Assembly: GCA_014190435.1 (NCBI GenBank)
Contig: BJGJ01000004.1
Span: forward strand, 1-64,000
Direction: 5' to 3'
DNA length: 64,000 nucleotides
Source of the DNA: Methylocystaceae bacterium
GTDB lineage: Bacteria > Pseudomonadota > Alphaproteobacteria > Rhizobiales > Beijerinckiaceae
The notes under the pieces are model-generated. The model saw only the letters and a list, made by a program, of their open reading frames with translations, was not told the DNA's origin and ran no database searches. Shown one piece after another: positions 1 to 64,000 of the stretch. Both the position numbers and the translations under genes were made by a program. Numbering within the stretch: position 1 is the stretch's first letter; each line of letters opens with the position of its first letter.

Positions 1-59
1 ATACTTCAAGCTAATAATACTGCTCTTAATAATAGCGTGCGAGCAAATAATTTCGATTT

Positions 60-527
60 TTAGTATATACCCACATCAAGTCCTAGCGCCATTTTCTTTC
101 CTAACTCCTCGCATGAGATAAGAAAATTAGTATTCCATGGGCCACGACAGATTAGAGGCTCCTGTATCTTACGCCATTTTAGACCTGAGGCTATCGCTTC
201 AACACTTTTTTTGGCCCCGGCTCCATCATTCCCTGCTCGAATGAAAAGCATATAGGGACATCCCTCCATGAGCCCTTGGCATGGATAGTATATTCTTTCA
301 AAAAAATCTTTTAGCGCTCCATTCATATAGCCAAAATTTTCTGTCGTACCTAATATAATACCGTCTGACTGCAACAAATCGCCATGAGCGATATTAAATG
401 GGCTAGAATATAATATTTTAATATTTTGTAAATTACAGGATAGAGCGCCTTCGATTACAGATTGGCGCATAGCTTCCACATTTTCTGACGGAGTGTGCGC
501 GATAATTCGAATTATTTTCTTAGTCAA
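60..527 (-). CDS. Flavodoxin-like NAD(P)H-dependent oxidoreductase family protein
   Basis: A 155-residue protein with a flavodoxin-like fold pattern. The N-terminal beta strand (KKIIRIIAHTPS) and, near residues 60-76, the stretch GTTENFGYMNGALKDFFER match the FMN-binding loop of small flavodoxin/WrbA-like reductases, where a G-T-P/T-E-x-F/Y-G-x-M/P segment contacts the flavin. The start is TTG, six bases after an AGGA ribosome binding site. The substrate cannot be read. It lies in an AT-rich stretch unlike the rest of the window and is not in an operon with ogt. The family call is reasonably secure; a specific reaction is not. Confidence 0.72.
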   Translation of the reverse strand: MTKKIIRIIAHTPSENVEAMRQSVIEGALSCNLQNIKILYSSPFNIAHGDLLQSDGIILGTTENFGYMNGALKDFFERIYYPCQGLMEGCPYMLFIRAGNDGAGAKKSVEAIASGLKWRKIQEPLICRGPWNTNFLISCEELGKKMALGLDVGIY

Positions 528-689
528 GATAATCCTATTTACTGAACTTATTGGGCACTATTTATACCTCCAGCTCAATTTTGACAATTGTTTAAATTTT
601 TTTTTGATATACTCTCACGATCTAACTTTTCTGTATAACTAAACGAATATTTATTAATTCCTAGTGAAAATAAAGTTATGGAACATACG

Positions 690-1061
690 ATGAGACCGAT
701 CATCACCACAATCTCGTTAATTTTTTTGACAAATCAACTCACGATCTCAACTTCAGTCGGCAAACCTCTCTCACTCTTTCATTGTCAAAAAGAGGAAGGC
801 CCCGGTAACGTCAGTGATTTTAATTGGAATAGCTATGATTACACAGGATTTAAGTGGATTTCCTGTACTGTCGAAACTGATGTGGTAATGATTGATAACG
901 TTAGGCTAAATAGAGGAAATTGCGGTGTGCTTGATATGTGGTTTATTGATCGACGGTTCACTAGGGGACAAAAACTTAATATTTCTTATAGCTGTCTTAG
1001 CCCTGTTATCGTCGAAATAGATGCCAATGGGCTCACCTCATCGATCTCTTTAACGAGATAA
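690..1061 (+). CDS. Secreted protein of unknown function
   Basis: Not recognised. The 123-residue product starts with a short charged end and a hydrophobic stretch (IITTISLIFLT), which looks like a Sec signal peptide; the remainder has four cysteines (in FHCQ, ISCT, NCGV, SCLS) that could form two disulfides in the periplasm, and a beta-rich, polar composition. I chose the ATG at 690 because a GGAA stretch sits six bases upstream and the signal peptide begins there; an ATG at 678 is the alternative. It is flanked on both sides by AT-rich non-coding DNA and has no co-directional neighbour. Coding is supported by the uninterrupted frame and signal peptide only. Confidence 0.5.
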   Translation: MRPIITTISLIFLTNQLTISTSVGKPLSLFHCQKEEGPGNVSDFNWNSYDYTGFKWISCTVETDVVMIDNVRLNRGNCGVLDMWFIDRRFTRGQKLNISYSCLSPVIVEIDANGLTSSISLTR

Positions 1062-1211
1062 TTTTAAATTGTGAATTATATATCTTTATGGCACGATTAA
1101 ATTCACTATTCTCTTATTATATGTAAAATATTTTATCCCTGATATGCAATTAAATTACAATTTTTCATAGGCGGTTAATTTAATCTATCATGTATCTATG
1201 GGTATTGCTTT

Positions 1212-1787
1212 TTAAATTTCAAGTTTTGCATTCCTAGTTTCTAGCTCTAATAGACGTCGCTTAACAGCCACTCCCCAGCGATAGCCAGATAAAGTATTGT
1301 TTTTTGCTACTACTCTGTGACACGGAACAAGAATGGCGATTGGGTTTGCGCGACAAGCTCCAGCAACAGCCCGAGCAGAGCCAGGCGCAGCGATTTTTTT
1401 CGCTATTTCTGAATAAGTCGCCATATTCCCATATGGAATTTCTCGTAATGCACGCCAAACGAGCTGCTGAAATTCTGAACCCCGAATATCAAGAGGAATT
1501 TCACCAAAGTGATCTTTATACGTTTCTATAAGGGAAAATATCCAATCCATTTTCCTGTAATGTGAAGTGATCGATTTTTTGAATAGAGCATTCGGGAAGC
1601 GTCTAATAAACTCCTGCCGTAGAATTGTTTCATCTTGGCCCAATAAAACAGCACATACGCCCTTACTACTTAAAGCAATAAAAACCCCACTAAACGCAGA
1701 TTGTCGAAAATCACAAAGGATTGATTCTTTTTCATCTCCGATCCCTGTTTTTTTGGAACCGAAAACACTCAAATGATCAATACACAT
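1212..1787 (-). CDS. ogt: Methylated-DNA--protein-cysteine S-methyltransferase
   Basis: Suicide repair enzyme that moves the alkyl group of O6-alkylguanine in DNA to its own cysteine. The acceptor motif PCHRVV is present near residue 155, followed by the conserved LSGYRWG loop; upstream the helix-turn-helix part (FQQLVWRALREIPYG, TYSEIA, RAVAGACRANP) is intact. The N-terminal RNase H-like domain is also there, so the length (191 residues) is normal for Ogt or for the C-terminal half of Ada; no Ada metal-binding domain is attached. The ATG at 1787 is preferred over a TTG two codons upstream. It stands alone, 54 bases before rdgB's end on the same strand. Confidence 0.9.
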   Translation of the reverse strand: MCIDHLSVFGSKKTGIGDEKESILCDFRQSAFSGVFIALSSKGVCAVLLGQDETILRQEFIRRFPNALFKKSITSHYRKMDWIFSLIETYKDHFGEIPLDIRGSEFQQLVWRALREIPYGNMATYSEIAKKIAAPGSARAVAGACRANPIAILVPCHRVVAKNNTLSGYRWGVAVKRRLLELETRNAKLEI

Positions 1788-1841
1788 GACCAAAACGCCT
1801 CTAAAGACCCAGCCGATACGAAGATCCGTGTAGGCAATCTT

Positions 1842-2468
1842 TTAAAGACAAGATCGAGCGAGAGCTTGAAAGGCCCGGGCGCGATGAGATAAGGCTCTTG
1901 AACCGTCACCTGGTAAAGCGTGTTTTTCTTCCGACATCATCTCGCCAAAGGTCTTATCAAGCTCATCGGGCTTAAATATGGGATCATAGCCAAATCCTTT
2001 TTCTCCCCGCGGCGGGAAAACAAGAACGCCATCGACTCGGCCCTCGAATACATCCTCGTGGCCGTCAGGCCAAACAATGGCAAGGGCGCATGTGAAGTTT
2101 GCTGTAAAGGGAGCCTGGGCACCAATAGCTTCTAATTCTTGCCGCACTTTCTCACATGCAGCTTTAAAATCACGATTATCTCCAGCCCAGCGGGCCGAAT
2201 AAATACCTGGGGCGCCTCCCAGCGCGTCTACGCACAACCCAGAGTCGTCGGCAAAAGCTGGCAGCTTTGCTCGATGAGCCGCGGCTCTAGCTTTCAATAA
2301 GGCATTGCCTCGAAAGCTATCCTCGGTTTCTTCAGGCTCAGGAAAGTTCAAGGATCCTGCAGAAATTATCTCAATGCCATAAGGCCCAAGCAGTTGCTTT
2401 AGCTCCCAAAGCTTACCCTCATTATGGGTGGCAATAATAAGAGGGCCGATAATTTTCCGATAACTCAC
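1842..2468 (-). CDS. rdgB: Non-canonical purine NTP pyrophosphatase, RdgB/HAM1 family
   Basis: House-cleaning pyrophosphatase that hydrolyses dITP, ITP and XTP to monophosphates, keeping deaminated purines out of DNA and RNA. Family signatures are intact: [13 protein letters not shown] at residues 11-23, [17 protein letters not shown] near 72-88 and the C-terminal SHRARAF motif. Length 208 residues is typical. The start is GTG, whose first bases overlap the TGA of rph (GTGA), so the two are translationally coupled. The rph-rdgB pair is a standard alphaproteobacterial arrangement. Confidence 0.95.
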
Positions 2469-3178
2469 CCTAGGGCGGCCTTTTGTAAAGAGACAAGTTC
2501 GGCAACGCCTTTTTGCGCTAGCGAGAGCATTGCCGCGAGTTCGTCTTGCGAAAAAACTGCCGCCTCTGCTGTTGCTTGAATTTCTACCAATCCTCCCGCA
2601 CCTGTTACGACAAAATTAGCATCGGTCTCGGCAATAGAGTCCTCAGCATAATCAAGGTCCAGAACTGGCGTCGCGTTAAAAATACCGCAGGAGACGGCAG
2701 CAACATGATCACGTAACGGATTTTCCTTGATAATTGAGCGACCCCGCATCCACTCCAAACAATCCCGCAAAGCAAGCCAAGCGCCTGTTATTGAAGCTGT
2801 ACGGGTTCCGCCATCGGCCTGTATGACATCACAGTCGACCACAATTTGACGTTCGCCCAATCCGGGTAGATTGGTCACAGCCCTCAATGATCTCCCAATT
2901 AACCTCTGAATTTCTTGGGTTCGACCTGTCAGTTTTCCAGCGCTGGACTCTCGTCTTGTTCGCGTATGCGTAGCGCGTGGCAGCATCGAATACTCAGCTG
3001 TTACCCACCCTCGTCCTTGACCCCGCAACCACGGCGGAGGCTTGTCTTCTAATGAGGCTGCGCAAAGCACATGGGTATTACCAAACTTCACAAGACAAGA
3101 ACCCTCGGCATAACGGGCTACGCCACGCTCAAAACTAACTTGACGCATTTCATATGGCGCACGCTTACTGGGACGCAT
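2465..3178 (-). CDS. rph: Ribonuclease PH
   Basis: Phosphorolytic 3'-5' exoribonuclease that trims tRNA 3' ends. The 237-residue protein starts [13 protein letters not shown] as in the family, and carries the phosphate and RNA-binding region [19 protein letters not shown] near residues 73-92 and the acidic catalytic stretch [19 protein letters not shown] around 115-133. An AAGGAAA ribosome binding site lies just upstream of the ATG. It is first in a two-gene unit with rdgB; the terminator of phaB sits about 90 bases upstream, so rph should have its own promoter in 3179-3260. Confidence 0.96.
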
Positions 3179-3266
3179 GGCGTTTCCTTTTATGGCTATA
3201 TTCTAGGTCATAAACTGATTTAGTAAAATGCGGAAGCAGTTCTTAAATTCAGAGCTTAAGGCTATG

Positions 3267-3295
3267 AAAAAAACCGACGCCTGAGGGCGCCGGTT
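3267..3295 (-). terminator. Rho-independent terminator of the phaAB unit
   Basis: A 10-bp stem (3272-3281 against 3286-3295, one A/C mismatch) with a four-base TGAG loop. On the minus strand it is followed by a run of seven T (complement of A at 3267-3273). It lies about 30 bases past the phaB stop and separates it from rph. Confidence 0.8.
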
Positions 3296-3321
3296 AAATA
3301 AAAACTTCCCATGAAAGATGA

Positions 3322-4047
3322 TCAGACCAGATATTGTCCGCCATTGATGGTCAGTGTAGAGCCCGTAATGAAGCCCGCATCGTCAGCAGCCAAAAAGACG
3401 ACGGCGCGCGCAATTTCTTCCGGCTCCCCAAGTCTTCCAACAGCGATATGTGGTATGATGTGTTTGTCAAGCACATCTTGAGGAACAGCCTTGACCATCT
3501 CTGTCGCGATATACCCGGGCGCAATTGCATTAACCGTCACGCCCTTAGAAGCGCTTTCCTGCGCAAGAGCTTTCACGAAGCCAATATCGCCAGCTTTTGC
3601 AGCGGAATAATTTGTCTGCCCCGCCTGCCCCTTCTGACCATTAATCGAGGAGATAACAATAATACGGCCAAAACCACGGTCACGCATTCCGTTAATCACG
3701 GGACGTGTCACATTGAACAATGAATTAAGGTTCGTGCCGATAACAGCATTCCATTGCGCCAAGTCCATTTTATGAAATAATCGATCTTTTGTAATACCTG
3801 CATTATTGACAAGAATATCAACGGGACCAAGATCTTTTTCGATCGCAGCAATGCCTGCAGCGCAAGCTTCATAATCAGAAACATCAAATTTATAAACTGG
3901 AATACCGGTTGCTGTTTTAAATTTATTAGCAGCCTCGTCATTGCCGGCATAGGTTGCCGCCACCTTATAGCCTGCGGACTTAAGCGCTTTAGAAATGGAC
4001 TCGCCAATTCCGCGAGTTCCACCTGTTACAACTGCTATTCTTGCCAC
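3322..4047 (-). CDS. phaB: Acetoacetyl-CoA reductase (NADPH), PHB synthesis
   Basis: Reduces acetoacetyl-CoA to (R)-3-hydroxybutyryl-CoA, the monomer for polyhydroxybutyrate. It is a short-chain dehydrogenase: cofactor motif VTGGTRGIG at residues 7-15, NNAG near 89, catalytic Ser (VISSING) and Tyr/Lys (YSAAKAG), and the PhaB-typical C-terminus ITGSTLTINGGQYLV. An upstream in-frame ATG at 4092 would add 15 residues, but the GTG at 4047 gives the usual N-terminus (VARIAVVTGG) and has a strong AGGGGG ribosome binding site, so I use it (241 residues). It follows phaA by 86 bases on the same strand. Confidence 0.95.
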   Translation of the reverse strand: MARIAVVTGGTRGIGESISKALKSAGYKVAATYAGNDEAANKFKTATGIPVYKFDVSDYEACAAGIAAIEKDLGPVDILVNNAGITKDRLFHKMDLAQWNAVIGTNLNSLFNVTRPVINGMRDRGFGRIIVISSINGQKGQAGQTNYSAAKAGDIGFVKALAQESASKGVTVNAIAPGYIATEMVKAVPQDVLDKHIIPHIAVGRLGEPEEIARAVVFLAADDAGFITGSTLTINGGQYLV

Positions 4048-4133
4048 AATCCACCCCCTGATAGATATTTTACTAGAAAAAGCTGAGCGCAAGCTGCATA
4101 GCTTCTATTTTATCGGTTGAACTCAGGAAAAGC

Positions 4134-5309
4134 TTAACGCTCTACCGTAAGCGCGATACCCATACCGCCGCCTATGCAGAGCGTTGCCAAACCCTTTTTA
4201 GAGCCTCTACGTACCATCTCATGAAGTAACGTAGTAAGAACGCGTGCTCCAGAAGCACCGATAGGATGTCCAATTGCGATTGCGCCGCCATTAACATTCA
4301 CAATCGAAGGATCCCAACCCATGTCCTTGTTAACTGCTAGAGCCTGCGCAGCGAAAGCCTCGTTCGCTTCCACCAAATCCAAATCTGAAACTTTCCAGCC
4401 AGCCTTCTCTAATGCCTTGCGCGAAGCAGGAATTGGACCTGATCCCATTACTGCAGGATCAACGCCGGCTGTAGCCCAAGACGCAATACGAACGAGCGGC
4501 GTGAGACCGCGTTTTTTTGCCTCTGCTCCACTCATAATCACCAAAGCCGCGGCACCATCATTAATACCAGAAGCATTTGCAGCTGTTACAGTGCCATCCT
4601 TAGCAAAAGCGGGACGGAGTTTAGCAACGCTCTCAAGAGTGACGCCGTGCTTAATATATTCGTCGCCATCAACAACAATATTGCCTTTCTTTGTAGAAAT
4701 CGTGTAAGGAACGATCTCTTCTTTAAATTTACCAGCTTTCTGAGCCGCCTCAGCTTTGTTTTGCGAAGCTACGGCAAAGGCGTCTTGTTGTTCGCGCGTA
4801 ATTTGCCATTGCTTTGCGACATTCTCAGCCGTTAGACCCATGTGATAGTTGTTGAAAGCATCGGTTAAACCATCGACGATCATTGTATCGATGAACTTAA
4901 CTTCTCCCATCTTTGTTCCGAGCCGCAACTGGGAAGCATGCGTAGACAAAGACATCGACTCCTGACCGCCGGCGATGATCACCGCCGCGTCGCCGGCCTC
5001 TATTTGCTGTGCGGCAAGCGCGACAGCGCGTAATCCAGAACCACAGACCTGATTGATGCCAAAAGCTGTCTTGCTCTCAGGGATGCCTGCCCGTATCGAA
5101 GCCTGCCTGGCTGGATTTTGGCCTTGAGCGGCGGTCAATACCTGACCTAGAATAACTTCATCAACTGCGCTGGCATCAAGTTTAGCGCGGTCGAGGGCCG
5201 CCTTAATCGCGACAGCGCCGAGCTCGTGAGCCGGAACCGCGCCGAAGGCTCCGTTGAACGATCCAACGGCGGTGCGCGCCGCGGAAACGATCACGATGTC
5301 GGTCGTCAT
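4134..5309 (-). CDS. phaA: Acetyl-CoA acetyltransferase (beta-ketothiolase)
   Basis: Condenses two acetyl-CoA to acetoacetyl-CoA, the first step of PHB synthesis. The thiolase hallmarks are all present in 391 residues: nucleophilic Cys in [11 protein letters not shown] near residue 89, the His of [17 protein letters not shown] near 348, and the second Cys in [10 protein letters not shown] near 378. The ATG follows an AGGGAG ribosome binding site. It is the first gene of phaA-phaB and is transcribed away from phaR. The PHB synthase (phaC) is not in this window. Confidence 0.96.
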
Positions 5310-5494
5310 ATCGATCTCCCTTTAAAAGTGTCTTTAATAATGCCCCAAACGCTGATGATCCGCGTAGAAACGAACTTTCTTCAGCATTGCCGCCTTACCT
5401 AAGTCAAGCTAGGGGTGGTTTTGCACGGAATTATTGATAAACGAAAGCCATACCGCAAGATAATATTGCCGCAGGTGCCCATTTGCGCGTATCT

Positions 5495-5508
5495 TTGTTG
5501 CAGCGCGA
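5495..5508. promoter_or_regulatory. Candidate PhaR operator between phaA and phaR
   Basis: The sequence TTGTTGCAGCGCGA lies in the 252-base divergent intergenic region, 54 bases before phaR. It shares the core TTGTTGCAG-Y-GC with two elements upstream of the phasin gene (8534-8570). PhaR of Paracoccus and relatives is known to bind TGC-rich imperfect palindromes and to repress its own gene and phasin genes. The site call is inference from repeat similarity and position. Confidence 0.5.
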
Positions 5509-5561
5509 TCAGATATTCTTTCTGGCGCGAGGCCAGTGGGCCGGGGATATGAGGCGAACGC

Positions 5562-6176
5562 ATGGCCACTGAAAAAAAGCCAACGACCATCAAAAAATAC
5601 GCTAATCGACGGCTCTATGACACCGGAACAAGCACTTACGTGACGCTGGAGGACCTCGCCGCCATGGTCAAACGCGGAGAAGACTTTACTGTCTGCGATG
5701 CAAAAACGGGGGAGGACATAACGCGTCCCGTGCTTACTCAAATCATATTTGAGCAAGAGGGCAAAGATGGCCAAGGCCTCTTACCCATAGCTTTCTTGCG
5801 TCAGTTGATCCGTTTTTATGGCGACTCAATGCAAATGCTTGTTCCAAGCTATCTAGAGTTTTCAATCGACAAACTGACCAAAGAACAACAAAAATTTAGA
5901 GATCAATTCACAAGCGCGCTTGGCCCTGGTCCATTCACTGAGCCAACTCTGCAAGCATTTCAATCAATTGAAGAGCAAACTCGCAAAAATATGGCTGTAT
6001 TTCGCCAGGCGCTAACAATGTTCAATCCCTTTGGCGCAGCCTCCGATGGTGGGAGCGGTGATATCCCACCTCAAGAAGAGGAAGATAAGCGCGCTAGCGG
6101 CGCAGGAGATGTAGATGAACTCAAGCGCCAGCTTAATGAACTGAATAAAAAAATAGACAATCTGACGCGCACATAA
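5562..6176 (+). CDS. phaR: Polyhydroxyalkanoate synthesis repressor PhaR
   Basis: DNA-binding and PHB-binding regulator that represses phasin genes until nascent granules titrate it away. The N-terminal PHB accumulation regulator domain is clear (KKYANRRLYDTGTSTYV at residues 11-27, VCDAKTGEDITRPVLTQI), followed by the helical PHB-binding domain and an acidic, charged C-terminal tail ending in a short predicted coiled coil (VDELKRQLNELNKKI). 204 residues is normal. The ATG has a GAGG six bases upstream. It is divergent from phaA, with a candidate operator between them. Confidence 0.95.
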   Translation: MATEKKPTTIKKYANRRLYDTGTSTYVTLEDLAAMVKRGEDFTVCDAKTGEDITRPVLTQIIFEQEGKDGQGLLPIAFLRQLIRFYGDSMQMLVPSYLEFSIDKLTKEQQKFRDQFTSALGPGPFTEPTLQAFQSIEEQTRKNMAVFRQALTMFNPFGAASDGGSGDIPPQEEEDKRASGAGDVDELKRQLNELNKKIDNLTRT

Positions 6177-6305
6177 GCACATAAGGTTTACGGATAGTTT
6201 ATCTCAGCTGATCGGAATTTTATTTTAACTCGGTTCTTAATATCATATCATATTGCATTGAATTCTATTGAGATCAGCTCCTAATCTCATTCTACTCACT
6301 ACACC

Positions 6306-8396
6306 CTACTCAGCAGCAGATAAATTAGATAAGGGAAAAACGATTTTAATCAAAGTTCCTTGTTTCTTTTCGCTAACGATGGAAAAAGAGGCGGCCTTTT
6401 TTTCGATTAATTTTTCTGATTCAGCGAAATAAGCATTTCTACTTAATGTTTGCACAGGCTCAGTTGATTTACTGAGGGAGCCTAGCGCTGCGGTTACTTC
6501 TTCTTCGGACATGCCGACGCCAGTATCTTTAATTTTTATGCTTACTGTTTGATTATCAGAAACAGCTGTTGAGATGATAACTTGCCCCCCAAGAATATTG
6601 AATTCCACTGCATTAGCAAGAATTTTTAATAAAATTCTCCGTAATGAGGGAGCACATGACTGGATAAAAATAGGCTCCGCGGCAAGCGCTAGACGCATGA
6701 CAACTCGTTTCTGCCTGGCCTGAAACTGAATCTGCTCAACGCATTCAGCTAAAAGTTCGTTAATTTCTATATTTGAAAAAAAATGATCATCTGTAGCCGA
6801 TAGAGATTGAGATAGTTTGAAATAATCATCAATATACGAGAGAGACTGAATGATTGAGCTGCGTATATTTTTAATTTTTTTATGGTAGGATTCGGGATGA
6901 TAGCACTCGAACCTATCCATCGATAATAGTTCATTTTGAGCTAAAGTTGACTTGATTACAGCCAATAGACCTTTAGCCCGTTTTTCTAAAAATATATTAT
7001 CATCTAAATTTTTACTATTAGGTCTCGCTGCATTCAGCTGCTGAGTTTTACGCTTTAAAGACACATATATTTTGTCAAAAGTCTGTGGCTTACAACTCAA
7101 GAATACATCAAAACTTTCTGCATCATCATAGCCAATAAGCTCGAGAGCCTCTTTACCGCCTCCTCGAATCCGACCAATGGCTTGGATTAATACTTCACGT
7201 GTCTCTGGCTTGAAAAACGAAGCAAAATGACCCTCATCGCCACAGACCTTTTTGCCAATAAAAAGCCTTGAGAAGGGAGGTGTCATGTGTTCAATGCGGC
7301 CATCAGCTGAAATAATAACCGCTATTTCATTAGATAAGTTGGTTTCCGTATTTAGGACGAAATCATCGGCGCCGATCAATACGCCAGGTGCTTCTTCTGA
7401 TATGACAGGAATGCGATGCTGAGCTCGATCCATTTCGAAAACTTTTTTTAGGATAAAAATTATGGTCGCTGGAGCCCCATCCCATTCAAAGATCAAGGCG
7501 CTAGCCTCTAAATCTTCTCTAATAAATTTAGTTGTATTGATTAAATTTTCTAGATCATAAGCACCGAAGACTTTCGTAAGGCCGCCATCATTTATGAAAA
7601 CATCTTGATGGCTATAGCCAAACTCATTCAATAAAAATTTATTAGCAAAAAGCAGCTCTTTCCTACGTGAAATAATTACACCTATTGGTAAGCATTCTAG
7701 TAAATCCGTAAGATCGATCCCGCGCCTATCTTGCGATAAGCTTTTGTCAGCAGAGGGCTGTGAAGAGAAAAATGCATGCTTTTCGTCAATAGAATTTTCA
7801 TCTGTGAGCGCACGAGCAATTTCATTGAAAGCAGAGAGTTCAGCATCCGATAAAACGGTCTCCTGTGCAATTTTTTGGCGCTGTGATTTGGATAGAGGCC
7901 TTAAGGGAATTACATTTGCAGATGAGGAATCGAACGAGGTGAGGAGCGTTTGATGTGAAGCCTCTTGAGCTGTTACTTTCAGATCCTGCTGAATAAATGC
8001 TTGGTTAAGATGTAAAAGCCCAAAGCCACGCACCTTCGAAACTACTCCCTTGATATCAATAGTTCGAATGGCTCCTAAGGAAGAGGGGATCCATGCTCGC
8101 GCGCTAGAAAGTGGCCAGACAGCAACAATCCCCATCAATGAAGTTTGAGAATGTAGCGCTAGATTTAAAGGATAGTCTTGCGCCTGTATAAATTGACTTA
8201 ATGACTGGCCCAAGAGATTGGCTGAAGGCAGGCCCGTAATCATTTCCAATTCTGGACTTAATTTAGTTAAACGACCTGTTGCATCTGAATGCCAAATGAA
8301 GCGGACAGTTTCAACGCCATGACGATCGAGCAATTGGGCGCGCAAGGCCAGGTCTGCCGAGGACGGCTGGCCTAGATTAGTGCTTTCGACGATCAT
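6306..8396 (-). CDS. Multi-PAS histidine-kinase-like protein lacking H-box and G2 box (pseudokinase)
   Basis: A 696-residue cytoplasmic protein without membrane segments. PAS-like regions are visible near residues 28-110 (FIWHSDATGRL, GLPSANLLGQS), 235-310 (LPIGVIISRRKELLFANK) and 355-430 (AVIISADGRIEH). The C-terminal ATPase domain keeps the N box (KILANAVEF) and the G1 box (DTGVGMSEEE). However, where the SHEIRTPL phospho-acceptor would be, the region around residues 472-490 reads KGLLAVIKSTLAQN with no histidine, and the glycine-rich G2 loop is replaced by SRNAYFAESEKLIEKKAAS. It therefore probably cannot autophosphorylate in the normal way. It resembles PdhS/DivL-group kinases in layout. 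It is convergent with phaR and divergent from the phasin gene. Confidence 0.8.
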   Translation of the reverse strand: MIVESTNLGQPSSADLALRAQLLDRHGVETVRFIWHSDATGRLTKLSPELEMITGLPSANLLGQSLSQFIQAQDYPLNLALHSQTSLMGIVAVWPLSSARAWIPSSLGAIRTIDIKGVVSKVRGFGLLHLNQAFIQQDLKVTAQEASHQTLLTSFDSSSANVIPLRPLSKSQRQKIAQETVLSDAELSAFNEIARALTDENSIDEKHAFFSSQPSADKSLSQDRRGIDLTDLLECLPIGVIISRRKELLFANKFLLNEFGYSHQDVFINDGGLTKVFGAYDLENLINTTKFIREDLEASALIFEWDGAPATIIFILKKVFEMDRAQHRIPVISEEAPGVLIGADDFVLNTETNLSNEIAVIISADGRIEHMTPPFSRLFIGKKVCGDEGHFASFFKPETREVLIQAIGRIRGGGKEALELIGYDDAESFDVFLSCKPQTFDKIYVSLKRKTQQLNAARPNSKNLDDNIFLEKRAKGLLAVIKSTLAQNELLSMDRFECYHPESYHKKIKNIRSSIIQSLSYIDDYFKLSQSLSATDDHFFSNIEINELLAECVEQIQFQARQKRVVMRLALAAEPIFIQSCAPSLRRILLKILANAVEFNILGGQVIISTAVSDNQTVSIKIKDTGVGMSEEEVTAALGSLSKSTEPVQTLSRNAYFAESEKLIEKKAASFSIVSEKKQGTLIKIVFPLSNLSAAE

Positions 8397-8533
8397 TACT
8401 CATTGCCCTCATCATTTACAGCCCAAAAAATTGATGATTGGGTCCAGGACAAAAGTCGATAGAGAATTTAGCCATGACTGAGCCTATGGTCCAGAGTTCG
8501 TGACCACTAGGGAAATAAACATAAATAGTTGAA

Positions 8534-8570
8534 TTTATTGCGGCGCACAAATTTTGTTGCAGTGCAATAA
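8534..8570. promoter_or_regulatory. Tandem candidate PhaR operators
   Basis: Two near-identical TGC-rich elements, TTATTGCGGCGCACAA (from 8535) and TTGTTGCAGTGCAATAA (from 8554), repeat with an exact 19-base offset. The second is a near-perfect inverted repeat (TTGC-AGT-GCAA). A third copy precedes phaR. The placement before a phasin gene fits PhaR control; binding is inferred. Confidence 0.55.
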
Positions 8571-8585
8571 TTCCTAGCGTATCAT
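8557..8585 (+). promoter_or_regulatory. Candidate phasin promoter overlapped by operator
   Basis: A possible -35 TTGCAG (8557-8562) is followed after 17 bases by TATCAT (8580-8585). The -35 lies inside the second candidate PhaR site, so a bound repressor would block polymerase. This would give a leader of about 80 bases before the phasin ATG at 8675. Confidence 0.4.
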
Positions 8586-8674
8586 TCTGCTAGCGCCCTG
8601 TGTTGATTGAGAAAAACTTTCTTTATTGGGCCATCACAGATACTATCACTCTAAATAAAATAGGATTGTTGACA

Positions 8675-9034
8675 ATGGCTGATCCAATATATCAGGTGCC
8701 AAACGAAGTCCGTGACTTTGCTGAGAAAAGTGTTGAACAAGCACGCAAGGCCTTTGAAGGCTTCGCGGGGGCGGCGCACAAGGCCCTTCACTCTTCAAGC
8801 GATTTGCCTTTAGTGCCTTCCGAAGCCAAGGATATGGGCGCAAAAGCATTTTCCTATGCAGAAGCAAATGTGAATGCTGCATTCGATCTCGCGCAAAAAC
8901 TTGTCCACGCCAAAGATCCTCAGGAAGTCTTTCAACTGCAATCAGAATTCGTCAAAACCCAACTCAACTCTATTCAAGAACAAACAAAAGAATTAGGTGC
9001 CGCCTTTCAGCGTGTCACAACAAAAAAAACTTAA
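8675..9034 (+). CDS. Phasin family protein
   Basis: Small amphipathic protein that coats PHB granules. The 119-residue sequence is alanine-rich and almost wholly helical, with the phasin patterns VRDFAEKSVEQARKAFEGF near residues 11-29, FDLAQKLVHAKDPQEVFQLQ near 69-88 and QTKELG near the end. An upstream GTG at 8600 is in frame but the ATG at 8675 has AGGA nine bases before it and gives the standard family N-terminus. It lies behind the tandem candidate PhaR sites, as expected for a granule protein under PhaR control. Confidence 0.92.
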   Translation: MADPIYQVPNEVRDFAEKSVEQARKAFEGFAGAAHKALHSSSDLPLVPSEAKDMGAKAFSYAEANVNAAFDLAQKLVHAKDPQEVFQLQSEFVKTQLNSIQEQTKELGAAFQRVTTKKT

Positions 9035-9059
9035 AAGGTGATCCGCTCTGGAGAAAAAG

Positions 9060-9539
9060 ATGACCCAGCAGACCCCGTGCGATGAAAAGGGCGGCAAAGC
9101 GTCAAACTCTAAACGACCGGATCCGGCAGTAGAAACACTCGAAGAAACCTTAAATGCCGCAGCAGAGATAGTGCGCGCACACATTGAAGCTGCAACTAAA
9201 GGCGCGTCACTGTCAGAAGCCAAATTAATGGCTTTACAATCTAAACTTCCCTGTCCAACAGAAGGAATTGAGACGCAGTCCCATGTAGCGCCCACACAAT
9301 TTAATCTTTTTCCCATAACATACAAATTATATGAACATTGGAATGAAAATATTATATCAACACTTGAACAGCTTCAGAGAACGACTAGGGCGCAAAACAT
9401 AGAAGAAGTCCTAAACCAACATTCTAACTTCACCGCTCAAAATTTAGAGCGATTTTATCGTCAATCTTTAGAACTCATTTCTCTTACTCAAAAGAACTTT
9501 TTAGGCTCAATGCTGAGAACAGTCTTATTGGGTCTTTAG
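9060..9539 (+). CDS. Second phasin-like protein
   Basis: A 159-residue protein 25 bases downstream of the first phasin and in the same orientation. It is mostly helical and alanine-rich at the start (ETLNAAAEIVRAHIEAATKG), and its C-terminal part repeats the phasin arrangement: YKLYEHWNENIISTLEQLQ, then TTRAQNIEEVLNQHSNF, which recalls the KDPQEVFQLQ segment of its neighbour, and QNLERFYRQSLEL. I infer a granule-associated phasin (PHB_granule type); similarity is weaker than for the first gene. The N-terminal 20 residues are polar and probably disordered. Confidence 0.65.
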   Translation: MTQQTPCDEKGGKASNSKRPDPAVETLEETLNAAAEIVRAHIEAATKGASLSEAKLMALQSKLPCPTEGIETQSHVAPTQFNLFPITYKLYEHWNENIISTLEQLQRTTRAQNIEEVLNQHSNFTAQNLERFYRQSLELISLTQKNFLGSMLRTVLLGL

Positions 9540-9564
9540 TCGAACCTCTCGATAATTTTTACGC

Positions 9565-10407
9565 TCATAAACTAGCCGTAATCCATCGACGCAATTCCGC
9601 CGTCACTTGCGGCATAACGCCAGTCCAGTCACGAAAAGCGGGCCTCGCCTGATGCATAAGCATGCCAAGCCCATCGATAGGGATTGCGCCATGGCGCCGC
9701 GCCTGGGCCAATAGCTGGGTCTCTAGCGGAGCATAAACAATATCTGCCACCAAAGCTGATTTCGGTAGGAGATCAAGCTTAATGTCTAACGGCGGTTGAC
9801 CAACCATGCCCTGACTTGTTGTATTGACCAAAAGTCCTGCGCCAGCCAAAGCTTCATGACGCTCTTCCCAGGCAAAAGTGCTGACGCAGGACCCAAAATC
9901 CAGCGCGATCGCTCGTGCGCGATCAAAAGTACGATTTAGCAGCCTTATTTCCTGAGCGCCCGCATCAATCAATCCACAAACAACCGAGCGCGCTGCGCCG
10001 CCAGCGCCAAAAACAACACATGAATTTCGCGCAGCCTGCCACCCCGGAACAGCATCAGTCAATGAAGAAATAAATCCATATGCATCGTAATTTTTCCCTA
10101 TCAATTTACCAGCTTCATCAACAACCACGCAGTTAACTGCGCCAATGCGGCGCGCCTCCGGCGTTACTTCGTCAACAAAGCTTAAAGCACGTTCTTTGTG
10201 GGGAATTGTCAGATTACATCCCAAAAAATTTAGCCGAGGCAAGGCGCGCAACGCATCTTCTAATTTTACTGGCTCTATCGCTAAGGGAACATAAACCCCC
10301 TCAATGGCGTATTGATTGAGCCAAAAATTATGTATTCTTGGAGAACGAGAATGGGCAATTGGCCACCCCATCACGCCAGCAAGACGAAAGCCTGAATGGG
10401 TATGCAT
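9565..10407 (-). CDS. aroE: Shikimate dehydrogenase (NADP+)
   Basis: Reduces 3-dehydroshikimate to shikimate in the aromatic amino-acid pathway. The 280-residue protein has the shikimate-binding SRSPRIHN at residues 20-27, catalytic Lys in NLTIPHKE near 64-71, the NYDAYGF Asp near 105, the cofactor glycine loop GAGGAARSV near 134-142, and the C-terminal GLGMLMHQARPAF motif. It is 22 bases downstream of bioB on the same strand but belongs to a different pathway. Often in this order aroE sits by coaE and dnaQ; that is not so here. Confidence 0.95.
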   Translation of the reverse strand: MHTHSGFRLAGVMGWPIAHSRSPRIHNFWLNQYAIEGVYVPLAIEPVKLEDALRALPRLNFLGCNLTIPHKERALSFVDEVTPEARRIGAVNCVVVDEAGKLIGKNYDAYGFISSLTDAVPGWQAARNSCVVFGAGGAARSVVCGLIDAGAQEIRLLNRTFDRARAIALDFGSCVSTFAWEERHEALAGAGLLVNTTSQGMVGQPPLDIKLDLLPKSALVADIVYAPLETQLLAQARRHGAIPIDGLGMLMHQARPAFRDWTGVMPQVTAELRRWITASL

Positions 10408-10429
10408 TTAATGAACCTAGGCGCAAACT

Positions 10430-11413
10430 TTATGAAGCGACGCATGCTGGCGCTTCACGAGCGGCAAGCGCGTGAAATAAGGCGTCATCTTCATGCTCAT
10501 CCGCATTCGTTGTGGTAAGTAATTTCTCTCCATAGAAAATTGAATTCGCACCAGCAACCAAACATAAAATCTGCGCTTCGCGCGTTAAAAACGAACGCCC
10601 AGCCGACAACCGCACACGCGCGCGCGGCATCAAAATCCGAGTTGTCGCGATCATACGAACAAGATCCATCGGATCGACCTTCTCTCTCCCTTCGAGGGGG
10701 GTGCCTTCTACTGCGACAAGCGTATTGATTGGCACACTCTCGGGATGGGGATCAAAGCCAGCAAGAATCTGCAGCATGCCTGCACGATCACTTACGCTCT
10801 CTCCCATACCAATGATTCCACCACAACACATTTCAAGTCCAGCTCTTCGGATCGCGCGTAAAGTCTCAAGACGATCTTGATAGGTGCGGGTTGTAATTAT
10901 ATCGGTGTAATAATCAGGACCAGTATCCAGATTGTGATTATAAGCCGTTAGACCAGCATCAACGAGACGCTGAGCTTGCGACTCATTCAACATGCCAAGC
11001 GTGACGCAGGCTTCCATCCCCATTTCACGCACGCCGCGCACCATATCCAAAACAGCATCAAACCCCTTACCCTCTGGCGCTGAGCGCCAAGCGGCCCCCA
11101 TACAAAAACGATCCGCACCGGCCTTCTTTGCCATTTTCGCTGCGGCTAGGACATCTGCCGTTTCCATAAGCTCAACGCGATCAAGCTTGACCTCACGATG
11201 ATGCGCAGATTGCGGACAATAAGAGCAATCTTCCGGACATCCGCCTGTCTTGATTGATAAGAGCGCGGCTTTCTGCACATCGCTGACATCATGGAAGCGT
11301 CGATGAACGCCATTTGCCTGAGCTATGAGATCAAGCAGTGGTTGATTATGAAGAGCGACAATTTCTTCAATCGTCCAGTCATGACGAACAATAAAATGAG
11401 CAGGCCCGTTCAT
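10430..11413 (-). CDS. bioB: Biotin synthase
   Basis: Radical SAM enzyme that inserts sulfur into dethiobiotin to make biotin. The SAM cluster motif is seen as [11 protein letters not shown] near residues 58-68 (C-x3-C-x2-C), and the [2Fe-2S] ligands lie at [17 protein letters not shown] and the Arg in RVRLSAGR. 327 residues is standard. The ATG overlaps the stop of the upstream membrane-protein gene (ATGA), so the two are coupled. No bioF, bioD or bioA is in view. Confidence 0.96.
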
Positions 11414-11880
11414 GCCCCGCCTCCTCTGCTTCCCCGTTGAGGCGCAATGCCATGCTGCTTCTTTTTGTCGCCGCCACTCAAAATACTAGATAAAACATAA
11501 AGCGCCGCCGCGACGTCAAATCCCACTGCCGCCCATACAAATGGCGCAGGAGCAAAGACTGCCCCAGCCCCATAATAGTGGATGTAGAGCGCCCAAACCG
11601 GATGGATTGCAAGTCCAGCGACGACAAACCAGGCAGAACCAACAATTGTTAATCCTGCCAGGGTGCCAAAAATGGCTACCCCTGTCATTTCGAAGCCAAT
11701 CCAAGTCGCCGCATTTTCCGATCGGATAGCAAAACCTACGAAAAGAAAAGACGCAGCAATCAAAGCATATGCGGCCAATAAGGCAGGGCGCGTTTCGGCC
11801 CAGCGTGAAACGATGATTAAGCCGCCTGCGAATAATACCCCAAGACCGAGAAAAATGGCGATTTCCGTTGTCGTCAGCAT
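11410..11880 (-). CDS. Multi-pass membrane protein translationally coupled to bioB
   Basis: Not recognised. The 156-residue product has about five hydrophobic segments (near residues 6-24, 34-52, 62-82, 84-104 and 114-134) and a basic, glycine-rich cytoplasmic tail ([15 protein letters not shown]). Its TGA overlaps the bioB ATG by the four-base ATGA, so it is the promoter-proximal partner of biotin synthase. It does not resemble BioY in pattern as far as I can judge. A role connected with biotin is only an inference from this coupling. Confidence 0.7.
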
Positions 11881-12109
11881 GTTCTAACCAATAAAGTCCA
11901 GCTAATGCGCCAGTGAGATGAAAAAAGCGGTGGCGAAGCGGATCTATAGGCGCGGTCGCGCCTTCGAACAAGTGCTGGGAGTCGAATTGTGACAGTCCGT
12001 CCCCTTCGACGCCGGCCTACTCTCAACATCGGCAATTGGCCTCAAGCCTGCTATAAGTTTATTAGCACCGGCGATCAGCCTCGCGCGAACGAAAGGTTAA
12101 CGAAACAGG

Positions 12110-14938
12110 ATGAGTGTCGAAACACAAACACCGCCGCCCCTAAGTGCAGAAACGCCAGCAATTGTCGAGACAACACTCAACGAGTGCGACGCACCGCGCA
12201 GTAATGGCGCATTAAATGATGATATTCGACTTTTAGGGCGCCTTTTGGGTGAAGCTGTTCGTGAACACGAAGGCCTAGAGGCATATGAACGCGTTGAGAC
12301 AATCCGCCGCCTCTCTATTGCCGCTAGTCGCAATTTGGACCCAACCGCCAGCATTAAACTCGACGGCCTATTGCGTGCATTAACCGCCAAAGAAGCCTGC
12401 GCGGTAATCCGTGCTTTTAGCTATTTTTCTCATCTGGCCAATATCGCAGAAGACTTGCATCCTGTGCAGCAACGCGCGCGCGGACCACTGACTTTGGATA
12501 CCGCCAAAGACAACGAGCCCAGCTTAGCGCGCTCTTTTGCCCATCTCAAAAAAGCGGCGGTAAGTCCTGGGAAAATTGCATCCGCTCTTTCTCGAGGCTG
12601 GATATCGCCTGTTTTGACAGCCCATCCAACAGAAGTACGCCGCAAAAGTCTGCTAGATACAGAACATGCTATTTTTAAATTACTTGAAGCGCGCGCTTAT
12701 CTTGATAATAAAAGCGATCTGTCTAGAAATGAAATGCAATTACGCGCCCGCGTTTCTCAACTTTGGCAAACCGAGCTGTTGAGAGAAACACGGCTAACTG
12801 TGCGCGATGAAATAGAAAATTCTCTAGGATATTATCGCGCAACTTTTTTACGCGAGATCCCTAAGCTCTACGCAGATATTGAAGCGCGCTTGGAAGGCTT
12901 AAGGGTACCGCCTTTTTTGCGAATGGGGGCTTGGGTCGGCGGAGATCGAGACGGCAATCCCAATGTAACCGCGGAATCGCTTTCTACAGCTTTGCGCATG
13001 CAAAGCGAAACTGCGCTCCGTTTTTATCTTACAGAGGTGCATGAACTAGGAGCGGAGCTTTCGATATCTCGCCGTTACGCTGGCGCCACTCGCGCTTTGG
13101 AGGAGCTTGCTGCGCGGTCAGGTGATGATAACCCGCATCGAGACAACGAGCCCTATCGTCGCGCCCTGATTGGCGTTTATTCACGCCTGGCGGGAACACT
13201 TGAAAAACTTACCGGTGGCCAAGCAGTGCGTCACGCTTTGGCGCCGGGCGAGCCCTATGGCAACTCTTGGACATTTTTGGCGGATCTTGTAACCATTGAT
13301 GAATCTCTTCGGATCCATCACAGCGAAGTTATTGCCTCTCAACGCCTCGAGCCCCTAATCCGAGCAGTGGAAGTATTTGGCTTTCATCTCGCGACCCTAG
13401 ACTTGCGACAAAGCTCAGACCGTCACGAGGAAACAATTTCTGAACTCCTAGCGGTCGCGCGGATCGCTGATGACTATCCCCAACGATCCGAAAGCCAAAA
13501 GCAGGAACTTCTCCTGCGTCTGTTATGCGATCCCCGCCCTATTCGTTTGACTGCCTGCGCCTATAGCGAATCCGCATTAAGCGAGCTTGCAATATTAGAG
13601 CGCGCTGCACAGATGAGGAGTCTTTATGGCGATGAAGCAATCCGACATTATATCGTCAGCCATACAGAGACGGTCAGCGATCTCCTTGAAGTACTGTTAT
13701 TGCAAAAAGAGTGTGGACTCATGCGTGGAACGCTTGATCCCCGCGACTGCGACATCGCTGCAGCAGATTTAATAGTAACGCCGCTATTTGAAACAATTGA
13801 TGATTTACGCAACGCCGCGCCTATCATGCGCGATTTCTATGCATTGCCTTGCATTTTGCGTCTCGTGAGCAACTCAAGCGGGCAGCAAGATATTATGTTA
13901 GGCTATTCAGATAGCAATAAGGATGGCGGCATTCTTACAAGCATCTGGGAACTGTATCGAGGATCAACAGCTCTAGCGGAATTCTTCGCTTCTATCCCCA
14001 ACATCACGATGCGCCTTTTTCATGGACGCGGCGGCACAGTTGGACGCGGTGGAGGTCCGAGCTATGATGCAATACTCGCGCAACCTCCAGGTACTGTGAA
14101 CGGCCAAATCCGCCTAACTGAACAAGGTGAAGTCATCGCATCAAAATACGCCAATCCGAAAATTGGTCGAATTAACCTCGAATTACTTGTAGCCGCGACT
14201 CTAGAAGCTACATTATTATCTCAACGAAAAACGCCTGATTTAGAATTTTTGACCACCGCAGAGGAACTCTCTCAAGCAAGCATTTCCGCATACCGCGGCC
14301 TTGTCTACGACACGCAGGGCTTTGTGGATTATTTCTTTGCCGCCACGCCAATCTCTGAGATTGCTTCCCTTAATATTGGATCGCGCCCATCTTCACGTAA
14401 ACCCTCACGTCGCATTGAAGATCTTCGCGCTATCCCTTGGAGCTTTTCTTGGGCGCAAGCGCGTGTTGCATTACCAGGCTGGTTTGGCTTTGGTTCAGCG
14501 ATAGAATTATTTCTCTCACAAGAGAGCGCTGACCGACTTAACTTATTACAACGCATGAGTCGCGAATGGCCTTTCTTTCGTTCGCTACTTTCAAACATAG
14601 ATATGATACTTGCAAAAACAGATTTATCCATCGCTAGACATTACGCTAATCTTGTTGAAGATCGCGCGCTAGCTGATCGTATTTTTGGCGTGATTGAAGC
14701 CGAACACAAACGCTCAATTGATGCACTTGAAAAAATTCTTGGTACAAAAGTTCGCTTAATTGACAATCCAATGCTTGCGCGTTCAATAAAAAATCGTTTC
14801 CCTTATATCGCGCCGCTAAATTATCTTCAGGCTGAATTAATCCGACGTCACCGCGATGGCCAGACAGACCCGGAAATACGCGAGGGCATTCTCACGTCAA
14901 TCAACGGCGTCGCCGCAGGCTTGCGCAATACAGGATAG
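12110..14938 (+). CDS. ppc: Phosphoenolpyruvate carboxylase
   Basis: Anaplerotic enzyme making oxaloacetate from PEP and bicarbonate. The 942-residue protein has the catalytic histidine motif [11 protein letters not shown] near residues 169-179, [10 protein letters not shown] near 602-611, the [18 protein letters not shown] loop near 637-654 with its essential Arg and His, and the C-terminal [11 protein letters not shown] end that carries the allosteric aspartate/malate site. Length and motifs are complete. It stands alone with its own upstream region (about 130 bases) and is followed by a rhodanese gene 58 bases on. Confidence 0.97.
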
Positions 14939-14996
14939 ACCAAGCAACGCCGAGCCAGTAAATCATCCGCCAATAAAATAATTAGGGGTATTTAAC

Positions 14997-15335
14997 GTGA
15001 GCGATCCAAAGCCTTTTAATGACATTACCCTCGACGACCTAAAAGCTGGACTGTCAGAGAAAACAATCGTGCTTGTCGATGTGCGCGAAGCAGATGAATA
15101 CGCCGCCGGCCATATCCAAGGGGCCATCTTTAACCCCCTCTCGCATTTTGAAACGAAGAAATTGCCTCAGCCTATGTCAGGCCAAAAAATTGTGATTTAT
15201 TGCCGCTCGGGCCGTCGATCCATCACAGCCATGGAAAAAGCGCAGCAGGCTGGTCGTTCTGATATCGACACGCACTATAGTGGCGGCATCCTCGGGTGGC
15301 TAAGCAGCGGCGAGCCTGTCACGACAGGAAATTGA
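14997..15335 (+). CDS. Rhodanese-like domain protein
   Basis: A single rhodanese domain of 112 residues: VDVREADEYAAGHIQGA near residues 28-44 and the active-site loop CRSGRR near 71-76 with the persulfide-carrying cysteine. It probably acts as a cytoplasmic sulfur carrier; the acceptor is unknown. The start is GTG, eight bases after an AGGGG ribosome binding site. It follows ppc, and its relation to that gene appears to be location only. Confidence 0.88.
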   Translation: MSDPKPFNDITLDDLKAGLSEKTIVLVDVREADEYAAGHIQGAIFNPLSHFETKKLPQPMSGQKIVIYCRSGRRSITAMEKAQQAGRSDIDTHYSGGILGWLSSGEPVTTGN

Positions 15336-15357
15336 ACGCCAGAACGATGCCGACGCT

Positions 15358-16341
15358 TTAACCCCAAAGATCAGGCATTGGCGGGGCAAGAATTGATCCC
15401 TCATAAGTTAGCCCAGGCGTTCGATCGCGCGCCAATAGCAAAGGTCCATCCAAATCGACATAAGCGGCTATTTGCCCAATGAGAACAGCCGGTGCTATCG
15501 CCAACGACGTGCCAACCATACAACCAGCCATAATCCCAAAGCCAAGCTTTTGCGCAAGTTCGGCCATAATGAGCGCCTCAGTAAGTCCTCCCGTTTTGTC
15601 TAACTTTATGTTGACCGCGTCATAGCGTCCTTTCAACACCGTCAATGAGGCCGCATCATGCGCGCTTTCATCTGCGCAAATAGGCACGGGGTGGAGTATT
15701 TCCCCTAAAATCTCATCCTCGCCTGCAGGCAATGGCTGTTCAACCAACGCCACGCCATAGTGGGCGCAAGCGGACAAGTTCGCAGCGAGCGTTTCAGCGC
15801 GCCAAGCCTCATTAGCGTCGACGATCAAAGTAGCCCGCGGCGCAGCCTCTCGAACGGCGGCAAGCCGCGCCTCATCCCCTTCACCTGCTAATTTTACTTT
15901 CAGAAGCGGCCGACCAGCAGCTTGCAAGGCGGCAGATTTCATATCTTCTGGGGAGCCAACGGAGAGTGTATAAGCCGTAATCAAAGGTTCAAGCCGAGCA
16001 AACCCAGCCCGCCGGTAGGCCGGCTCGGCTGAGCGCTTGGCCTCTAGATCCCAAAATGCGCAATCTAAGGCATTACGCGCGGCGCCGGGGGGGAGCCGCT
16101 CTTGCAACGCGGCTCGATCCAAGCCGGCCGATATTGCTTCGCGCTGAGCCTCCAATATAGCGACAACACTGTCAACGCTCTCACCATATCGGGCATATGG
16201 GACGCATTCGCCCCGACCCTCTTTGCCGTCATTAATCAAGGTCGCAGTAACAACATGCGCCTGAGTTTTGGCTCCCCGAGAAATAACAAATTTGCCCGCG
16301 ATCGGAAAAGTCTCAACGGTAATCTTGAGCGTCGTTGGCAA
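15358..16341 (-). CDS. Dipeptide epimerase / N-acyl-amino-acid racemase of the enolase superfamily (DgcA-like)
   Basis: A muconate-lactonizing-subgroup enolase homologue of 327 residues. The K-x-K base motif (LKVKLAG near residue 152), the metal ligands in VDANEAW near 178 and in CADESAHD near 230, and the lysine in NIKLDKTGG near 250 are all present. Relatives include L-Ala-D/L-Glu epimerase of peptidoglycan recycling and DgcA, an N-acetyl-D-Glu racemase in Rhizobiales; the usual DgcN neighbour is absent here. The start is TTG, supported by a GGGGGAGG ribosome binding site seven bases upstream. The exact substrate is uncertain. Confidence 0.85.
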   Translation of the reverse strand: MPTTLKITVETFPIAGKFVISRGAKTQAHVVTATLINDGKEGRGECVPYARYGESVDSVVAILEAQREAISAGLDRAALQERLPPGAARNALDCAFWDLEAKRSAEPAYRRAGFARLEPLITAYTLSVGSPEDMKSAALQAAGRPLLKVKLAGEGDEARLAAVREAAPRATLIVDANEAWRAETLAANLSACAHYGVALVEQPLPAGEDEILGEILHPVPICADESAHDAASLTVLKGRYDAVNIKLDKTGGLTEALIMAELAQKLGFGIMAGCMVGTSLAIAPAVLIGQIAAYVDLDGPLLLARDRTPGLTYEGSILAPPMPDLWG

Positions 16342-16442
16342 TTTTTTACCTCCCCCTCAATAAAAAGCTGGCTTAATGCAGCTTGCTGAGGCCTATTCAC
16401 CTAGTTAAGACATTTTGCAACTTTATCGACTAATTGGGATGC

Positions 16443-17582
16443 ATGAGCGCCGAGTCTCTCCAATATCCGCCAGAAGTTTTGCTTGCCGGCGTTGGGCGCA
16501 TGAGCCTATCGGGGGATTGGACCCTTGCAGCGTCGCGTTTGCTTGAGACCAATGCCCAAAAAATAGTGGAGCAAGGCAGCCACGGGACAAGTCTTATTAT
16601 TGATTTACAGGCTGTTTCCCATCTTGATACGGCTGGAGCCTGGGTAATCAACAAGGCGCAACGGGAATTGACGCAAGCCCGAATCAATGTCGCGCTTGAG
16701 CGCATCCGCCCAGAGTATGAGGCCATGCTCCGCGAGGCCGCCTATCGCGATTTTCATCCACCCCAACGCAATCGCTCGTCGCTGATCTTTGACCTTCTCG
16801 TCGATCTTGGAGCCTCGGTCGTTGGCGCGTTCCATGATTTCTATCGCGGCGTGGCCTTCCTGGGCGAATTTGTTTCAACCTTGGCTTATGTTGCCATCAA
16901 CCCAAAACATTTCCGTTTTACGGCGCTTGTCTCCCATATGGAGTCCTTCGGCCTGCGGAGTGCGCCTATCATTATTCTGATTAATATCCTTGTTGGCGCA
17001 ATTGTCGCGCAACAGGGTATTTTCCAACTCGAAAGATTTGGCGCCAGCAGCCTTGCCGTTGATCTCATCGGCATTTTGGTTTTACGCGAATTAGGCGTCT
17101 TACTGACGTCTATTATGATCGCAGGACGCTCCGGCTCTGCAATAACTGCGGAAATCGGCTCAATGAAGATGCGGGAAGAAATCGATGCGCTACGCGTCAT
17201 GGGTCTTTCGGCAAATGAAGTGTTGATTGCGCCACGAGTCCTTGCCCTTGTGTGCTCTCTTCCAATCCTTACCTTTATCGCCGACATGTCAGCTCTTCTT
17301 GGAGGCATGATGGTTGCTTGGGGATATGGCGACATCAGCCCCGTCGCTTTTTTGTCTTTATTAAAAGCAGCGATTGCCTTCCGCACCTTCGCTGTCGGTT
17401 TGATCAAGGCCCCATTTATGGCCCTTGTAATTGGCCTTATCGCCGCCATGGACGGGCTGGCGACAGAGGGTTCAGCTGAATCACTTGGCCGCCAAGTGAC
17501 CTCATCAGTTGTTAAATCCATCTTTATGGTGATTGTTTTAGATGGCCTCTTCGCAATGTTTTTTGCCGCTATAAATTACTGA
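16443..17582 (+). CDS. mlaE: MlaE-type lipid ABC transporter permease with N-terminal STAS domain
   Basis: Permease of an MCE-type transporter that moves phospholipids between inner and outer membrane. Residues 1-100 form a STAS domain (LIIDLQAVSHLDTAGAWVI), fused to the MlaE permease domain with about five membrane helices; the conserved GRSGSAITAEIGSMK and EEIDALRVMG segments lie near residues 228-255. Such STAS fusions are common in alphaproteobacteria, where no separate MlaB is needed. The ATG at 16443 is preferred; a TTG three codons upstream is possible and neither has a strong ribosome binding site. Followed by mlaF and mlaD. Confidence 0.93.
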   Translation: MSAESLQYPPEVLLAGVGRMSLSGDWTLAASRLLETNAQKIVEQGSHGTSLIIDLQAVSHLDTAGAWVINKAQRELTQARINVALERIRPEYEAMLREAAYRDFHPPQRNRSSLIFDLLVDLGASVVGAFHDFYRGVAFLGEFVSTLAYVAINPKHFRFTALVSHMESFGLRSAPIIILINILVGAIVAQQGIFQLERFGASSLAVDLIGILVLRELGVLLTSIMIAGRSGSAITAEIGSMKMREEIDALRVMGLSANEVLIAPRVLALVCSLPILTFIADMSALLGGMMVAWGYGDISPVAFLSLLKAAIAFRTFAVGLIKAPFMALVIGLIAAMDGLATEGSAESLGRQVTSSVVKSIFMVIVLDGLFAMFFAAINY

Positions 17583-17589
17583 GCAGCGC

Positions 17590-18420
17590 ATGACATTCAC
17601 CAACACAGCCCTCACACAAGACCAAATGGCCAGCCAGGACAGCGAAGTTATAATTCGCGTACGCGATCTTGTCGTTGGCTTTGGCGAAAAACTGGTGATG
17701 AATCGGTTAAATCTCGACGTCTATCGTGGAGAAGTGCTCGGATTCGTTGGCGGCTCGGGTCAAGGCAAGTCGGTTCTTACTCGCGCCATTTTAGGACTCG
17801 TGCCTATCAGAGCCGGAGCTATAGAAATTTTTGGTCAAAATCGTAACGCCCTCGATCCCGCAAATCGCCGAGCGCTGGAGCAACGCTGGGGCGTTTTGTT
17901 TCAAAATGGCGCTTTATTTTCTGGTCTTACAGTTAAACAAAACATTCAAATGCCGATGCGTGAAATGCGGCACATTTCGCAAAAACTCATGGATGAGTTA
18001 GCGATGCTCAAAATTGAGCTCGTTGGCTTGAGTCTAGATGCAGCGGATAAATTTCCCTCAGAATTATCCGGCGGTATGGTAAAACGGGCCGCTTTGGCGC
18101 GCGCCCTTGCACTAGATCCCGAACTTCTTTTTCTAGACGAGCCCACATCAGGATTAGATCCCATCGGAGCGGCGGAATTTGATGAATTGATCAGCACCCT
18201 CCAGCACTCCCTGGGATTGACTGTATTTATGGTCACCCATGACCTTGATAGTCTTTACTCGATCTGCGACAGGGTTGCGGCGCTTGCCGAAGGCAAAGTC
18301 ATTGCCCAAGGTCCGCTCAAAAATCTGCTGGAGTCGCCGCACCCCTGGCTGAAGGCCTATTTTCACGGGGTCCGCGGCGAACGCTTAACCAGCACATTTG
18401 GCGATTACAGGAATAATTAA
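17590..18420 (+). CDS. mlaF: MlaF-type lipid ABC transporter ATP-binding protein
   Basis: ATPase of the MCE lipid transporter. The 276-residue protein has Walker A GGSGQGKSV near residues 55-63, signature LSGGMVKRAALARAL near 160-174, and Walker B LLFLDEPTSGLDP near 179-191; LSGGMVKR (rather than LSGGQ) is characteristic of the Mla branch. It starts eight bases after mlaE and its last base is the first base of mlaD's ATG. Confidence 0.94.
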   Translation: MTFTNTALTQDQMASQDSEVIIRVRDLVVGFGEKLVMNRLNLDVYRGEVLGFVGGSGQGKSVLTRAILGLVPIRAGAIEIFGQNRNALDPANRRALEQRWGVLFQNGALFSGLTVKQNIQMPMREMRHISQKLMDELAMLKIELVGLSLDAADKFPSELSGGMVKRAALARALALDPELLFLDEPTSGLDPIGAAEFDELISTLQHSLGLTVFMVTHDLDSLYSICDRVAALAEGKVIAQGPLKNLLESPHPWLKAYFHGVRGERLTSTFGDYRNN

Positions 18421-19337
18421 TGGAAACGCGCGCCAATTTTGCCCTGATCGGAGCCTTTACGCTGGCGATCGCCTTAGCGGCGTTCGGTTTTGTCTATTGG
18501 TTTTCAGGTCCAAGCCAGTTAGGCGCTCAGCAAACGTATCGCATTGTTTTCTCAGGCACCGTTTCAGGCCTATCAAAAGGATCACCTGTCCTATTCAATG
18601 GTCTAAAAGTTGGCGAGGTCACGCGCTTAGAAATCTCTCAAAGCGATCCTAGCAAAGTAGATGTCCTTGCCGCCATTGATCATCGCACGCCAGTTAAAGT
18701 GGATACCCGCGCGCGTCTAGATCAACGCGGTTTTACAGGCGTCGCCGATGTTTTGCTTGTAGGAGGCACCATGAACGCTCCTGCGTTGCAAGCGCAAGAA
18801 GGACAGGATTATCCTGAAATTCAAGCGCAAAGATCAGAAATGCAAAATTTGCTTGGCAATGCCCATGAGCTCTCGGCCAAAGCAGGAGAGTTACTTATAA
18901 AACTTAATAAATTGCTTGACGATAATGCAGGATCTTTTGGCGCAACAATCAAAAATGCGGAAGTCTTCACAAAAACTCTTTCGGATAACTCTCAACACGT
19001 CGCCTCTATCCTTCACGATACAGCTGAATTCACGCGTGGGTTAAAGGCGCTCGATCAGAAGAAGCTCACGCAAATTACCAATGATCTCGCCGGCGCATTG
19101 GCAAATTTAAATAAATTCTCTTCCGTAGGCTTAAAACAATATGAAGGTCTCGCGATCGATGGCAGAAGTGCGATTCATACACTTGATCGCACGCTTCGCT
19201 CCATTGAACGCGATCCTTCTCAATTCATCTTTGGTCCCTCTCAACAGCAAGCGCCTCAGCTCGCACCACCAGAGAGCCGGACAGAGGATGATTTAAAGTC
19301 GCCGCTGGCGTTGAAGTCCAAGAGTAAAAACCGCTAG
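18420..19337 (+). CDS. mlaD: MCE (MlaD) family lipid-binding protein
   Basis: Inner-membrane-anchored periplasmic subunit with one N-terminal transmembrane helix (residues 7-28) and an MCE domain (FSGTVSGLSKGSPVLFNGLKVGEV near 41-64 in parts, RLDQRGFTGVADVLLVGG). It is 305 residues, longer than E. coli MlaD, with a helical C-terminal region as in MCE proteins that form a lipid channel, and a proline-rich tail. It overlaps mlaF by one base. The auxiliary lipoprotein gene that often follows in this order is missing here, as are mlaA and mlaC. Confidence 0.9.
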   Translation: METRANFALIGAFTLAIALAAFGFVYWFSGPSQLGAQQTYRIVFSGTVSGLSKGSPVLFNGLKVGEVTRLEISQSDPSKVDVLAAIDHRTPVKVDTRARLDQRGFTGVADVLLVGGTMNAPALQAQEGQDYPEIQAQRSEMQNLLGNAHELSAKAGELLIKLNKLLDDNAGSFGATIKNAEVFTKTLSDNSQHVASILHDTAEFTRGLKALDQKKLTQITNDLAGALANLNKFSSVGLKQYEGLAIDGRSAIHTLDRTLRSIERDPSQFIFGPSQQQAPQLAPPESRTEDDLKSPLALKSKSKNR

Positions 19338-19529
19338 TTTCTGACCCGTTGAAGCTAGAGGGGAGAAAAGACGATATTCGGGGCTAGCATCGCCTTCTGG
19401 CCGATGGTAATCGGTCTATCAGCAAACGCAGATTTCTGCGCTGCGAGACCGCGGACAAGCCAAAGCGTCCCAGACATGCCCAGGGCTCAATAAACTCTCC
19501 GCGCCGGACACAGGAAAGAGACAAGCGTC

Positions 19530-19919
19530 ATGGTGAAGATAAACTTCCGCGACACAGCCGCTTACTATGGGGCAGAACCTGGCGGCGGCGCGCCAACGAA
19601 GGTAAAAATCACTTTTGTCGACTCGCACGACCAACCTCGTACGGTCGAAGGCGAAGTTGGTTCAACTGTTATGGAAACGGCTCGACGAAATGACATTCCT
19701 GAAATAGCAGCTGAGTGTGGCGGAGCTTGTGCTTGCGCGACCTGCCATGTCTATGTCGATAGCGCGTGGAGCGAGAAAACGGGCAAAGCCTCCCAGATGG
19801 AAGAGGATATGCTAGACTTTGCCTTCGACGTTCAACCCAACTCACGATTGTGTTGTCAAATAACCGTCCGGCCGGAATTGGATGGGCTGATCGTCAAAAC
19901 GCCCTCACAACAGGGCTGA
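19530..19919 (+). CDS. 2Fe-2S ferredoxin (adrenodoxin type)
   Basis: Electron carrier with the vertebrate/bacterial adrenodoxin-type ligand set: CGGACACATC near residues 63-72 supplies three cysteines and LCCQ near 108 the fourth. SQMEEDMLDF near 89-98 is the acidic helix that docks redox partners. The 129-residue protein has about 22 extra N-terminal residues, including a glycine run (EPGGGAP), before the normal KVKITF beginning; there is no other start codon. An AGGAAAGAG ribosome binding site precedes the ATG. The ferredoxin reductase gene follows 218 bases on. Confidence 0.92.
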   Translation: MVKINFRDTAAYYGAEPGGGAPTKVKITFVDSHDQPRTVEGEVGSTVMETARRNDIPEIAAECGGACACATCHVYVDSAWSEKTGKASQMEEDMLDFAFDVQPNSRLCCQITVRPELDGLIVKTPSQQG

Positions 19920-20134
19920 GCGAACAACTCACATAACCACATGTTTTAAATGTTTTTCAGTATTTTAACCGCCGTAGACAGACCCTACCATGGCCCCCAG
20001 GATCGAACTGGATTGAGCCTCTTGGAAGCGATCGTCTTGGCTAGGCCTGCTTCGTTATCAGAGCAAGCCCATCCGACCGAGTAAGTCTAGCCCGTCTTAG
20101 GTCAATCCCTAAATCTATAAAGTCCAAGGAATGA

Positions 20135-21187
<1,053 letters not shown>

Positions 21188-21311
21188 TAAAGGGCTCGTC
21201 TTAGCCGGAGGAAATGCGCGTTAAGCTTCTTCTTGCAAGAAGTCCCAGGCCGGGTGTATAAGACAATAACTTCCTTCTCATAACGGTCATCGTCAGATGG
21301 TCGAATATTGA

Positions 21312-21342
21312 GAGTGGGCCCCTCAGGGACCCGCTCTTTTTT
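21312..21342 (+). terminator. Terminator-like hairpin in the rimP operon leader
   Basis: An 11-bp stem (21312-21322 with 21326-21336; one G/U pair, one C/A mismatch) with a three-base loop is followed by six T and, after a G, three more. It ends nine bases before the rimP ATG. It may end the reductase transcript, act as a partial attenuator for the operon, or both. Confidence 0.7.
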
Positions 21343-21351
21343 GTTTGGCGA

Positions 21352-22143
21352 ATGCAAGACACTCGAAACACGCTTCCACCCGTGACTGCGCAACAAAATG
21401 AAGCTGCGCTTGATGAAGCGCGTCTCATCACCGAAACGGGCGTTGCCGCCCGCGTTGCCCATCTTGTCGATCCAGTTATGAAACAACTTGGCTTTCGCCT
21501 CGTACGCGCACGATTGTTGCAACAAAACTGCCAAATATTACAAATAATGGCTGAGCGGCCTGATGGTACGATTACAATTGAGGATTGTGAAGAAATCAGC
21601 CAGGCGGTTTCACCAGAACTAGATGTCTCAGATTTAATCACAAGTGAATATCGTCTCGAAATTTCCTCCCCTGGCGTTGATCGCCCCTTGGTGCGCGTTT
21701 CTGATTTCGCGCGCGCACTCGACCACGAGGCCCGCATAGAATTGACACAGCCCGTGGAAAACGGACGCAAACGTTTTCGCGGATTAATTCGCGCCATAGA
21801 GGGCGAAGGACTTGACGCCCAATTGATGCTTGAGCGCACTGACGCCCACCCACACGAAACAATACATGTTGCCTTGCCGCTGCGCTATCTAGACGAAGCA
21901 AAATTAATGCTCACTGAGGCCTTAATCCGCCAATCCCTGCGCGCCGGCAAACTTCAGCAAACTGAACATACCCAAAAACCCGAAACCGAAGATGGATCAG
22001 AACGGCCGCGGCGGGGTCCCGGGCGCTTTCGTACAGACGCCAAAACAAAAGCTAAGCCAGTAACGCCTGCGGGCATTCAAACAAGTTTTAAGAAGGGGGG
22101 CGGGCCAACAAAACCCCGCACCGCCAACTCCGAGGGAGAGTGA
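21352..22143 (+). CDS. rimP: Ribosome maturation factor RimP
   Basis: Assembly factor for the 30S subunit. The 263-residue protein has the alpha-type N-terminus ([18 protein letters not shown]), the RimP core ([22 protein letters not shown] region near residues 64-84, [12 protein letters not shown] near 101-112), and a long basic C-terminal tail ([19 protein letters not shown]) that E. coli RimP lacks. The ATG directly follows the leader hairpin and has no clear ribosome binding site. It ends two bases before nusA. Confidence 0.92.
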
Positions 22144-22145
22144 AG

Positions 22146-23747
22146 ATGGCCGTTAGCGCCAATAGGCTTGAAATTCTTCAAATCGCAGACGCGGTCGCGC
22201 GAGAAAAATCAATTGATCGTGCAATTGTCATCGCCTCAATGGAAGATGCGCTGCAAAAAGCTGCTAGATCACGTTATGGTTTAGAGACGGAAGTGCGCGC
22301 TGAGATCAATCAACGTACAGGCGAGGTGCGCTTTTCCCGGTTACTCCTCGTTGTCGACATTGTTGAGAATGACTCCACACAGATTTCACTTGATGACGCA
22401 CGTAAAAGAAACCCAGCAGCGCAATCTGGAGATTGGATTTCCGAGACGCTGCCGCCTTTCGACTTTGGTCGCATTGCGGCGCAATCGGCAAAACAAATCA
22501 TCGTGCAGAAAGTACGTGAAGCTGAACGCGACCGTCAATATGAAGAATATAAGGATCGCATTGGCGAGATTGTAAATGGCGTGGTCAAGCGCGTTGAATA
22601 TGGCAATGTTATCATTGATCTTGGACGCGGCGAAGGAGTTGTGCGCCGAGATGAGATGATTCCCCGAGAGATGTTCCGTCCAGGAGACCGCGCGCGCGCT
22701 TATGTTTATGATGTCCGGCGAGAACAACGCGGGCCGCAGATTTTTCTATCCAGAACACATCCTCAATTCATGTCAAAACTTTTCAAACAAGAAGTGCCAG
22801 AAATTTATGACGGGGTGATTGAGGTAAAATCTGTTGCCCGCGACCCAGGCTCTCGAGCTAAAATTGCAGTTATTTCTAGAGATTCATCTATTGATCCCGT
22901 TGGTGCTTGTGTTGGTATGCGCGGCTCTCGCGTTCAGGCTGTAGTACAAGAGTTACAAGGTGAGCGAATCGACATTATTCCTTGGTCTGCAGATGCGGCG
23001 ACCTTTATTGTCAATGCCCTTCAGCCTGCAGAAGTAGTAAAGGTTGTCCTTGATGAAGATAGCTCTCGCATTGAAGTTGTTGTGCCAGATGATCAACTTT
23101 CATTGGCGATTGGTCGTCGCGGACAAAATGTCCGTTTGGCTTCTCAGCTTACAGGATGGGATATTGATATCCTAACGGAAGCAGAGGAATCGGAACGCCG
23201 CGAAAAAGAATTTGTTGAACGCACAAAAGCGTTTATGAGCGCGATTGACGTTGACGAGGTTGTCGGACGTCTTCTTGCCTCAGAGGGATTCCGCTCAGTT
23301 GAAGAGCTAGCGTTTGTCGAGTTAAGCGAACTTGCGACGATTGAAGGATTCGACGAAGAAACGGCAGGTGAAATTCAAGAGCGCGCGCGCAACTATCTAG
23401 AGCGCGTTGAGGCGGAAAATGAAATTCGCCGTGTGCAATTAGGTGTTACCGATGAGTTACGCGATTTAGATGGCCTAACCACAGCTATGTTGGTGCGCCT
23501 TGGTGAAAATGACATAAAAACAATAGAAGACTTTGCTGGCTGTGTGCCAGACGACCTCGTCGGCTGGAGTGAAAAGAAGGACGGCGAAATCATTAAAAAC
23601 CCAGGCTATTTTGATGGCCTTGAACTCTCTCGCGAAGAAGCGGAAGCTATGATCATGACAGCCCGAGTTCAAGCCGGCTGGATTGAAGCGGCATCGCTTG
23701 AGACCGATGAGACAAGCGAACCGCTTGAGGCAACGACAGAGCATTGA
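22146..23747 (+). CDS. nusA: Transcription termination/antitermination factor NusA
   Basis: RNA polymerase elongation factor. Domains in order: N-terminal polymerase-binding domain (MAVSANRLEILQIADAVARE, about 1-125), S1 (VVKRVEYGNVIIDLG near 140), two KH domains (CVGMRGSRVQAVVQEL, LAIGRRGQNVRLASQL) and C-terminal helix-hairpin-helix acidic repeats. About 533 residues. I use the ATG at 22146 rather than a GTG two codons upstream because the family starts MAVSANRLE and a GGGAGAG lies in front. Its TGA overlaps the TTG of ylxR. Confidence 0.97.
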   Translation: MAVSANRLEILQIADAVAREKSIDRAIVIASMEDALQKAARSRYGLETEVRAEINQRTGEVRFSRLLLVVDIVENDSTQISLDDARKRNPAAQSGDWISETLPPFDFGRIAAQSAKQIIVQKVREAERDRQYEEYKDRIGEIVNGVVKRVEYGNVIIDLGRGEGVVRRDEMIPREMFRPGDRARAYVYDVRREQRGPQIFLSRTHPQFMSKLFKQEVPEIYDGVIEVKSVARDPGSRAKIAVISRDSSIDPVGACVGMRGSRVQAVVQELQGERIDIIPWSADAATFIVNALQPAEVVKVVLDEDSSRIEVVVPDDQLSLAIGRRGQNVRLASQLTGWDIDILTEAEESERREKEFVERTKAFMSAIDVDEVVGRLLASEGFRSVEELAFVELSELATIEGFDEETAGEIQERARNYLERVEAENEIRRVQLGVTDELRDLDGLTTAMLVRLGENDIKTIEDFAGCVPDDLVGWSEKKDGEIIKNPGYFDGLELSREEAEAMIMTARVQAGWIEAASLETDETSEPLEATTEH

Positions 23748-24472
23748 TACATCTCCCGCCCACAGAAACAGAAGGATCTGAGCGCACATGCGTCGTGACG
23801 AGACGACGGGGGGCGCCCCAGACCATGATCCGTTTTGTCCGTGGGCCAGACGGGGTGATCACGCCGGATATACGCGGTCGCTTGCCAGGACGCGGCGTTT
23901 GGGTGGACGCCCGCGCTGAGCTTGTGGCGCAAGCTTCAAAAAAAGGCCTGTTCTCAAAGGGATTGAAAGAAAAAATTGAAGCAGGTCCCGAACTTGTAGG
24001 AACGGTTGATCGATTACTCGAAACTGACTGCCTTCAAATGCTTGCCTTAGCGAATAAGGGCGGAGCAGTGATTAACGGCTTTAACAAGGTCGTTGAAGCC
24101 CTCGAAAAAGGCAATGTGATAGGGTTAATAGCGGCTTTGGACGGCGGTGCGGACGGTAAACGTAAATTACGCCAATTTGCCCGGCGCTGCGGCCTAATCA
24201 CAGCGCCAATTGTCGGCATATTTCGCTCAAACCAATTGGATTTGGCTTTAGGTCGCACAAATGTGATACATGCAGCGCTTGTCAAAGGCGGTGCTTGCCA
24301 AAGTTTTCTAGAGCGCTGCCAAAAACTGGCGGGTTATAGAGGGCTACCTCTAGAGGGCGATACTCTGGGGAACTTGAATGATCGGCGTATAAACGTCACA
24401 GCTGCGCAGCTGGACGTGGTAGATGAAGAAAATTATCGGGCCGGAAGCGGCGCAGGATCGGAAGCTGGATGA
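23744..24472 (+). CDS. ylxR: YlxR/L7Ae two-domain RNA-binding protein
   Basis: A 242-residue protein with an N-terminal YlxR (DUF448) domain, RTCVVTRRR and [15 protein letters not shown] near residues 14-55, and a C-terminal L7Ae-like domain ([20 protein letters not shown] region and [19 protein letters not shown]). This fused form is usual in alphaproteobacteria, between nusA and infB. The start must lie before RTCVV, and the only candidate is the TTG at 23744, which overlaps the nusA stop (TTGA). Its own TGA overlaps infB's ATG. Molecular role is not established; RNA binding is inferred from the domains. Confidence 0.9.
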
Positions 24473-27057
24473 GTGAGAGCGATAATAACGGCGACAAGAC
24501 TTTGACCGTCGCTCCGTCGAAAACGTTGCATTTGAAGCCCCGCACGACGGAACAGGGCATGGTGCGTCAAAGCTTTTCCCACGGTCGCTCAAAAGTGGTC
24601 GTGGTTGAAAAAGTTCGTCGGCGCGCGCCAGGGGCTGGTGAGACAATTAAGCCAGTGGCTACCACCGTCGCACCACCTGCTGTCCCAACACCACCCGCCC
24701 CGCCGTCACCTGCTAAACCAGAAACAAAACGACCCGCCGCCCCGCGAGCCGCCTCAGGCGTGGTGCTCCGTGAACTCACTGACGATGAACGAGAAGCCCG
24801 CGCTCGGGCGCTGGTCGATGCGCGCTCTCGAGAAGATGAAGACCGTAAAAAAGCGGAAGTTGAGGCGCACGCTAGAACAGAACGCGAAGCAAGGGAATAC
24901 GGAGAGCGCGCTGCTGCCAGCGCGCGCAAACGCGATGAAGAAGAACGGCTTGCCCGGGAAGCTGAATCGCGCCGTAAATCGGAAGAAGAAGCCCGCAGAC
25001 GCTTGCCTCAAGACGGAGGAGCCAGCGAAACGGCAGGGACTAAAATAGCTAACCGCGCGTCGCAAGCTGAACCCGCCACTAAGCGGGGCCCAGTACGGAC
25101 TATTGGCGGCTTTGCGCAACCTACCCCACCTCGCCCTGCGCCATCGCGCGGTGGAGAAATGAAAAATCGGAGCCGATTGACCGTGACGACGGCGACTAGC
25201 GGAGAAGGCGAGGAGCGAATGCGCTCAGTCGCATCTTTCCGCCGTCGCGTTCAACGTTTGAAAGGTATGGGAGCGGCTGAACCAAAAGAGAAAATCAGTC
25301 GAGAAGTTGTTCTTCCTGAAACCATTACAATTCAAGAACTCGCCAACCGTATGTCTGAACGCGGCGTAGATGTCATTCGTTTGCTCATGAAACAAGGTGC
25401 CATGCATAAAATCACAGATGTGATTGATGCCGATACGGCGGAACTTGTCGCGGAAGAAATGGGCCATGCCGTAAAGCGTGTCGCTGAGTCTGATGTTGAA
25501 GAAGGGCTTTTTGATATCCCTGACGACGGCTCTAATCTGCAGCCGCGTCCACCCGTAGTAACGATCATGGGACACGTCGACCATGGCAAAACCTCCTTGC
25601 TTGACGCCATCCGTCAGGCCAACGTGGTTTCTGGCGAAGCAGGCGGCATCACCCAACACATCGGTGCCTACCAAGTCACCGCGCCCAATGGCCATACCGT
25701 CACCTTCATTGATACGCCCGGTCACGCCGCCTTTACCGCGATGCGCGCGCGCGGTGCCAAAGTTACGGATATTGTCGTATTAGTTGTTGCTGCAGACGAC
25801 GGGGTTATGCCTCAAACGATTGAAGCCATTCATCACGCGCGAGCTGCAGGTGCCCCGCTTGTTGTTGCAATCAACAAAGTCGATAAGCCCGACGCTAAGC
25901 CAGAACGAGTCCGTACCGAACTCCTTCAACATGAAGTTCAAGTTGAAAGTATGGGCGGCGAAACATTAGAAGTGGAAGTTTCCGCAAAACAAAAGCTCAA
26001 TTTGGAAAAATTGCTTGAAGCAATCTCCCTACAAGCGGAGGTGCTGGATCTTAAGGCCAATCCAGACCGAGCAGCTGAAGGCACCGTGATTGAAGCGCGT
26101 CTGGATAAGGGACGCGGTCCGGTTGCAACCATGCTCGTGCAACGCGGCGCTTTACACACCGGCGATATTGTTGTCGCGGGAACACAATGGGGACGCGTAC
26201 GCGCCTTGCTTGATGACAAGGGTCTCGCAAGACAGGAAGCAGGCCCATCCTTCCCAGTGGAAATTCTAGGTTTTAGCGGCACGCCAGAGGCCGGTGATCG
26301 CGTGGCGGTCGTTGAGTCTGAAGCCCGCGCGCGTGAAATTACTGAATATCGCGAGCGTCAAAAACGCGATAAAATTGCAGCGCGCGGCGGGTCGGCTCGG
26401 GGTTCGCTCACAGATATGATGAGCCAACTCAAAACAGCGGGAAGAAAAGAATTTCCTCTGGTCATTAAAGGTGATGTTCAAGGCTCTGTGGAGGCAATTG
26501 TTGCTGCGCTAGAGAAACTCGGCACTGAAGAAGTTGGCGCGCGCGTTGTGCATTGTGGCGTTGGCGGAATTTCTGAATCAGACGTATCGCTAGCAGAAGC
26601 TTCAGGCGCGGCAGTAATCGGCTTCAATGTGCGAGCGCATAAAGAAGCGCGAGAGGCAGCAGAACGCTCTAGCATTGAAATCCGTTATTATAACATCATT
26701 TACAACCTTGTTGATGATGTGAAGAGCGCGATGTCAGGATTGCTTGCGCCGACATTGCGTGAGACTATGCTCGGCAATGCATCAATTCTAGAGGTTTTCG
26801 ATATTTCCAAAGTGGGTAAGGTTGCAGGCTGTCGCGTAACCGACGGCAATGTTGAGCGCGGCGCGAATGTTCGGCTTATTCGCGACAACGTCGTTGTTCA
26901 TGAAGGCAAGCTTTCCACGCTCAAACGGTTCAAAGATGAGGTCAAGGAAGTTACTGCTGGACAAGAATGCGGCATGGCGTTTGAAAATTATCAAGATATG
27001 CGTGCTGGGGATGTGATCGAGTGCTATCGCATCGAAGAAATTAAACGATCGCTCTGA
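24469..27057 (+). CDS. infB: Translation initiation factor IF-2
   Basis: GTPase that brings initiator tRNA to the 30S subunit. The 862-residue protein has a low-complexity N-terminal half: proline/alanine stretch near 60-95, then a highly charged Glu/Arg/Lys helix near 100-185, and IF2-associated segments. The G domain has [12 protein letters not shown] (G1) near residue 367, DTPGHAAFT (G3), NKVDKP (G4) and SAKQKLNL (G5), followed by the beta-barrel and C-terminal fMet-tRNA domains ([17 protein letters not shown]). The ATG overlaps the ylxR stop. Confidence 0.97.
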
Positions 27058-27164
27058 CGCGACTACTGCGAGCTTTCTTCACATTGGAGAAAGTCTCGTG
27101 GTTTTAAACTAGCTAGCGCTTGTTAATGCGTTCCCGCCAATAAATTCTAGCGCCTCTGGTCGCC

Positions 27165-27590
27165 ATGCCAAGAAATCGATATTCATCTAACTCCACGCCG
27201 TCTCAACGTATGTTGCGCGTAGCAGAACTTTTACGCCATTCCATCGCGCAATTTCTATCACGCGGCCATATCAGCGATCCCGTCCTTGACGCTCATACAA
27301 TTACCGTGTCACGCGTGCAGATGAGCCCCGACCTCAAACTTGCAACAATTTATGTTATGCCCCTGGGCGGCAAGGATGAAGACTCTATTCTCGCTGCATT
27401 AGATCGACACAAACGCTTTATTCGGGGCGAGATCGCTAAAGAAATTAATCTAAAATTTGCGCCAGAACTCCGTTTCCGTATTGATGATAGTTTTGATGCA
27501 GTTTCCCGTATCGACGCGTTACTGAATTCAGACCGCGTAAAACGCGATCTCTCGACAAAAAGCGACACGCAGGATAACGGCTCAAATTAA
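27165..27590 (+). CDS. rbfA: 30S ribosome-binding factor RbfA
   Basis: Cold-shock 30S assembly factor with a KH-like fold. The 141-residue sequence shows the family patterns [18 protein letters not shown] near residues 13-30, [19 protein letters not shown] near 47-65, and [19 protein letters not shown] near 103-121. It comes 107 bases after infB and its stop overlaps truB's ATG by one base (TAATG). Confidence 0.93.
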
Positions 27591-28492
27591 TGAATCAAAA
27601 GAAAACGCCACGCGTTGTCGTCAATGGTTGGATTGCCCTCGATAAGCCGACGGGCCTAACCTCTACACAAGCGGTCTCGCGGTTAAAACGGCTCTATAAT
27701 GCTCTAAAAGCCGGCCATGCGGGAACATTAGATCCTCTGGCGTCGGGCATTCTACCCATCGCCTTTGGCGAGGCGACAAAGACTGTGCCATTTGTCCAAG
27801 ATGGCGAGAAAACTTATCACTTCACCGTTCAATGGGGTGAAGAAACAGATACAGACGATTCTCAAGGACGAATAATAAATACTTCCCTCTCACGACCCAG
27901 CCAAGAAAAAATCGAAAGTCTGCTCCCAGATTTTCTTGGTGCCATACAACAAACCCCACCACAGTTTTCAGCGATAAAAATTGCTGGAGAACGTGCCTAT
28001 GACCTCGCACGCGACGGGGAAGTCGTCGAACTAGCGCCGCGTACAGTACAAATTTACTCTCTGAACTTGCTCCATGCCTCAGCTGATGAGGCTCAATTTT
28101 CCATGACATGCGGCAAAGGGGCCTATGTCCGGGCCATCGCGCGAGATCTTGGGCGTCGCCTGGGTTGCCTTGGTCATGTCACTGCATTGCGTCGCACGCG
28201 CGTGGGGCTATTTACAGAACAACACGCCTTCACACTCAATCAGATTGAGAACGAGAATATGGCTGATACAGCTTTAAGCTCTGTTGAAACTGGCCTCCTA
28301 GCGCTTCCCTGCATCATCGTTGATCGAGATACAGCAACGCGACTGCGACGGGGCAGCAGTATCATTTTGCGCGGACGACATGCGCCAAATGAAGGTATAG
28401 TATACGCCGCATGTGAGGGTGTTCCTGTCGCCTTTGGAGAAATCATTGAGGGTGCGCTAGCCCCCTCACGCGTCTTCAATTTGCCGTTCTGA
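27590..28492 (+). CDS. truB: tRNA pseudouridine(55) synthase
   Basis: Makes pseudouridine at position 55 of the tRNA T-loop. In 300 residues the catalytic aspartate is in HAGTLDPLASGILPIAFGEATK region near residue 48, with GWIALDKPTGLTS at 13-25, PPQFSAIKIAGERAYDLAR near 120-138 and GAYVRAIARDLGRRLG near 180-195. It closes the rimP-to-truB translation operon; no rpsO or pnp follows, which is the usual order elsewhere. Confidence 0.95.
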   Translation: MNQKKTPRVVVNGWIALDKPTGLTSTQAVSRLKRLYNALKAGHAGTLDPLASGILPIAFGEATKTVPFVQDGEKTYHFTVQWGEETDTDDSQGRIINTSLSRPSQEKIESLLPDFLGAIQQTPPQFSAIKIAGERAYDLARDGEVVELAPRTVQIYSLNLLHASADEAQFSMTCGKGAYVRAIARDLGRRLGCLGHVTALRRTRVGLFTEQHAFTLNQIENENMADTALSSVETGLLALPCIIVDRDTATRLRRGSSIILRGRHAPNEGIVYAACEGVPVAFGEIIEGALAPSRVFNLPF

Positions 28493-28566
28493 ATTTTCTT
28501 CTCAGCACCCTATGATGCACAATCGCCCGATTGGTATGGATCCTGCTTATTTTTCGGATCATTAGA

Positions 28567-29373
28567 ATGAATTGCCCGCCTAAGATTGTTATTTTTGACT
28601 CTGGCCTTGGCGGCCTCACTGTATTTTCAGAAATAATTCTGCTGCGTCCATACCTACATTATATTTATTGCGCAGATGACGCGGGCTTTCCCTATGGCTC
28701 TTGGAATGAAGTAGAGCTTATTGAACGCGTGATAAATATTATTGGCAACTTAATCGCCACAGAGTCTCCAGACATGGTCGTCATTGCCTGCAATACGGCC
28801 TCAACATTAGTGTTGTCGCATTTGAGGCGACGCTGGCCTATGATTCCTTTCATTGGCACAGTGCCAGCAATTAAGCCTGCAGCGGAGCAATCACATTCTC
28901 ATATGATAAGCGTTTTAGCGACGCCTGGAACAGTAAAGCGTGATTATACGCAGAAATTGATCATGCAGTTTGCAGGTCATTGCCAAGTAACTTTAGTTGG
29001 CTCAAGTCAACTCGCCGGCCTTGCTGAACGGGCGATGCATCATGGCGAAGTCCAAGACGAAGAAATCAAAACAGAAATTACTCCCTGTTTCGTTGAAAGT
29101 AATGGGAAGCGGACAGATACAATTGTTTTAGCCTGCACGCATTATCCTCTTTTAGTTAAAGAGTTTCATCGTCTAGCGCCTTGGCCTGTCGACTGGATCA
29201 ATCCAGCGCCAGCCATTGCGCGACGCGTAGACTATTTACTTACTGAAAATTGCCAAGAAGCCTTGATACAACAATACCCAAACGATCGACGGATCATTTT
29301 TACCAGCGGTAAGAAACCAGACCTTTTTTTAAACAAAATATTAAAGGGCTATAGTCTCCAACAAATGGAGTAA
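28567..29373 (+). CDS. murI: Glutamate racemase
   Basis: Supplies D-glutamate for peptidoglycan. The 268-residue protein begins PKIVIFDSGLGGLTVF, and both catalytic cysteines are seen, in VIACNTASTL near residue 73 and LACTHYPLL near 194. An in-frame start at 28531 would add 12 hydrophobic residues not typical of the family, so the ATG at 28567 is used. It is convergent with the di-haem peroxidase gene, ten bases away. Confidence 0.94.
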   Translation: MNCPPKIVIFDSGLGGLTVFSEIILLRPYLHYIYCADDAGFPYGSWNEVELIERVINIIGNLIATESPDMVVIACNTASTLVLSHLRRRWPMIPFIGTVPAIKPAAEQSHSHMISVLATPGTVKRDYTQKLIMQFAGHCQVTLVGSSQLAGLAERAMHHGEVQDEEIKTEITPCFVESNGKRTDTIVLACTHYPLLVKEFHRLAPWPVDWINPAPAIARRVDYLLTENCQEALIQQYPNDRRIIFTSGKKPDLFLNKILKGYSLQQME

Positions 29374-29383
29374 GCGACTGGCG

Positions 29384-30598
29384 CTAATGCTTCTCATGAT
29401 CCGTTAAGGTTGCAAGGAATGCTGTAATTGCGCTTATCTCACCTTCTGATAAGCGAGGAGACTGATTTAATCCGCGATCATATGGCGCTTCTGTAATATT
29501 AACGTTACCTCGCAAGGATCTTGGTAAATCATTGAACTTTTCAACCAATCCTTTTGAATTGCTTGGAAACCAGCGAGCAGGCTGTGTATCTCGAGTTGCA
29601 TAGAAAGCGACGACATCTCTTAATTTTGTAAAAAAACCATTATGCAAATATGGCGATGTTTGCGCTATATTGCGTAACGTAGGCACTTTAAACGCGCCAC
29701 AAAAGCTATCCCGATCCTTTTGAAGCGGGATCTTCTTCACCAGCTCAGGTTGCTCGCACAAGCCAAGGTCGGGCTTAGAAACTCTCATTAACTGCTTATT
29801 TTTTGGACCACCAAGCGCATCGTAAGTGAAGTCCGTAAAGAGCCAATCCTGAGGATTACGCGAGTCTTCTTTGCCCACATGACAGGAGAGACAATTACCT
29901 TTTTTAGGGTCTTTGAACAGTACAAATCCTTTACGTTCCAGCGGTGATAACTCTGCTTTACCCCGTAAGTAATCATCAAACTTTGAACTAAAGGGATGAA
30001 AGCGCGAACTTGACTCAAAAGCCGCCACTGCTTGCGATAGTTTTACAAATGCTTCGTCAGAATTATTGAAAATATTTTCGTCGAAAACCTGACGTAACAA
30101 GTCGGCATAGGGACCTAGTCGTATCCTTTCAACGACATCTTTTTTTGATGCGGCGTTCATTTCATTTGGATCAAACAAAGGCCCCGCAACCTGCTCCGTT
30201 AGCGTTGCGGCGTGACCATCGTGAAACTGACCCCCTAGAGGAATCATCTCGCTATGCCCCGTTCTAGCGTCCCTCTCTTCAACAAAATTAAAGGGCGGGG
30301 AAAATGAAGCATACATAATTGTCGGCGTATTACGCTTGCCCAAAGCATGTGGCACTGCGCCGCGGGCAACCGCAGCAATTGGAGACCCATTATTTCCTTG
30401 ATAGGCTTGCCGGGCCTGGTGACAGGAGGCGCAGGCTACACCCGCGGGTCGAGAAAGGGTTTTATCCTCAAAAACACGCTTGCCGAGCAATTCGATCGGA
30501 GCTAGTTCCTCCTCATCAGTGCGGTAGGACTCTTGCGCCCCGGCGAAGGGTCCAGAGGCTAAGAAAATCACAAGCGCAAATAAAATCGCGCGCTTCAT
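29384..30598 (-). CDS. Periplasmic di-haem cytochrome c peroxidase / MauG family protein
   Basis: A 404-residue exported protein with a clear signal peptide (MKRAILFALVIFLASGPFAGA). Two c-haem sites are seen: CASCHQ near residue 57 and CLSCHVG near 236. Further family marks are the GQFHDGHAATL region, SPYLHNGFFTKLRDVVAFY near 330-348, and DLPRSLRGNVNI. Bacterial cytochrome c peroxidases reduce H2O2 with electrons from cytochrome c; MauG relatives oxidise protein residues. Which applies cannot be read. The ATG at 30598 is chosen because the signal peptide begins there. Confidence 0.9.
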   Translation of the reverse strand: MKRAILFALVIFLASGPFAGAQESYRTDEEELAPIELLGKRVFEDKTLSRPAGVACASCHQARQAYQGNNGSPIAAVARGAVPHALGKRNTPTIMYASFSPPFNFVEERDARTGHSEMIPLGGQFHDGHAATLTEQVAGPLFDPNEMNAASKKDVVERIRLGPYADLLRQVFDENIFNNSDEAFVKLSQAVAAFESSSRFHPFSSKFDDYLRGKAELSPLERKGFVLFKDPKKGNCLSCHVGKEDSRNPQDWLFTDFTYDALGGPKNKQLMRVSKPDLGLCEQPELVKKIPLQKDRDSFCGAFKVPTLRNIAQTSPYLHNGFFTKLRDVVAFYATRDTQPARWFPSNSKGLVEKFNDLPRSLRGNVNITEAPYDRGLNQSPRLSEGEISAITAFLATLTDHEKH

Positions 30599-30903
30599 AG
30601 ACCATGTAGGACCACTAACCACTAGCCGCCATCCGTCTTCCGATATGAGCATAAGAAAAATAAGACTATTGGGATTTTAAAAATTGATTGTCGCGGATGC
30701 AATTCGCCTTATTTACATCTCTTCCAACATAACTGACTGATAAAGGACTTCATGAGCCGGACCTGAGCGCCTTAGATCGATTAATTATGGCGAATAACCG
30801 CCACAATTTTTTGATTTAACTGGAAAAGAGGATCAGTTTTATCCCGGTAAATACGATAAGGATAACGCTGGGGAAAACCCTGCGCGACAGCAAGCGAGAC
30901 AGC
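30599..30903. other. Divergent intergenic region
   Basis: The 305 bases between the peroxidase and the proline-rich protein hold no convincing gene. A weak 5-bp hairpin (TGGCG at 30788-30792 with CGCCA at 30799-30803) followed by six T at 30807-30812 looks like a minor terminator on the plus strand, but no gene precedes it there. Promoters for both flanking genes are expected; I cannot pick one. Confidence 0.5.
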
Positions 30904-31983
30904 ATGACCCAGTCCGGCGAGAATAAGGAATTAAAAGCGGCTTTCGATGAATTCAAAGAACTCATGGAAAAACGCGTTGAACCAATTTTCGAAATGCCGC
31001 CTTTAGTGCCGACTGGAAATGAAGCCCAAATTGATCCCAGGGCTCATTTTGATTCTGAACTTAAAGTTGGCGCCCCGACTTTTACTATTCCACGCCCGAC
31101 GTCCCTGGCGTCAGCTCAGACCACTCCTGAGCTTGATGGCGCGCCGAGCGCCCTACCAATAGGATCACTGTCAGCTACACGCCCCATGACCCCCCCGCAG
31201 TGGGCAAAATCTGAAGAGAGTTCCCGCACCAAAACCCCGATCGGGTCGACCGAAGCTTCCTCCCTTAGCTCCGAAATATCTGACAGTCGCCGCCGAAAAT
31301 TAGCCTATCTCTCTCTCCTAATTATTGTTTCTGGCCTAGGTGGCGTAGGCTGGGTTCTTTCCAAACCGTCGCCCTCTCAACCAATATCAGATCAGGCCGA
31401 GCAGCCTTCTCAATCGCTGCCCCCTATCGCGGAAGCCGTTCCAAATGCAGAGAACTCAGCTGCTGGCCCCACCGAGCCGAACCAGTCAGGATCAGCCTTA
31501 CAGGAGCCACAGGCTACGCTCCCAGCTAAATTGTCTGAACCCTTGCCACCCCCTGAAGCCCAGCAGCCTCTTGCATCCACAAGCCAAAGCGGCGCCAACC
31601 CACAAAGTGCTCCTGCCTTGGCTCCTATGCCTGCAACAGCGCCGCCACCGACTGAGATGAGCGCGCCCGTTATTTCACCGCCAGCGCCAAAGACAGTTCC
31701 GTCAGCATCGAGCCAGCAAAATATCGCCAGTCCTGAGATTAAAGCTACCGCGCCCGCCAAACCAAAACCAAAAGCCGTCAAAGCTAAACCCAAAACCGAA
31801 CCTCAGTCAGAACCGCTTAATGCGCGCGCGCCTGCGACAGCGCCGGCCGCTGGTCCGGACACACCGCCAAGCCCACCGCCAATCTCGCCGCCAAGCCCTC
31901 AAAACGACGGGGCATTTGGCTTCGTCAGACGCACGGTGAATTCCATTACAGACATCGGCCGTGGCGCGTTGGGCGGCAATTAA
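30904..31983 (+). CDS. Proline-rich single-pass membrane protein of unknown function
   Basis: Not recognised. The 359-residue protein has an N-terminal cytoplasmic part of about 135 residues that starts with a charged helix (ELKAAFDEFKELMEKRVEP), one transmembrane helix near 140-157 (LAYLSLLIIVSGLGGVGWVL) after an arginine cluster, and a long periplasmic tail of mostly Pro, Ala, Ser and Gln with a basic KPKPKAVKAKPK patch. It ends FGFVRRTVNSITDIGRGALGG, the only ordered-looking part of the tail. The layout recalls TonB-like or cell-envelope spanning proteins but there is no diagnostic motif. folE follows 92 bases later. Confidence 0.7.
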   Translation: MTQSGENKELKAAFDEFKELMEKRVEPIFEMPPLVPTGNEAQIDPRAHFDSELKVGAPTFTIPRPTSLASAQTTPELDGAPSALPIGSLSATRPMTPPQWAKSEESSRTKTPIGSTEASSLSSEISDSRRRKLAYLSLLIIVSGLGGVGWVLSKPSPSQPISDQAEQPSQSLPPIAEAVPNAENSAAGPTEPNQSGSALQEPQATLPAKLSEPLPPPEAQQPLASTSQSGANPQSAPALAPMPATAPPPTEMSAPVISPPAPKTVPSASSQQNIASPEIKATAPAKPKPKAVKAKPKTEPQSEPLNARAPATAPAAGPDTPPSPPPISPPSPQNDGAFGFVRRTVNSITDIGRGALGGN

Positions 31984-32075
31984 TCTCTTGCCTAATCCTT
32001 TGTCGTCGCTGATGTGCCGGCATCAAGAGAGCAATATTTTAAAATTTACAGCCCCTAATCGGGAAGGTGCGTTCA

Positions 32076-32648
32076 ATGGCCAAACCAACTCAAACAGACG
32101 CAGAAGCAGCAATTCGACTGCTAATTGAATGGGCTGGAGAGGATCCTAATCGTGAGGGCTTACGCGACACCCCAGCACGTGTCGCGCGCTCCTATCGAGA
32201 ATTATATAACGGCTACGCTGTTGATCCTCGCGAGTATCTCAAACGCACTTTTGAAGAAGTTGGCGGTTATGACGAGTTAGTTGTTTTAAAAAATATCCGT
32301 GTCGTGAGTTTTTGTGAACATCATATGCTTCCAGTGATTGGGCGCGCGCATGTTGGCTATTTGCCAAGTAATCGGGTTGTTGGCATCTCAAAACTTGCAC
32401 GCGTTGTTCACGGCTTCGCGCGTCGTTTACAAATTCAAGAAAAACTCACTGCTGAAATCGCGACAGCAATTCAAGATATTCTTGAGCCCCAAGGGGTTGG
32501 CGTTGTGATTGAAGCGGAACATAGTTGTATGACCTTACGTGGCGTAAATACACCTGGCACTTCGTTAACAACAAGCAAATTGCTTGGAGTCATCCGCGAC
32601 GATCCACGCACCAGAGAAGAGTTTCTCGGACTGACCCGGTGTATTTAA
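32076..32648 (+). CDS. folE: GTP cyclohydrolase I
   Basis: Converts GTP to 7,8-dihydroneopterin triphosphate for folate. The 190-residue protein has the zinc ligands in [11 protein letters not shown] near residues 78-88 and in [12 protein letters not shown] near 147-158, with [20 protein letters not shown] between. I use the ATG at 32076, nine bases after GGGAAGG, rather than a GTG three codons earlier. It is convergent with ubiB, eight bases apart. Confidence 0.96.
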
Positions 32649-32656
32649 TTATAAAT

Positions 32657-34213
32657 TTAACGAAATAACCAAGCGGCCAGAATCAGCAAGAAACCTGCGC
32701 CAATAATCAACCTATAATCAGAAGTTCGTCGCGTTTGAGCAAGGTCCTCAAGCGCCTCGGGCGAAAGTTGAAAACCATATTGAGAAATATGCGTTAAGGC
32801 AATCTCTGCTGCAGTTAACGTTTTAGGTAAATGAGAAGCCAGGCGCGCTAAATCAGCAAATGTTTTACCAGCATCTTCAAGCTTAGCCTTAGGCCCTAGA
32901 TTTTCCTCTATCCAGCCTCTAACGACTGGATCGCAGGTTTTCCAAACATCAAGTTGCGGATCATAAGCACGCGCAACGCCCTCTGCTACAACCATAGTTC
33001 TTTGTAAAAGCACTAACTCTGTGCGCGTTCGCATGTCGAATAAAGATGTAACTTCAAACAACAAAGTCAGTACCCGAGCCATCGAAATATCCATAGCATT
33101 TATCGCATGCATAGGCTCGCCTATAGCCCGCAACGCCTGCGAGAATTCTTCAACAGAATGTGTGATGGGTACATAGCCTGCTTCAAAATGCACTTCTGCA
33201 ACACGACGATAATTACGCGTAATTAATCCATATAAAATTTCTGCAAGAAAACGCCGTTCTTTTAATCCCAAACGGCCCATAATGCCAAAATCTATCGCAA
33301 CAAGACGTCCCGAGGCGTCAATAAAAAGATTGCCTTGGTGCATGTCGGCATGAAAGAAACCATCTCGCATGGCCTGACGCAAAAAAGATTGCAAGACCAT
33401 TCGTCCAATTGTTTTCAGATCATGTCCAGCAGCAGCGACGCGTTTAGGATCTGATAGAGGAACGCCCTCAATCCATTCAAGGGTAAGAACTTCGCGCGCA
33501 GTGCGATTCCAATCAATATAGGGCGCGCGAATTTCTGGATCCTGAGAGACATTTTCGGCAAATTCACTAGCCGCCGCAGCTTCGAGGCGAAAATCTGTTT
33601 CAAGCTTGACGCTACGCGCCAGCGTATCAACAACTTCAATTAAGCGTAACCGACGCGCCTCAGAAGACCAACGCTCCGCAATCAACGCTACTAAATGCAT
33701 ATCCTGTAAATTACGTGAAAACTGGATCTCAATTCCTGGACGCAACACTTTAACCGCAACATCATGGAGAACGCCGTTAACAAGCACAGTCGCGCGGTGG
33801 ACTTGCGCAACAGAAGCGGCAGCGACAGGCTGCCCAAATTCAACAAAAAGACTACTGATTTTTTTGCCTAGGGATTTTTCAACAATAGCAATCGCTGCTT
33901 CTTGTCCGAAAGGAGCCATGCGATCTTGTAATTGAGACAAGGCGTCTGCAATTTCTCCACCAACAATATCAGGCCGAGTAGCAAGGAATTGTCCTAGCTT
34001 TACATAAGAAGGGCCAATTTGCGTCAAGGCGCGCACCAGCGCTAATCCATCACTAGCGCGCTGCTTCCTTGCAATTAAGTTCGCCAAGCGAAGCGGCAAG
34101 GCCGCTGATGGTGGAACCAATTGTGGATCTATCGAAACAAAGACGCCTTCTCGCGCTAAAATATAACCCGCGCGCGCCAATCTAAGCAGAGAGCCAATGC
34201 CAAAAAACGCCAA
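32657..34213 (-). CDS. ubiB: Ubiquinone biosynthesis kinase-like protein UbiB
   Basis: ADCK/UbiB atypical kinase or ATPase that assists ubiquinone synthesis at the inner membrane. The 518-residue protein has the family-specific KxGQ motif (YVKLGQFLATRPDI near residue 70), the Ala-rich nucleotide loop AAASVAQVHRA near 131, VAVKVLRPG near 155, the catalytic HADMHQGNLFID near 291 and DFGIMGRLG, and a C-terminal membrane helix (LIIGAGFLLILAAWLF). It is 20 bases downstream of ubiE, the standard pairing. Confidence 0.95.
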   Translation of the reverse strand: MAFFGIGSLLRLARAGYILAREGVFVSIDPQLVPPSAALPLRLANLIARKQRASDGLALVRALTQIGPSYVKLGQFLATRPDIVGGEIADALSQLQDRMAPFGQEAAIAIVEKSLGKKISSLFVEFGQPVAAASVAQVHRATVLVNGVLHDVAVKVLRPGIEIQFSRNLQDMHLVALIAERWSSEARRLRLIEVVDTLARSVKLETDFRLEAAAASEFAENVSQDPEIRAPYIDWNRTAREVLTLEWIEGVPLSDPKRVAAAGHDLKTIGRMVLQSFLRQAMRDGFFHADMHQGNLFIDASGRLVAIDFGIMGRLGLKERRFLAEILYGLITRNYRRVAEVHFEAGYVPITHSVEEFSQALRAIGEPMHAINAMDISMARVLTLLFEVTSLFDMRTRTELVLLQRTMVVAEGVARAYDPQLDVWKTCDPVVRGWIEENLGPKAKLEDAGKTFADLARLASHLPKTLTAAEIALTHISQYGFQLSPEALEDLAQTRRTSDYRLIIGAGFLLILAAWLFR

Positions 34214-34233
34214 TAGTTATCGTCCTAAAAGAA

Positions 34234-35004
34234 TTAGTATTTCCAGCCGGAATGAATCGCGACGACTCCGCCAGTCAACCGTTCAAAACCGGTACGACGA
34301 AAACCCGCTTCTCGGATCATGCGCTCAAATTCCGCTGCGGCAGGAAATTTGCGGATCGATTCAACTAAATAACGATAAGGTTCCGCATCTCCAGCAACAA
34401 ACCGCCCTACAGCCGGAATAACATTAAACGAGTAAGCCTCATATATTTTATCAAGTCCCGGAGCTGTCACTTGAGAAAATTCCAAGCATAAAAAACGTCC
34501 CCCGGGCTTCAAAACGCGATGCGCCTCTTTCAAGGCAACATCTATGCGCGGAACATTACGAATACCAAAAGCAATCGTGTAGGCGTCAAAATGCTGGTCA
34601 GGGAACGGTAGCGACTCGGCATTGGCTTGCGTAAATTCAACCTTGTTCGCAAGCCCCCGTTCACGAGCACGATCCCGGCCCACTTCAAGCATATCGCCGT
34701 TAATGTCGAGAACAATAATCTCCGCATCGGCAGATGCCTGTTTAGCGATACGAAAGGCTACGTCGCCAGTGCCGCCTGCTACATCAAGATGTCGAAATCC
34801 ACTCTGTCGACGGGCATTAACCTTGCTGACTAAAATATCCTTCCAAAGTCGATGCAACCCCGCAGACATGAGGTCATTCATCACATCATAACGTTGTGCA
34901 ACTTTATGAAAAACATCGTCGACAAGATGTTGTTTTTGCGACAGCGGCACCTCGGCATAGCCAAAATGGGTCGAACTGTCTTGCTTGGAAAAACTATCGG
35001 TCAT
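34234..35004 (-). CDS. ubiE: Ubiquinone/menaquinone C-methyltransferase UbiE
   Basis: SAM-dependent methyltransferase of quinone synthesis. In 256 residues: [20 protein letters not shown] near residues 30-49, SAM motif [13 protein letters not shown] near 74-86, [14 protein letters not shown] near 127-140, [15 protein letters not shown] near 173-187, and the C-terminal [17 protein letters not shown] signature. It is divergent from mutM, an arrangement kept across alphaproteobacteria, and forms a unit with ubiB. Confidence 0.96.
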
Positions 35005-35083
35005 TGGTTGCCTGTAGGACGATAAAGACCAAAGGGGTATAACCTTTCAGAGCACAGAAGGCTATGGGCGGAAACTCGAGATC

Positions 35084-35953
35084 ATGCCAGAACTCCCAGA
35101 GGTAGAAACTGTCCGACGCGGGCTCTCGCCGGCCATGGTCAATCGACAAATTGCCCAGGTCGAGCTGAGACGCAAGGATTTGCGCTTTCCCTTCCCACCA
35201 AATTTTACGCGCCGCCTCAGAGGCCGAGAAATCTTAACCTTGAGGCGCCGCGCTAAATATTTGCTTGCAGATTTAGATGACCAAATGAGCCTGATTATGC
35301 ATCTTGGCATGAGCGGTTCCTTTCGTGTTGAAGAAGAAACCCTTGGAGATTTTGTTCATGCGCGTAATCGTCTCACTGCACATGACCATGTCATCTTCCA
35401 CCTCTCTAATGGTCAACGTATAACTTATAATGACCCACGTCGTTTTGGCTTTATGCTGGTTATCCCTACAGCTGACATCTTAACTCATCCCTATTTTTCT
35501 CATTTAGGCGTCGAGCCGCTTAGCAAAATGCTCAATGCAAAGTTCCTCGCGCGCGCTTTTAATGAGCGAAAAACATCCGTAAAATCGCTCTTACTTGATC
35601 AGCATGTGATCGCTGGGATTGGAAATATTTACGCCTGCGAAGCGCTTTATGAAGCTAAAATCTCACCCTTACGCGAGGGCGGCGACCTTGTTACAAAGAA
35701 AGGAACGCCTACCGCTGCTTTAATGCGCTTACCAAAAACCATAAAAGATGTACTCGAAAAAGCCATTGCCGCCGGAGGCTCTTCCTTGCGCGACCATCGA
35801 CAGACAAATGGCGGATTGGGCTATTTTCAGCATCAGTTTAAAGTCTATAGTCGAGAGAATGAACCCTGTTACAATTGCGGCAAGAATAAAAATATAAGCC
35901 GCCTTATCCAATCTGGTCGCTCAACATTCTATTGTCCAGGATGTCAAAAGTGA
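35084..35953 (+). CDS. mutM: Formamidopyrimidine-DNA glycosylase
   Basis: Base-excision enzyme removing 8-oxoguanine and formamidopyrimidines, with AP-lyase activity. All catalytic features are in place in 289 residues: the N-terminal PELPEVETVRRGL with Pro and Glu nucleophile/acid, Lys in RRAKYLLADL near residue 59, NDPRRFGFML near 111-120, and the C-terminal zinc finger CYNC...CPGC with the intervening arginine (SGRSTFYC). The upstream region is shared with ubiE (79 bases). Confidence 0.97.
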   Translation: MPELPEVETVRRGLSPAMVNRQIAQVELRRKDLRFPFPPNFTRRLRGREILTLRRRAKYLLADLDDQMSLIMHLGMSGSFRVEEETLGDFVHARNRLTAHDHVIFHLSNGQRITYNDPRRFGFMLVIPTADILTHPYFSHLGVEPLSKMLNAKFLARAFNERKTSVKSLLLDQHVIAGIGNIYACEALYEAKISPLREGGDLVTKKGTPTAALMRLPKTIKDVLEKAIAAGGSSLRDHRQTNGGLGYFQHQFKVYSRENEPCYNCGKNKNISRLIQSGRSTFYCPGCQK

Positions 35954-35992
35954 CGCCCTTGCGAGCAGGGAGCGCGAAAGCGTAAATAGCCT

Positions 35993-36757
35993 ATGTCTAT
36001 CGCCGCAACTGCCCCACAATATGCACTCTCTGTCGCCAACCTCTCTAAAAGTTATCAAGCGCGAGCTGTTGTGGGCCCTCTCAATTTTTCTCTAGACACA
36101 GGTTCAATTACAGGACTTCTTGGCGGTAATGGTGCCGGCAAGACAACAACTATTGGAATGATTATGGGGCTTATCGAGCCTACAGAAGGATCTATTCAAG
36201 TGCTAGGTTATGATATGGCCCTGGAACGCCATCAAGCGCTTGAATATATGAACTTTGAAAGTCCGTACGTTGATTTGCCTTACCGGCTAACTGTTCGACA
36301 GAACTTAAGAATTTTTGGCCGTCTCTATAACGTCGAGCAATTAGAAGAAAAAATTGACTCATTAGCGCAACAGCTTGCGTTACACACATTTCTCGATCGA
36401 CCAACCGGAAAACTTTCAGCAGGCCAAAAAACCAGGGCCTCGATAGCAAAATCGCTGCTCAATGATCCAAAGTTACTTCTTTTAGATGAGCCAACAGCTT
36501 CGCTTGACCCAGATACCGCAGATTGGGTGCGCAGGCGCCTTGAAGAACATCGGCAAAAACATAACTGCGCCATTCTACTCGCCTCTCACAACATGCATGA
36601 GGTTGAGCGGCTCTGCGATCGGGTTTTGATGCTGAAATCAGGTCAAATTGTGGATGATGACTCACCAACTAACCTTGTTGCTCGTTATGGACGCACCAAT
36701 CTCGAAGAGGTGTTTCTGGATATCGTACGTGGGCGTAATTTGGCTGAAGTTCTATGA
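35993..36757 (+). CDS. ABC-2 type exporter ATP-binding protein
   Basis: ATPase of an ABC exporter. In 254 residues: Walker A GGNGAGKTTT near residues 43-52, Q-loop region ESPYVDLPYRLTVRQNL, signature LSAGQKTRASIAKSL near 141-155 and Walker B LLLLDEPTASLDP near 160-172. Its stop overlaps the start of the permease gene by four bases, so the two are one transporter. The cargo is unknown; this subfamily exports drugs, polysaccharides or other compounds. Confidence 0.9.
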   Translation: MSIAATAPQYALSVANLSKSYQARAVVGPLNFSLDTGSITGLLGGNGAGKTTTIGMIMGLIEPTEGSIQVLGYDMALERHQALEYMNFESPYVDLPYRLTVRQNLRIFGRLYNVEQLEEKIDSLAQQLALHTFLDRPTGKLSAGQKTRASIAKSLLNDPKLLLLDEPTASLDPDTADWVRRRLEEHRQKHNCAILLASHNMHEVERLCDRVLMLKSGQIVDDDSPTNLVARYGRTNLEEVFLDIVRGRNLAEVL

Positions 36758-37572
36758 ACTTCTCACTATCAATTAAAAGAATTAGCGCGATGGTGCTGCG
36801 CTATAGTTATCTTCTGCGCGCATCGCGATTACGTATACTAGATATGGTTTACTGGCCCGCGCTTCAATTACTAACCTGGGGATTTCTGCAAACCTACCTT
36901 GTTAAAGCGGGCGCGCTCAATACGCCCGGCGGCGGCGCACAGGCGGCAGGAACGCTAATTGGCGCTATATTGCTTTGGGATATCATGTTACGCGGCCAAC
37001 AGGGTTTTTGTTTTTCATTCATTGAAGAAATGTGGTCGCGCAATCTGCCAAATATATTGATGAGTCCCTTAAGACCCATCGAATTTATCGCCTCATTAAT
37101 TATCATGAGCCTCATCCGCTTAATGATTGGCGTGATGCCTGTGACCATATTAGCAATTATTTTCTTTGGTTTTAATCTTTGGAGCCTTGGCATCGCCTTT
37201 GGAGCCTTCTTCGTCGTTTTAATCGTATTTTCTTGGAGTATAGGCCTATTTGTCTCTGGCTTGTTGCTTAGATTAGGCGCGGGAGCAGAAAATCTGATCT
37301 GGTCGTTGATGTTTTTGGTTCAACCTTTAGCTGCCGTCTATTATCCCGTCAGCGCGCTGCCAACATGGTTACAGCCTATTTCTTGGATGCTGCCGCCCTC
37401 ATATGTGTTTGAAGGGTTGCGCGCCGCACTGATCCATCATGAGATCAGATGGGATCTTTTGATACAAGGATTCATCATTGATCTAATCATTTTTTCTTTA
37501 GCCTTTATTGCCTTTAACTGGCTGTTAAAAAGCGCACGGAGCGCAGGCGTTCTCCTACAATCAGGAGAATGA
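36754..37572 (+). CDS. ABC-2 type exporter permease
   Basis: Six-helix ABC-2 permease of 272 residues, with membrane segments near residues 24-44, 60-80, 107-130, 135-160, 170-190 and 235-255, and the family pattern ENLIWSLMFLVQPLAAVYYP near 178-197 followed by LPTWLQPISWMLPPSYVFEG. It overlaps the ATPase gene upstream and the tlyA gene downstream (ATGA), so four genes from 35993 to 39562 are read as one unit. Confidence 0.88.
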   Translation: MNFSLSIKRISAMVLRYSYLLRASRLRILDMVYWPALQLLTWGFLQTYLVKAGALNTPGGGAQAAGTLIGAILLWDIMLRGQQGFCFSFIEEMWSRNLPNILMSPLRPIEFIASLIIMSLIRLMIGVMPVTILAIIFFGFNLWSLGIAFGAFFVVLIVFSWSIGLFVSGLLLRLGAGAENLIWSLMFLVQPLAAVYYPVSALPTWLQPISWMLPPSYVFEGLRAALIHHEIRWDLLIQGFIIDLIIFSLAFIAFNWLLKSARSAGVLLQSGE

Positions 37573-38303
37573 TGAAAAAGGGACAACGCGCGGATATTGC
37601 CTTGCATACGCAAGGTTATTTTGAAAGCCGCGCCAAGGCCCGTGCAGCAATCGAGTCTGGTCTTGTTATCGTAAATGGGTGCGTTATCACCAAACCCTCT
37701 CATCCAATCGCCTTAGAAGATCAGATAATCGCCCAAGCACCGTTCCCATGGGTGTCGCGCGGTGGCGTTAAACTTGCCTATGCGCTAAAACACTTTGACA
37801 TCGATATTAAAGATCATTTCTGTCTTGATGTGGGTTCCTCAACTGGTGGATTTACGGATGTGCTTTTATACAACGGCGCACAACATGTTGTTTGCGTTGA
37901 TGTTGGTCAAAATCAGCTCCACAAGAAATTACGTCGCGATCCACGCGTCACCTCATTAGAGTCCCAGGATATACGAGACTTAGTAGCAGCAGACTTGCCC
38001 CACCGACCAACGCGTATTGTAATTGATGCAAGCTTTATTTCATTGTCGCTTATTTTACCTCATATTGACCAGCTTGCAGCAAAACAGTGCAGACTGGTTG
38101 CCTTGATAAAACCGCAATATGAAGCGGGAGCCGCAGCAAATAAGAAAGGCATTGTACGTGAAATAAAGATCCATGATGAGGTCTGCTCGAAAACTAAAGA
38201 TGAGATTGAAAAGCTTAGCTGGAGCGTTCAAGGGCTCAGTGAGTCCCCCATTAAAGGCGGTAATGGCAATCGAGAATTTTTAATCTATGCGTCACGCTTA
38301 TGA
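37569..38303 (+). CDS. tlyA: TlyA family RNA 2'-O-methyltransferase
   Basis: TlyA-family protein of 244 residues: N-terminal S4 RNA-binding domain (RADIALHTQGYFESRAKARA, IESGLVIVNG) and an RrmJ-like methyltransferase domain with SAM motif DVGSSTGGFTDVLL near residues 88-101 and LIKPQYEAG near 179-187. In mycobacteria TlyA methylates 16S and 23S rRNA ribose; in most bacteria only the family role is known. It overlaps the permease stop and its stop overlaps the next methyltransferase gene. Confidence 0.92.
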   Translation: MMKKGQRADIALHTQGYFESRAKARAAIESGLVIVNGCVITKPSHPIALEDQIIAQAPFPWVSRGGVKLAYALKHFDIDIKDHFCLDVGSSTGGFTDVLLYNGAQHVVCVDVGQNQLHKKLRRDPRVTSLESQDIRDLVAADLPHRPTRIVIDASFISLSLILPHIDQLAAKQCRLVALIKPQYEAGAAANKKGIVREIKIHDEVCSKTKDEIEKLSWSVQGLSESPIKGGNGNREFLIYASRL

Positions 38304-39562
38304 AAACACTTAAAATTGATCGGATCGGCAATCTCGGCGAGGGCGTTGCGATTGATGAAGGGGAAAAAATTTTTGTTCCCTTCGCACTCACTGGTGAAAC
38401 TGTTTTAGCGCGTGTTGAGGGTAATTACGCTGAGCTCATCGACATTCTTGAACCATCGCCCCAACGCATCCCTCCTATTTGCGCATTTTATGGACAATGC
38501 GGCGGATGCGCTGTCCAAACGCTTAATGATGAATCCTATGCAGCCTGGAAAATAAGCCTTCTTGAAAACGCGGCGCAGCGCGAGAGACTAAGCTTTAAAA
38601 TCTTGCCAATGATCAATGCTCACGGCTCTGGACGACGTCGTGTCGCCTTGCATGCGCGCATATCAGACGGTGTTGCGCATATTGGCTTCATGGCGGCGCG
38701 GTCACATCGCCTTGTTGAAATTAAACATTGCCCCTTACTTGTTGCAGAGCTGAGTCCCGCTCTACAGGCCGCGCGCGATTTATCTCAAATTCTCGCTTCA
38801 CGCGAAAAACCTCTCGACCTCGCCATCACAGCTACACCCGAGGGTATGGATATTGACATCCGTGGCGCCGGCACGCTCGCCTCGCATGAAATCCAGGCGC
38901 TGATTAAGTCGGCACAGGCGCATCGTCTCGCGCGCTTAACAAATCACACGCGCCTCGTGACCCTTATTCAGACTCCCTGGATTGATATTCACGGGACGCA
39001 TACCCCCTTGCCGCCAGGCGCGTTTCTTCAAGCAACGCAGGCTGGTGAAGAAATAATCGGCCTGAATATCCTCGAGGCCCTAAAAAAAGCAAAATCTGTG
39101 GCCGATCTTTTTTGCGGAATCGGCGCATTCTCATTGCGCATAGCCCGCTTTGCCCGAGTTGTGGCCTATGACAATAACCCTTTAGCCATAGAAGCCCTCT
39201 GCACAGCATGCCGGCAAACACCTGGGCTTAAACCCCTTCAAGCGGAAACACGCGATCTTTTTAATCGTCCCCTAACGCCTCAGGAGCTCATTCACTTCGA
39301 CGCCGTAGTCTTTGATCCGCCTAGAGCAGGCGCGCACGAACAAGTAAAATCTTTGGCGCGTTCAGATGTCAAAACGATTGTGGCTGTGTCTTGCCATGCA
39401 CAAAGTTTCTGCCGCGACGCCGCAATTTTAGTCGCCGGAGGTTATTCCATGGGCCCAATAACGCCCATTGACCAATTTCGATATTCTACACACCTCGAAT
39501 TGGTAGCCGTCTTTACGCGCCAATCAGACCCATCACGGGGAAGACGCCGCTTACTTGGCTAA
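38300..39562 (+). CDS. RlmD/TrmA-family 5-methyluridine RNA methyltransferase
   Basis: SAM-dependent uridine C5 methyltransferase with an iron-sulfur cluster. The 420-residue protein has a TRAM-like N-terminus (KIDRIGNLGEGVA), cluster cysteines in CAFYGQCGGC near residues 63-72 and CPLL near 141, SAM motif VADLFCGIGAFSLRIA near 269-284, FDPPRAGAHEQ near 341-351 and the nucleophilic cysteine in AVSCHAQSF near 363-371. Target uridine (23S U747/U1939-type or tRNA U54) cannot be told. tlyA-rlmD pairing is common in alphaproteobacteria. Confidence 0.92.
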   Translation: MKTLKIDRIGNLGEGVAIDEGEKIFVPFALTGETVLARVEGNYAELIDILEPSPQRIPPICAFYGQCGGCAVQTLNDESYAAWKISLLENAAQRERLSFKILPMINAHGSGRRRVALHARISDGVAHIGFMAARSHRLVEIKHCPLLVAELSPALQAARDLSQILASREKPLDLAITATPEGMDIDIRGAGTLASHEIQALIKSAQAHRLARLTNHTRLVTLIQTPWIDIHGTHTPLPPGAFLQATQAGEEIIGLNILEALKKAKSVADLFCGIGAFSLRIARFARVVAYDNNPLAIEALCTACRQTPGLKPLQAETRDLFNRPLTPQELIHFDAVVFDPPRAGAHEQVKSLARSDVKTIVAVSCHAQSFCRDAAILVAGGYSMGPITPIDQFRYSTHLELVAVFTRQSDPSRGRRRLLG

Positions 39563-39673
39563 ATATACTCGTCTTTTGGCTAATAATCGCAGGCCGCAGA
39601 GCGTCAGCTGTGGGGAATATATCACAGATAGAAAGTTAAATCCGCCGAATTATCAAGCCTGCCGCGAAGTTAG

Positions 39674-39702
39674 TTGCTCAAGTATAAAAACAGGCATAAG
39701 AT
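39674..39702 (+). promoter_or_regulatory. Candidate promoter of the 39-residue ORF
   Basis: TTGCTC (39674-39679) and TAAGAT (39697-39702) are 17 bases apart. A transcript would start near 39709, fold a 6-bp hairpin at 39726-39742 (GGAAAC/GTTTCC, five-base loop) and reach a perfect AAGGAG ribosome binding site at 39752. Confidence 0.4.
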
Positions 39703-39763
39703 TTGAATATAGTCCGGGGTATTCGGGAAACGAATTGTTTCCGTTAACTGGAAGGAGATCGTC

Positions 39764-39883
39764 ATGATGACTGCGCTAATCGCCGCAACATTGTGCAGTG
39801 TCGTCCTCATGAGCGCGCCTGTTGCCAAGCGCTCTTATGTCTACGCCCGCAAAAAGGACGCCTCTAAGCGCCCACGTCGATAA
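39764..39883 (+). CDS. Small membrane-type peptide, 39 residues
   Basis: A short ORF with an AAGGAG ribosome binding site six bases before ATG, one of the best in the window. The peptide has a hydrophobic N-terminal half (TALIAATLCSVVLMSAPV) that could span or enter the membrane, and a strongly basic, tyrosine-containing C-terminal half (KRSYVYARKKDASKRPRR). It has its own possible promoter and leader hairpin, and ends 23 bases before the FAD dehydrogenase gene. Function unknown; it could be a small membrane protein or a leader peptide. I do not recognise a family. Confidence 0.5.
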   Translation: MMTALIAATLCSVVLMSAPVAKRSYVYARKKDASKRPRR

Positions 39884-39906
39884 GATGCAACTTGAGGGCG
39901 TAATCT

Positions 39907-41337
39907 CTGACTGCTTCCTCTGGTAGGCTTTCTACGCCCCACTTACTAGATCGTCTCAGAGCGATCCTTGGACATAGCGCTGTTATAACGGAAGGCGCTG
40001 TTGTAACCTCCTATTGTACTGAGCCGCGTAGCTTATTCACGGGTCATCCGATTTGCGTCATTGAGCCAAAAACAAGCACTGAAATATGCGTAATTCTAGC
40101 GCTTTGCTCCAAAGAAAGAATCGCTGTTGTACCTCAAGGCGGTAATACGGGGTTAGTTGGCGGACAAACGCCAAATGATAGCGGTCAGCAGATTATTCTC
40201 TCTCTACGCCGACTGAATCAAGCTAGAGAAGTGGATCCAATGTCCAATACAATGACGCTTGAAGCTGGCGTGACATTGTATGAAGCGCAGCAATTTGCTC
40301 ATTCTGTCGACAGATACTTTCCGCTTTCCATGGCTTCTGAGGGCAGTTGCACAATAGGCGGAAATCTTGCCACAAATGCAGGCGGCGTCCATGTGTTGGC
40401 CTATGGCCCTGCTCGCGATCTGGCCTTAGGCGTCGAAGTTGCGCTTGCTGACGGGAGACTTCTATCGACGCTAAGCAAATTACGGAAAGACAACACGGGG
40501 TATGATCTTACCCGCTTGTTTATTGGCTCTGAAGGCACGCTTGGCGTGATTACCGCAGCAACCTTAAAACTATTTCCTCAGCCGCGCGCTCAGGAAATCG
40601 CCTTTCTGGGACTAGAAAACCCCACACAAGCGCTTCATCTTCTCAATTTTATAAAGATGGAAGTCGGGAATGCACTGCAAGCTTTTGAATTAATCCCAAA
40701 TCTAGCCCTGAAACTTGTCTTAACCCATATACCAAATATGCGGGATCCTCTTTCAAAGCCTCATCCTTGGTATGCACTAATTGAAATCGCCTCTAACGGT
40801 GAAAATGCAACGCATTCCCTGTTAACGCCGCTACTCTCTTCGGCAATAACGCAAAATTTCGTACAGGACGCAATGATCGCCACATCCCTCGCACAAGCGC
40901 GCTCACTTTGGAGCTTAAGAGAAAACATTTCCGAAGCCCAAAAGCGCGAAGGTGGCTCAATAAAACACGATATATCCGTGCCAATTGATCGTATTCCTGA
41001 ATTTATCGATCAAGCGAGACAATTAATTCAGGAAAATTTTCCTCAAGCCCGCCCTGTTCCTTTCGGTCATATGGGGGATGGGAACCTTCACTATAATATT
41101 TCTCAACCTATTGGTGCCGACAAGGTGCAATTTCTCTCTCAATGGGAGCGTATGAATCAAATAATACATAAATTGACCCAAGACTTTGGCGGATCAATCT
41201 CAGCGGAACATGGCATCGGTCAACTTAAACGCCACCTCCTAACACAAGTGAAAGATCCCGTTGCCTTGGATCTCATGCGCAATTTAAAAGCAATGCTCGA
41301 TCCCCTTGGCATCCTAAACCCAGGAAAGGTCATTTGA
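39907..41337 (+). CDS. GlcD/D-2-hydroxyacid-type FAD-linked dehydrogenase with non-standard start
   Basis: FAD-linked oxidase (FAD_binding_4 plus C-terminal FAD-oxidase domain) of the D-lactate/D-2-hydroxyglutarate dehydrogenase group. The reading frame is open from 39904 and encodes the whole FAD domain, including VVPQGGNTGLVGGQTP near residue 77 and GGNLATNAGG near 158, and ends GILNPGKVI. Yet between the frame's opening stop at 39901 and a GTG at 40231 there is no ATG, GTG or TTG. A CTG at 39907 lies eight bases after GAGGG and would give 476 residues, the family's usual size. Starting at 40231 would delete the FAD phosphate loop. Substrate is uncertain. Confidence 0.85.
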   Translation: MTASSGRLSTPHLLDRLRAILGHSAVITEGAVVTSYCTEPRSLFTGHPICVIEPKTSTEICVILALCSKERIAVVPQGGNTGLVGGQTPNDSGQQIILSLRRLNQAREVDPMSNTMTLEAGVTLYEAQQFAHSVDRYFPLSMASEGSCTIGGNLATNAGGVHVLAYGPARDLALGVEVALADGRLLSTLSKLRKDNTGYDLTRLFIGSEGTLGVITAATLKLFPQPRAQEIAFLGLENPTQALHLLNFIKMEVGNALQAFELIPNLALKLVLTHIPNMRDPLSKPHPWYALIEIASNGENATHSLLTPLLSSAITQNFVQDAMIATSLAQARSLWSLRENISEAQKREGGSIKHDISVPIDRIPEFIDQARQLIQENFPQARPVPFGHMGDGNLHYNISQPIGADKVQFLSQWERMNQIIHKLTQDFGGSISAEHGIGQLKRHLLTQVKDPVALDLMRNLKAMLDPLGILNPGKVI

Positions 41338-41403
41338 TCTACGCGCTACTAAACTTAATGATTTTCTTTTGAATCATTCGTAGCCCAAAAACGCTATCTC
41401 TCT

Positions 41404-42162
41404 TTATCGCAGCAACGATCCTTTTCCCCCTAAAAAAGCTGCAAGTCGCGCCTGAGTTGAAGGCCTTTGTAACGCCAGCACAAATAATTCAGCCTCCTTG
41501 TCGATTTGAGCCAATAATTTTTCTGGCTCTCCGCGCATCAAGCGTCGCGCTGCGTTAAGTGCAAATGGATCTTTTGCCGCGAGTTTTAAGCTTGCCTCCA
41601 TCGCCATTATTTTAACGTCTTCGATAGATGTCACCGCATTCACTAAACCCATCTCTAAAGCCTGGTGAGCCGAAAATGCTTCTCCTAAAAGTAAAGCCTG
41701 AGCCGCACGCGCCATACCCAAACGCGAAGGAGCTAGAAGACTAACGCCAGCTTCCGGAACCAACCCCAAATTAATAAAAGGCATAGAAAAAACAGTCTCT
41801 GAACTTGCAAAAATCAAATCACAATGAAAAAGCATACTTGTCCCAATACCAATTGCCGCGCCTGTGACTGCCGCTACGATTGGTTTTGAAAACAACGCAA
41901 GCGCACGCACAAAAGTTAGTGCTGGAAAAGTTTCGGGGCTTTCTGAAAAATTTAAAAAATCGCCTAAATCATTGCCCGCAGTGAAATCAGCGCCTTCGCC
42001 GCTAAAAACAACGACGCGGATGGACTGATCTTGCTGCGCTGCAGCCAAGGCTTCAGTAAGGGCGCAATACATATCTCTATTCAACGCATTTTTTTTATTG
42101 GGTCGATCTAAGACGACACTTAAGACGTCCTCAATGCGCTCTAACCGGACATATTGAGACAT
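41404..42162 (-). CDS. Enoyl-CoA hydratase/isomerase family protein
   Basis: Crotonase-fold enzyme of 252 residues. The oxyanion-hole segments are seen in FSGEGADFTAGNDLGDF near residues 53-69 and in TGAAIGIGTSMLFHCDL near 98-114, followed by SMPFINLGLVPEAGVSLLAP. The position of the usual first catalytic Glu is occupied differently (AAIGIG), while E at GLVPEAG is kept, as in isomerase-type members. A C-terminal FVLALQRPSTQARLAAFLGG matches putative enoyl-CoA isomerase/hydratases. Specific substrate not assignable. Transcribed alone, with a strong terminator upstream of it. Confidence 0.86.
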   Translation of the reverse strand: MSQYVRLERIEDVLSVVLDRPNKKNALNRDMYCALTEALAAAQQDQSIRVVVFSGEGADFTAGNDLGDFLNFSESPETFPALTFVRALALFSKPIVAAVTGAAIGIGTSMLFHCDLIFASSETVFSMPFINLGLVPEAGVSLLAPSRLGMARAAQALLLGEAFSAHQALEMGLVNAVTSIEDVKIMAMEASLKLAAKDPFALNAARRLMRGEPEKLLAQIDKEAELFVLALQRPSTQARLAAFLGGKGSLLR

Positions 42163-42230
42163 CGATCAACTTTCTTGAGCGCGACCGCTCCTACAAGCAG
42201 CCGCTCGTCAGCCGCCAATAAACTTGGCCT

Positions 42231-42265
42231 TAAAAAAGAAAACGCCCGGGCAAGACCCGGGCGTT
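42231..42265 (-). terminator. Rho-independent terminator downstream of the FKBP gene
   Basis: A perfect 10-bp GC-rich stem (42241-42250 with 42256-42265, five-base loop) followed on the minus strand by TTCTTTTTTA. It is about 200 bases past the FKBP stop and insulates the enoyl-CoA hydratase gene. Confidence 0.82.
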
Positions 42266-42465
42266 AAAGTTTGACCTATACACAAGTTTGGACGGGGGGA
42301 TAACGTTGGGAAAGACAATTGGTTCCGTAAAGACACGAAAATTTCAAAGAATTATTCGTCAAATCCGTTCTGAGATAGTGAACAAGATCTCAATTTTTAC
42401 CTAAATTATTGAATATAAGGGTAAAAAATAGACAGTCCACTGCCCCCTCGCCCGTAAAATTTCAC

Positions 42466-42918
42466 TTATTTCACATCAAGCAATTCAACATCGAATATCA
42501 ACGTTGAATTGGGAGGGATGGACGCCCCAGCTCCAGCGGCCCCATAACCCAGTTGAGGCGGAATAATCAGCGTGCGCTTTCCACCCACTTTCATCGTCTC
42601 TATCCCCTCATCCCAACCCGGAATAACCTTGCCTTGGCCTATGGAAAATTCAAAAGGCTCCCCACGGTCGCGTGAACTATCAAATTTCTTTCCCTTTGCG
42701 CCATTGATGTAAAGCCAACCTGTATAATGCATGACGCAGGTCTGTCCGATCTTTGGTGACGCACCAGAGCCGATTTTATTATCAATGATCTTTAACCCAG
42801 AAGCCGTTAACGTCACCTCCGACGCCGCCTGCGCTATAGAGAGCATCGTAACGCCCACAGCTGATGAGGATAGGATTGCGATTATCCCCCAGATGGCAAA
42901 CTTCGCATAAAACCGCAT
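42466..42918 (-). CDS. Exported FKBP-type peptidyl-prolyl cis-trans isomerase
   Basis: Periplasmic prolyl isomerase. The 150-residue protein has a signal peptide (hydrophobic residues 8-30, cleavage likely after AQAAS) and one FKBP domain with MHYTGWLYINGAKGKKFDSS near 63-82, PFEFSIGQGKVIPGWDEG near 88-105, and GYGAAGAGASIPPNSTL near 122-138. It is 30 bases downstream of the sugar kinase gene on the same strand. Confidence 0.93.
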   Translation of the reverse strand: MRFYAKFAIWGIIAILSSSAVGVTMLSIAQAASEVTLTASGLKIIDNKIGSGASPKIGQTCVMHYTGWLYINGAKGKKFDSSRDRGEPFEFSIGQGKVIPGWDEGIETMKVGGKRTLIIPPQLGYGAAGAGASIPPNSTLIFDVELLDVK

Positions 42919-42948
42919 TTATTTTCTCCACATTTTAACAATCTCGCA

Positions 42949-43950
42949 TCATACGAGAAGGTGATTATCTTGCGCTAGCTGCAGCAAATTCTTCTGTGGT
43001 CTTGCGCCAACATGTGAAATAATTTCTCCAGCGGCAAGCGCACCCAAAGCAGCGCTCCGTTCATGGGGCAACCCCTTAGTATAACCAGCCAAAAAACCCG
43101 CTGCAAAAAGATCACCTGCGCCGGTCGTATCAATAACTTCCGTCACTGGAAAAGCCGGTGCCGAAACCAGATTTTGTTTTGTCACGACAACACAACCTTT
43201 CTCAGAGCGCGTGACGACGCCAAGAAGATTGTCTTCCGCCTGAAGAGCTGAAATGGCTGTATCAAAATCGCCAGTTTGATACAGGGCGTGCAATTCACTT
43301 TCATTAGCAAAAAGAAGATCAACAACTCCCTGGCGAATAAGCGACAAAAATTCACTCCGATACCGATCCACGCAAAAGGAATCCGAAAGTGTCAAAGCAA
43401 CTTTACCGCCAGATGCGCGCGAAATTTTAGCCGCCTTTAAAAAGGCTTCTTTTGCCCCCGGAGGATCCCAAAGATAGCCTTCCATATAAAGGACCTTGGC
43501 TTCCGCCACATGAGTTTCATCTATATCCATGGCCTTCAAGGACTGACATGCCCCTAAGAAAGTATTCATCGTTCTCTGCCCATCAGGCGTAACGAAAATG
43601 AGACAGCGCGCCGTCGCGGCGCCTTCAGACGATGGGTGCGACTTAAAAATAACGCCCGCTTGACGAATATCGTGCGTGAATTCACGACCGGCTTCATCGT
43701 TTTTAACCTTGCCAACAAAGCTTGCGCGACACCCCAGACTTGCCAGACCCGCCATAGTGTTTGCCGCCGAGCCGCCAGAAATGATGGTTGTGGGGCCCAT
43801 ATGCTCATAAAGCTGTTGAGCCCGGGGTTCATCCACAAGCGCCATAGAGCCTTTGCTTAGTCCTATGGCGACAAGCAAATCATCCTCCGCGCGCGCTATC
43901 GTATCCACAATCGCATTACCAATACCAAGAACATCTAAAGAAGACGACAT
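42949..43950 (-). CDS. Adenosine kinase-like PfkB family sugar kinase
   Basis: Ribokinase-fold kinase of 333 residues of the group annotated as adenosine kinase in Rhizobiales. GIGNAIVDTIARAEDDLL near residues 10-27, the GGSAANTMAGLASLG motif near 58-72, and the PfkB signature DTTGAGDLFAAGFLAGY near 267-283 with the catalytic Asp are present. It likely phosphorylates adenosine to AMP for purine salvage. Its promoter should lie in the 341-base region upstream. Confidence 0.88.
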   Translation of the reverse strand: MSSSLDVLGIGNAIVDTIARAEDDLLVAIGLSKGSMALVDEPRAQQLYEHMGPTTIISGGSAANTMAGLASLGCRASFVGKVKNDEAGREFTHDIRQAGVIFKSHPSSEGAATARCLIFVTPDGQRTMNTFLGACQSLKAMDIDETHVAEAKVLYMEGYLWDPPGAKEAFLKAAKISRASGGKVALTLSDSFCVDRYRSEFLSLIRQGVVDLLFANESELHALYQTGDFDTAISALQAEDNLLGVVTRSEKGCVVVTKQNLVSAPAFPVTEVIDTTGAGDLFAAGFLAGYTKGLPHERSAALGALAAGEIISHVGARPQKNLLQLAQDNHLLV

Positions 43951-44291
43951 ATCCGACGAATCCTATTGAAAAATGTTTCACCAAAAGCTTATGGAACAGA
44001 ATATTTGCGACGAAGCATAAGGAAGTTTTCCGGTCACAGATTTACAATCCATTTAACACATATCACGTCTAACACCGACAAAACGACTTAACCAAATCGG
44101 TTCTAGGCTCATGCGCTATGAAACCTAATAGGTATTTTTAAACCATAAAAACTGCCTTATAAAACTGTCTAGAGGTAAAGACCATCAACTCAACATGCGC
44201 TATCTTCAAAAGCCCAAAGAAAAAGGTTTATTGACGCATTAAAAAGCCGGCCTCACTAACGAGGCCGGCACAAAAACATACTCCCTCTCAA
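43951..44291. other. Intergenic region without a gene
   Basis: The 341 bases between the adenosine kinase and the orphan membrane protein hold the latter's terminator (44241-44269) and presumably the kinase promoter. I found no ORF with a ribosome binding site and no tRNA-like fold here. Confidence 0.6.
44241..44269 (-). terminator. Rho-independent terminator of the orphan membrane-protein gene
   Basis: A perfect 9-bp stem GCCGGCCTC (44246-44254) with GAGGCCGGC (44261-44269), six-base loop, followed on the minus strand by TTTTTAAT. It lies 22 bases past the gene's stop. Confidence 0.82.
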
Positions 44292-44822
44292 TTAACGCGA
44301 GATAGAAGATAAAATAACTTGTATCACTAATATATAAAGTGCCGCTGTAACAAAAGCTGGGATCGGGCGCAAAGAGACATGACGAAATAGAAAAGCATAC
44401 ATGAATGCTGTCCACATGATGATTGGAAAGAGTAAGAAACGCGCTAACCGCTCAGTTGGTAACGGCGGCGGAAGCGCAACACCAACAATCAAATGAAGAA
44501 TAATATAGGCTAAAGCCGCCAACGCGCCCATGCCCGCCAGGGCGATCATCGTGCGCACAAATTTATGATCTTCCTTCATATAGCGCAACAAGTAAAATGT
44601 CGCGCCATAGAGCAGGACTGCGCCACCAAAACCATAGATCAAACTACCGTAAATCGAGTGATTAAAGTATTGCGCGCCCATTTGGAATACAACGTAGGCT
44701 GCAATCATAATCTTCATCAGCTCAGGCGAGTCTGGCAATGAAAGCTGTGACGCCTCAAGATTGAGCATTTTGACAAATGTCTTAGGCGTTGGATTATTGA
44801 TGAGGGGAATATTTAGCGGCAT
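44292..44822 (-). CDS. Multi-pass membrane protein of unknown function
   Basis: Not recognised. 176 residues: a soluble N-terminal 33 residues with several prolines and an LNLEASQLSLPDSPELMK stretch, then about five membrane segments near 35-52, 58-78, 90-112, 126-146 and 153-172, linked by short loops with conserved-looking YMKEDHKF and PPPLPTERLAR. It is a single-gene unit with its own strong terminator. The general look is that of a Yip1-like small membrane protein, but I cannot support that family. Confidence 0.65.
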   Translation of the reverse strand: MPLNIPLINNPTPKTFVKMLNLEASQLSLPDSPELMKIMIAAYVVFQMGAQYFNHSIYGSLIYGFGGAVLLYGATFYLLRYMKEDHKFVRTMIALAGMGALAALAYIILHLIVGVALPPPLPTERLARFLLFPIIMWTAFMYAFLFRHVSLRPIPAFVTAALYILVIQVILSSISR

Positions 44823-45006
44823 AAAAAAATCCTCTTATAGGCGGCCCCAATACGGCGGCCGCTCAATCTCAAACACCGGGCTTATCCGAAACATATGGGG
44901 CCCGCAAACAGACAGACAATCGCCAACCCTGTGATATGGCGCTATCATCAGCGAAAATAAGCATCTTCCCCGGAAACCAGAGGCCAGGATCACAAGGGGT
45001 ATCGGC

Positions 45007-46422
45007 CTACGGCAGGCAATACAACCAATCCTCGCGCGTGATTATATCAACAATACGCTTCGCAGCCTCCATCCAAGTAACGTCCAACGTCGCCTGGGGA
45101 TCCACCCTCAAATCGCCTGCCAAAAAATCTTGCGCTACCCCGGCGAGCGCCTGAGGATCATTGACGCGAAAATAAAGCGCTCCAGACCGACCAACCTCGC
45201 GTAATACGGGCAAATCACTACAAATTGTTGGGCACCCAAACCGAGCCGCCTCAACAATAGGCAATCCAAAGCCTTCCGCGTAGGAAGGGAAAATCAACGC
45301 AGCCGAATGTTCATAGAGATAAGCGAGGTCATGATCATCAGCGTCATCAAACCAAAATAACCGTCGTCCAAAGTCAACATGATTAGTAATTGCTTCTACG
45401 ATGGCTTCTTCAAACCATCCACGGCGCCCGACAATCGTCAAATGAGCGTTGACACCGGAAGCCCATAATTTTTCAAATGCCTCTAATGCAACCCAATGCC
45501 CCTTTCGCGGCTCAATTGTTCCCACTAATAAAAAAACTGGCGCACCTTCAGTAAAGACTAAGGCTATTTTCTCGCGAGGCGCGCGAGCAGAACCCGCAGC
45601 GAGATCCGCGCCACAATGAAACCAACCAATCTTTAAATTGTGACGATGGGGTAATTTATTGATCTCTACATACTCGGATAGTTCTGAAGCAACTGACTTA
45701 GAGATTGCAAGAAAAGCATCACTCTCTAACAAAGCGCGGCGCAACCATCCCCGGTAGCGAGGCACCGTCACTTCATGACAAGCGTGAGGATAGAGCTCTG
45801 GGATCAAATCAAAGATACAAGTGATAATTCGGCCGCCCTGCTTATGAATTGTCGCGAGCACAGGCGCCAATTCATCAAATGCATTCCAGCTGTCAGACAA
45901 CATTAAAATACAGTCGCCTGAACTTATAGTTATTTCGGTATCTGGACCAGAAACTACGCCGCCGAGAGTTTTGGTGAAGTCATTAGCCGTAAAGAGTTGA
46001 TTATTTTCACAACGAACAGCTAAAACTGGGATCTTAAAAGGCTCTTGGCGACAATAAGCGCGCATTATTTCTTTAACGACGCGCTGAATACCCGTGCCAG
46101 CATCGCGCTTAACTGTACCCGTGACATCAACCAATAAACGCCCAGCCAAACTAACGTTTGCCGAATGCCGTGTGACTTCTCCAGAAACTGGCGTAACCAT
46201 CTCGGCAACGTCAACATCTTTGACATCCATGCCGAGAAACGTCGCAATCCTTGACTCAATGGGCCGTAGAAAGCGATAAATTAGGCCAGAAACCGAATAT
46301 GTCATTCGGTAGCGCTCATGCGTGAGGTGCAGTAGCTCTTTACGTAGGTAATTGAGTTGAAATTCAAGTAATCTTTGGCGTTCTTTAATTACATTCTCCT
46401 CCTGCGGGACCTCGCTACTCAT
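45007..46422 (-). CDS. GT4-type glycosyltransferase with N-terminal coiled coil
   Basis: A 471-residue glycosyltransferase. The C-terminal half is a GT-B nucleotide-sugar domain: FLLVGTIEPRKGHWVALEAF near residues 293-312, LTIVGRRGWFEE near 322-333, and the E-x7-E motif in FPSYAEGFGLPIVEAARFG near 372-390. The first 60 residues form a charged helix likely to be coiled coil (KERQRLLEFQLNYLRKELL). It overlaps the rmd gene by four bases, so it probably transfers the D-rhamnose or a related sugar made by gmd/rmd onto a surface glycan. Confidence 0.88.
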   Translation of the reverse strand: MSSEVPQEENVIKERQRLLEFQLNYLRKELLHLTHERYRMTYSVSGLIYRFLRPIESRIATFLGMDVKDVDVAEMVTPVSGEVTRHSANVSLAGRLLVDVTGTVKRDAGTGIQRVVKEIMRAYCRQEPFKIPVLAVRCENNQLFTANDFTKTLGGVVSGPDTEITISSGDCILMLSDSWNAFDELAPVLATIHKQGGRIITCIFDLIPELYPHACHEVTVPRYRGWLRRALLESDAFLAISKSVASELSEYVEINKLPHRHNLKIGWFHCGADLAAGSARAPREKIALVFTEGAPVFLLVGTIEPRKGHWVALEAFEKLWASGVNAHLTIVGRRGWFEEAIVEAITNHVDFGRRLFWFDDADDHDLAYLYEHSAALIFPSYAEGFGLPIVEAARFGCPTICSDLPVLREVGRSGALYFRVNDPQALAGVAQDFLAGDLRVDPQATLDVTWMEAAKRIVDIITREDWLYCLP

Positions 46423-47405
46423 ACCAAATCACCGCAGGCCAGGCGGGAACGACTTTCTTCCAAAAGGGCTTCCACCAAATCACCCATTGAATATTGCGGA
46501 CGCCAAGCTGTCACAGCGCTTAATTTAGTCGCATCACAAGCAATGCTAATGATATCTACGGAATTTGATCGCAGCCGCTGCGGATCAACTTCAATTTCAA
46601 AGGGTCTTTTCGATCGACTGCCAAACTCATCCAATATTGATCCAATGCTGCGCGCTGCGCCCGACGCAATATTAAATATTGAAATACGATCCGGAAGCTC
46701 CGCTGCTGTAGCGATAAGGCGCATGTAGGCGTCAACAACATCCCGAACATCAAGAAAATCTCGCGCCCGCGAAAGATCCCCAACCTTCAGTATTGGCTCA
46801 ATAGCGCCTGCCTCGATCGCAGCGATTTGCGCTGCAAAGGATGCGAGAACGAAATCGCGACTGCGCTGGCCAGGCCCTGAATGATTAACAGGACGCGCAA
46901 TGATTAATCGCCCCTCTTCAGCAAGAATGTCACTCAATGCATTCTCAGCTGCAAGCTTTGATCTCCCGTATGACTCTAACGGTCGCGGCGTGACCGCTTC
47001 TGTTAAGATTCCTTCTCTAAAACTCAACCCATAAACCGTCGCAGATGAGGCAAAAAGAACGACTGCCGCAGGCGTGTGCCGTGCGATAGCGGCGGCAAGC
47101 CCAAAGGCACCGTGGAAATTCACCCGCCACGTTTGCTCTGCCGCCTTTGACGCCTGTCCAATTGATGACTGTCCCGCAAGATGCACAATAAGATCTGGTC
47201 TAAATTGCGCTATGACGCCATCCATTAGCCGCTCATCCAACAAATCGCCGACGACCGCCTCAAATCCTAAAGGAACGCCCCTCTCATCGGGCCGCATCAA
47301 ACAAAGACGTTGCGCAGCGGGGTAAAATAGAGCAAGCGCGGCGCATAGGTGAGAGCCGACAAAACCGGCGCCGCCTGTGACCAATATGCGCTCATAGGCC
47401 GCCAT
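46419..47405 (-). CDS. rmd: NAD-dependent epimerase/dehydratase, probable GDP-4-dehydro-6-deoxy-D-mannose reductase
   Basis: Extended short-chain dehydrogenase of 328 residues: NAD(P) loop VTGGAGFVGSHL near residues 9-20, LIVHLAGQSSIGQA near 72-85, catalytic YGRSKLAAE near 148-156, and RPVNHSGPGQRSRDFVLASF near 173-192, a segment typical of the Rmd branch (RPFNHTGPGQ). Next to gmd it should reduce the 4-keto sugar to GDP-D-rhamnose. It is 29 bases downstream of gmd and overlaps the glycosyltransferase gene. Confidence 0.87.
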   Translation of the reverse strand: MAAYERILVTGGAGFVGSHLCAALALFYPAAQRLCLMRPDERGVPLGFEAVVGDLLDERLMDGVIAQFRPDLIVHLAGQSSIGQASKAAEQTWRVNFHGAFGLAAAIARHTPAAVVLFASSATVYGLSFREGILTEAVTPRPLESYGRSKLAAENALSDILAEEGRLIIARPVNHSGPGQRSRDFVLASFAAQIAAIEAGAIEPILKVGDLSRARDFLDVRDVVDAYMRLIATAAELPDRISIFNIASGAARSIGSILDEFGSRSKRPFEIEVDPQRLRSNSVDIISIACDATKLSAVTAWRPQYSMGDLVEALLEESRSRLACGDLV

Positions 47406-47434
47406 CGCCCCCCGCCCTCGTTGGTCTGAAATGA

Positions 47435-48421
<987 letters not shown>

Positions 48422-48759
48422 CTATAATCCTTACCGCTCACTTATCGCCCTTTTTCGAGCTGACGCGAGCTTCAATAATAAAAACAGAGTATTATAGCAC
48501 AAGAACCTTGCAGGATGTCTCGCCGTCGCCCTGGACCGATCTGCTCCCAGCGCCATACCCAATCGTCACTCACGATGCAAGAGCGGCAACATGCGCTGTT
48601 AGTCAGATCAACAAAGCGCCCCATAAAATACTTGGTCAATGAGTGACGAGGTAAAATCCTAGCGCAAAAGCTTCAAGGAGAGACCAGCTTTAATCTCAAA
48701 ACTCTAGCCGGAATATATCTAGAAGCGCTTAGCCACTAGTTGGCGCTCCGTGGAATAGA
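48422..48759. other. Intergenic region without a clear gene
   Basis: The 338 bases between gmd and the LOG pseudogene contain short frames on both strands but none with a ribosome binding site, a recognised motif, or a neighbour they would fit. A possible gmd promoter (TATAAT on the minus strand at 48491-48496) is the only functional signal I see. It may be decayed coding DNA, given the pseudogene next to it. Confidence 0.45.
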
Positions 48760-49682
48760 TCAAACCAAGGACCAACCCGGCGTAGCCTGCCATTGCGTAA
48801 TAATACTCCAAATTTCGTTAGCGGTCTCGGCATAGGAAAATAGCTGTCGATCCCTTGCGTCGATAGCCCCTGCCGAAACTAGAAAATCAAAATTAACAGC
48901 TTGGCACCAATAAGATTCCCAAACCAAAATGATCGGCAAAGGGGCGATAACGCACGTCTGGACCAGCGTTGCGGTTCAAATAATTCATCCAAGGTTCCAT
49001 AGCCGCCAGGGAAAGCGACAAGCGCCCGCGCGCGTAACAGTAAATGCAGTTTTCGAATAGCAAAATAATGAAATCGAAAACATAGGCCTGGCGTGATATA
49101 AGCATTCGGCTGCTGATCTTTTAATAATGCTATATTTAACCCTGCTGTTGGTGCGCCAACATCAAAGGCCCCTCGATTAGCCGCCTCCATCACGCCTGGC
49201 CCCCCACCGGTGACAATCGTCAATCGACGCGCTTCAGCATCATTACAAGCTGCGCCAACTAAAGCGCCAAAATTTTGCGCTACCGAGTATTAATGAGACT
49301 TCTCGACCAGCTTTTGCGCAATAGCGACGTCTCGCTTTAACGCATCATCCCCAGGCGCTGCTGAAGCGGCTGCCTGCGCGCACTTAAGATCTTCGAGCGC
49401 GACTCTCGGCTCTCGAAGACGCGTTGAACCAAAGACTACGATCGCATCTGTGAGCCCATGTTCTTGTAGCAGCAGTTCAGCCTTTTGATAATCAAGCTGC
49501 AGTCGTGGCCCGCGCGCCTCTGGCGAGTTAAGGAAATCAATATCCCTGTCCGCCTCGATGTATGCTGCACTTCCCTCTAACCTCTCAACACGGCGCTGCG
49601 CGTCGACTTCCTCAACGAGTTTTGCGTCTCTGAGACCTCCAAAACCTGGCTATAGGATATTTTTTACGTTGTCAGACGACAT
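48760..49682 (-). pseudogene. LOG family (TIGR00730 Rossmann-fold) protein, disrupted
   Basis: Remnant of a gene for a LOG-type nucleoside-5'-monophosphate phosphoribohydrolase-like protein. Read from the ATG at 49682 the frame gives recognisable sequence with GGGPGVMEAANRGA and PGGYGTLDELFE, the family's nucleotide-binding motifs, but is broken by a TAG at codon 11 (49650-49652), a TAA near codon 131 (49290-49292) and a one-base deletion near 48970-48974. Past that point a different frame continues with TLVQT, LPIILV, NFDFLVSAGAIDARDRQLF and ends at 48760. An ORF at 48879-49223 is only its middle part. Three independent lesions make an assembly error unlikely. Confidence 0.9.
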
Positions 49683-49785
49683 TGCTTAAGCCTTTTCGTT
49701 TCTTTATTTCAATGGCATCAGAGCGTATAGGAGCGCCCTGATGCCAATTCTGGCGAAAATTGCGGACCAAGGGCGAGAGACGACA

Positions 49786-50532
49786 ATGGCCGGGCATAGT
49801 CAGTTTAAAAATATCATGCACAAGAAGGGCAAACAGGATGCAATTCGCTCCAAACTCTTCAGCAAACTAGCCCGAGAAATTACTGTCGCAGCAAAAGCTG
49901 GGCTCCCTGATCCCAATATGAACGCCCGACTGCGCGCAGCTGTGTTAGCGGCTAAAGCGGAGAATATGCCTAAGGACAATATTGACCGCGCAATTAAAAA
50001 GGCTTCTGGCGCAGATTCTGAAAACTATGATGAAGTCCGCTATGAGGGTTATGCCCCAGGCGGCGTTGCAGTGATTATTGAAGCATTGACCGATAATCGC
50101 AACCGCACAGCTGGGGAAGTCCGCTCCTATTTCACCAAAGCTGGCGGCTCTCTTGCAGAAACAGGTGCTGTATCCTTCATGTTTGACCACGTCGGCTTGA
50201 TCGAATTCGATAAGAAAGCCGCATCGGAAGACGCCATGTTGGAAGCTGCTATTGAGGCTGGAGCGGACGATGTCACGTCAACTGAAGAGGCCCATGAAAT
50301 TATCACTTCTGTCGAAAATCTTCGCGATGTAGCAAAAAAACTTGAAGAAAAATTTGGAGATAGCCGAAAGGCGACGCTCATATGGCGCGCACAAAATACG
50401 CTCAAGGTCGATGATGAGTCAGGTGAAAAAATTCTCAAGCTGATTAACGCTCTAGAAGATAATGACGACGTGCAAACCGTCTACGCTAATTTTGAAATAT
50501 CCGACACACTCATGGCGAAGCTAACAACTTAA
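49786..50532 (+). CDS. yebC: YebC/PmpR family protein
   Basis: Member of the YebC/TACO1 family, described as DNA-binding regulator and, more recently, as translation factor for polyproline stretches. The 248-residue protein begins [19 protein letters not shown], the invariant N-terminus, which is why the ATG at 49786 is chosen over an in-frame ATG at 49741. [20 protein letters not shown] near residues 47-66 and [21 protein letters not shown] near 88-107 are also family-typical. In most relatives ruvC-ruvA-ruvB follow; here they do not, and a strong terminator ends the gene. Confidence 0.95.
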
Positions 50533-50548
50533 TCAAACTCTAGCATTG

Positions 50549-50584
50549 GTCGATCATTCTAACGAATGATCGACATAGATTTTT
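50549..50584 (+). terminator. Rho-independent terminator of yebC
   Basis: A perfect 11-bp inverted repeat (50549-50559 with 50564-50574) with a TAAC loop, followed within a few bases by TTTTT at 50580-50584. It is 16 bases past the yebC stop. Confidence 0.88.
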
Positions 50585-50693
50585 GTCGTATGCTTCGGTC
50601 TGCCTGAATGAGGGCAAATTTATTCTGAAGCTAAGGCTTCATTAACTAAATTTTTCGACGCCGTTTTAACCATTTCTATTCATTCTTTGGGAC

Positions 50694-51596
50694 ATGATCC
50701 GCCGCAAATCGATCTTCTTGATCCTTGCGCTGACGGCGGCCCTAGCCAGCTGTTCGGTGCCTTGGAAACCACAACGTCCAGCATGGCGCACGCAAGCTGA
50801 ACATGCTTGCCTAGCGCAAAAGCGGGTACAAGCCTCAGCTTATGTCGCCCTCGCCAATGAAGTCGATGGACCCGGTATCTGCGGCCTCACGAAGCCCTTC
50901 AAAGTAACAGCTCTACAAGGCGGAGCTGTCGCATTTAACGCCACAGCCACGCTCGATTGCCCAATGGTAGCCGAACTGGATCAGTGGTTAGTCGATGTGG
51001 TACAACCTTCAGCACAAGCACGCTTTGGACAAAACATCGTTCAGATTAATTCAATGGGATCCTACGCATGTCGAGGCATGAACAATCAAAGCGGCGCGCA
51101 ACTCTCTGAACATTCTTTCGGCAATGCGCTGGATATTGGCGGCTTCGTTCTAGCTGACGGACGCCAAATCACCTTGGTTCAAGATTGGTGGCGCGGCGAC
51201 GACCAAACACGCGCTTTCCTGATGGATATTCATCGGGGATCATGCGAACATTTTTCAACCGTATTATCACCAGGCTCTAATGTATTCCATTACAATCACA
51301 TCCATGTCGACCTGGCGTTGCATGGACGTTTAGGACGTCGCATCTGTAAACCTGAACCGCAAGAGACACCACCACCTGAGGCGTCGCCGCTTCTAGCGCA
51401 ACAGGCACCTCCGCCCCGCCCTGACGATGAGACAGATAATGACACTACAGGCAAGCCACCTCTCGCTGCCTTTGATGCTGGAAGCAGCGAAGACATACTT
51501 GGGCCAATTGCGACTCCTATTGCTCCGCTTCCACCCCGGCGCAATGAACAGATCGATCTTTCTGAGGTAACCTCGACAATTCACAAGAAGCGTTAG
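50694..51596 (+). CDS. Extensin-like domain lipoprotein
   Basis: A 300-residue exported lipoprotein (lipobox LASC at residues 17-20) of the Extensin-like C-terminal family common in Rhizobiales. Conserved parts are CGLTKPFKV, LDCPMVAELDQW and the pair SEHSFGNALDIGGF near 140-153 and HYNHIHVDLALHGR near 199-212. The H-x6-D and H-x-H spacing is like that of M15-type zinc peptidases, so a peptidoglycan-cleaving role is an inference. The last 85 residues are proline-rich and disordered. Its stop overlaps that of the convergent DUF6460 gene by four bases. Confidence 0.87.
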   Translation: MIRRKSIFLILALTAALASCSVPWKPQRPAWRTQAEHACLAQKRVQASAYVALANEVDGPGICGLTKPFKVTALQGGAVAFNATATLDCPMVAELDQWLVDVVQPSAQARFGQNIVQINSMGSYACRGMNNQSGAQLSEHSFGNALDIGGFVLADGRQITLVQDWWRGDDQTRAFLMDIHRGSCEHFSTVLSPGSNVFHYNHIHVDLALHGRLGRRICKPEPQETPPPEASPLLAQQAPPPRPDDETDNDTTGKPPLAAFDAGSSEDILGPIATPIAPLPPRRNEQIDLSEVTSTIHKKR

Positions 51597-51877
51597 CGTT
51601 TAGCTGATCGTAAATTCGCAAGACGCAAAACAAACCATGAAGGCACAACAAATACTGCGCCAGCAACTACATAGCTTGCTAATTCCTGAATTGCACCAAA
51701 ACCTAATTGATAAATCCGATCAAAGAATGCCTGTACGCCCCGCAAAATATCAATGGGTCTAAGCTCAAGCCACATCAATAATGCGCCAACGACTAAAGAG
51801 ATAAAAAACAACCGCGCGATAACATTTATCGGCGCACCGCCAAGAAAATTTTCAAAGGCATTATTTCGCGAAGCCAT
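51593..51877 (-). CDS. DUF6460 family small membrane protein
   Basis: A 94-residue conserved protein of Rhizobiales without known function. It has two hydrophobic stretches (near residues 20-40 and 66-84), the NFLGGAPINVIARLFFISLV beginning and the ELRPIDILRGVQAFFDRIY linker typical of the family. Transcribed opposite to the extensin-like gene, with the ends overlapping. Confidence 0.8.
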   Translation of the reverse strand: MASRNNAFENFLGGAPINVIARLFFISLVVGALLMWLELRPIDILRGVQAFFDRIYQLGFGAIQELASYVVAGAVFVVPSWFVLRLANLRSAKR

Positions 51878-52214
51878 ATCTTTTAATCCTTTTTCGATCT
51901 CATCAGTTTCTAAGACCTAACTCTGTTCACTACGCAATGACGACGAACTGTTTAAATCCAGCCGGTTCACAAAAGACCCTAACTCGTACTTTATACCCGC
52001 CACCCAATTCTCTCATCGTAATGCGACAGAAAACTTACAGCGCTTTGGACCCTAGATGGGGACGGATAGGGCCATCAGCAAGCTAGGATCTAAGCTGATG
52101 AAGCTGCAAGCGAAAACGGCTTGAACCTCTTTGTCGCCTCAGCCATATAGAATAGCGCAGAAATGAGGTGCCGATCACGGCCTCGGAAAGAAGCGCCACT
52201 CTAAGGGCTAAGTC
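51878..52214. other. Divergent intergenic region upstream of hsp20
   Basis: The 337 bases between the DUF6460 gene and hsp20 hold the hsp20 leader with its candidate thermosensor (52165-52209). No ORF here has supporting signals. Promoters of both genes are expected but I cannot point to convincing boxes. Confidence 0.5.
52165..52209 (+). promoter_or_regulatory. Candidate RNA thermometer in the hsp20 leader
   Basis: Two short imperfect hairpins precede hsp20: GAGG-TG-CCG with CGG-CCTC (52165-52184, two-base bulge), then AGC-G-CC (52192-52197) with GGGCT (52205-52209), one bulged G. The second pairs three bases of the AAGGG ribosome binding site (52203-52207). ROSE elements of rhizobial small heat-shock genes work this way, but the diagnostic UUGCU is absent; low confidence. 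Confidence 0.3.
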
Positions 52215-52640
52215 ATGCCGCGACCGCCGCTAAATTCACCTTTTTTATTGGGGTTTGACGAGATTGAACGCGCCTTGGATCGCGTCACCCGAAGCGCGGC
52301 GGACGGCTATCCTCCTTACAACATCGAACGTTTACCCCGCAATGAAACGCACCCTGAGCGCTTGCGTATAGTTCTCGCTGTCGCCGGGTTCACTCGCGAT
52401 CAGCTAGACGTCTCAGTTGAAGAAAATCAATTAGTCATCCGCGGACGCCAAGCCGATGATCGTGAACGACATTTTCTTCACCGCGGCATCGCTGCACGAC
52501 AATTTCAGCGCGCGTTTCTTTTGGCGGAAGGCATGCAAGTTCTTGGCGCAGATCTTGTCAATGGGCTATTGTCAGTGGAGCTAGTTCGGCCAGAACCAGA
52601 ACGCATTGTTAAAAAAATAGATATCATTGCTCGCGATTAA
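52215..52640 (+). CDS. Small heat shock protein, Hsp20 family
   Basis: Alpha-crystallin-type holding chaperone of 141 residues. The N-terminal arm contains LLGFDEIERALDRVTRSAADGYPPYNIER, in parts typical of the rhizobial class A sHSPs; the crystallin domain follows with RLRIVLAVAGFTRDQLDVSV near residues 50-69 and NQLVIRGRQAD near 71-81; the end has a short I-x-I (KKIDIIA). The ATG has AAGGG seven bases upstream, possibly sequestered. In relatives a DUF1150 gene usually sits next to such an hsp20; here it is about 9.5 kb away at 62178. Confidence 0.92.
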   Translation: MPRPPLNSPFLLGFDEIERALDRVTRSAADGYPPYNIERLPRNETHPERLRIVLAVAGFTRDQLDVSVEENQLVIRGRQADDRERHFLHRGIAARQFQRAFLLAEGMQVLGADLVNGLLSVELVRPEPERIVKKIDIIARD

Positions 52641-53467
52641 GGCGAGAGGCGCGGTTCAAGCCTAGGGCGCAACTGAGTAAATTTTGTCGCTGCATAGATC
52701 AAAATTAAAGTTGAGAGATAAACCAATCCTTGCAGCAAAGAAGGCTGATCTGAATAACCTATAAGCGTATGCAACACCCGACCCAAAATTGTTTTGTCAG
52801 GTAGAGCCCACGATGTGTCCCATAATGTCTCAGTGAATAGAGTGACTACGCCAGCTTGCTGCAAGAAAGCGGCTGATTGAGCCGCCAGCCCGGCTGCCAA
52901 AAAAGTGATGAGCCAGCTCGTCACGAAAAAAAGATGACGTGGCGGAATTTTTACGAGCCCATAAAAAGTTGCGAAACTTACAGCTGCGCCAAGGGCTAAT
53001 CCCAAAAGTCCTCCCAAAAACACATCATATCCTGTCTCACCAGAAGCAACTACGCCATAAAGAAATAATGCTACCTCTGAGCCTTCGCGTAATATCGCAA
53101 GGCCGACAACACTCGCCAAAGCGAAGAGCGTACGTTCTCCACTAGCAACGGCGCGGCCGACACTCGAGAGCTGTTGCGACAATTCACGGCCATGCCGCGA
53201 CATCCAGATATTATGCCAAGCCAGCATAATTACTGCGAGCGCAAGAATACCGGCGTTGAAAAGCTCCTGTCCATTTCCTGAAAAAGATTTAGACAAGGCG
53301 TCGGCAAATAGCGCAACCAATGCAGCGCCCCCGGCACCAGCACAAACTCCCGCGAAAACATATGTTCGCGCATGAGCTAATCCACGTGTCACCGCCAAAA
53401 CGATGCCAACGATTAATCCAGCCTCGATCGCTTCTCGAAAGACAATGATAAGTGCGCCGAGCATCAT
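52637..53467 (-). CDS. FTR1 family iron permease
   Basis: Inner-membrane iron transporter of the FTR1/EfeU/FtrC type, 276 residues with about seven helices. Both R-E-x-x-E iron motifs are present: FREAIEAGLIVG near residues 10-21 and LREGSEVALFL near 125-135. It starts directly after the stop of the cupredoxin gene. In FtrABCD and EfeUOB systems a periplasmic copper protein helps oxidise or deliver Fe(II) to this permease, so the two genes form an iron uptake unit. Confidence 0.92.
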   Translation of the reverse strand: MMLGALIIVFREAIEAGLIVGIVLAVTRGLAHARTYVFAGVCAGAGGAALVALFADALSKSFSGNGQELFNAGILALAVIMLAWHNIWMSRHGRELSQQLSSVGRAVASGERTLFALASVVGLAILREGSEVALFLYGVVASGETGYDVFLGGLLGLALGAAVSFATFYGLVKIPPRHLFFVTSWLITFLAAGLAAQSAAFLQQAGVVTLFTETLWDTSWALPDKTILGRVLHTLIGYSDQPSLLQGLVYLSTLILIYAATKFTQLRPRLEPRLSP

Positions 53468-53812
53468 TCACTCCGCTATGAGTTCGCCTTTTGCCAAGTC
53501 TTCATGAAACTCACCAACAAACTTATAGCGCCCCGCCTTTAACGCGCGAAGCGCAAAGCTCACTTCACTATTGGCGGGAATTATTTTTTCAATGCGCAAG
53601 GACTTACTTTCAAATTCTTCTGGCGACGCGTCTAAATTTTTAATAATTAGGGTCGCTGGCGTTTCTGCCTTGATTGTAAGCTGCGCTGGGTCGAAGTGAT
53701 GATCCTTAATTGTCAGGGTATAGACTTCGCCCGCCGAGGCACTTGCGAGAGACATGAAGCACCCAGCGAAAATTATTACGCCAACAAGGCACCTATAAGT
53801 TGAATTTGCCAC
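53468..53812 (-). CDS. Periplasmic cupredoxin-domain protein (FtrB/EfeO-like)
   Basis: A 114-residue exported protein: signal peptide (CLVGVIIFAGCFMSLASASA) and one cupredoxin domain with HHFDPAQLTIKAETPATLI near residues 40-58, EEFESKSLRIEK and GRYKFVGEFHEDLAKGEL near the end. The copper-site Cys of blue copper proteins is not visible; Glu, Met-poor ligands resemble the EfeO/FtrB type. I use the GTG at 53812, which has AAGGA seven bases upstream and gives a normal signal peptide, instead of a TTG nine codons earlier. Partner of the FTR1 permease; an FtrA/P19 gene is not present. Confidence 0.85.
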   Translation of the reverse strand: MANSTYRCLVGVIIFAGCFMSLASASAGEVYTLTIKDHHFDPAQLTIKAETPATLIIKNLDASPEEFESKSLRIEKIIPANSEVSFALRALKAGRYKFVGEFHEDLAKGELIAE

Positions 53813-53900
53813 GGACCCATCCTTAAAGTGAACGCTCAAGTCTAGTTAGGCCGCGCTGGGGCAATCGTCAAAGAAACTAGATTAAAATGTTTCCAGCGCT

Positions 53901-54221
53901 TTATCCTGGATAACCATGCCGAGATTTTGAGGCCCGCACCAAGCTAACCGCGCGGGCATCCTCACCAGCGCCGCAGGCTGTTTCCGCCTGGCCAATTTCG
54001 CCTATAATCTGCGCATAAACGGTTTTATTGACATGCCCCATAGACAAGTCATTCTCCATCACCGCGCGATATTTTGAAATCGCGACGGCGCAATCCGACC
54101 CTGCTGGCAGATTGGATGCGGCGGCTGCAGTCAAAGTTGGAGCGCCGGGCGGCGGCGTAGTATTACAAGCTGCTAAAATCACGCCCGCAAGACAATAAAT
54201 CAGTCCCTTAACATTACGCAT
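53901..54221 (-). CDS. Small lipoprotein of unknown function
   Basis: A 106-residue protein with a lipoprotein signal (VKGLIYCLAGVILAACN, lipobox LAAC) and a mature domain of about 60 residues containing DCAVAISKYRAVMENDL and EIGQAETACGAGEDARAV, two cysteines likely in a disulfide. Similar small lipoproteins occur in Rhizobiales, function unknown. The ATG at 54221 is eight bases after AAGGAG; a GTG three codons upstream abuts the ribosome binding site and is unlikely. Confidence 0.75.
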   Translation of the reverse strand: MRNVKGLIYCLAGVILAACNTTPPPGAPTLTAAAASNLPAGSDCAVAISKYRAVMENDLSMGHVNKTVYAQIIGEIGQAETACGAGEDARAVSLVRASKSRHGYPG

Positions 54222-54329
54222 GCTTTTCACTCCTTCTGGCCATCGCCTCGCTTTTTCGATTTACCGGCATTCAAGAGCCTCCGGCAACCGGGGGTCCTCT
54301 CAGAAGGAAAAGTCTCAACGCTTTTTTGC

Positions 54330-54358
54330 TTGGCGAAGTGCCGGGGAAGGTCTATAAG
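54330..54358 (+). promoter_or_regulatory. Candidate promoter of secE-nusG
   Basis: TTGGCG (54330-54335) and TATAAG (54353-54358) are spaced by 17 bases, a good housekeeping-type match for alphaproteobacteria. The leader of about 105 bases includes a GC-rich hairpin (GCGCGG/CCGCGC near 54374-54395). No tRNA-Trp, common at this spot in other bacteria, is present. Confidence 0.5.
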
Positions 54359-54470
54359 CCACCCTAAATCGTGGCGCGCGGCCGACAGGCTCCGCGCCGC
54401 GACTGTTTTACGATGCGTCTTTTCTCAATAAGAACAAAGAAGACCGCGGCAATGAGAAGCGATCGATTCC

Positions 54471-54662
54471 ATGGTTAACCCGTTCACATTCCTGCAGGAA
54501 GTCCGGGCGGAAGCGAAAAAGGTCACCTGGCCTTCGCGCCGCGAGACAATGATCACAACGGGTCTGGTTGTGGTAATGGTCCTTTTTGCCAGCCTCTTCT
54601 TTGTCCTCGTCGACTCGGCGCTACGTTTTCTCGTCGGCCTTATGCTGCGAGCTGGGCAATAA
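54471..54662 (+). CDS. secE: Preprotein translocase subunit SecE
   Basis: Essential translocon subunit, here the short one-helix form of 63 residues usual in alphaproteobacteria. The amphipathic FLQEVRAEAKKVTWPSRRET near residues 7-26 is the invariant cytoplasmic helix, followed by one membrane helix (TGLVVVMVLFASLFFVLVDS). nusG follows 24 bases on. Confidence 0.96.
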   Translation: MVNPFTFLQEVRAEAKKVTWPSRRETMITTGLVVVMVLFASLFFVLVDSALRFLVGLMLRAGQ

Positions 54663-54686
54663 TCTTACGGAGCCAATGACGCCGTC

Positions 54687-55217
54687 ATGAGCATGCGCTG
54701 GTACATCGTCCACGCTTATTCGAACTTCGAAAAGAAGGTCGCCGATGCGATCCGCGAGGGTGCGGCGCAACGTCATCTTTCCGAAAAATTCGAAGAAATT
54801 CTCGTTCCCACTGAACAAGTTGTTGAGGTGCGGCGCGGGCGCAAGGTCAATGCCGAGAGAAAATTCTTTCCCGGTTATGTGCTGGTAAAGTGTGAGTTAA
54901 CGGATCCGGTGTTTTCCCTGATCAAAAATACGCCTAAGGTTACTGGCTTTCTGGGTGCCGACAATCGCCCCATGCCCATTTCTGAAGAAGAAGCAATGCG
55001 CATCAAGGGTCAAGTAGCGGAAGGTGTTGAGCGGCCCAAACCTACAATTCAATTTGAAGTTGGCGAAACAGTCCGGGTGGCGGACGGACCCTTCGCCTCC
55101 TTTAACGGCTTGGTTGAAGAGGTGGATGAAGCCCGCTCCCGCGTTAAAGTCGCTGTTTCGATTTTCGGACGTCCGACCCCTGTCGAATTGGAGTTTGGCC
55201 AGGTCGAGAAGGTCTGA
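54687..55217 (+). CDS. nusG: Transcription termination/antitermination factor NusG
   Basis: RNA polymerase clamp-bridging factor of 176 residues: N-terminal NGN domain (RWYIVHAYSNFEKKVADAI near 4-22, FFPGYVLVKCEL near 65-76, VTGFLGADNRPMPI near 93-106) and C-terminal KOW domain (VGETVRVADGPFASFNGLVE near 125-144). Normal length and order after secE. Confidence 0.97.
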   Translation: MSMRWYIVHAYSNFEKKVADAIREGAAQRHLSEKFEEILVPTEQVVEVRRGRKVNAERKFFPGYVLVKCELTDPVFSLIKNTPKVTGFLGADNRPMPISEEEAMRIKGQVAEGVERPKPTIQFEVGETVRVADGPFASFNGLVEEVDEARSRVKVAVSIFGRPTPVELEFGQVEKV

Positions 55218-55373
55218 AGCAATACCTTAATCCCAAAGTCGGGATAAGGTTCTCGTGCCGTGGCGGATCCGCCCCGAAGCCATCGGGGAGCTCGGGTCAG
55301 ACCACGAACCACAACCGATGGCCGACGCGTTTATTTCAAACGCGCCGCGCGCATCACTCGTTGGAGTAAGTAA

Positions 55374-55820
55374 ATGGCGAAGAAAATTGCCGGATACATC
55401 AAACTGCAAGTGCCGGCTGGCGCGGCGAATCCCTCGCCGCCCATTGGCCCCGCGCTCGGTCAGCGCGGACTAAACATTATGGAATTTTGCAAGGCTTTTA
55501 ACGCCAAAACAGGTCAAATGGAGAAGGGGATGCCAATCCCAGTCATCATTACGGCCTATCAGGATCGCTCTTTCACCTTTGAGATGAAGCAACCGCCTGT
55601 TTCCTTTTTTCTAAAAAAGGCGGCGAACCTCAAAATCGGCAAGAAACCTGCTTCAGGTTCCAAGACGCCTGGACGCACCGTCGTCGGAAAAGTCACGAAG
55701 ACGCAGATCAAAGAGATTGCTGAAAAGAAAATGCCAGATCTCAATTGTGCGTCAATTGAGTCGGCGATGTCGATGATTGAAGGCTCGGCGCGCGCCATGG
55801 GCCTGCAGGTAGTGGAGTAA
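55374..55820 (+). CDS. rplK: 50S ribosomal protein L11
   Basis: GTPase-centre protein L11, 148 residues: [20 protein letters not shown] near 4-23, [19 protein letters not shown] near 27-45, and the C-terminal rRNA-binding [21 protein letters not shown]. It begins 156 bases after nusG and ends four bases before rplA. Confidence 0.97.
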
Positions 55821-55824
55821 AACG

Positions 55825-56529
55825 ATGGCCCATATCGGAAAACGCATTGCGAAAGCGCGCGAGGGCATCGAGCGAACAAAGCTCTACGTCCTTGATGAGG
55901 CTGTGAAGCTCGTGAGATCTCGCGCTAAAGCGAAATTCGACGAGTCTGTTGAAATTGCTATGAATCTCGGGGTCGACCCCAAACATGCAGACCAGATGGT
56001 GCGCGGCGTTGTCAACCTGCCAAACGGCACTGGCCGCGTACTTCGCGTCGCTGTATTTGCGCGCGGACCAAAGGCTGATGAAGCTAAGGCCGCAGGAGCA
56101 GATGTGGTTGGCGCCGAGGATCTGGTTAACACCGTCATGGGCGGCGCGATCGACTTTGATCGATGCATCGCAACGCCAGACATGATGCCGCTCGTTGGCC
56201 GCCTCGGCAAAGTCCTTGGCCCACGCGGCATGATGCCTAATCCAAAAGTTGGCACCGTCACGATGGACGTCGCTAATGCCGTTAAAGCCTCTAAAGGCGG
56301 AGCGGTGGAGTTTCGGGTTGAAAAAGCCGGCATTGTTCAAGGAACCGTCGGCAAGGCTTCTTTTGACGAGGGTAAACTTGTCGAAAATATTAAAGCCTTT
56401 GTTGATGCTGTCGCCAAAGCCAAGCCTCAGGGCTCAAAAGGAGCCTATATTCAGCGGGTAGCCATCAGCTCCACGCAGGGGCCGGGCGTGAAGGTCGAAG
56501 TGTCCAGCCTGGGCGCAACCACTGCCTAA
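55825..56529 (+). CDS. rplA: 50S ribosomal protein L1
   Basis: L1-stalk protein of 234 residues with [17 protein letters not shown]-like segment near 52-68, [20 protein letters not shown] near 76-95, [20 protein letters not shown] near 121-140 and the [20 protein letters not shown] end. In other bacteria L1 represses translation of the rplKA message. After it rplJ-rplL-rpoB-rpoC are expected; here sucD follows instead. Confidence 0.97.
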
Positions 56530-56550
56530 CCATAGCTTTACCGTCTAATT

Positions 56551-56575
56551 GGGCCGGCAGAATTCTTGCCGGCCC
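56551..56575 (+). terminator. GC-rich hairpin after rplA
   Basis: A perfect 9-bp stem GGGCCGGCA (56551-56559) with TGCCGGCCC (56567-56575) around a GAATTC-containing loop, 22 bases after the rplA stop. Only TT follows, so it is a weak terminator at best; it could protect the 3' end or be left over from an rplJ leader. Confidence 0.5.
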
Positions 56576-56808
56576 TTCCAACACCTCGCCGCAAACAGCG
56601 CTTGCTCTCTTCAGCGTCCGCACGGCGACGCCTTTCAACGCGACAGCCCATCGCAGCGCTGCATTCCGCCTTGTAAGCCGGTGCCGATACCAATAATTTG
56701 GCCTAACGGGCAAACTTAGCTAGTAAAGCGCCTTCGGCTGACTGCTCAGCGGCAGCCGGCTCTTCGTTAACTGCCCGCCGACGCCTTTGCCCATTAGGAA
56801 ATCGCTTC

Positions 56809-57693
56809 ATGTCTGTTTTGATCGACAAAAATACCAAAGTTATTACGCAAGGTTTTACCGGCAAAACCGCAACTTTCCACTCCGAGCAGGCGGTTGCTTA
56901 TGGCACCAAGATGGTTGGCGGCGTTTCACCTGGCAAAGGCGGCTCGACACACCTCAACCTGCCTGTTTTTGATACTGTGATGGAAGCTCGTGAAAAAACT
57001 GGCGCGCAAGCATCGGTTATTTATGTTCCACCGCCTGGAGCCGCTGACGCCATATGCGAAGCCATTGATGCAGAAATTCCTTTGATAGTCGCCATAACTG
57101 AAGGCGTACCCGTTCAAGATATGATCCGCGTAAAGCGCTCTCTGACAGGATCAAAATCTCGCCTCATCGGGCCAAATTGCCCTGGCGTCGTGACAGCCGG
57201 CGAAAGTAAAATTGGCATCATGCCAGGCAATATATTCTCGCGCGGCTCTGTCGGGGTTGTTTCCCGTTCAGGCACCCTTACTTATGAAGCTGTTTTTCAA
57301 ACAACGCGCGAAGGTTTGGGACAAACAAGCGCCGTAGGTATTGGCGGAGATCCAGTAAAAGGTACGGACTTTATCGAAATATTGGAGTTATTCTTGGCGG
57401 ACCCAGCGACACAATCCATCATTATGATCGGAGAAATCGGCGGCTCCGCTGAAGAAGACGCGGCCCAATTCTTGAAAGATGAAGCCAAACGCGGCCGCAA
57501 TAAACCGATGGTAGGGTTTATTGCCGGTCGCACAGCGCCTCCAGGTCGACGAATGGGGCATGCTGGTGCGATAATTTCTGGCGGTAAAGGCGGCGCCGAA
57601 AGTAAAATTGCTGCGATGGAGTCGGCTGGGATTCGAGTTTCGCCCTCGCCGGCGAGATTAGGTAAAACATTGGTCGAAGTGCTGAAAGGATAG
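56809..57693 (+). CDS. sucD: Succinate--CoA ligase, ADP-forming, subunit alpha
   Basis: TCA-cycle enzyme subunit that binds CoA and carries the phosphohistidine. In 294 residues: [20 protein letters not shown] near 14-33, [10 protein letters not shown] near 36-45, [12 protein letters not shown] near 121-132, [16 protein letters not shown] near 182-197, and the His in [19 protein letters not shown] near 243-261. The beta subunit gene sucC, normally directly upstream, is absent; 279 bases of non-coding DNA separate it from rplA. sucA follows. Confidence 0.97.
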
Positions 57694-57831
57694 GCGTACA
57701 AGCGTCATTCCCTCCGCCTCGCCCCCCTATAGCGGGATGTCGCGAATTGGTGTGCGACATCTGTATAAATATAATCAGTGCGGCTCACGTTAGATGATCG
57801 CGCTAGCGGCAGGGGTGAAAGAGGCGGTCAA

Positions 57832-60795
57832 ATGGCGCGTTACGAGACAAATGATGCAGTCGGTCCAATCGGCCCTCGCTCAGCGTTGAATGAACTCTTC
57901 GCCGACACCTCTTTTTTACAAGGTGCCAACGCTGCTTACATCGAATATTTGCTCGCAGCCTTCGAAGCTAACCCAGCTTCCGTTTCTTCAGACTGGCGTC
58001 AATTTTTTACGGATATGGGCCATCAGGCCGGGACACCCACCACTCTTTCCTCCCCAGGCTCCAAAGGTCTGAAGTCGTTAAGCACCGAAGATCCTGACTT
58101 GATCGTCGCCTTTGCAGATGATTTTAACGCATCCTCTGCCCTAACGCCGATAACGACAACAGCCTCTGAGGACGTCAAGCGCGCAACACGGGATTCTGTA
58201 CGCGCGTTGATGATGATCCGGGCTTATCGCATGCGGGGTCATTTACATGCTCATCTAGATCCACTGGGCCTTGAGCAAAGGCAGGATCATGGAGAGCTCG
58301 ATCCAGCAACATACGGGTTCACAGATGAAGATTATGACCGCAAGATTTTTATCGATGGCGTCTTAGGACTTCAGTACGCCAGCATTTTCGAAATGGTCGC
58401 CATATTGCGTCGTACTTATTGCGGCTCAATTGGATTTGAATTCATGCACATCTCAAATCCAGAAGAAAAATCATGGCTACAGACTCGCATTGAAGGCCCA
58501 GAAAAAGAAATCGTCTTCACCGATAAAGGTAAATTAGCCATACTCAACAAACTTGTTGAAGCAGAGGGTTTTGAAAAATTTCTGGATGTTAAATATACGG
58601 GCACAAAACGCTTTGGTCTTGATGGAGCAGAGTCAATTGTCCCAGCGCTTGAACAGATTATTAAAATTGGCGGCGCATTAGGCACAAAAGAAATTGTGTT
58701 AGGCATGGCCCATCGAGGACGCCTCAATATACTTTGCCAAGTCATGGCGAAACCACACCGCGCCCTATTTCATGAATTCAAAGGCGGTTCTTTTTTGCCT
58801 GATGAAATTGAGGGATCAGGCGATGTAAAATATCATTTAGGCGCATCCTCAGATCGTGAGTTTGATAACAATAAAGTCCATCTTTCTCTTACAGCTAATC
58901 CGTCTCACCTTGAAATTGTCGACCCCGTTGTCTTGGGCAAAGTACGTGCGAAGCAAGATCAGCATGAAGGCGATCGAAGCAGCGTCATGCCGCTTCTCAT
59001 TCATGGCGACGCGGCTTTTGCTGGGCAAGGAGTCGTGGCGGAATGTCTTGGACTCTCCGGCTTAAAAGGACATCGCACTGGCGGCTCAATACATTTTATC
59101 ATTAACAATCAAATTGGCTTCACAACTTACCCGCGTTTCTCCCGATCCTCACCTTATCCTTCAGATGTTGCAAAAATGGTGGAAGCGCCAATTTTTCATG
59201 TCAATGGCGATGATCCTGAAGCTGTTGTATTTGCGGCGCGCGTTGCAACAGAGTTTCGACAAAAATTTCAAAAGCCCGTTGTTATCGACATGTGGTGCTA
59301 TCGGCGCTTTGGGCACAATGAAGGGGATGAGCCCGGATTTACCCAGCCACTAATGTATCAAAAAATCCGCGCACATAAAACAACTTTGGATATTTATGGC
59401 GAAAAATTGATTGGCGAAAAACAAATCAATGCCGCCGATCTCAACGCTATGAAAGCGCAATGGCGCACAAAGTTAGAAAATGAGCATGAAGCAGGTCAAA
59501 GCTATAAACCTAACAAAGCTGACTGGCTGGATGGGCGTTGGGCCGGCTTAAAACCCGGCTATCAAACATCCGAAGATGAGCGGCGCGGGTATACGGGCGC
59601 GCCATTGGATATCTTGCAAAAAATTGGCGCGCAAATAACAGCGGCTCCAGACGATTTCCACGTCCACCGCACCATTCAACGTTTCCTAGACACCCGCCGC
59701 CAAGCAATTGCTCACGGCGGACCCATTGATTGGGCCACAGCCGAGGCCTTAGCCTTTTGCAGCCTCTTATGTGAAGGCCACAACGTCCGGCTGTCAGGAC
59801 AAGATTGTGAACGCGGAACCTTTTCACAACGCCATAGCGTACTGATCGATCAAGAAAGCGAAGCGCGCTACCTTCCTTTCGAACATCTCAAACAAGATCA
59901 AGGTCGTTTTGAAGTTATTAATTCAATGCTTTCTGAAGAAGCCGTGCTGGGATTTGAATATGGGTATTCTCTAGCTGAACCGGATACGCTAACAATATGG
60001 GAAGCTCAATTTGGCGATTTTGCCAACGGCGCACAGGTTATCTTTGATCAGTTTCTTTCTGCTGGGGAACGCAAATGGCTGCGCATGTCTGGTCTTGTTT
60101 GCCTATTACCCCATGGTTATGAAGGACAAGGACCCGAACATTCTTCCGCCAGATTAGAGCGCTACTTGCAACTGTGCGCGGAGGACAACATACAAGTTGC
60201 AAATTGCACAACGCCAGCGAATTATTTTCATATCTTGCGGCGTCAAATCCACCGTAATATCAGAAAACCACTGGTGCTAATGACGCCAAAATCTTTATTG
60301 CGCCATAAACGCTGCGTTTCTTCTCTGTCTGAAATGGAAAGCACGTCAACGTTTCAACGCCTAATATTAGACGAAGCTGAAATATCGCCATCCTCTTCGC
60401 TAAAATTAACGTCCGATGAGAAGATTCAGCGCGTCATCTTGTGTTCAGGTAAAGTATACTACGATCTATTCGATGAACGTGAAAAACGCGCAACAAACGA
60501 TGCCTATTTATTGCGCATTGAACAACTCTATCCGTTTCCAGCTAAAGGTCTCATCAGCGTCCTTGCGCGCTTTAAAAACGCTGAAATTGTATGGTGCCAA
60601 GAAGAGCCGCGAAATATGGGCGCATGGTTCTTTGTTGAACCTTATCTTGAATGGGTTCTCACACAAGTTGGCGGTAAAGCCAAGCGCGCGCGTTACGCAG
60701 GTCGTCCAGCCTCCGCATCAACAGCTGCAGGAACAATGTCTAAACATCTGGCGCAATTGAAAGCTTTCCTCGACGAAGCCTATGCGCCATCGTAA
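57832..60795 (+). CDS. sucA: 2-oxoglutarate dehydrogenase E1 component
   Basis: Thiamine-diphosphate decarboxylase component of the 2-oxoglutarate dehydrogenase complex, 987 residues. N-terminal E2-binding segment (SFLQGANAAYIEYLLAAFE-like near 22-40), ThDP/Mg site GDAAFAGQGVVAECLG near 391-406 and NNQIGFTTYPRFSRSSPYP near 424-442, HRGRLN near 300, and C-terminal transketolase-like domain (GYEGQGPEHSSARLERYLQL). An upstream in-frame GTG at 57778 is rejected: the ATG at 57832 has GAGG seven bases before it and the family N-terminus. sucB follows. Confidence 0.97.
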   Translation: MARYETNDAVGPIGPRSALNELFADTSFLQGANAAYIEYLLAAFEANPASVSSDWRQFFTDMGHQAGTPTTLSSPGSKGLKSLSTEDPDLIVAFADDFNASSALTPITTTASEDVKRATRDSVRALMMIRAYRMRGHLHAHLDPLGLEQRQDHGELDPATYGFTDEDYDRKIFIDGVLGLQYASIFEMVAILRRTYCGSIGFEFMHISNPEEKSWLQTRIEGPEKEIVFTDKGKLAILNKLVEAEGFEKFLDVKYTGTKRFGLDGAESIVPALEQIIKIGGALGTKEIVLGMAHRGRLNILCQVMAKPHRALFHEFKGGSFLPDEIEGSGDVKYHLGASSDREFDNNKVHLSLTANPSHLEIVDPVVLGKVRAKQDQHEGDRSSVMPLLIHGDAAFAGQGVVAECLGLSGLKGHRTGGSIHFIINNQIGFTTYPRFSRSSPYPSDVAKMVEAPIFHVNGDDPEAVVFAARVATEFRQKFQKPVVIDMWCYRRFGHNEGDEPGFTQPLMYQKIRAHKTTLDIYGEKLIGEKQINAADLNAMKAQWRTKLENEHEAGQSYKPNKADWLDGRWAGLKPGYQTSEDERRGYTGAPLDILQKIGAQITAAPDDFHVHRTIQRFLDTRRQAIAHGGPIDWATAEALAFCSLLCEGHNVRLSGQDCERGTFSQRHSVLIDQESEARYLPFEHLKQDQGRFEVINSMLSEEAVLGFEYGYSLAEPDTLTIWEAQFGDFANGAQVIFDQFLSAGERKWLRMSGLVCLLPHGYEGQGPEHSSARLERYLQLCAEDNIQVANCTTPANYFHILRRQIHRNIRKPLVLMTPKSLLRHKRCVSSLSEMESTSTFQRLILDEAEISPSSSLKLTSDEKIQRVILCSGKVYYDLFDEREKRATNDAYLLRIEQLYPFPAKGLISVLARFKNAEIVWCQEEPRNMGAWFFVEPYLEWVLTQVGGKAKRARYAGRPASASTAAGTMSKHLAQLKAFLDEAYAPS

Positions 60796-60856
60796 AATCA
60801 GTACGCCTTAATTATTGCCGGATAAAAAGTTCATTCATCCAACAAACGAGACCCCT

Positions 60857-62071
60857 ATGACAGAGATACGCGTCCCAACGCTTGGCGAGTCAGTAAGCGA
60901 AGCCACGGTGGGTAAATGGTTTAAAAAACCTGGCGACACTGTCAAAGCAGATGAAATTCTTACGGAGCTCGAAACAGATAAAGTCACCCTAGAAGTCAAT
61001 GCGCCTTGCGCTGGGGTTTTGAGTGAAATTCTCATTAAAGCAGGGGAGACAGTTGCGCCAGGAGCGCTCCTTGGCCAGATCTCTGAGAACACTGGCGCAT
61101 CGCAGGTCACTTCAGCCCCGCCCCTGAAAGCTCAGACAGAAAGTCCTCGATCAGCCGGATCGACTGAAAAAGCTGCCGCGCCCATGCCCCCATCGCCTTC
61201 AGCTGCAAAAATCGCAACTGAACGCAAGATTGATCCTGCAGACATCAAAGGGAGCGGCAAGCGCGGACAAGTACTGAAATCTGATGTCCTTGACTATGCG
61301 ACGGGCGTTAATGGGCCTTCGCCCATCCCAAACACCGCCCCGCAACGTCCCGCCGCACAACAGGAAGACGCGCCAAGGGAAGAACGCGTAAAAATGACGC
61401 GACTACGTCAAACAATCGCGCGCAGATTGAAAGATGCGCAAAATAATGCGGCGATGCTGACAACATTTAATGAAATAGACATGTCTGCTTTGCTAGCGCT
61501 GCGTGCGCGCTACAAAGAAACTTTCGAGAAAAAACACGGGGTTAAACTTGGCTTCATGGGATTTTTTGTAAAGGCCTGTTGCCAAGTGCTTGAAGAAATC
61601 CCGGCAATCAATGCAGAAATAGATGGACAGGACATAATCTATAAAAACTTCTGTCACATCGGCGTTGCCGTTGGAACAGACAAGGGTCTTGTTGTGCCGG
61701 TTATACGCAATGCGCAGGATCTCTCCATAGCAGGCATTGAGCGCCAAATTGCCATGTTTGGTCAAAAAGCGCGCGATGGCGCGCTTGATATCGCAGACCT
61801 GCAAGGCGGCACATTCACCATTTCAAATGGCGGAGTCTATGGCTCTTTGATGTCGACGCCAATTTTGAATGCACCACAATCCGGAATTCTTGGGATGCAT
61901 AAGATTCAAGATCGTCCGATTGCTCTCAATGGAGAAATTGTAATTAGACCTATGATGTATCTTGCCCTCTCCTACGATCATCGTCTCGTCGATGGCAAGG
62001 AAGCCGTGACTTTTGTTGTACGCTTGAAAGAAATGCTTGAAGACCCTGCAAGACTGGCTTTGGAAACTTAA
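60857..62071 (+). CDS. sucB: Dihydrolipoyllysine-residue succinyltransferase (E2 of 2-oxoglutarate dehydrogenase)
   Basis: Core acyltransferase of the complex, 404 residues. One lipoyl domain at 1-75 with the lipoylated lysine in [11 protein letters not shown], a Pro/Ala linker, the E1/E3-binding domain near 120-155 ([20 protein letters not shown]), another linker, then the catalytic domain ending with [14 protein letters not shown] near 372-385 (His and Asp of the active site). The ATG at 60857 gives the standard [18 protein letters not shown]. The E3 gene lpd is not downstream. Confidence 0.97.
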
Positions 62072-62177
62072 GGCCAGCCCTTTTAATCCTCTTCAATCAT
62101 ACATATTTACCCCTTATGCCCGCTCACTGAACACGTATGATAGGGCGATTTTTCATTAGACGCCCAAGGAATGGACC

Positions 62178-62447
62178 ATGGAAGCCAAAATCTCACCGGA
62201 GCCGCAAAATCTCATATTGACTCCGGAACAATTCGCGCATTTGGGCGATGGCGTAATCGCTTATGTTCGTCCCATGCGCTCAGAAGATGTCACACGCTTC
62301 TATCCAGAAGCGCCAAAAATTCCCAATGGAGTAACGGTATTTGCGTTGATTGGTGCCGACGGCGCGCCCATCCTACTCGCCGACTCTCCCGAAGGCGCAA
62401 TTGGCAATGCGCGAGAAAATGATCTGCAAATGGTAAGCCTACACTAA
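62178..62447 (+). CDS. DUF1150 family protein
   Basis: An 89-residue conserved alphaproteobacterial protein of unknown function, with LTPEQFAHLGDGVIAYVRPM near residues 15-34 and GVTVFALIGADGAPILLADS near 51-70. In many relatives it is adjacent to hsp20 genes, suggesting a link to heat-shock proteostasis; here it stands alone between sucB and the penicillin-binding protein gene. Confidence 0.85.
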   Translation: MEAKISPEPQNLILTPEQFAHLGDGVIAYVRPMRSEDVTRFYPEAPKIPNGVTVFALIGADGAPILLADSPEGAIGNARENDLQMVSLH

Positions 62448-62467
62448 CGCCGACAAAATTTATCGCC

Positions 62468-64000
62468 CTATCCGCCGAAAAGATTTTCTATAAAATTCTT
62501 TTCGCGTTGCAGAGTGTTGCGCGGCGAGCGCGCGCCTGCGCCGCCGGTTACAGGCGGCGAACTTATGTTGGGAATATCTTCGGGAGGCAAGAAATCCTCA
62601 TTCTCACGCGCAACTTTTGGCCGAGATAAACCAAGCTGAGTGGACGACGCCTGATCCGTATTTCCCTTATCTAGCGTCTTGGCTATAGATGGTGATTGAA
62701 CTTCTGCGTTATCTTGCGCTGCTTCATGATGACGCTTTATCTGCGCAGACTCCGGCGCGGCTTGCGGGAAAGAAGATTGACGCGTCGTTCCGGTGAAAAT
62801 ACCAATCAAATCATCTAAAGGTTTAGCAACCTCTTCAAGAGAAATACTTTCACCGCCCCACCGACCCGATGGCAAGTCAGCAACCTCTACGCCTTGATGC
62901 GCAAGAGTCATGTAATGACTCCAAATTTCAACTGGAAGATTGCCGCCAGAAGCTTTTTTTGTTGGAGAATTGTCATCATTGCCGAGCCAAACGCCAGTAA
63001 CAAGATGACTTGTGTAACCAATAAACCAAGCGTCTCGAAAATCTTGACTCGTCCCAGTTTTCCCCGCCGCTTGCCAACCTGGCAACTCAGCCTTCCGAGC
63101 CGTTCCAGTTAAGAGCGTTTCCTGCATCATTCTATTCATCATCGCGACATATTGCAGATCGACAACGCGACCAAGAGACTCTGGTTTGCCTTGATACAAA
63201 GATTTCCCAGAAGCCGTCATAACTTTTGTGATCACCTGTGGCGCTACGCCAATCCCACCATTGGCGAAAGGCGCATAGGCTGTAACAAGCTCAAGCGGCG
63301 TAACTTCCGATGTTCCCAATGCGATAGAGGGGTTAATCTGCAATTCTGATTTTATGCCTAAACGATGCGCTGTTTTCGCTACCGTTTTTGGACCTGCCTC
63401 CAAGCCGACGCGTATAGCCACTGTGTTCAAGGAAAGGGATAATGCGCGCGTTAAAGTAACCGGGCCCATATACTCGTGACTATAATTTTCAGGCTGCCAT
63501 CCTTTTAAATTGATTGGCGCATCTTCTTTTACTGACTCAGGCGTTAAGCCATGCTCAAGGCCCGCAAGATAAACAAAGGGCTTAAAAGCGGATCCAGGCT
63601 GACGTTTTGCTGACACAACGCGGTTAAATTGACTTTCTGCATAATTGCGCCCCCCCACAAGCGCCCGCACAGCCCCATCAGGATCAATTGATACAAGCGC
63701 ACCCTGCGTCACGCCAAATTTATCCCCCTTTTTATTAAGCTCATCAGCGAGCGCATTCTCAGCTGCCTGCTGCAAACGCTGATCGACAGTGGTTGAAACA
63801 ATTATGTCTTCGTCAATAGCGCCAATTGTATTGGCTAACGAATCCATCACGTAGTCAGCCACATAATTGACCGATCCGCTGCGTGCGTCCCGACGCGCCT
63901 GAGCGGGTTGTCCGAGCGCCTGCTTAGCTTGGGATTCGCTGATATGACCTTCCTGCGCCATTGCTGTGAGGACTTGTGCGGCGCGCTCACTCGCGCCCTC
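62468..64000 (-). CDS. Penicillin-binding protein 1A-type transpeptidase (partial, 5' end beyond window)
   Basis: C-terminal 511 residues of a class A penicillin-binding protein; the frame is still open at the window edge, so the glycosyltransferase domain and membrane anchor lie outside. The transpeptidase active sites are all seen: SxxK in RQPGSAFKPFVY, SLN in LSLSLNTVAI, and KTGTSQDFRDAW. ALVSIDPDGAVRALVGGRNY precedes them as in PBP1A/1C. After the domain comes a disordered tail of about 130 residues rich in Pro, Gln and Ser, ending EKNFIENLFGG. It builds and crosslinks peptidoglycan in the periplasm. Confidence 0.94.
   Translation of the reverse strand, partial: EGASERAAQVLTAMAQEGHISESQAKQALGQPAQARRDARSGSVNYVADYVMDSLANTIGAIDEDIIVSTTVDQRLQQAAENALADELNKKGDKFGVTQGALVSIDPDGAVRALVGGRNYAESQFNRVVSAKRQPGSAFKPFVYLAGLEHGLTPESVKEDAPINLKGWQPENYSHEYMGPVTLTRALSLSLNTVAIRVGLEAGPKTVAKTAHRLGIKSELQINPSIALGTSEVTPLELVTAYAPFANGGIGVAPQVITKVMTASGKSLYQGKPESLGRVVDLQYVAMMNRMMQETLLTGTARKAELPGWQAAGKTGTSQDFRDAWFIGYTSHLVTGVWLGNDDNSPTKKASGGNLPVEIWSHYMTLAHQGVEVADLPSGRWGGESISLEEVAKPLDDLIGIFTGTTRQSSFPQAAPESAQIKRHHEAAQDNAEVQSPSIAKTLDKGNTDQASSTQLGLSRPKVARENEDFLPPEDIPNISSPPVTGGAGARSPRNTLQREKNFIENLFGG

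Follow-up and report, generated by a model that had tools for sequence, protein, structure and literature searches.

A PdhS/CbrA-type kinase orthologue without its H-box histidine and ATP lid, located between phaR and the phasin genes of a Methylocystaceae bacterium

Results

A pseudokinase gene lies between phaR and two phasin genes

The window, a stretch of 64,000 nucleotides from contig BJGJ01000004.1, belongs to a genome that is 66% complete (G000). It carries a set of PHB genes in which an open reading frame on the minus strand is enclosed by phaR on one side and two phasin genes on the other, and this frame is transcribed away from the first phasin (Table 1). A preliminary description of the locus had placed a multi-PAS pseudokinase at this point, and both the frame, which is open over its 696 codons, and its position between phaR and the phasins were confirmed. 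The first neighbour is presumably a phasin, as named in that description, and we also take the gene that follows it to be phasin-like; the names phaA and phaB are likewise our assumption from the sequences.

Table 1. Features of the locus, with positions in the window
Feature	Position	Strand	Evidence
PdhS/CbrA-type pseudo-histidine kinase (predicted), 696 aa, ATG start	6306..8396	-	ORF, NF041593 E=1.5e-39, synteny and alignment
N-terminal PAS-like domain PAS-A, residues 1-135	7992..8396	-	weak PAS matches; boundary set by the authors
Second PAS-like region, residues 229-345	7362..7712	-	Pfam PAS_8 at 231-265, E=0.0022, below cut-off
Linker or third PAS-like region, residues 346-455	7032..7361	-	alignment only; boundary set by the authors
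Degenerate DHp, residues 456-540	6777..7031	-	4/27 conserved positions kept; omega 0.46 vs 0.07
Codon 475 (Lys) at the place of the phospho-acceptor His	6972..6974	-	alignment
Degenerate CA (ATPase) domain, residues 541-692	6321..6776	-	Pfam HATPase_c; omega 0.32 vs 0.15
N-box LLKILANAVEFN, kept	6597..6632	-	alignment
G1 box DTGVGM, kept	6510..6527	-	alignment
Place of the G2 box: LSRNAYFAESEKLIE instead of xGTGLGLPLTKALIE	6402..6446	-	alignment
PhaR-like box 1, TGCGGCGCA	8539..8547	+	motif scan
PhaR-like box 2, TGCAGTGCA, 19 bases from box 1	8558..8566	+	motif scan
Phasin (presumed), divergent neighbour	8675..9034	+	frame opens at 8600, likely ATG 8675
Second phasin-like gene (presumed), fast-evolving	9060..9539	+	ORF and comparison
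phaR (PHB_acc, PF05233)	5562..6176	+	Pfam
phaA (thiolase; presumed)	4134..5309	-	ORF; name from sequence
phaB (acetoacetyl-CoA reductase; presumed)	3322..4092	-	ORF; name from sequence

The best NCBIfam match of the protein was the PdhS model (135.7 bits, residues 187-690). The cut-off of this model, 2000 bits, was passed in none of 12 same-genus genomes and was missed also by the intact orthologue of G010 (474.8 bits), intact same-genus orthologues scoring between 303 and 475 bits. HATPase_c was found above its Pfam cut-off (34.5 versus 26.4 bits, residues 584-690) and HisKA (PF00512) gave no Pfam match at E<=1. The multi-PAS build described earlier is retained here as PAS-like regions, all of the Pfam matches behind it being sub-threshold (PAS_8, E=0.0022; PAS_9, E=0.025; PAS, E=0.051).

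The gene is orthologous to large DivK kinases

Searches in the window genome and 60 relatives returned full-length-like matches, at 54-61% identity, only in G008, G015 and G020; the best matches in the other relatives reached about 20-38% identity and G039 had none. A wider contig search gave one close relative, which corresponds to G020, and two weak kinase matches. When loci were compared by position, 34 genomes of the same genus had a readable phasin-side kinase, while G012, G013 and G034 gave weak matches, their phasin-side orthologue being missing or unassembled. Kinase and phasin are divergent in every same-genus locus whose sequence extends as far as the phasin (33 loci), mostly with aroE beyond; the contig of G008 ends before the phasin. 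An order-wide set was composed of 74 of the 192 genomes with a match, picked by hand and for the most part high-scoring and single representatives of their genus, to which 20 further genomes were added. Outside the genus, a phasin divergent from the kinase, defined as a phasin-profile match that lies upstream of the kinase in the retrieved sequence and on the opposite strand (the nearest match being up to about 1.1 kb away), was present in 82 of the 94 genomes (63/74 and 19/20); at least G060 and G229, among the 11 of 74 that lack it, are cut by contig ends. Because of this synteny and the profile scores, the window gene is, as judged by comparison, orthologous to the large PdhS/CbrA-type DivK kinases, and the assignment to the PdhS-type family is upheld.

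The phaR side of the locus has another distribution. In the stretches fetched, phaR stands beside the kinase in all four copies without the catalytic histidine (see below) versus one of 30 active copies (G003, at about 1.1 kb); in the other same-genus genomes it is on another contig or far off. This side of the neighbourhood, common to the dead copies and a single active copy, is consequently recent.

The phospho-acceptor histidine and the ATP lid are lost in four genomes

In the alignment with orthologues, the H-box FLARVSHEIRTP is aligned to FLEKRAKGLLAV, with H changed to K at residue 475, and SRNAYFAESEKLIE stands where the orthologues have the G2 motif GTGLGLPLTKALIE. The preliminary description, which had reported N and G1 boxes without a phospho-acceptor histidine or G2 loop, was therefore correct on all these motifs. 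The histidine and the G2 lid are kept in 30 of the 34 same-genus copies, the histidine at the same place in every one of the 30, and lost in G000, G008, G015 and G020. These four carry K or G at the His position, and their G2 glycines have given way to R-N-I/A-Y; all keep the N-box Asn and the G1 Asp, although G1 is eroded to DTGVSVS in G008. For the relatives, the residue assigned to the His position varies with the alignment, since G015 and G020 carry a short deletion immediately ahead of this position and four residues are inserted behind it in G008; the H-box region of G000 aligns with the active copies free of gaps. Since the same loss is present in three further genomes with open frames at 54-61% identity, and the histidine in 30/30 others, chance and frameshift are unlikely.

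The erosion differs between the two halves of the core. The DHp has 27 positions with at least 95% conservation among 103 relatives; of these the dead copies keep from four to seven, the window copy four, and of 39 such positions in the CA domain the dead copies keep 18-20. The earlier statement that the flanking spacing is otherwise preserved can be accepted for the CA domain and does not extend to the DHp. Predicted structures had low confidence (mean pLDDT 44.7 for the core and 40.8 for the first PAS domain); they were computed with alignments of the window and L052 only, and no conclusion is drawn from the models. Because intact orthologues stand against an eroded window copy, the previous proposal, that a kinase of conventional fold has lost catalysis and does not represent a different fold, is supported at the level of prediction. 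Aligned to its relatives, the predicted protein is shown to be a kinase orthologue in which the phospho-acceptor histidine and the ATP lid are absent and the DivK-docking face is mostly gone, and we infer that it would be catalytically dead and work without phosphotransfer.

Across the wider order, the histidine was present in 102 of 107 cores, G048 being the only one without it besides the four dead copies. With the set extended to 127 cores, 122 had the histidine and 115 the three G2 glycines, a share of G2 loss that is no population estimate because five of the added genomes were chosen for the G2 loss of their congener G070. G085 and G216 differ at the first G2 glycine only. The G048 kinase (L072:7989-12482) carries an H-to-L change in the H-box with an intact lid and an otherwise well-kept core; its congeners G094 and G126 have the histidine. 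In G017 (L061), the gene of an active-type kinase seems to be split into two overlapping frames in the assembly; on account of this split, G017 enters neither the kinase tree nor the omega tests nor the alignments of 107 and 127 rows, and it is included in the aroE tree.

A second lineage has degraded G2 glycines and an intact H-box

In genus g38, whose genomes measure about 7-9 Mb, the G2 glycines are degraded in all six members (G070, G141, G168, G193, G214 and G233); five have lost the three glycines and G233 keeps the middle one. These orthologues (L156; L195-L199) resemble the window copy in the phasin-linked locus plan and the degraded G2, but differ from it in that their H-box and DivK-docking residues are intact, so a phosphotransfer or phosphatase function could survive. 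They are predicted to be kinase-dead and perhaps phosphatase-only.

The dead copies remain under selection, strongest on the first PAS domain

The four dead copies form one clade (SH-aLRT 100) on a stem of 2.09 changes per column in the kinase tree. G003 was placed as their sister, a placement that joins long branches and was flagged by the tree tool's warning; the aroE tree comprised 30 rows, without G008. Omega (dN/dS) was pooled over the six clade pairs, whose dS ranges from 0.37 to 0.97, with bootstrapping over columns, and eight active same-genus pairs served as reference; the pairs share genomes and are thus not independent. PAS-A gave the lowest value of the protein, 0.25 (0.16-0.35) in the clade versus 0.25 in the active pairs, a constraint that is ordinary and not extreme; of the 31 PAS-A positions that are conserved across 29 active relatives, only 17 persist throughout the dead clade. 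The clade and active values were 0.33 and 0.42 for the linker, 0.36 and 0.22 for PAS-B, and 0.41 and 0.40 for PAS-C. The CA domain reached 0.32 (0.23-0.43) versus 0.15 (0.12-0.21), and DHp was the least constrained domain of the clade with 0.46 (0.29-0.67) versus 0.07 (0.04-0.10). These estimates show purifying selection acting within the clade on every domain, most on the first PAS domain. We read the history of the gene as one probable burst of change followed by renewed selection, strongest on that domain.

A gene in late decay, its function gone, in a shrinking genome would also leave a long stem, a relaxed DHp and the loss of G1 seen in G008, and the genome of G008 is indeed small (2.1 Mb at 98% completeness, versus 3.2-5.3 Mb in same-genus genomes at least 97% complete; the three other clade genomes are only 66-77% complete). 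We nevertheless consider this unlikely, given that the four frames are open at such dS, with no premature stop in three copies and an end a few residues early at the extreme C-terminus in G015, while a simple neutral simulation predicts a mean of 13-23 stops in frame (minimum of five in 300 runs), and that the upper bootstrap limits of omega lie at 0.35-0.67 across the six regions. A plain pseudogene was rejected on the open frames of the four copies and dN/dS values of 0.25-0.46 in every domain.

Within the clade, the second phasin-like gene matches the pseudokinase in its rate of evolution (omega 0.36-0.45, 59-78% identity), so raised omega is not unique to the latter; the genes neighbouring these two are mostly 88-97% identical. 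PmoA/AmoA (PF02461) had no match in the same-genus genomes G000, G008, G015, G020 and G003, two of which are 98-99% complete, and a match was present in G012, G013 and G029. These five genomes without a match may form a branch of a methanotroph genus that is not itself methanotrophic and in part has small genomes.

The protein is probably not a DivL orthologue

DivL of Caulobacter is reported to keep the kinase fold with Tyr550, and mutation of its R553, T557, Y562 or H579 weakens DivK binding (Childers et al. 2014, PMC4211667). At the four corresponding positions, the 103 relatives have R (in 103), N (99), F (102) and Y (102). In the dead clade these positions read L/Q, K/E/Q, Q and Y/H/N/N, the alignment of G008 being less sure there. 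The first three are changed in all four copies; at the fourth, Y is kept only in G000 (three of four positions being changed in the window copy), H is found in G008, as in DivL itself, and N in G015 and G020. DivL and the window protein share a multi-PAS histidine-kinase fold without phospho-acceptor histidine and the same signalling neighbourhood; in contrast to the window protein, DivL has a Tyr and keeps its DivK-docking face (PMC4211667), and it is apparently a different gene.

The DivL-like scaffold suggested in the preliminary description was not supported, since the histidine is replaced by Lys or Gly and not by Tyr, three docking residues are gone in the four copies, and the DHp is the least constrained domain. 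A link to the cell cycle is plausible by descent only, the intact orthologues being DivK kinases. DivL orthology was rejected on the Lys/Gly, the mostly lost docking residues and a separate DivL-type gene in G008. This gene has tsaE- and ahcY-like genes next to it and encodes a protein of 862 aa that carries VSYELRSPL and whose lid is intact. We take this protein to be DivL from its Tyr and its neighbour genes. Matches of DivL-like length and score occur in G015 and G020, and no DivL-type gene is listed in the window genome (66% complete).

DivK was read in G000, G008 and G015, and ChpT was found in the four clade genomes. G008 has a 778-aa kinase with intact motifs, presumably PleC-like, and kinases of this type (775-779 aa) were found in G000, G008 and G020; none is listed for G015. 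PleD had no match above cut-off in the four genomes, a loss that is not tied to the pseudokinase because PleD is also missing in G001 and G006, whose kinase is intact. G003 has a 504-aa PdhS/DivJ-like kinase (181 bits with the PdhS model), and no counterpart of such score was found in the four.

As a rival reading, the protein could be a DivL-like pseudokinase that binds DivK~P through its DHp and relays the state to CckA. Descent from DivK kinases, a multi-domain build like that of DivL, the presence of ChpT in four genomes and of DivK in three, and the Y and H at the fourth docking position of G000 and G008 would agree with it. With the docking positions otherwise altered from those of the relatives, the DHp so poorly constrained and a DivL-type gene already present in G008, we regard it as improbable. 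Still harder to accept is an atypical enzyme that binds ATP through N and G1 or acts as a histidine-independent phosphatase: the N-box Asn and G1 Asp are kept in 4/4, but G1 has become DTGVSVS in G008, the G2 and H-boxes are gone in 4/4 and the docking face is mostly lost. Misplaced motifs or an error of sequencing or assembly, for which the incompleteness of the window MAG would speak, can be dismissed almost entirely, given that three further assemblies show this state in open frames and that the H-box region of G000 aligns free of gaps, and a frameshift was rejected on the open frames and shared loss in G008, G015 and G020.

Tandem PhaR-like boxes accompany the divergent phasin

In Sinorhizobium meliloti, the PhaR motif is given with the core YGCRNYGCR and occurs twice at phaP1, the listed start coordinates differing by 18 bases (PMC12542648). 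In the window, two tandem PhaR-like boxes lie between the pseudokinase and the phasin (Table 1). Paired TGCRNYGCA boxes 16-20 apart were present in 28 of the 33 same-genus upstream regions (absent in five) and in 0/200 shuffles of each. Outside the genus, the strict pair was found in 18 of 63 regions, with 0.01 expected, and was absent from 45; allowing one mismatch hardly changed this figure (19/63, 0.12 expected), and at least one perfect box was present in 37/63 (4.8 expected). Single boxes are common in the window (56 versus 42 expected) and occurred in 31 of the 33 same-genus regions versus 14.3 expected; since their count is weak evidence, we relied on the paired spacing. Among the order-wide survey loci (L115-L183 and L195-L214), PhaR-like boxes are enriched between kinase and phasin in these 63. 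The operator region that the preliminary description had assigned jointly to the pseudokinase and the phasin thus gains support as a putative PhaR site, and the pseudokinase is perhaps PhaR-controlled.

Discussion

CbrA of S. meliloti is a DivK kinase (PMC11500502), and CbrA, PdhS1 of Agrobacterium and PdhS of Brucella have been grouped as large soluble PdhS-type DivK kinases (PMC3577659). The window protein is like them in locus plan, PdhS profile, N-terminal sensor regions and C-terminal HATPase; unlike them, it has neither the H-box histidine nor the G2 lid, has mostly lost the docking residues and is 696 aa long versus about 720-1740 aa in active orthologues. In Brucella PdhS, the N-terminal part binds the fumarase FumC and the C-terminal part binds DivK (PMC2957392), and the pattern of constraint in the dead clade fits the loss of the DivK side and the retention of the sensor side.

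Taken jointly, these observations are probably best explained by a retained PdhS/CbrA orthologue that is dead as a kinase and serves as a PAS-based sensing or binding protein, an explanation that we favour without regarding it as secure. Its N-terminal half would continue the N-terminal job of PdhS, recruiting a metabolic partner as fumarase is recruited in Brucella, and its C-terminal half would survive mainly as an oligomerising fold. Putative PhaR binding at the shared operator would couple expression of the pseudokinase and the phasin to the level of PHB, and the DivK input of the lineage would have passed to a remaining PleC-like kinase. That the ligand or partner is a metabolic one may be proposed with moderate confidence.

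PdhS/CbrA kinases, pseudokinases, PhaR boxes and the adjacency of cbrA and phaP1 are already known, the latter because cbrA is adjacent to SMc00777 (PMC11500502) and SMc00777 is phaP1 (PMC12542648). The window copy is a variant of a known kinase, since its orthologues are intact nearly everywhere. In the accessible parts of open-licence PMC papers, neither a pseudokinase of the PdhS/CbrA type nor an action of PhaR on cbrA or pdhS was found to be described. No open-licence PMC paper joining PdhS, phasin and histidine kinase was found, and nothing on the host-group clade was present among the literature matches listed. To our knowledge, the signal of CbrA/PdhS kinases is not settled. The S. meliloti PhaR study mentions neither cbrA nor SMc00776 (PMC12542648).

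CbrA/PdhS kinases stand at the head of the cell-cycle circuit formed by DivK, CckA and CtrA (PMC11500502). A broader reading, which we put forward tentatively and which may well prove wrong, is that an order-wide PdhS/CbrA kinase is wired to carbon storage and has been disabled independently at least twice at this locus. If so, a PhaR-bound operator shared by kinase and phasin would let the PHB level set the amount of a cell-cycle kinase; the routes of disabling would differ, with the whole core affected here and the sensor end kept, and the ATP lid only in g38; and selection would keep partner binding and a sensing function linked to PHB or metabolism, but not phosphorylation.

The conserved phasin linkage and the PhaR-like boxes constitute a testable link between PHB storage and the cell cycle. 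An eroded kinase core combined with a first PAS domain as constrained as in active kinases amounts to a natural separation-of-function experiment, and the clade points to the part of the protein that may carry a non-kinase job. The working relatives of this retired sensor kinase help to time the cell cycle, and here its sensor end has been kept beside the genes of PHB storage.
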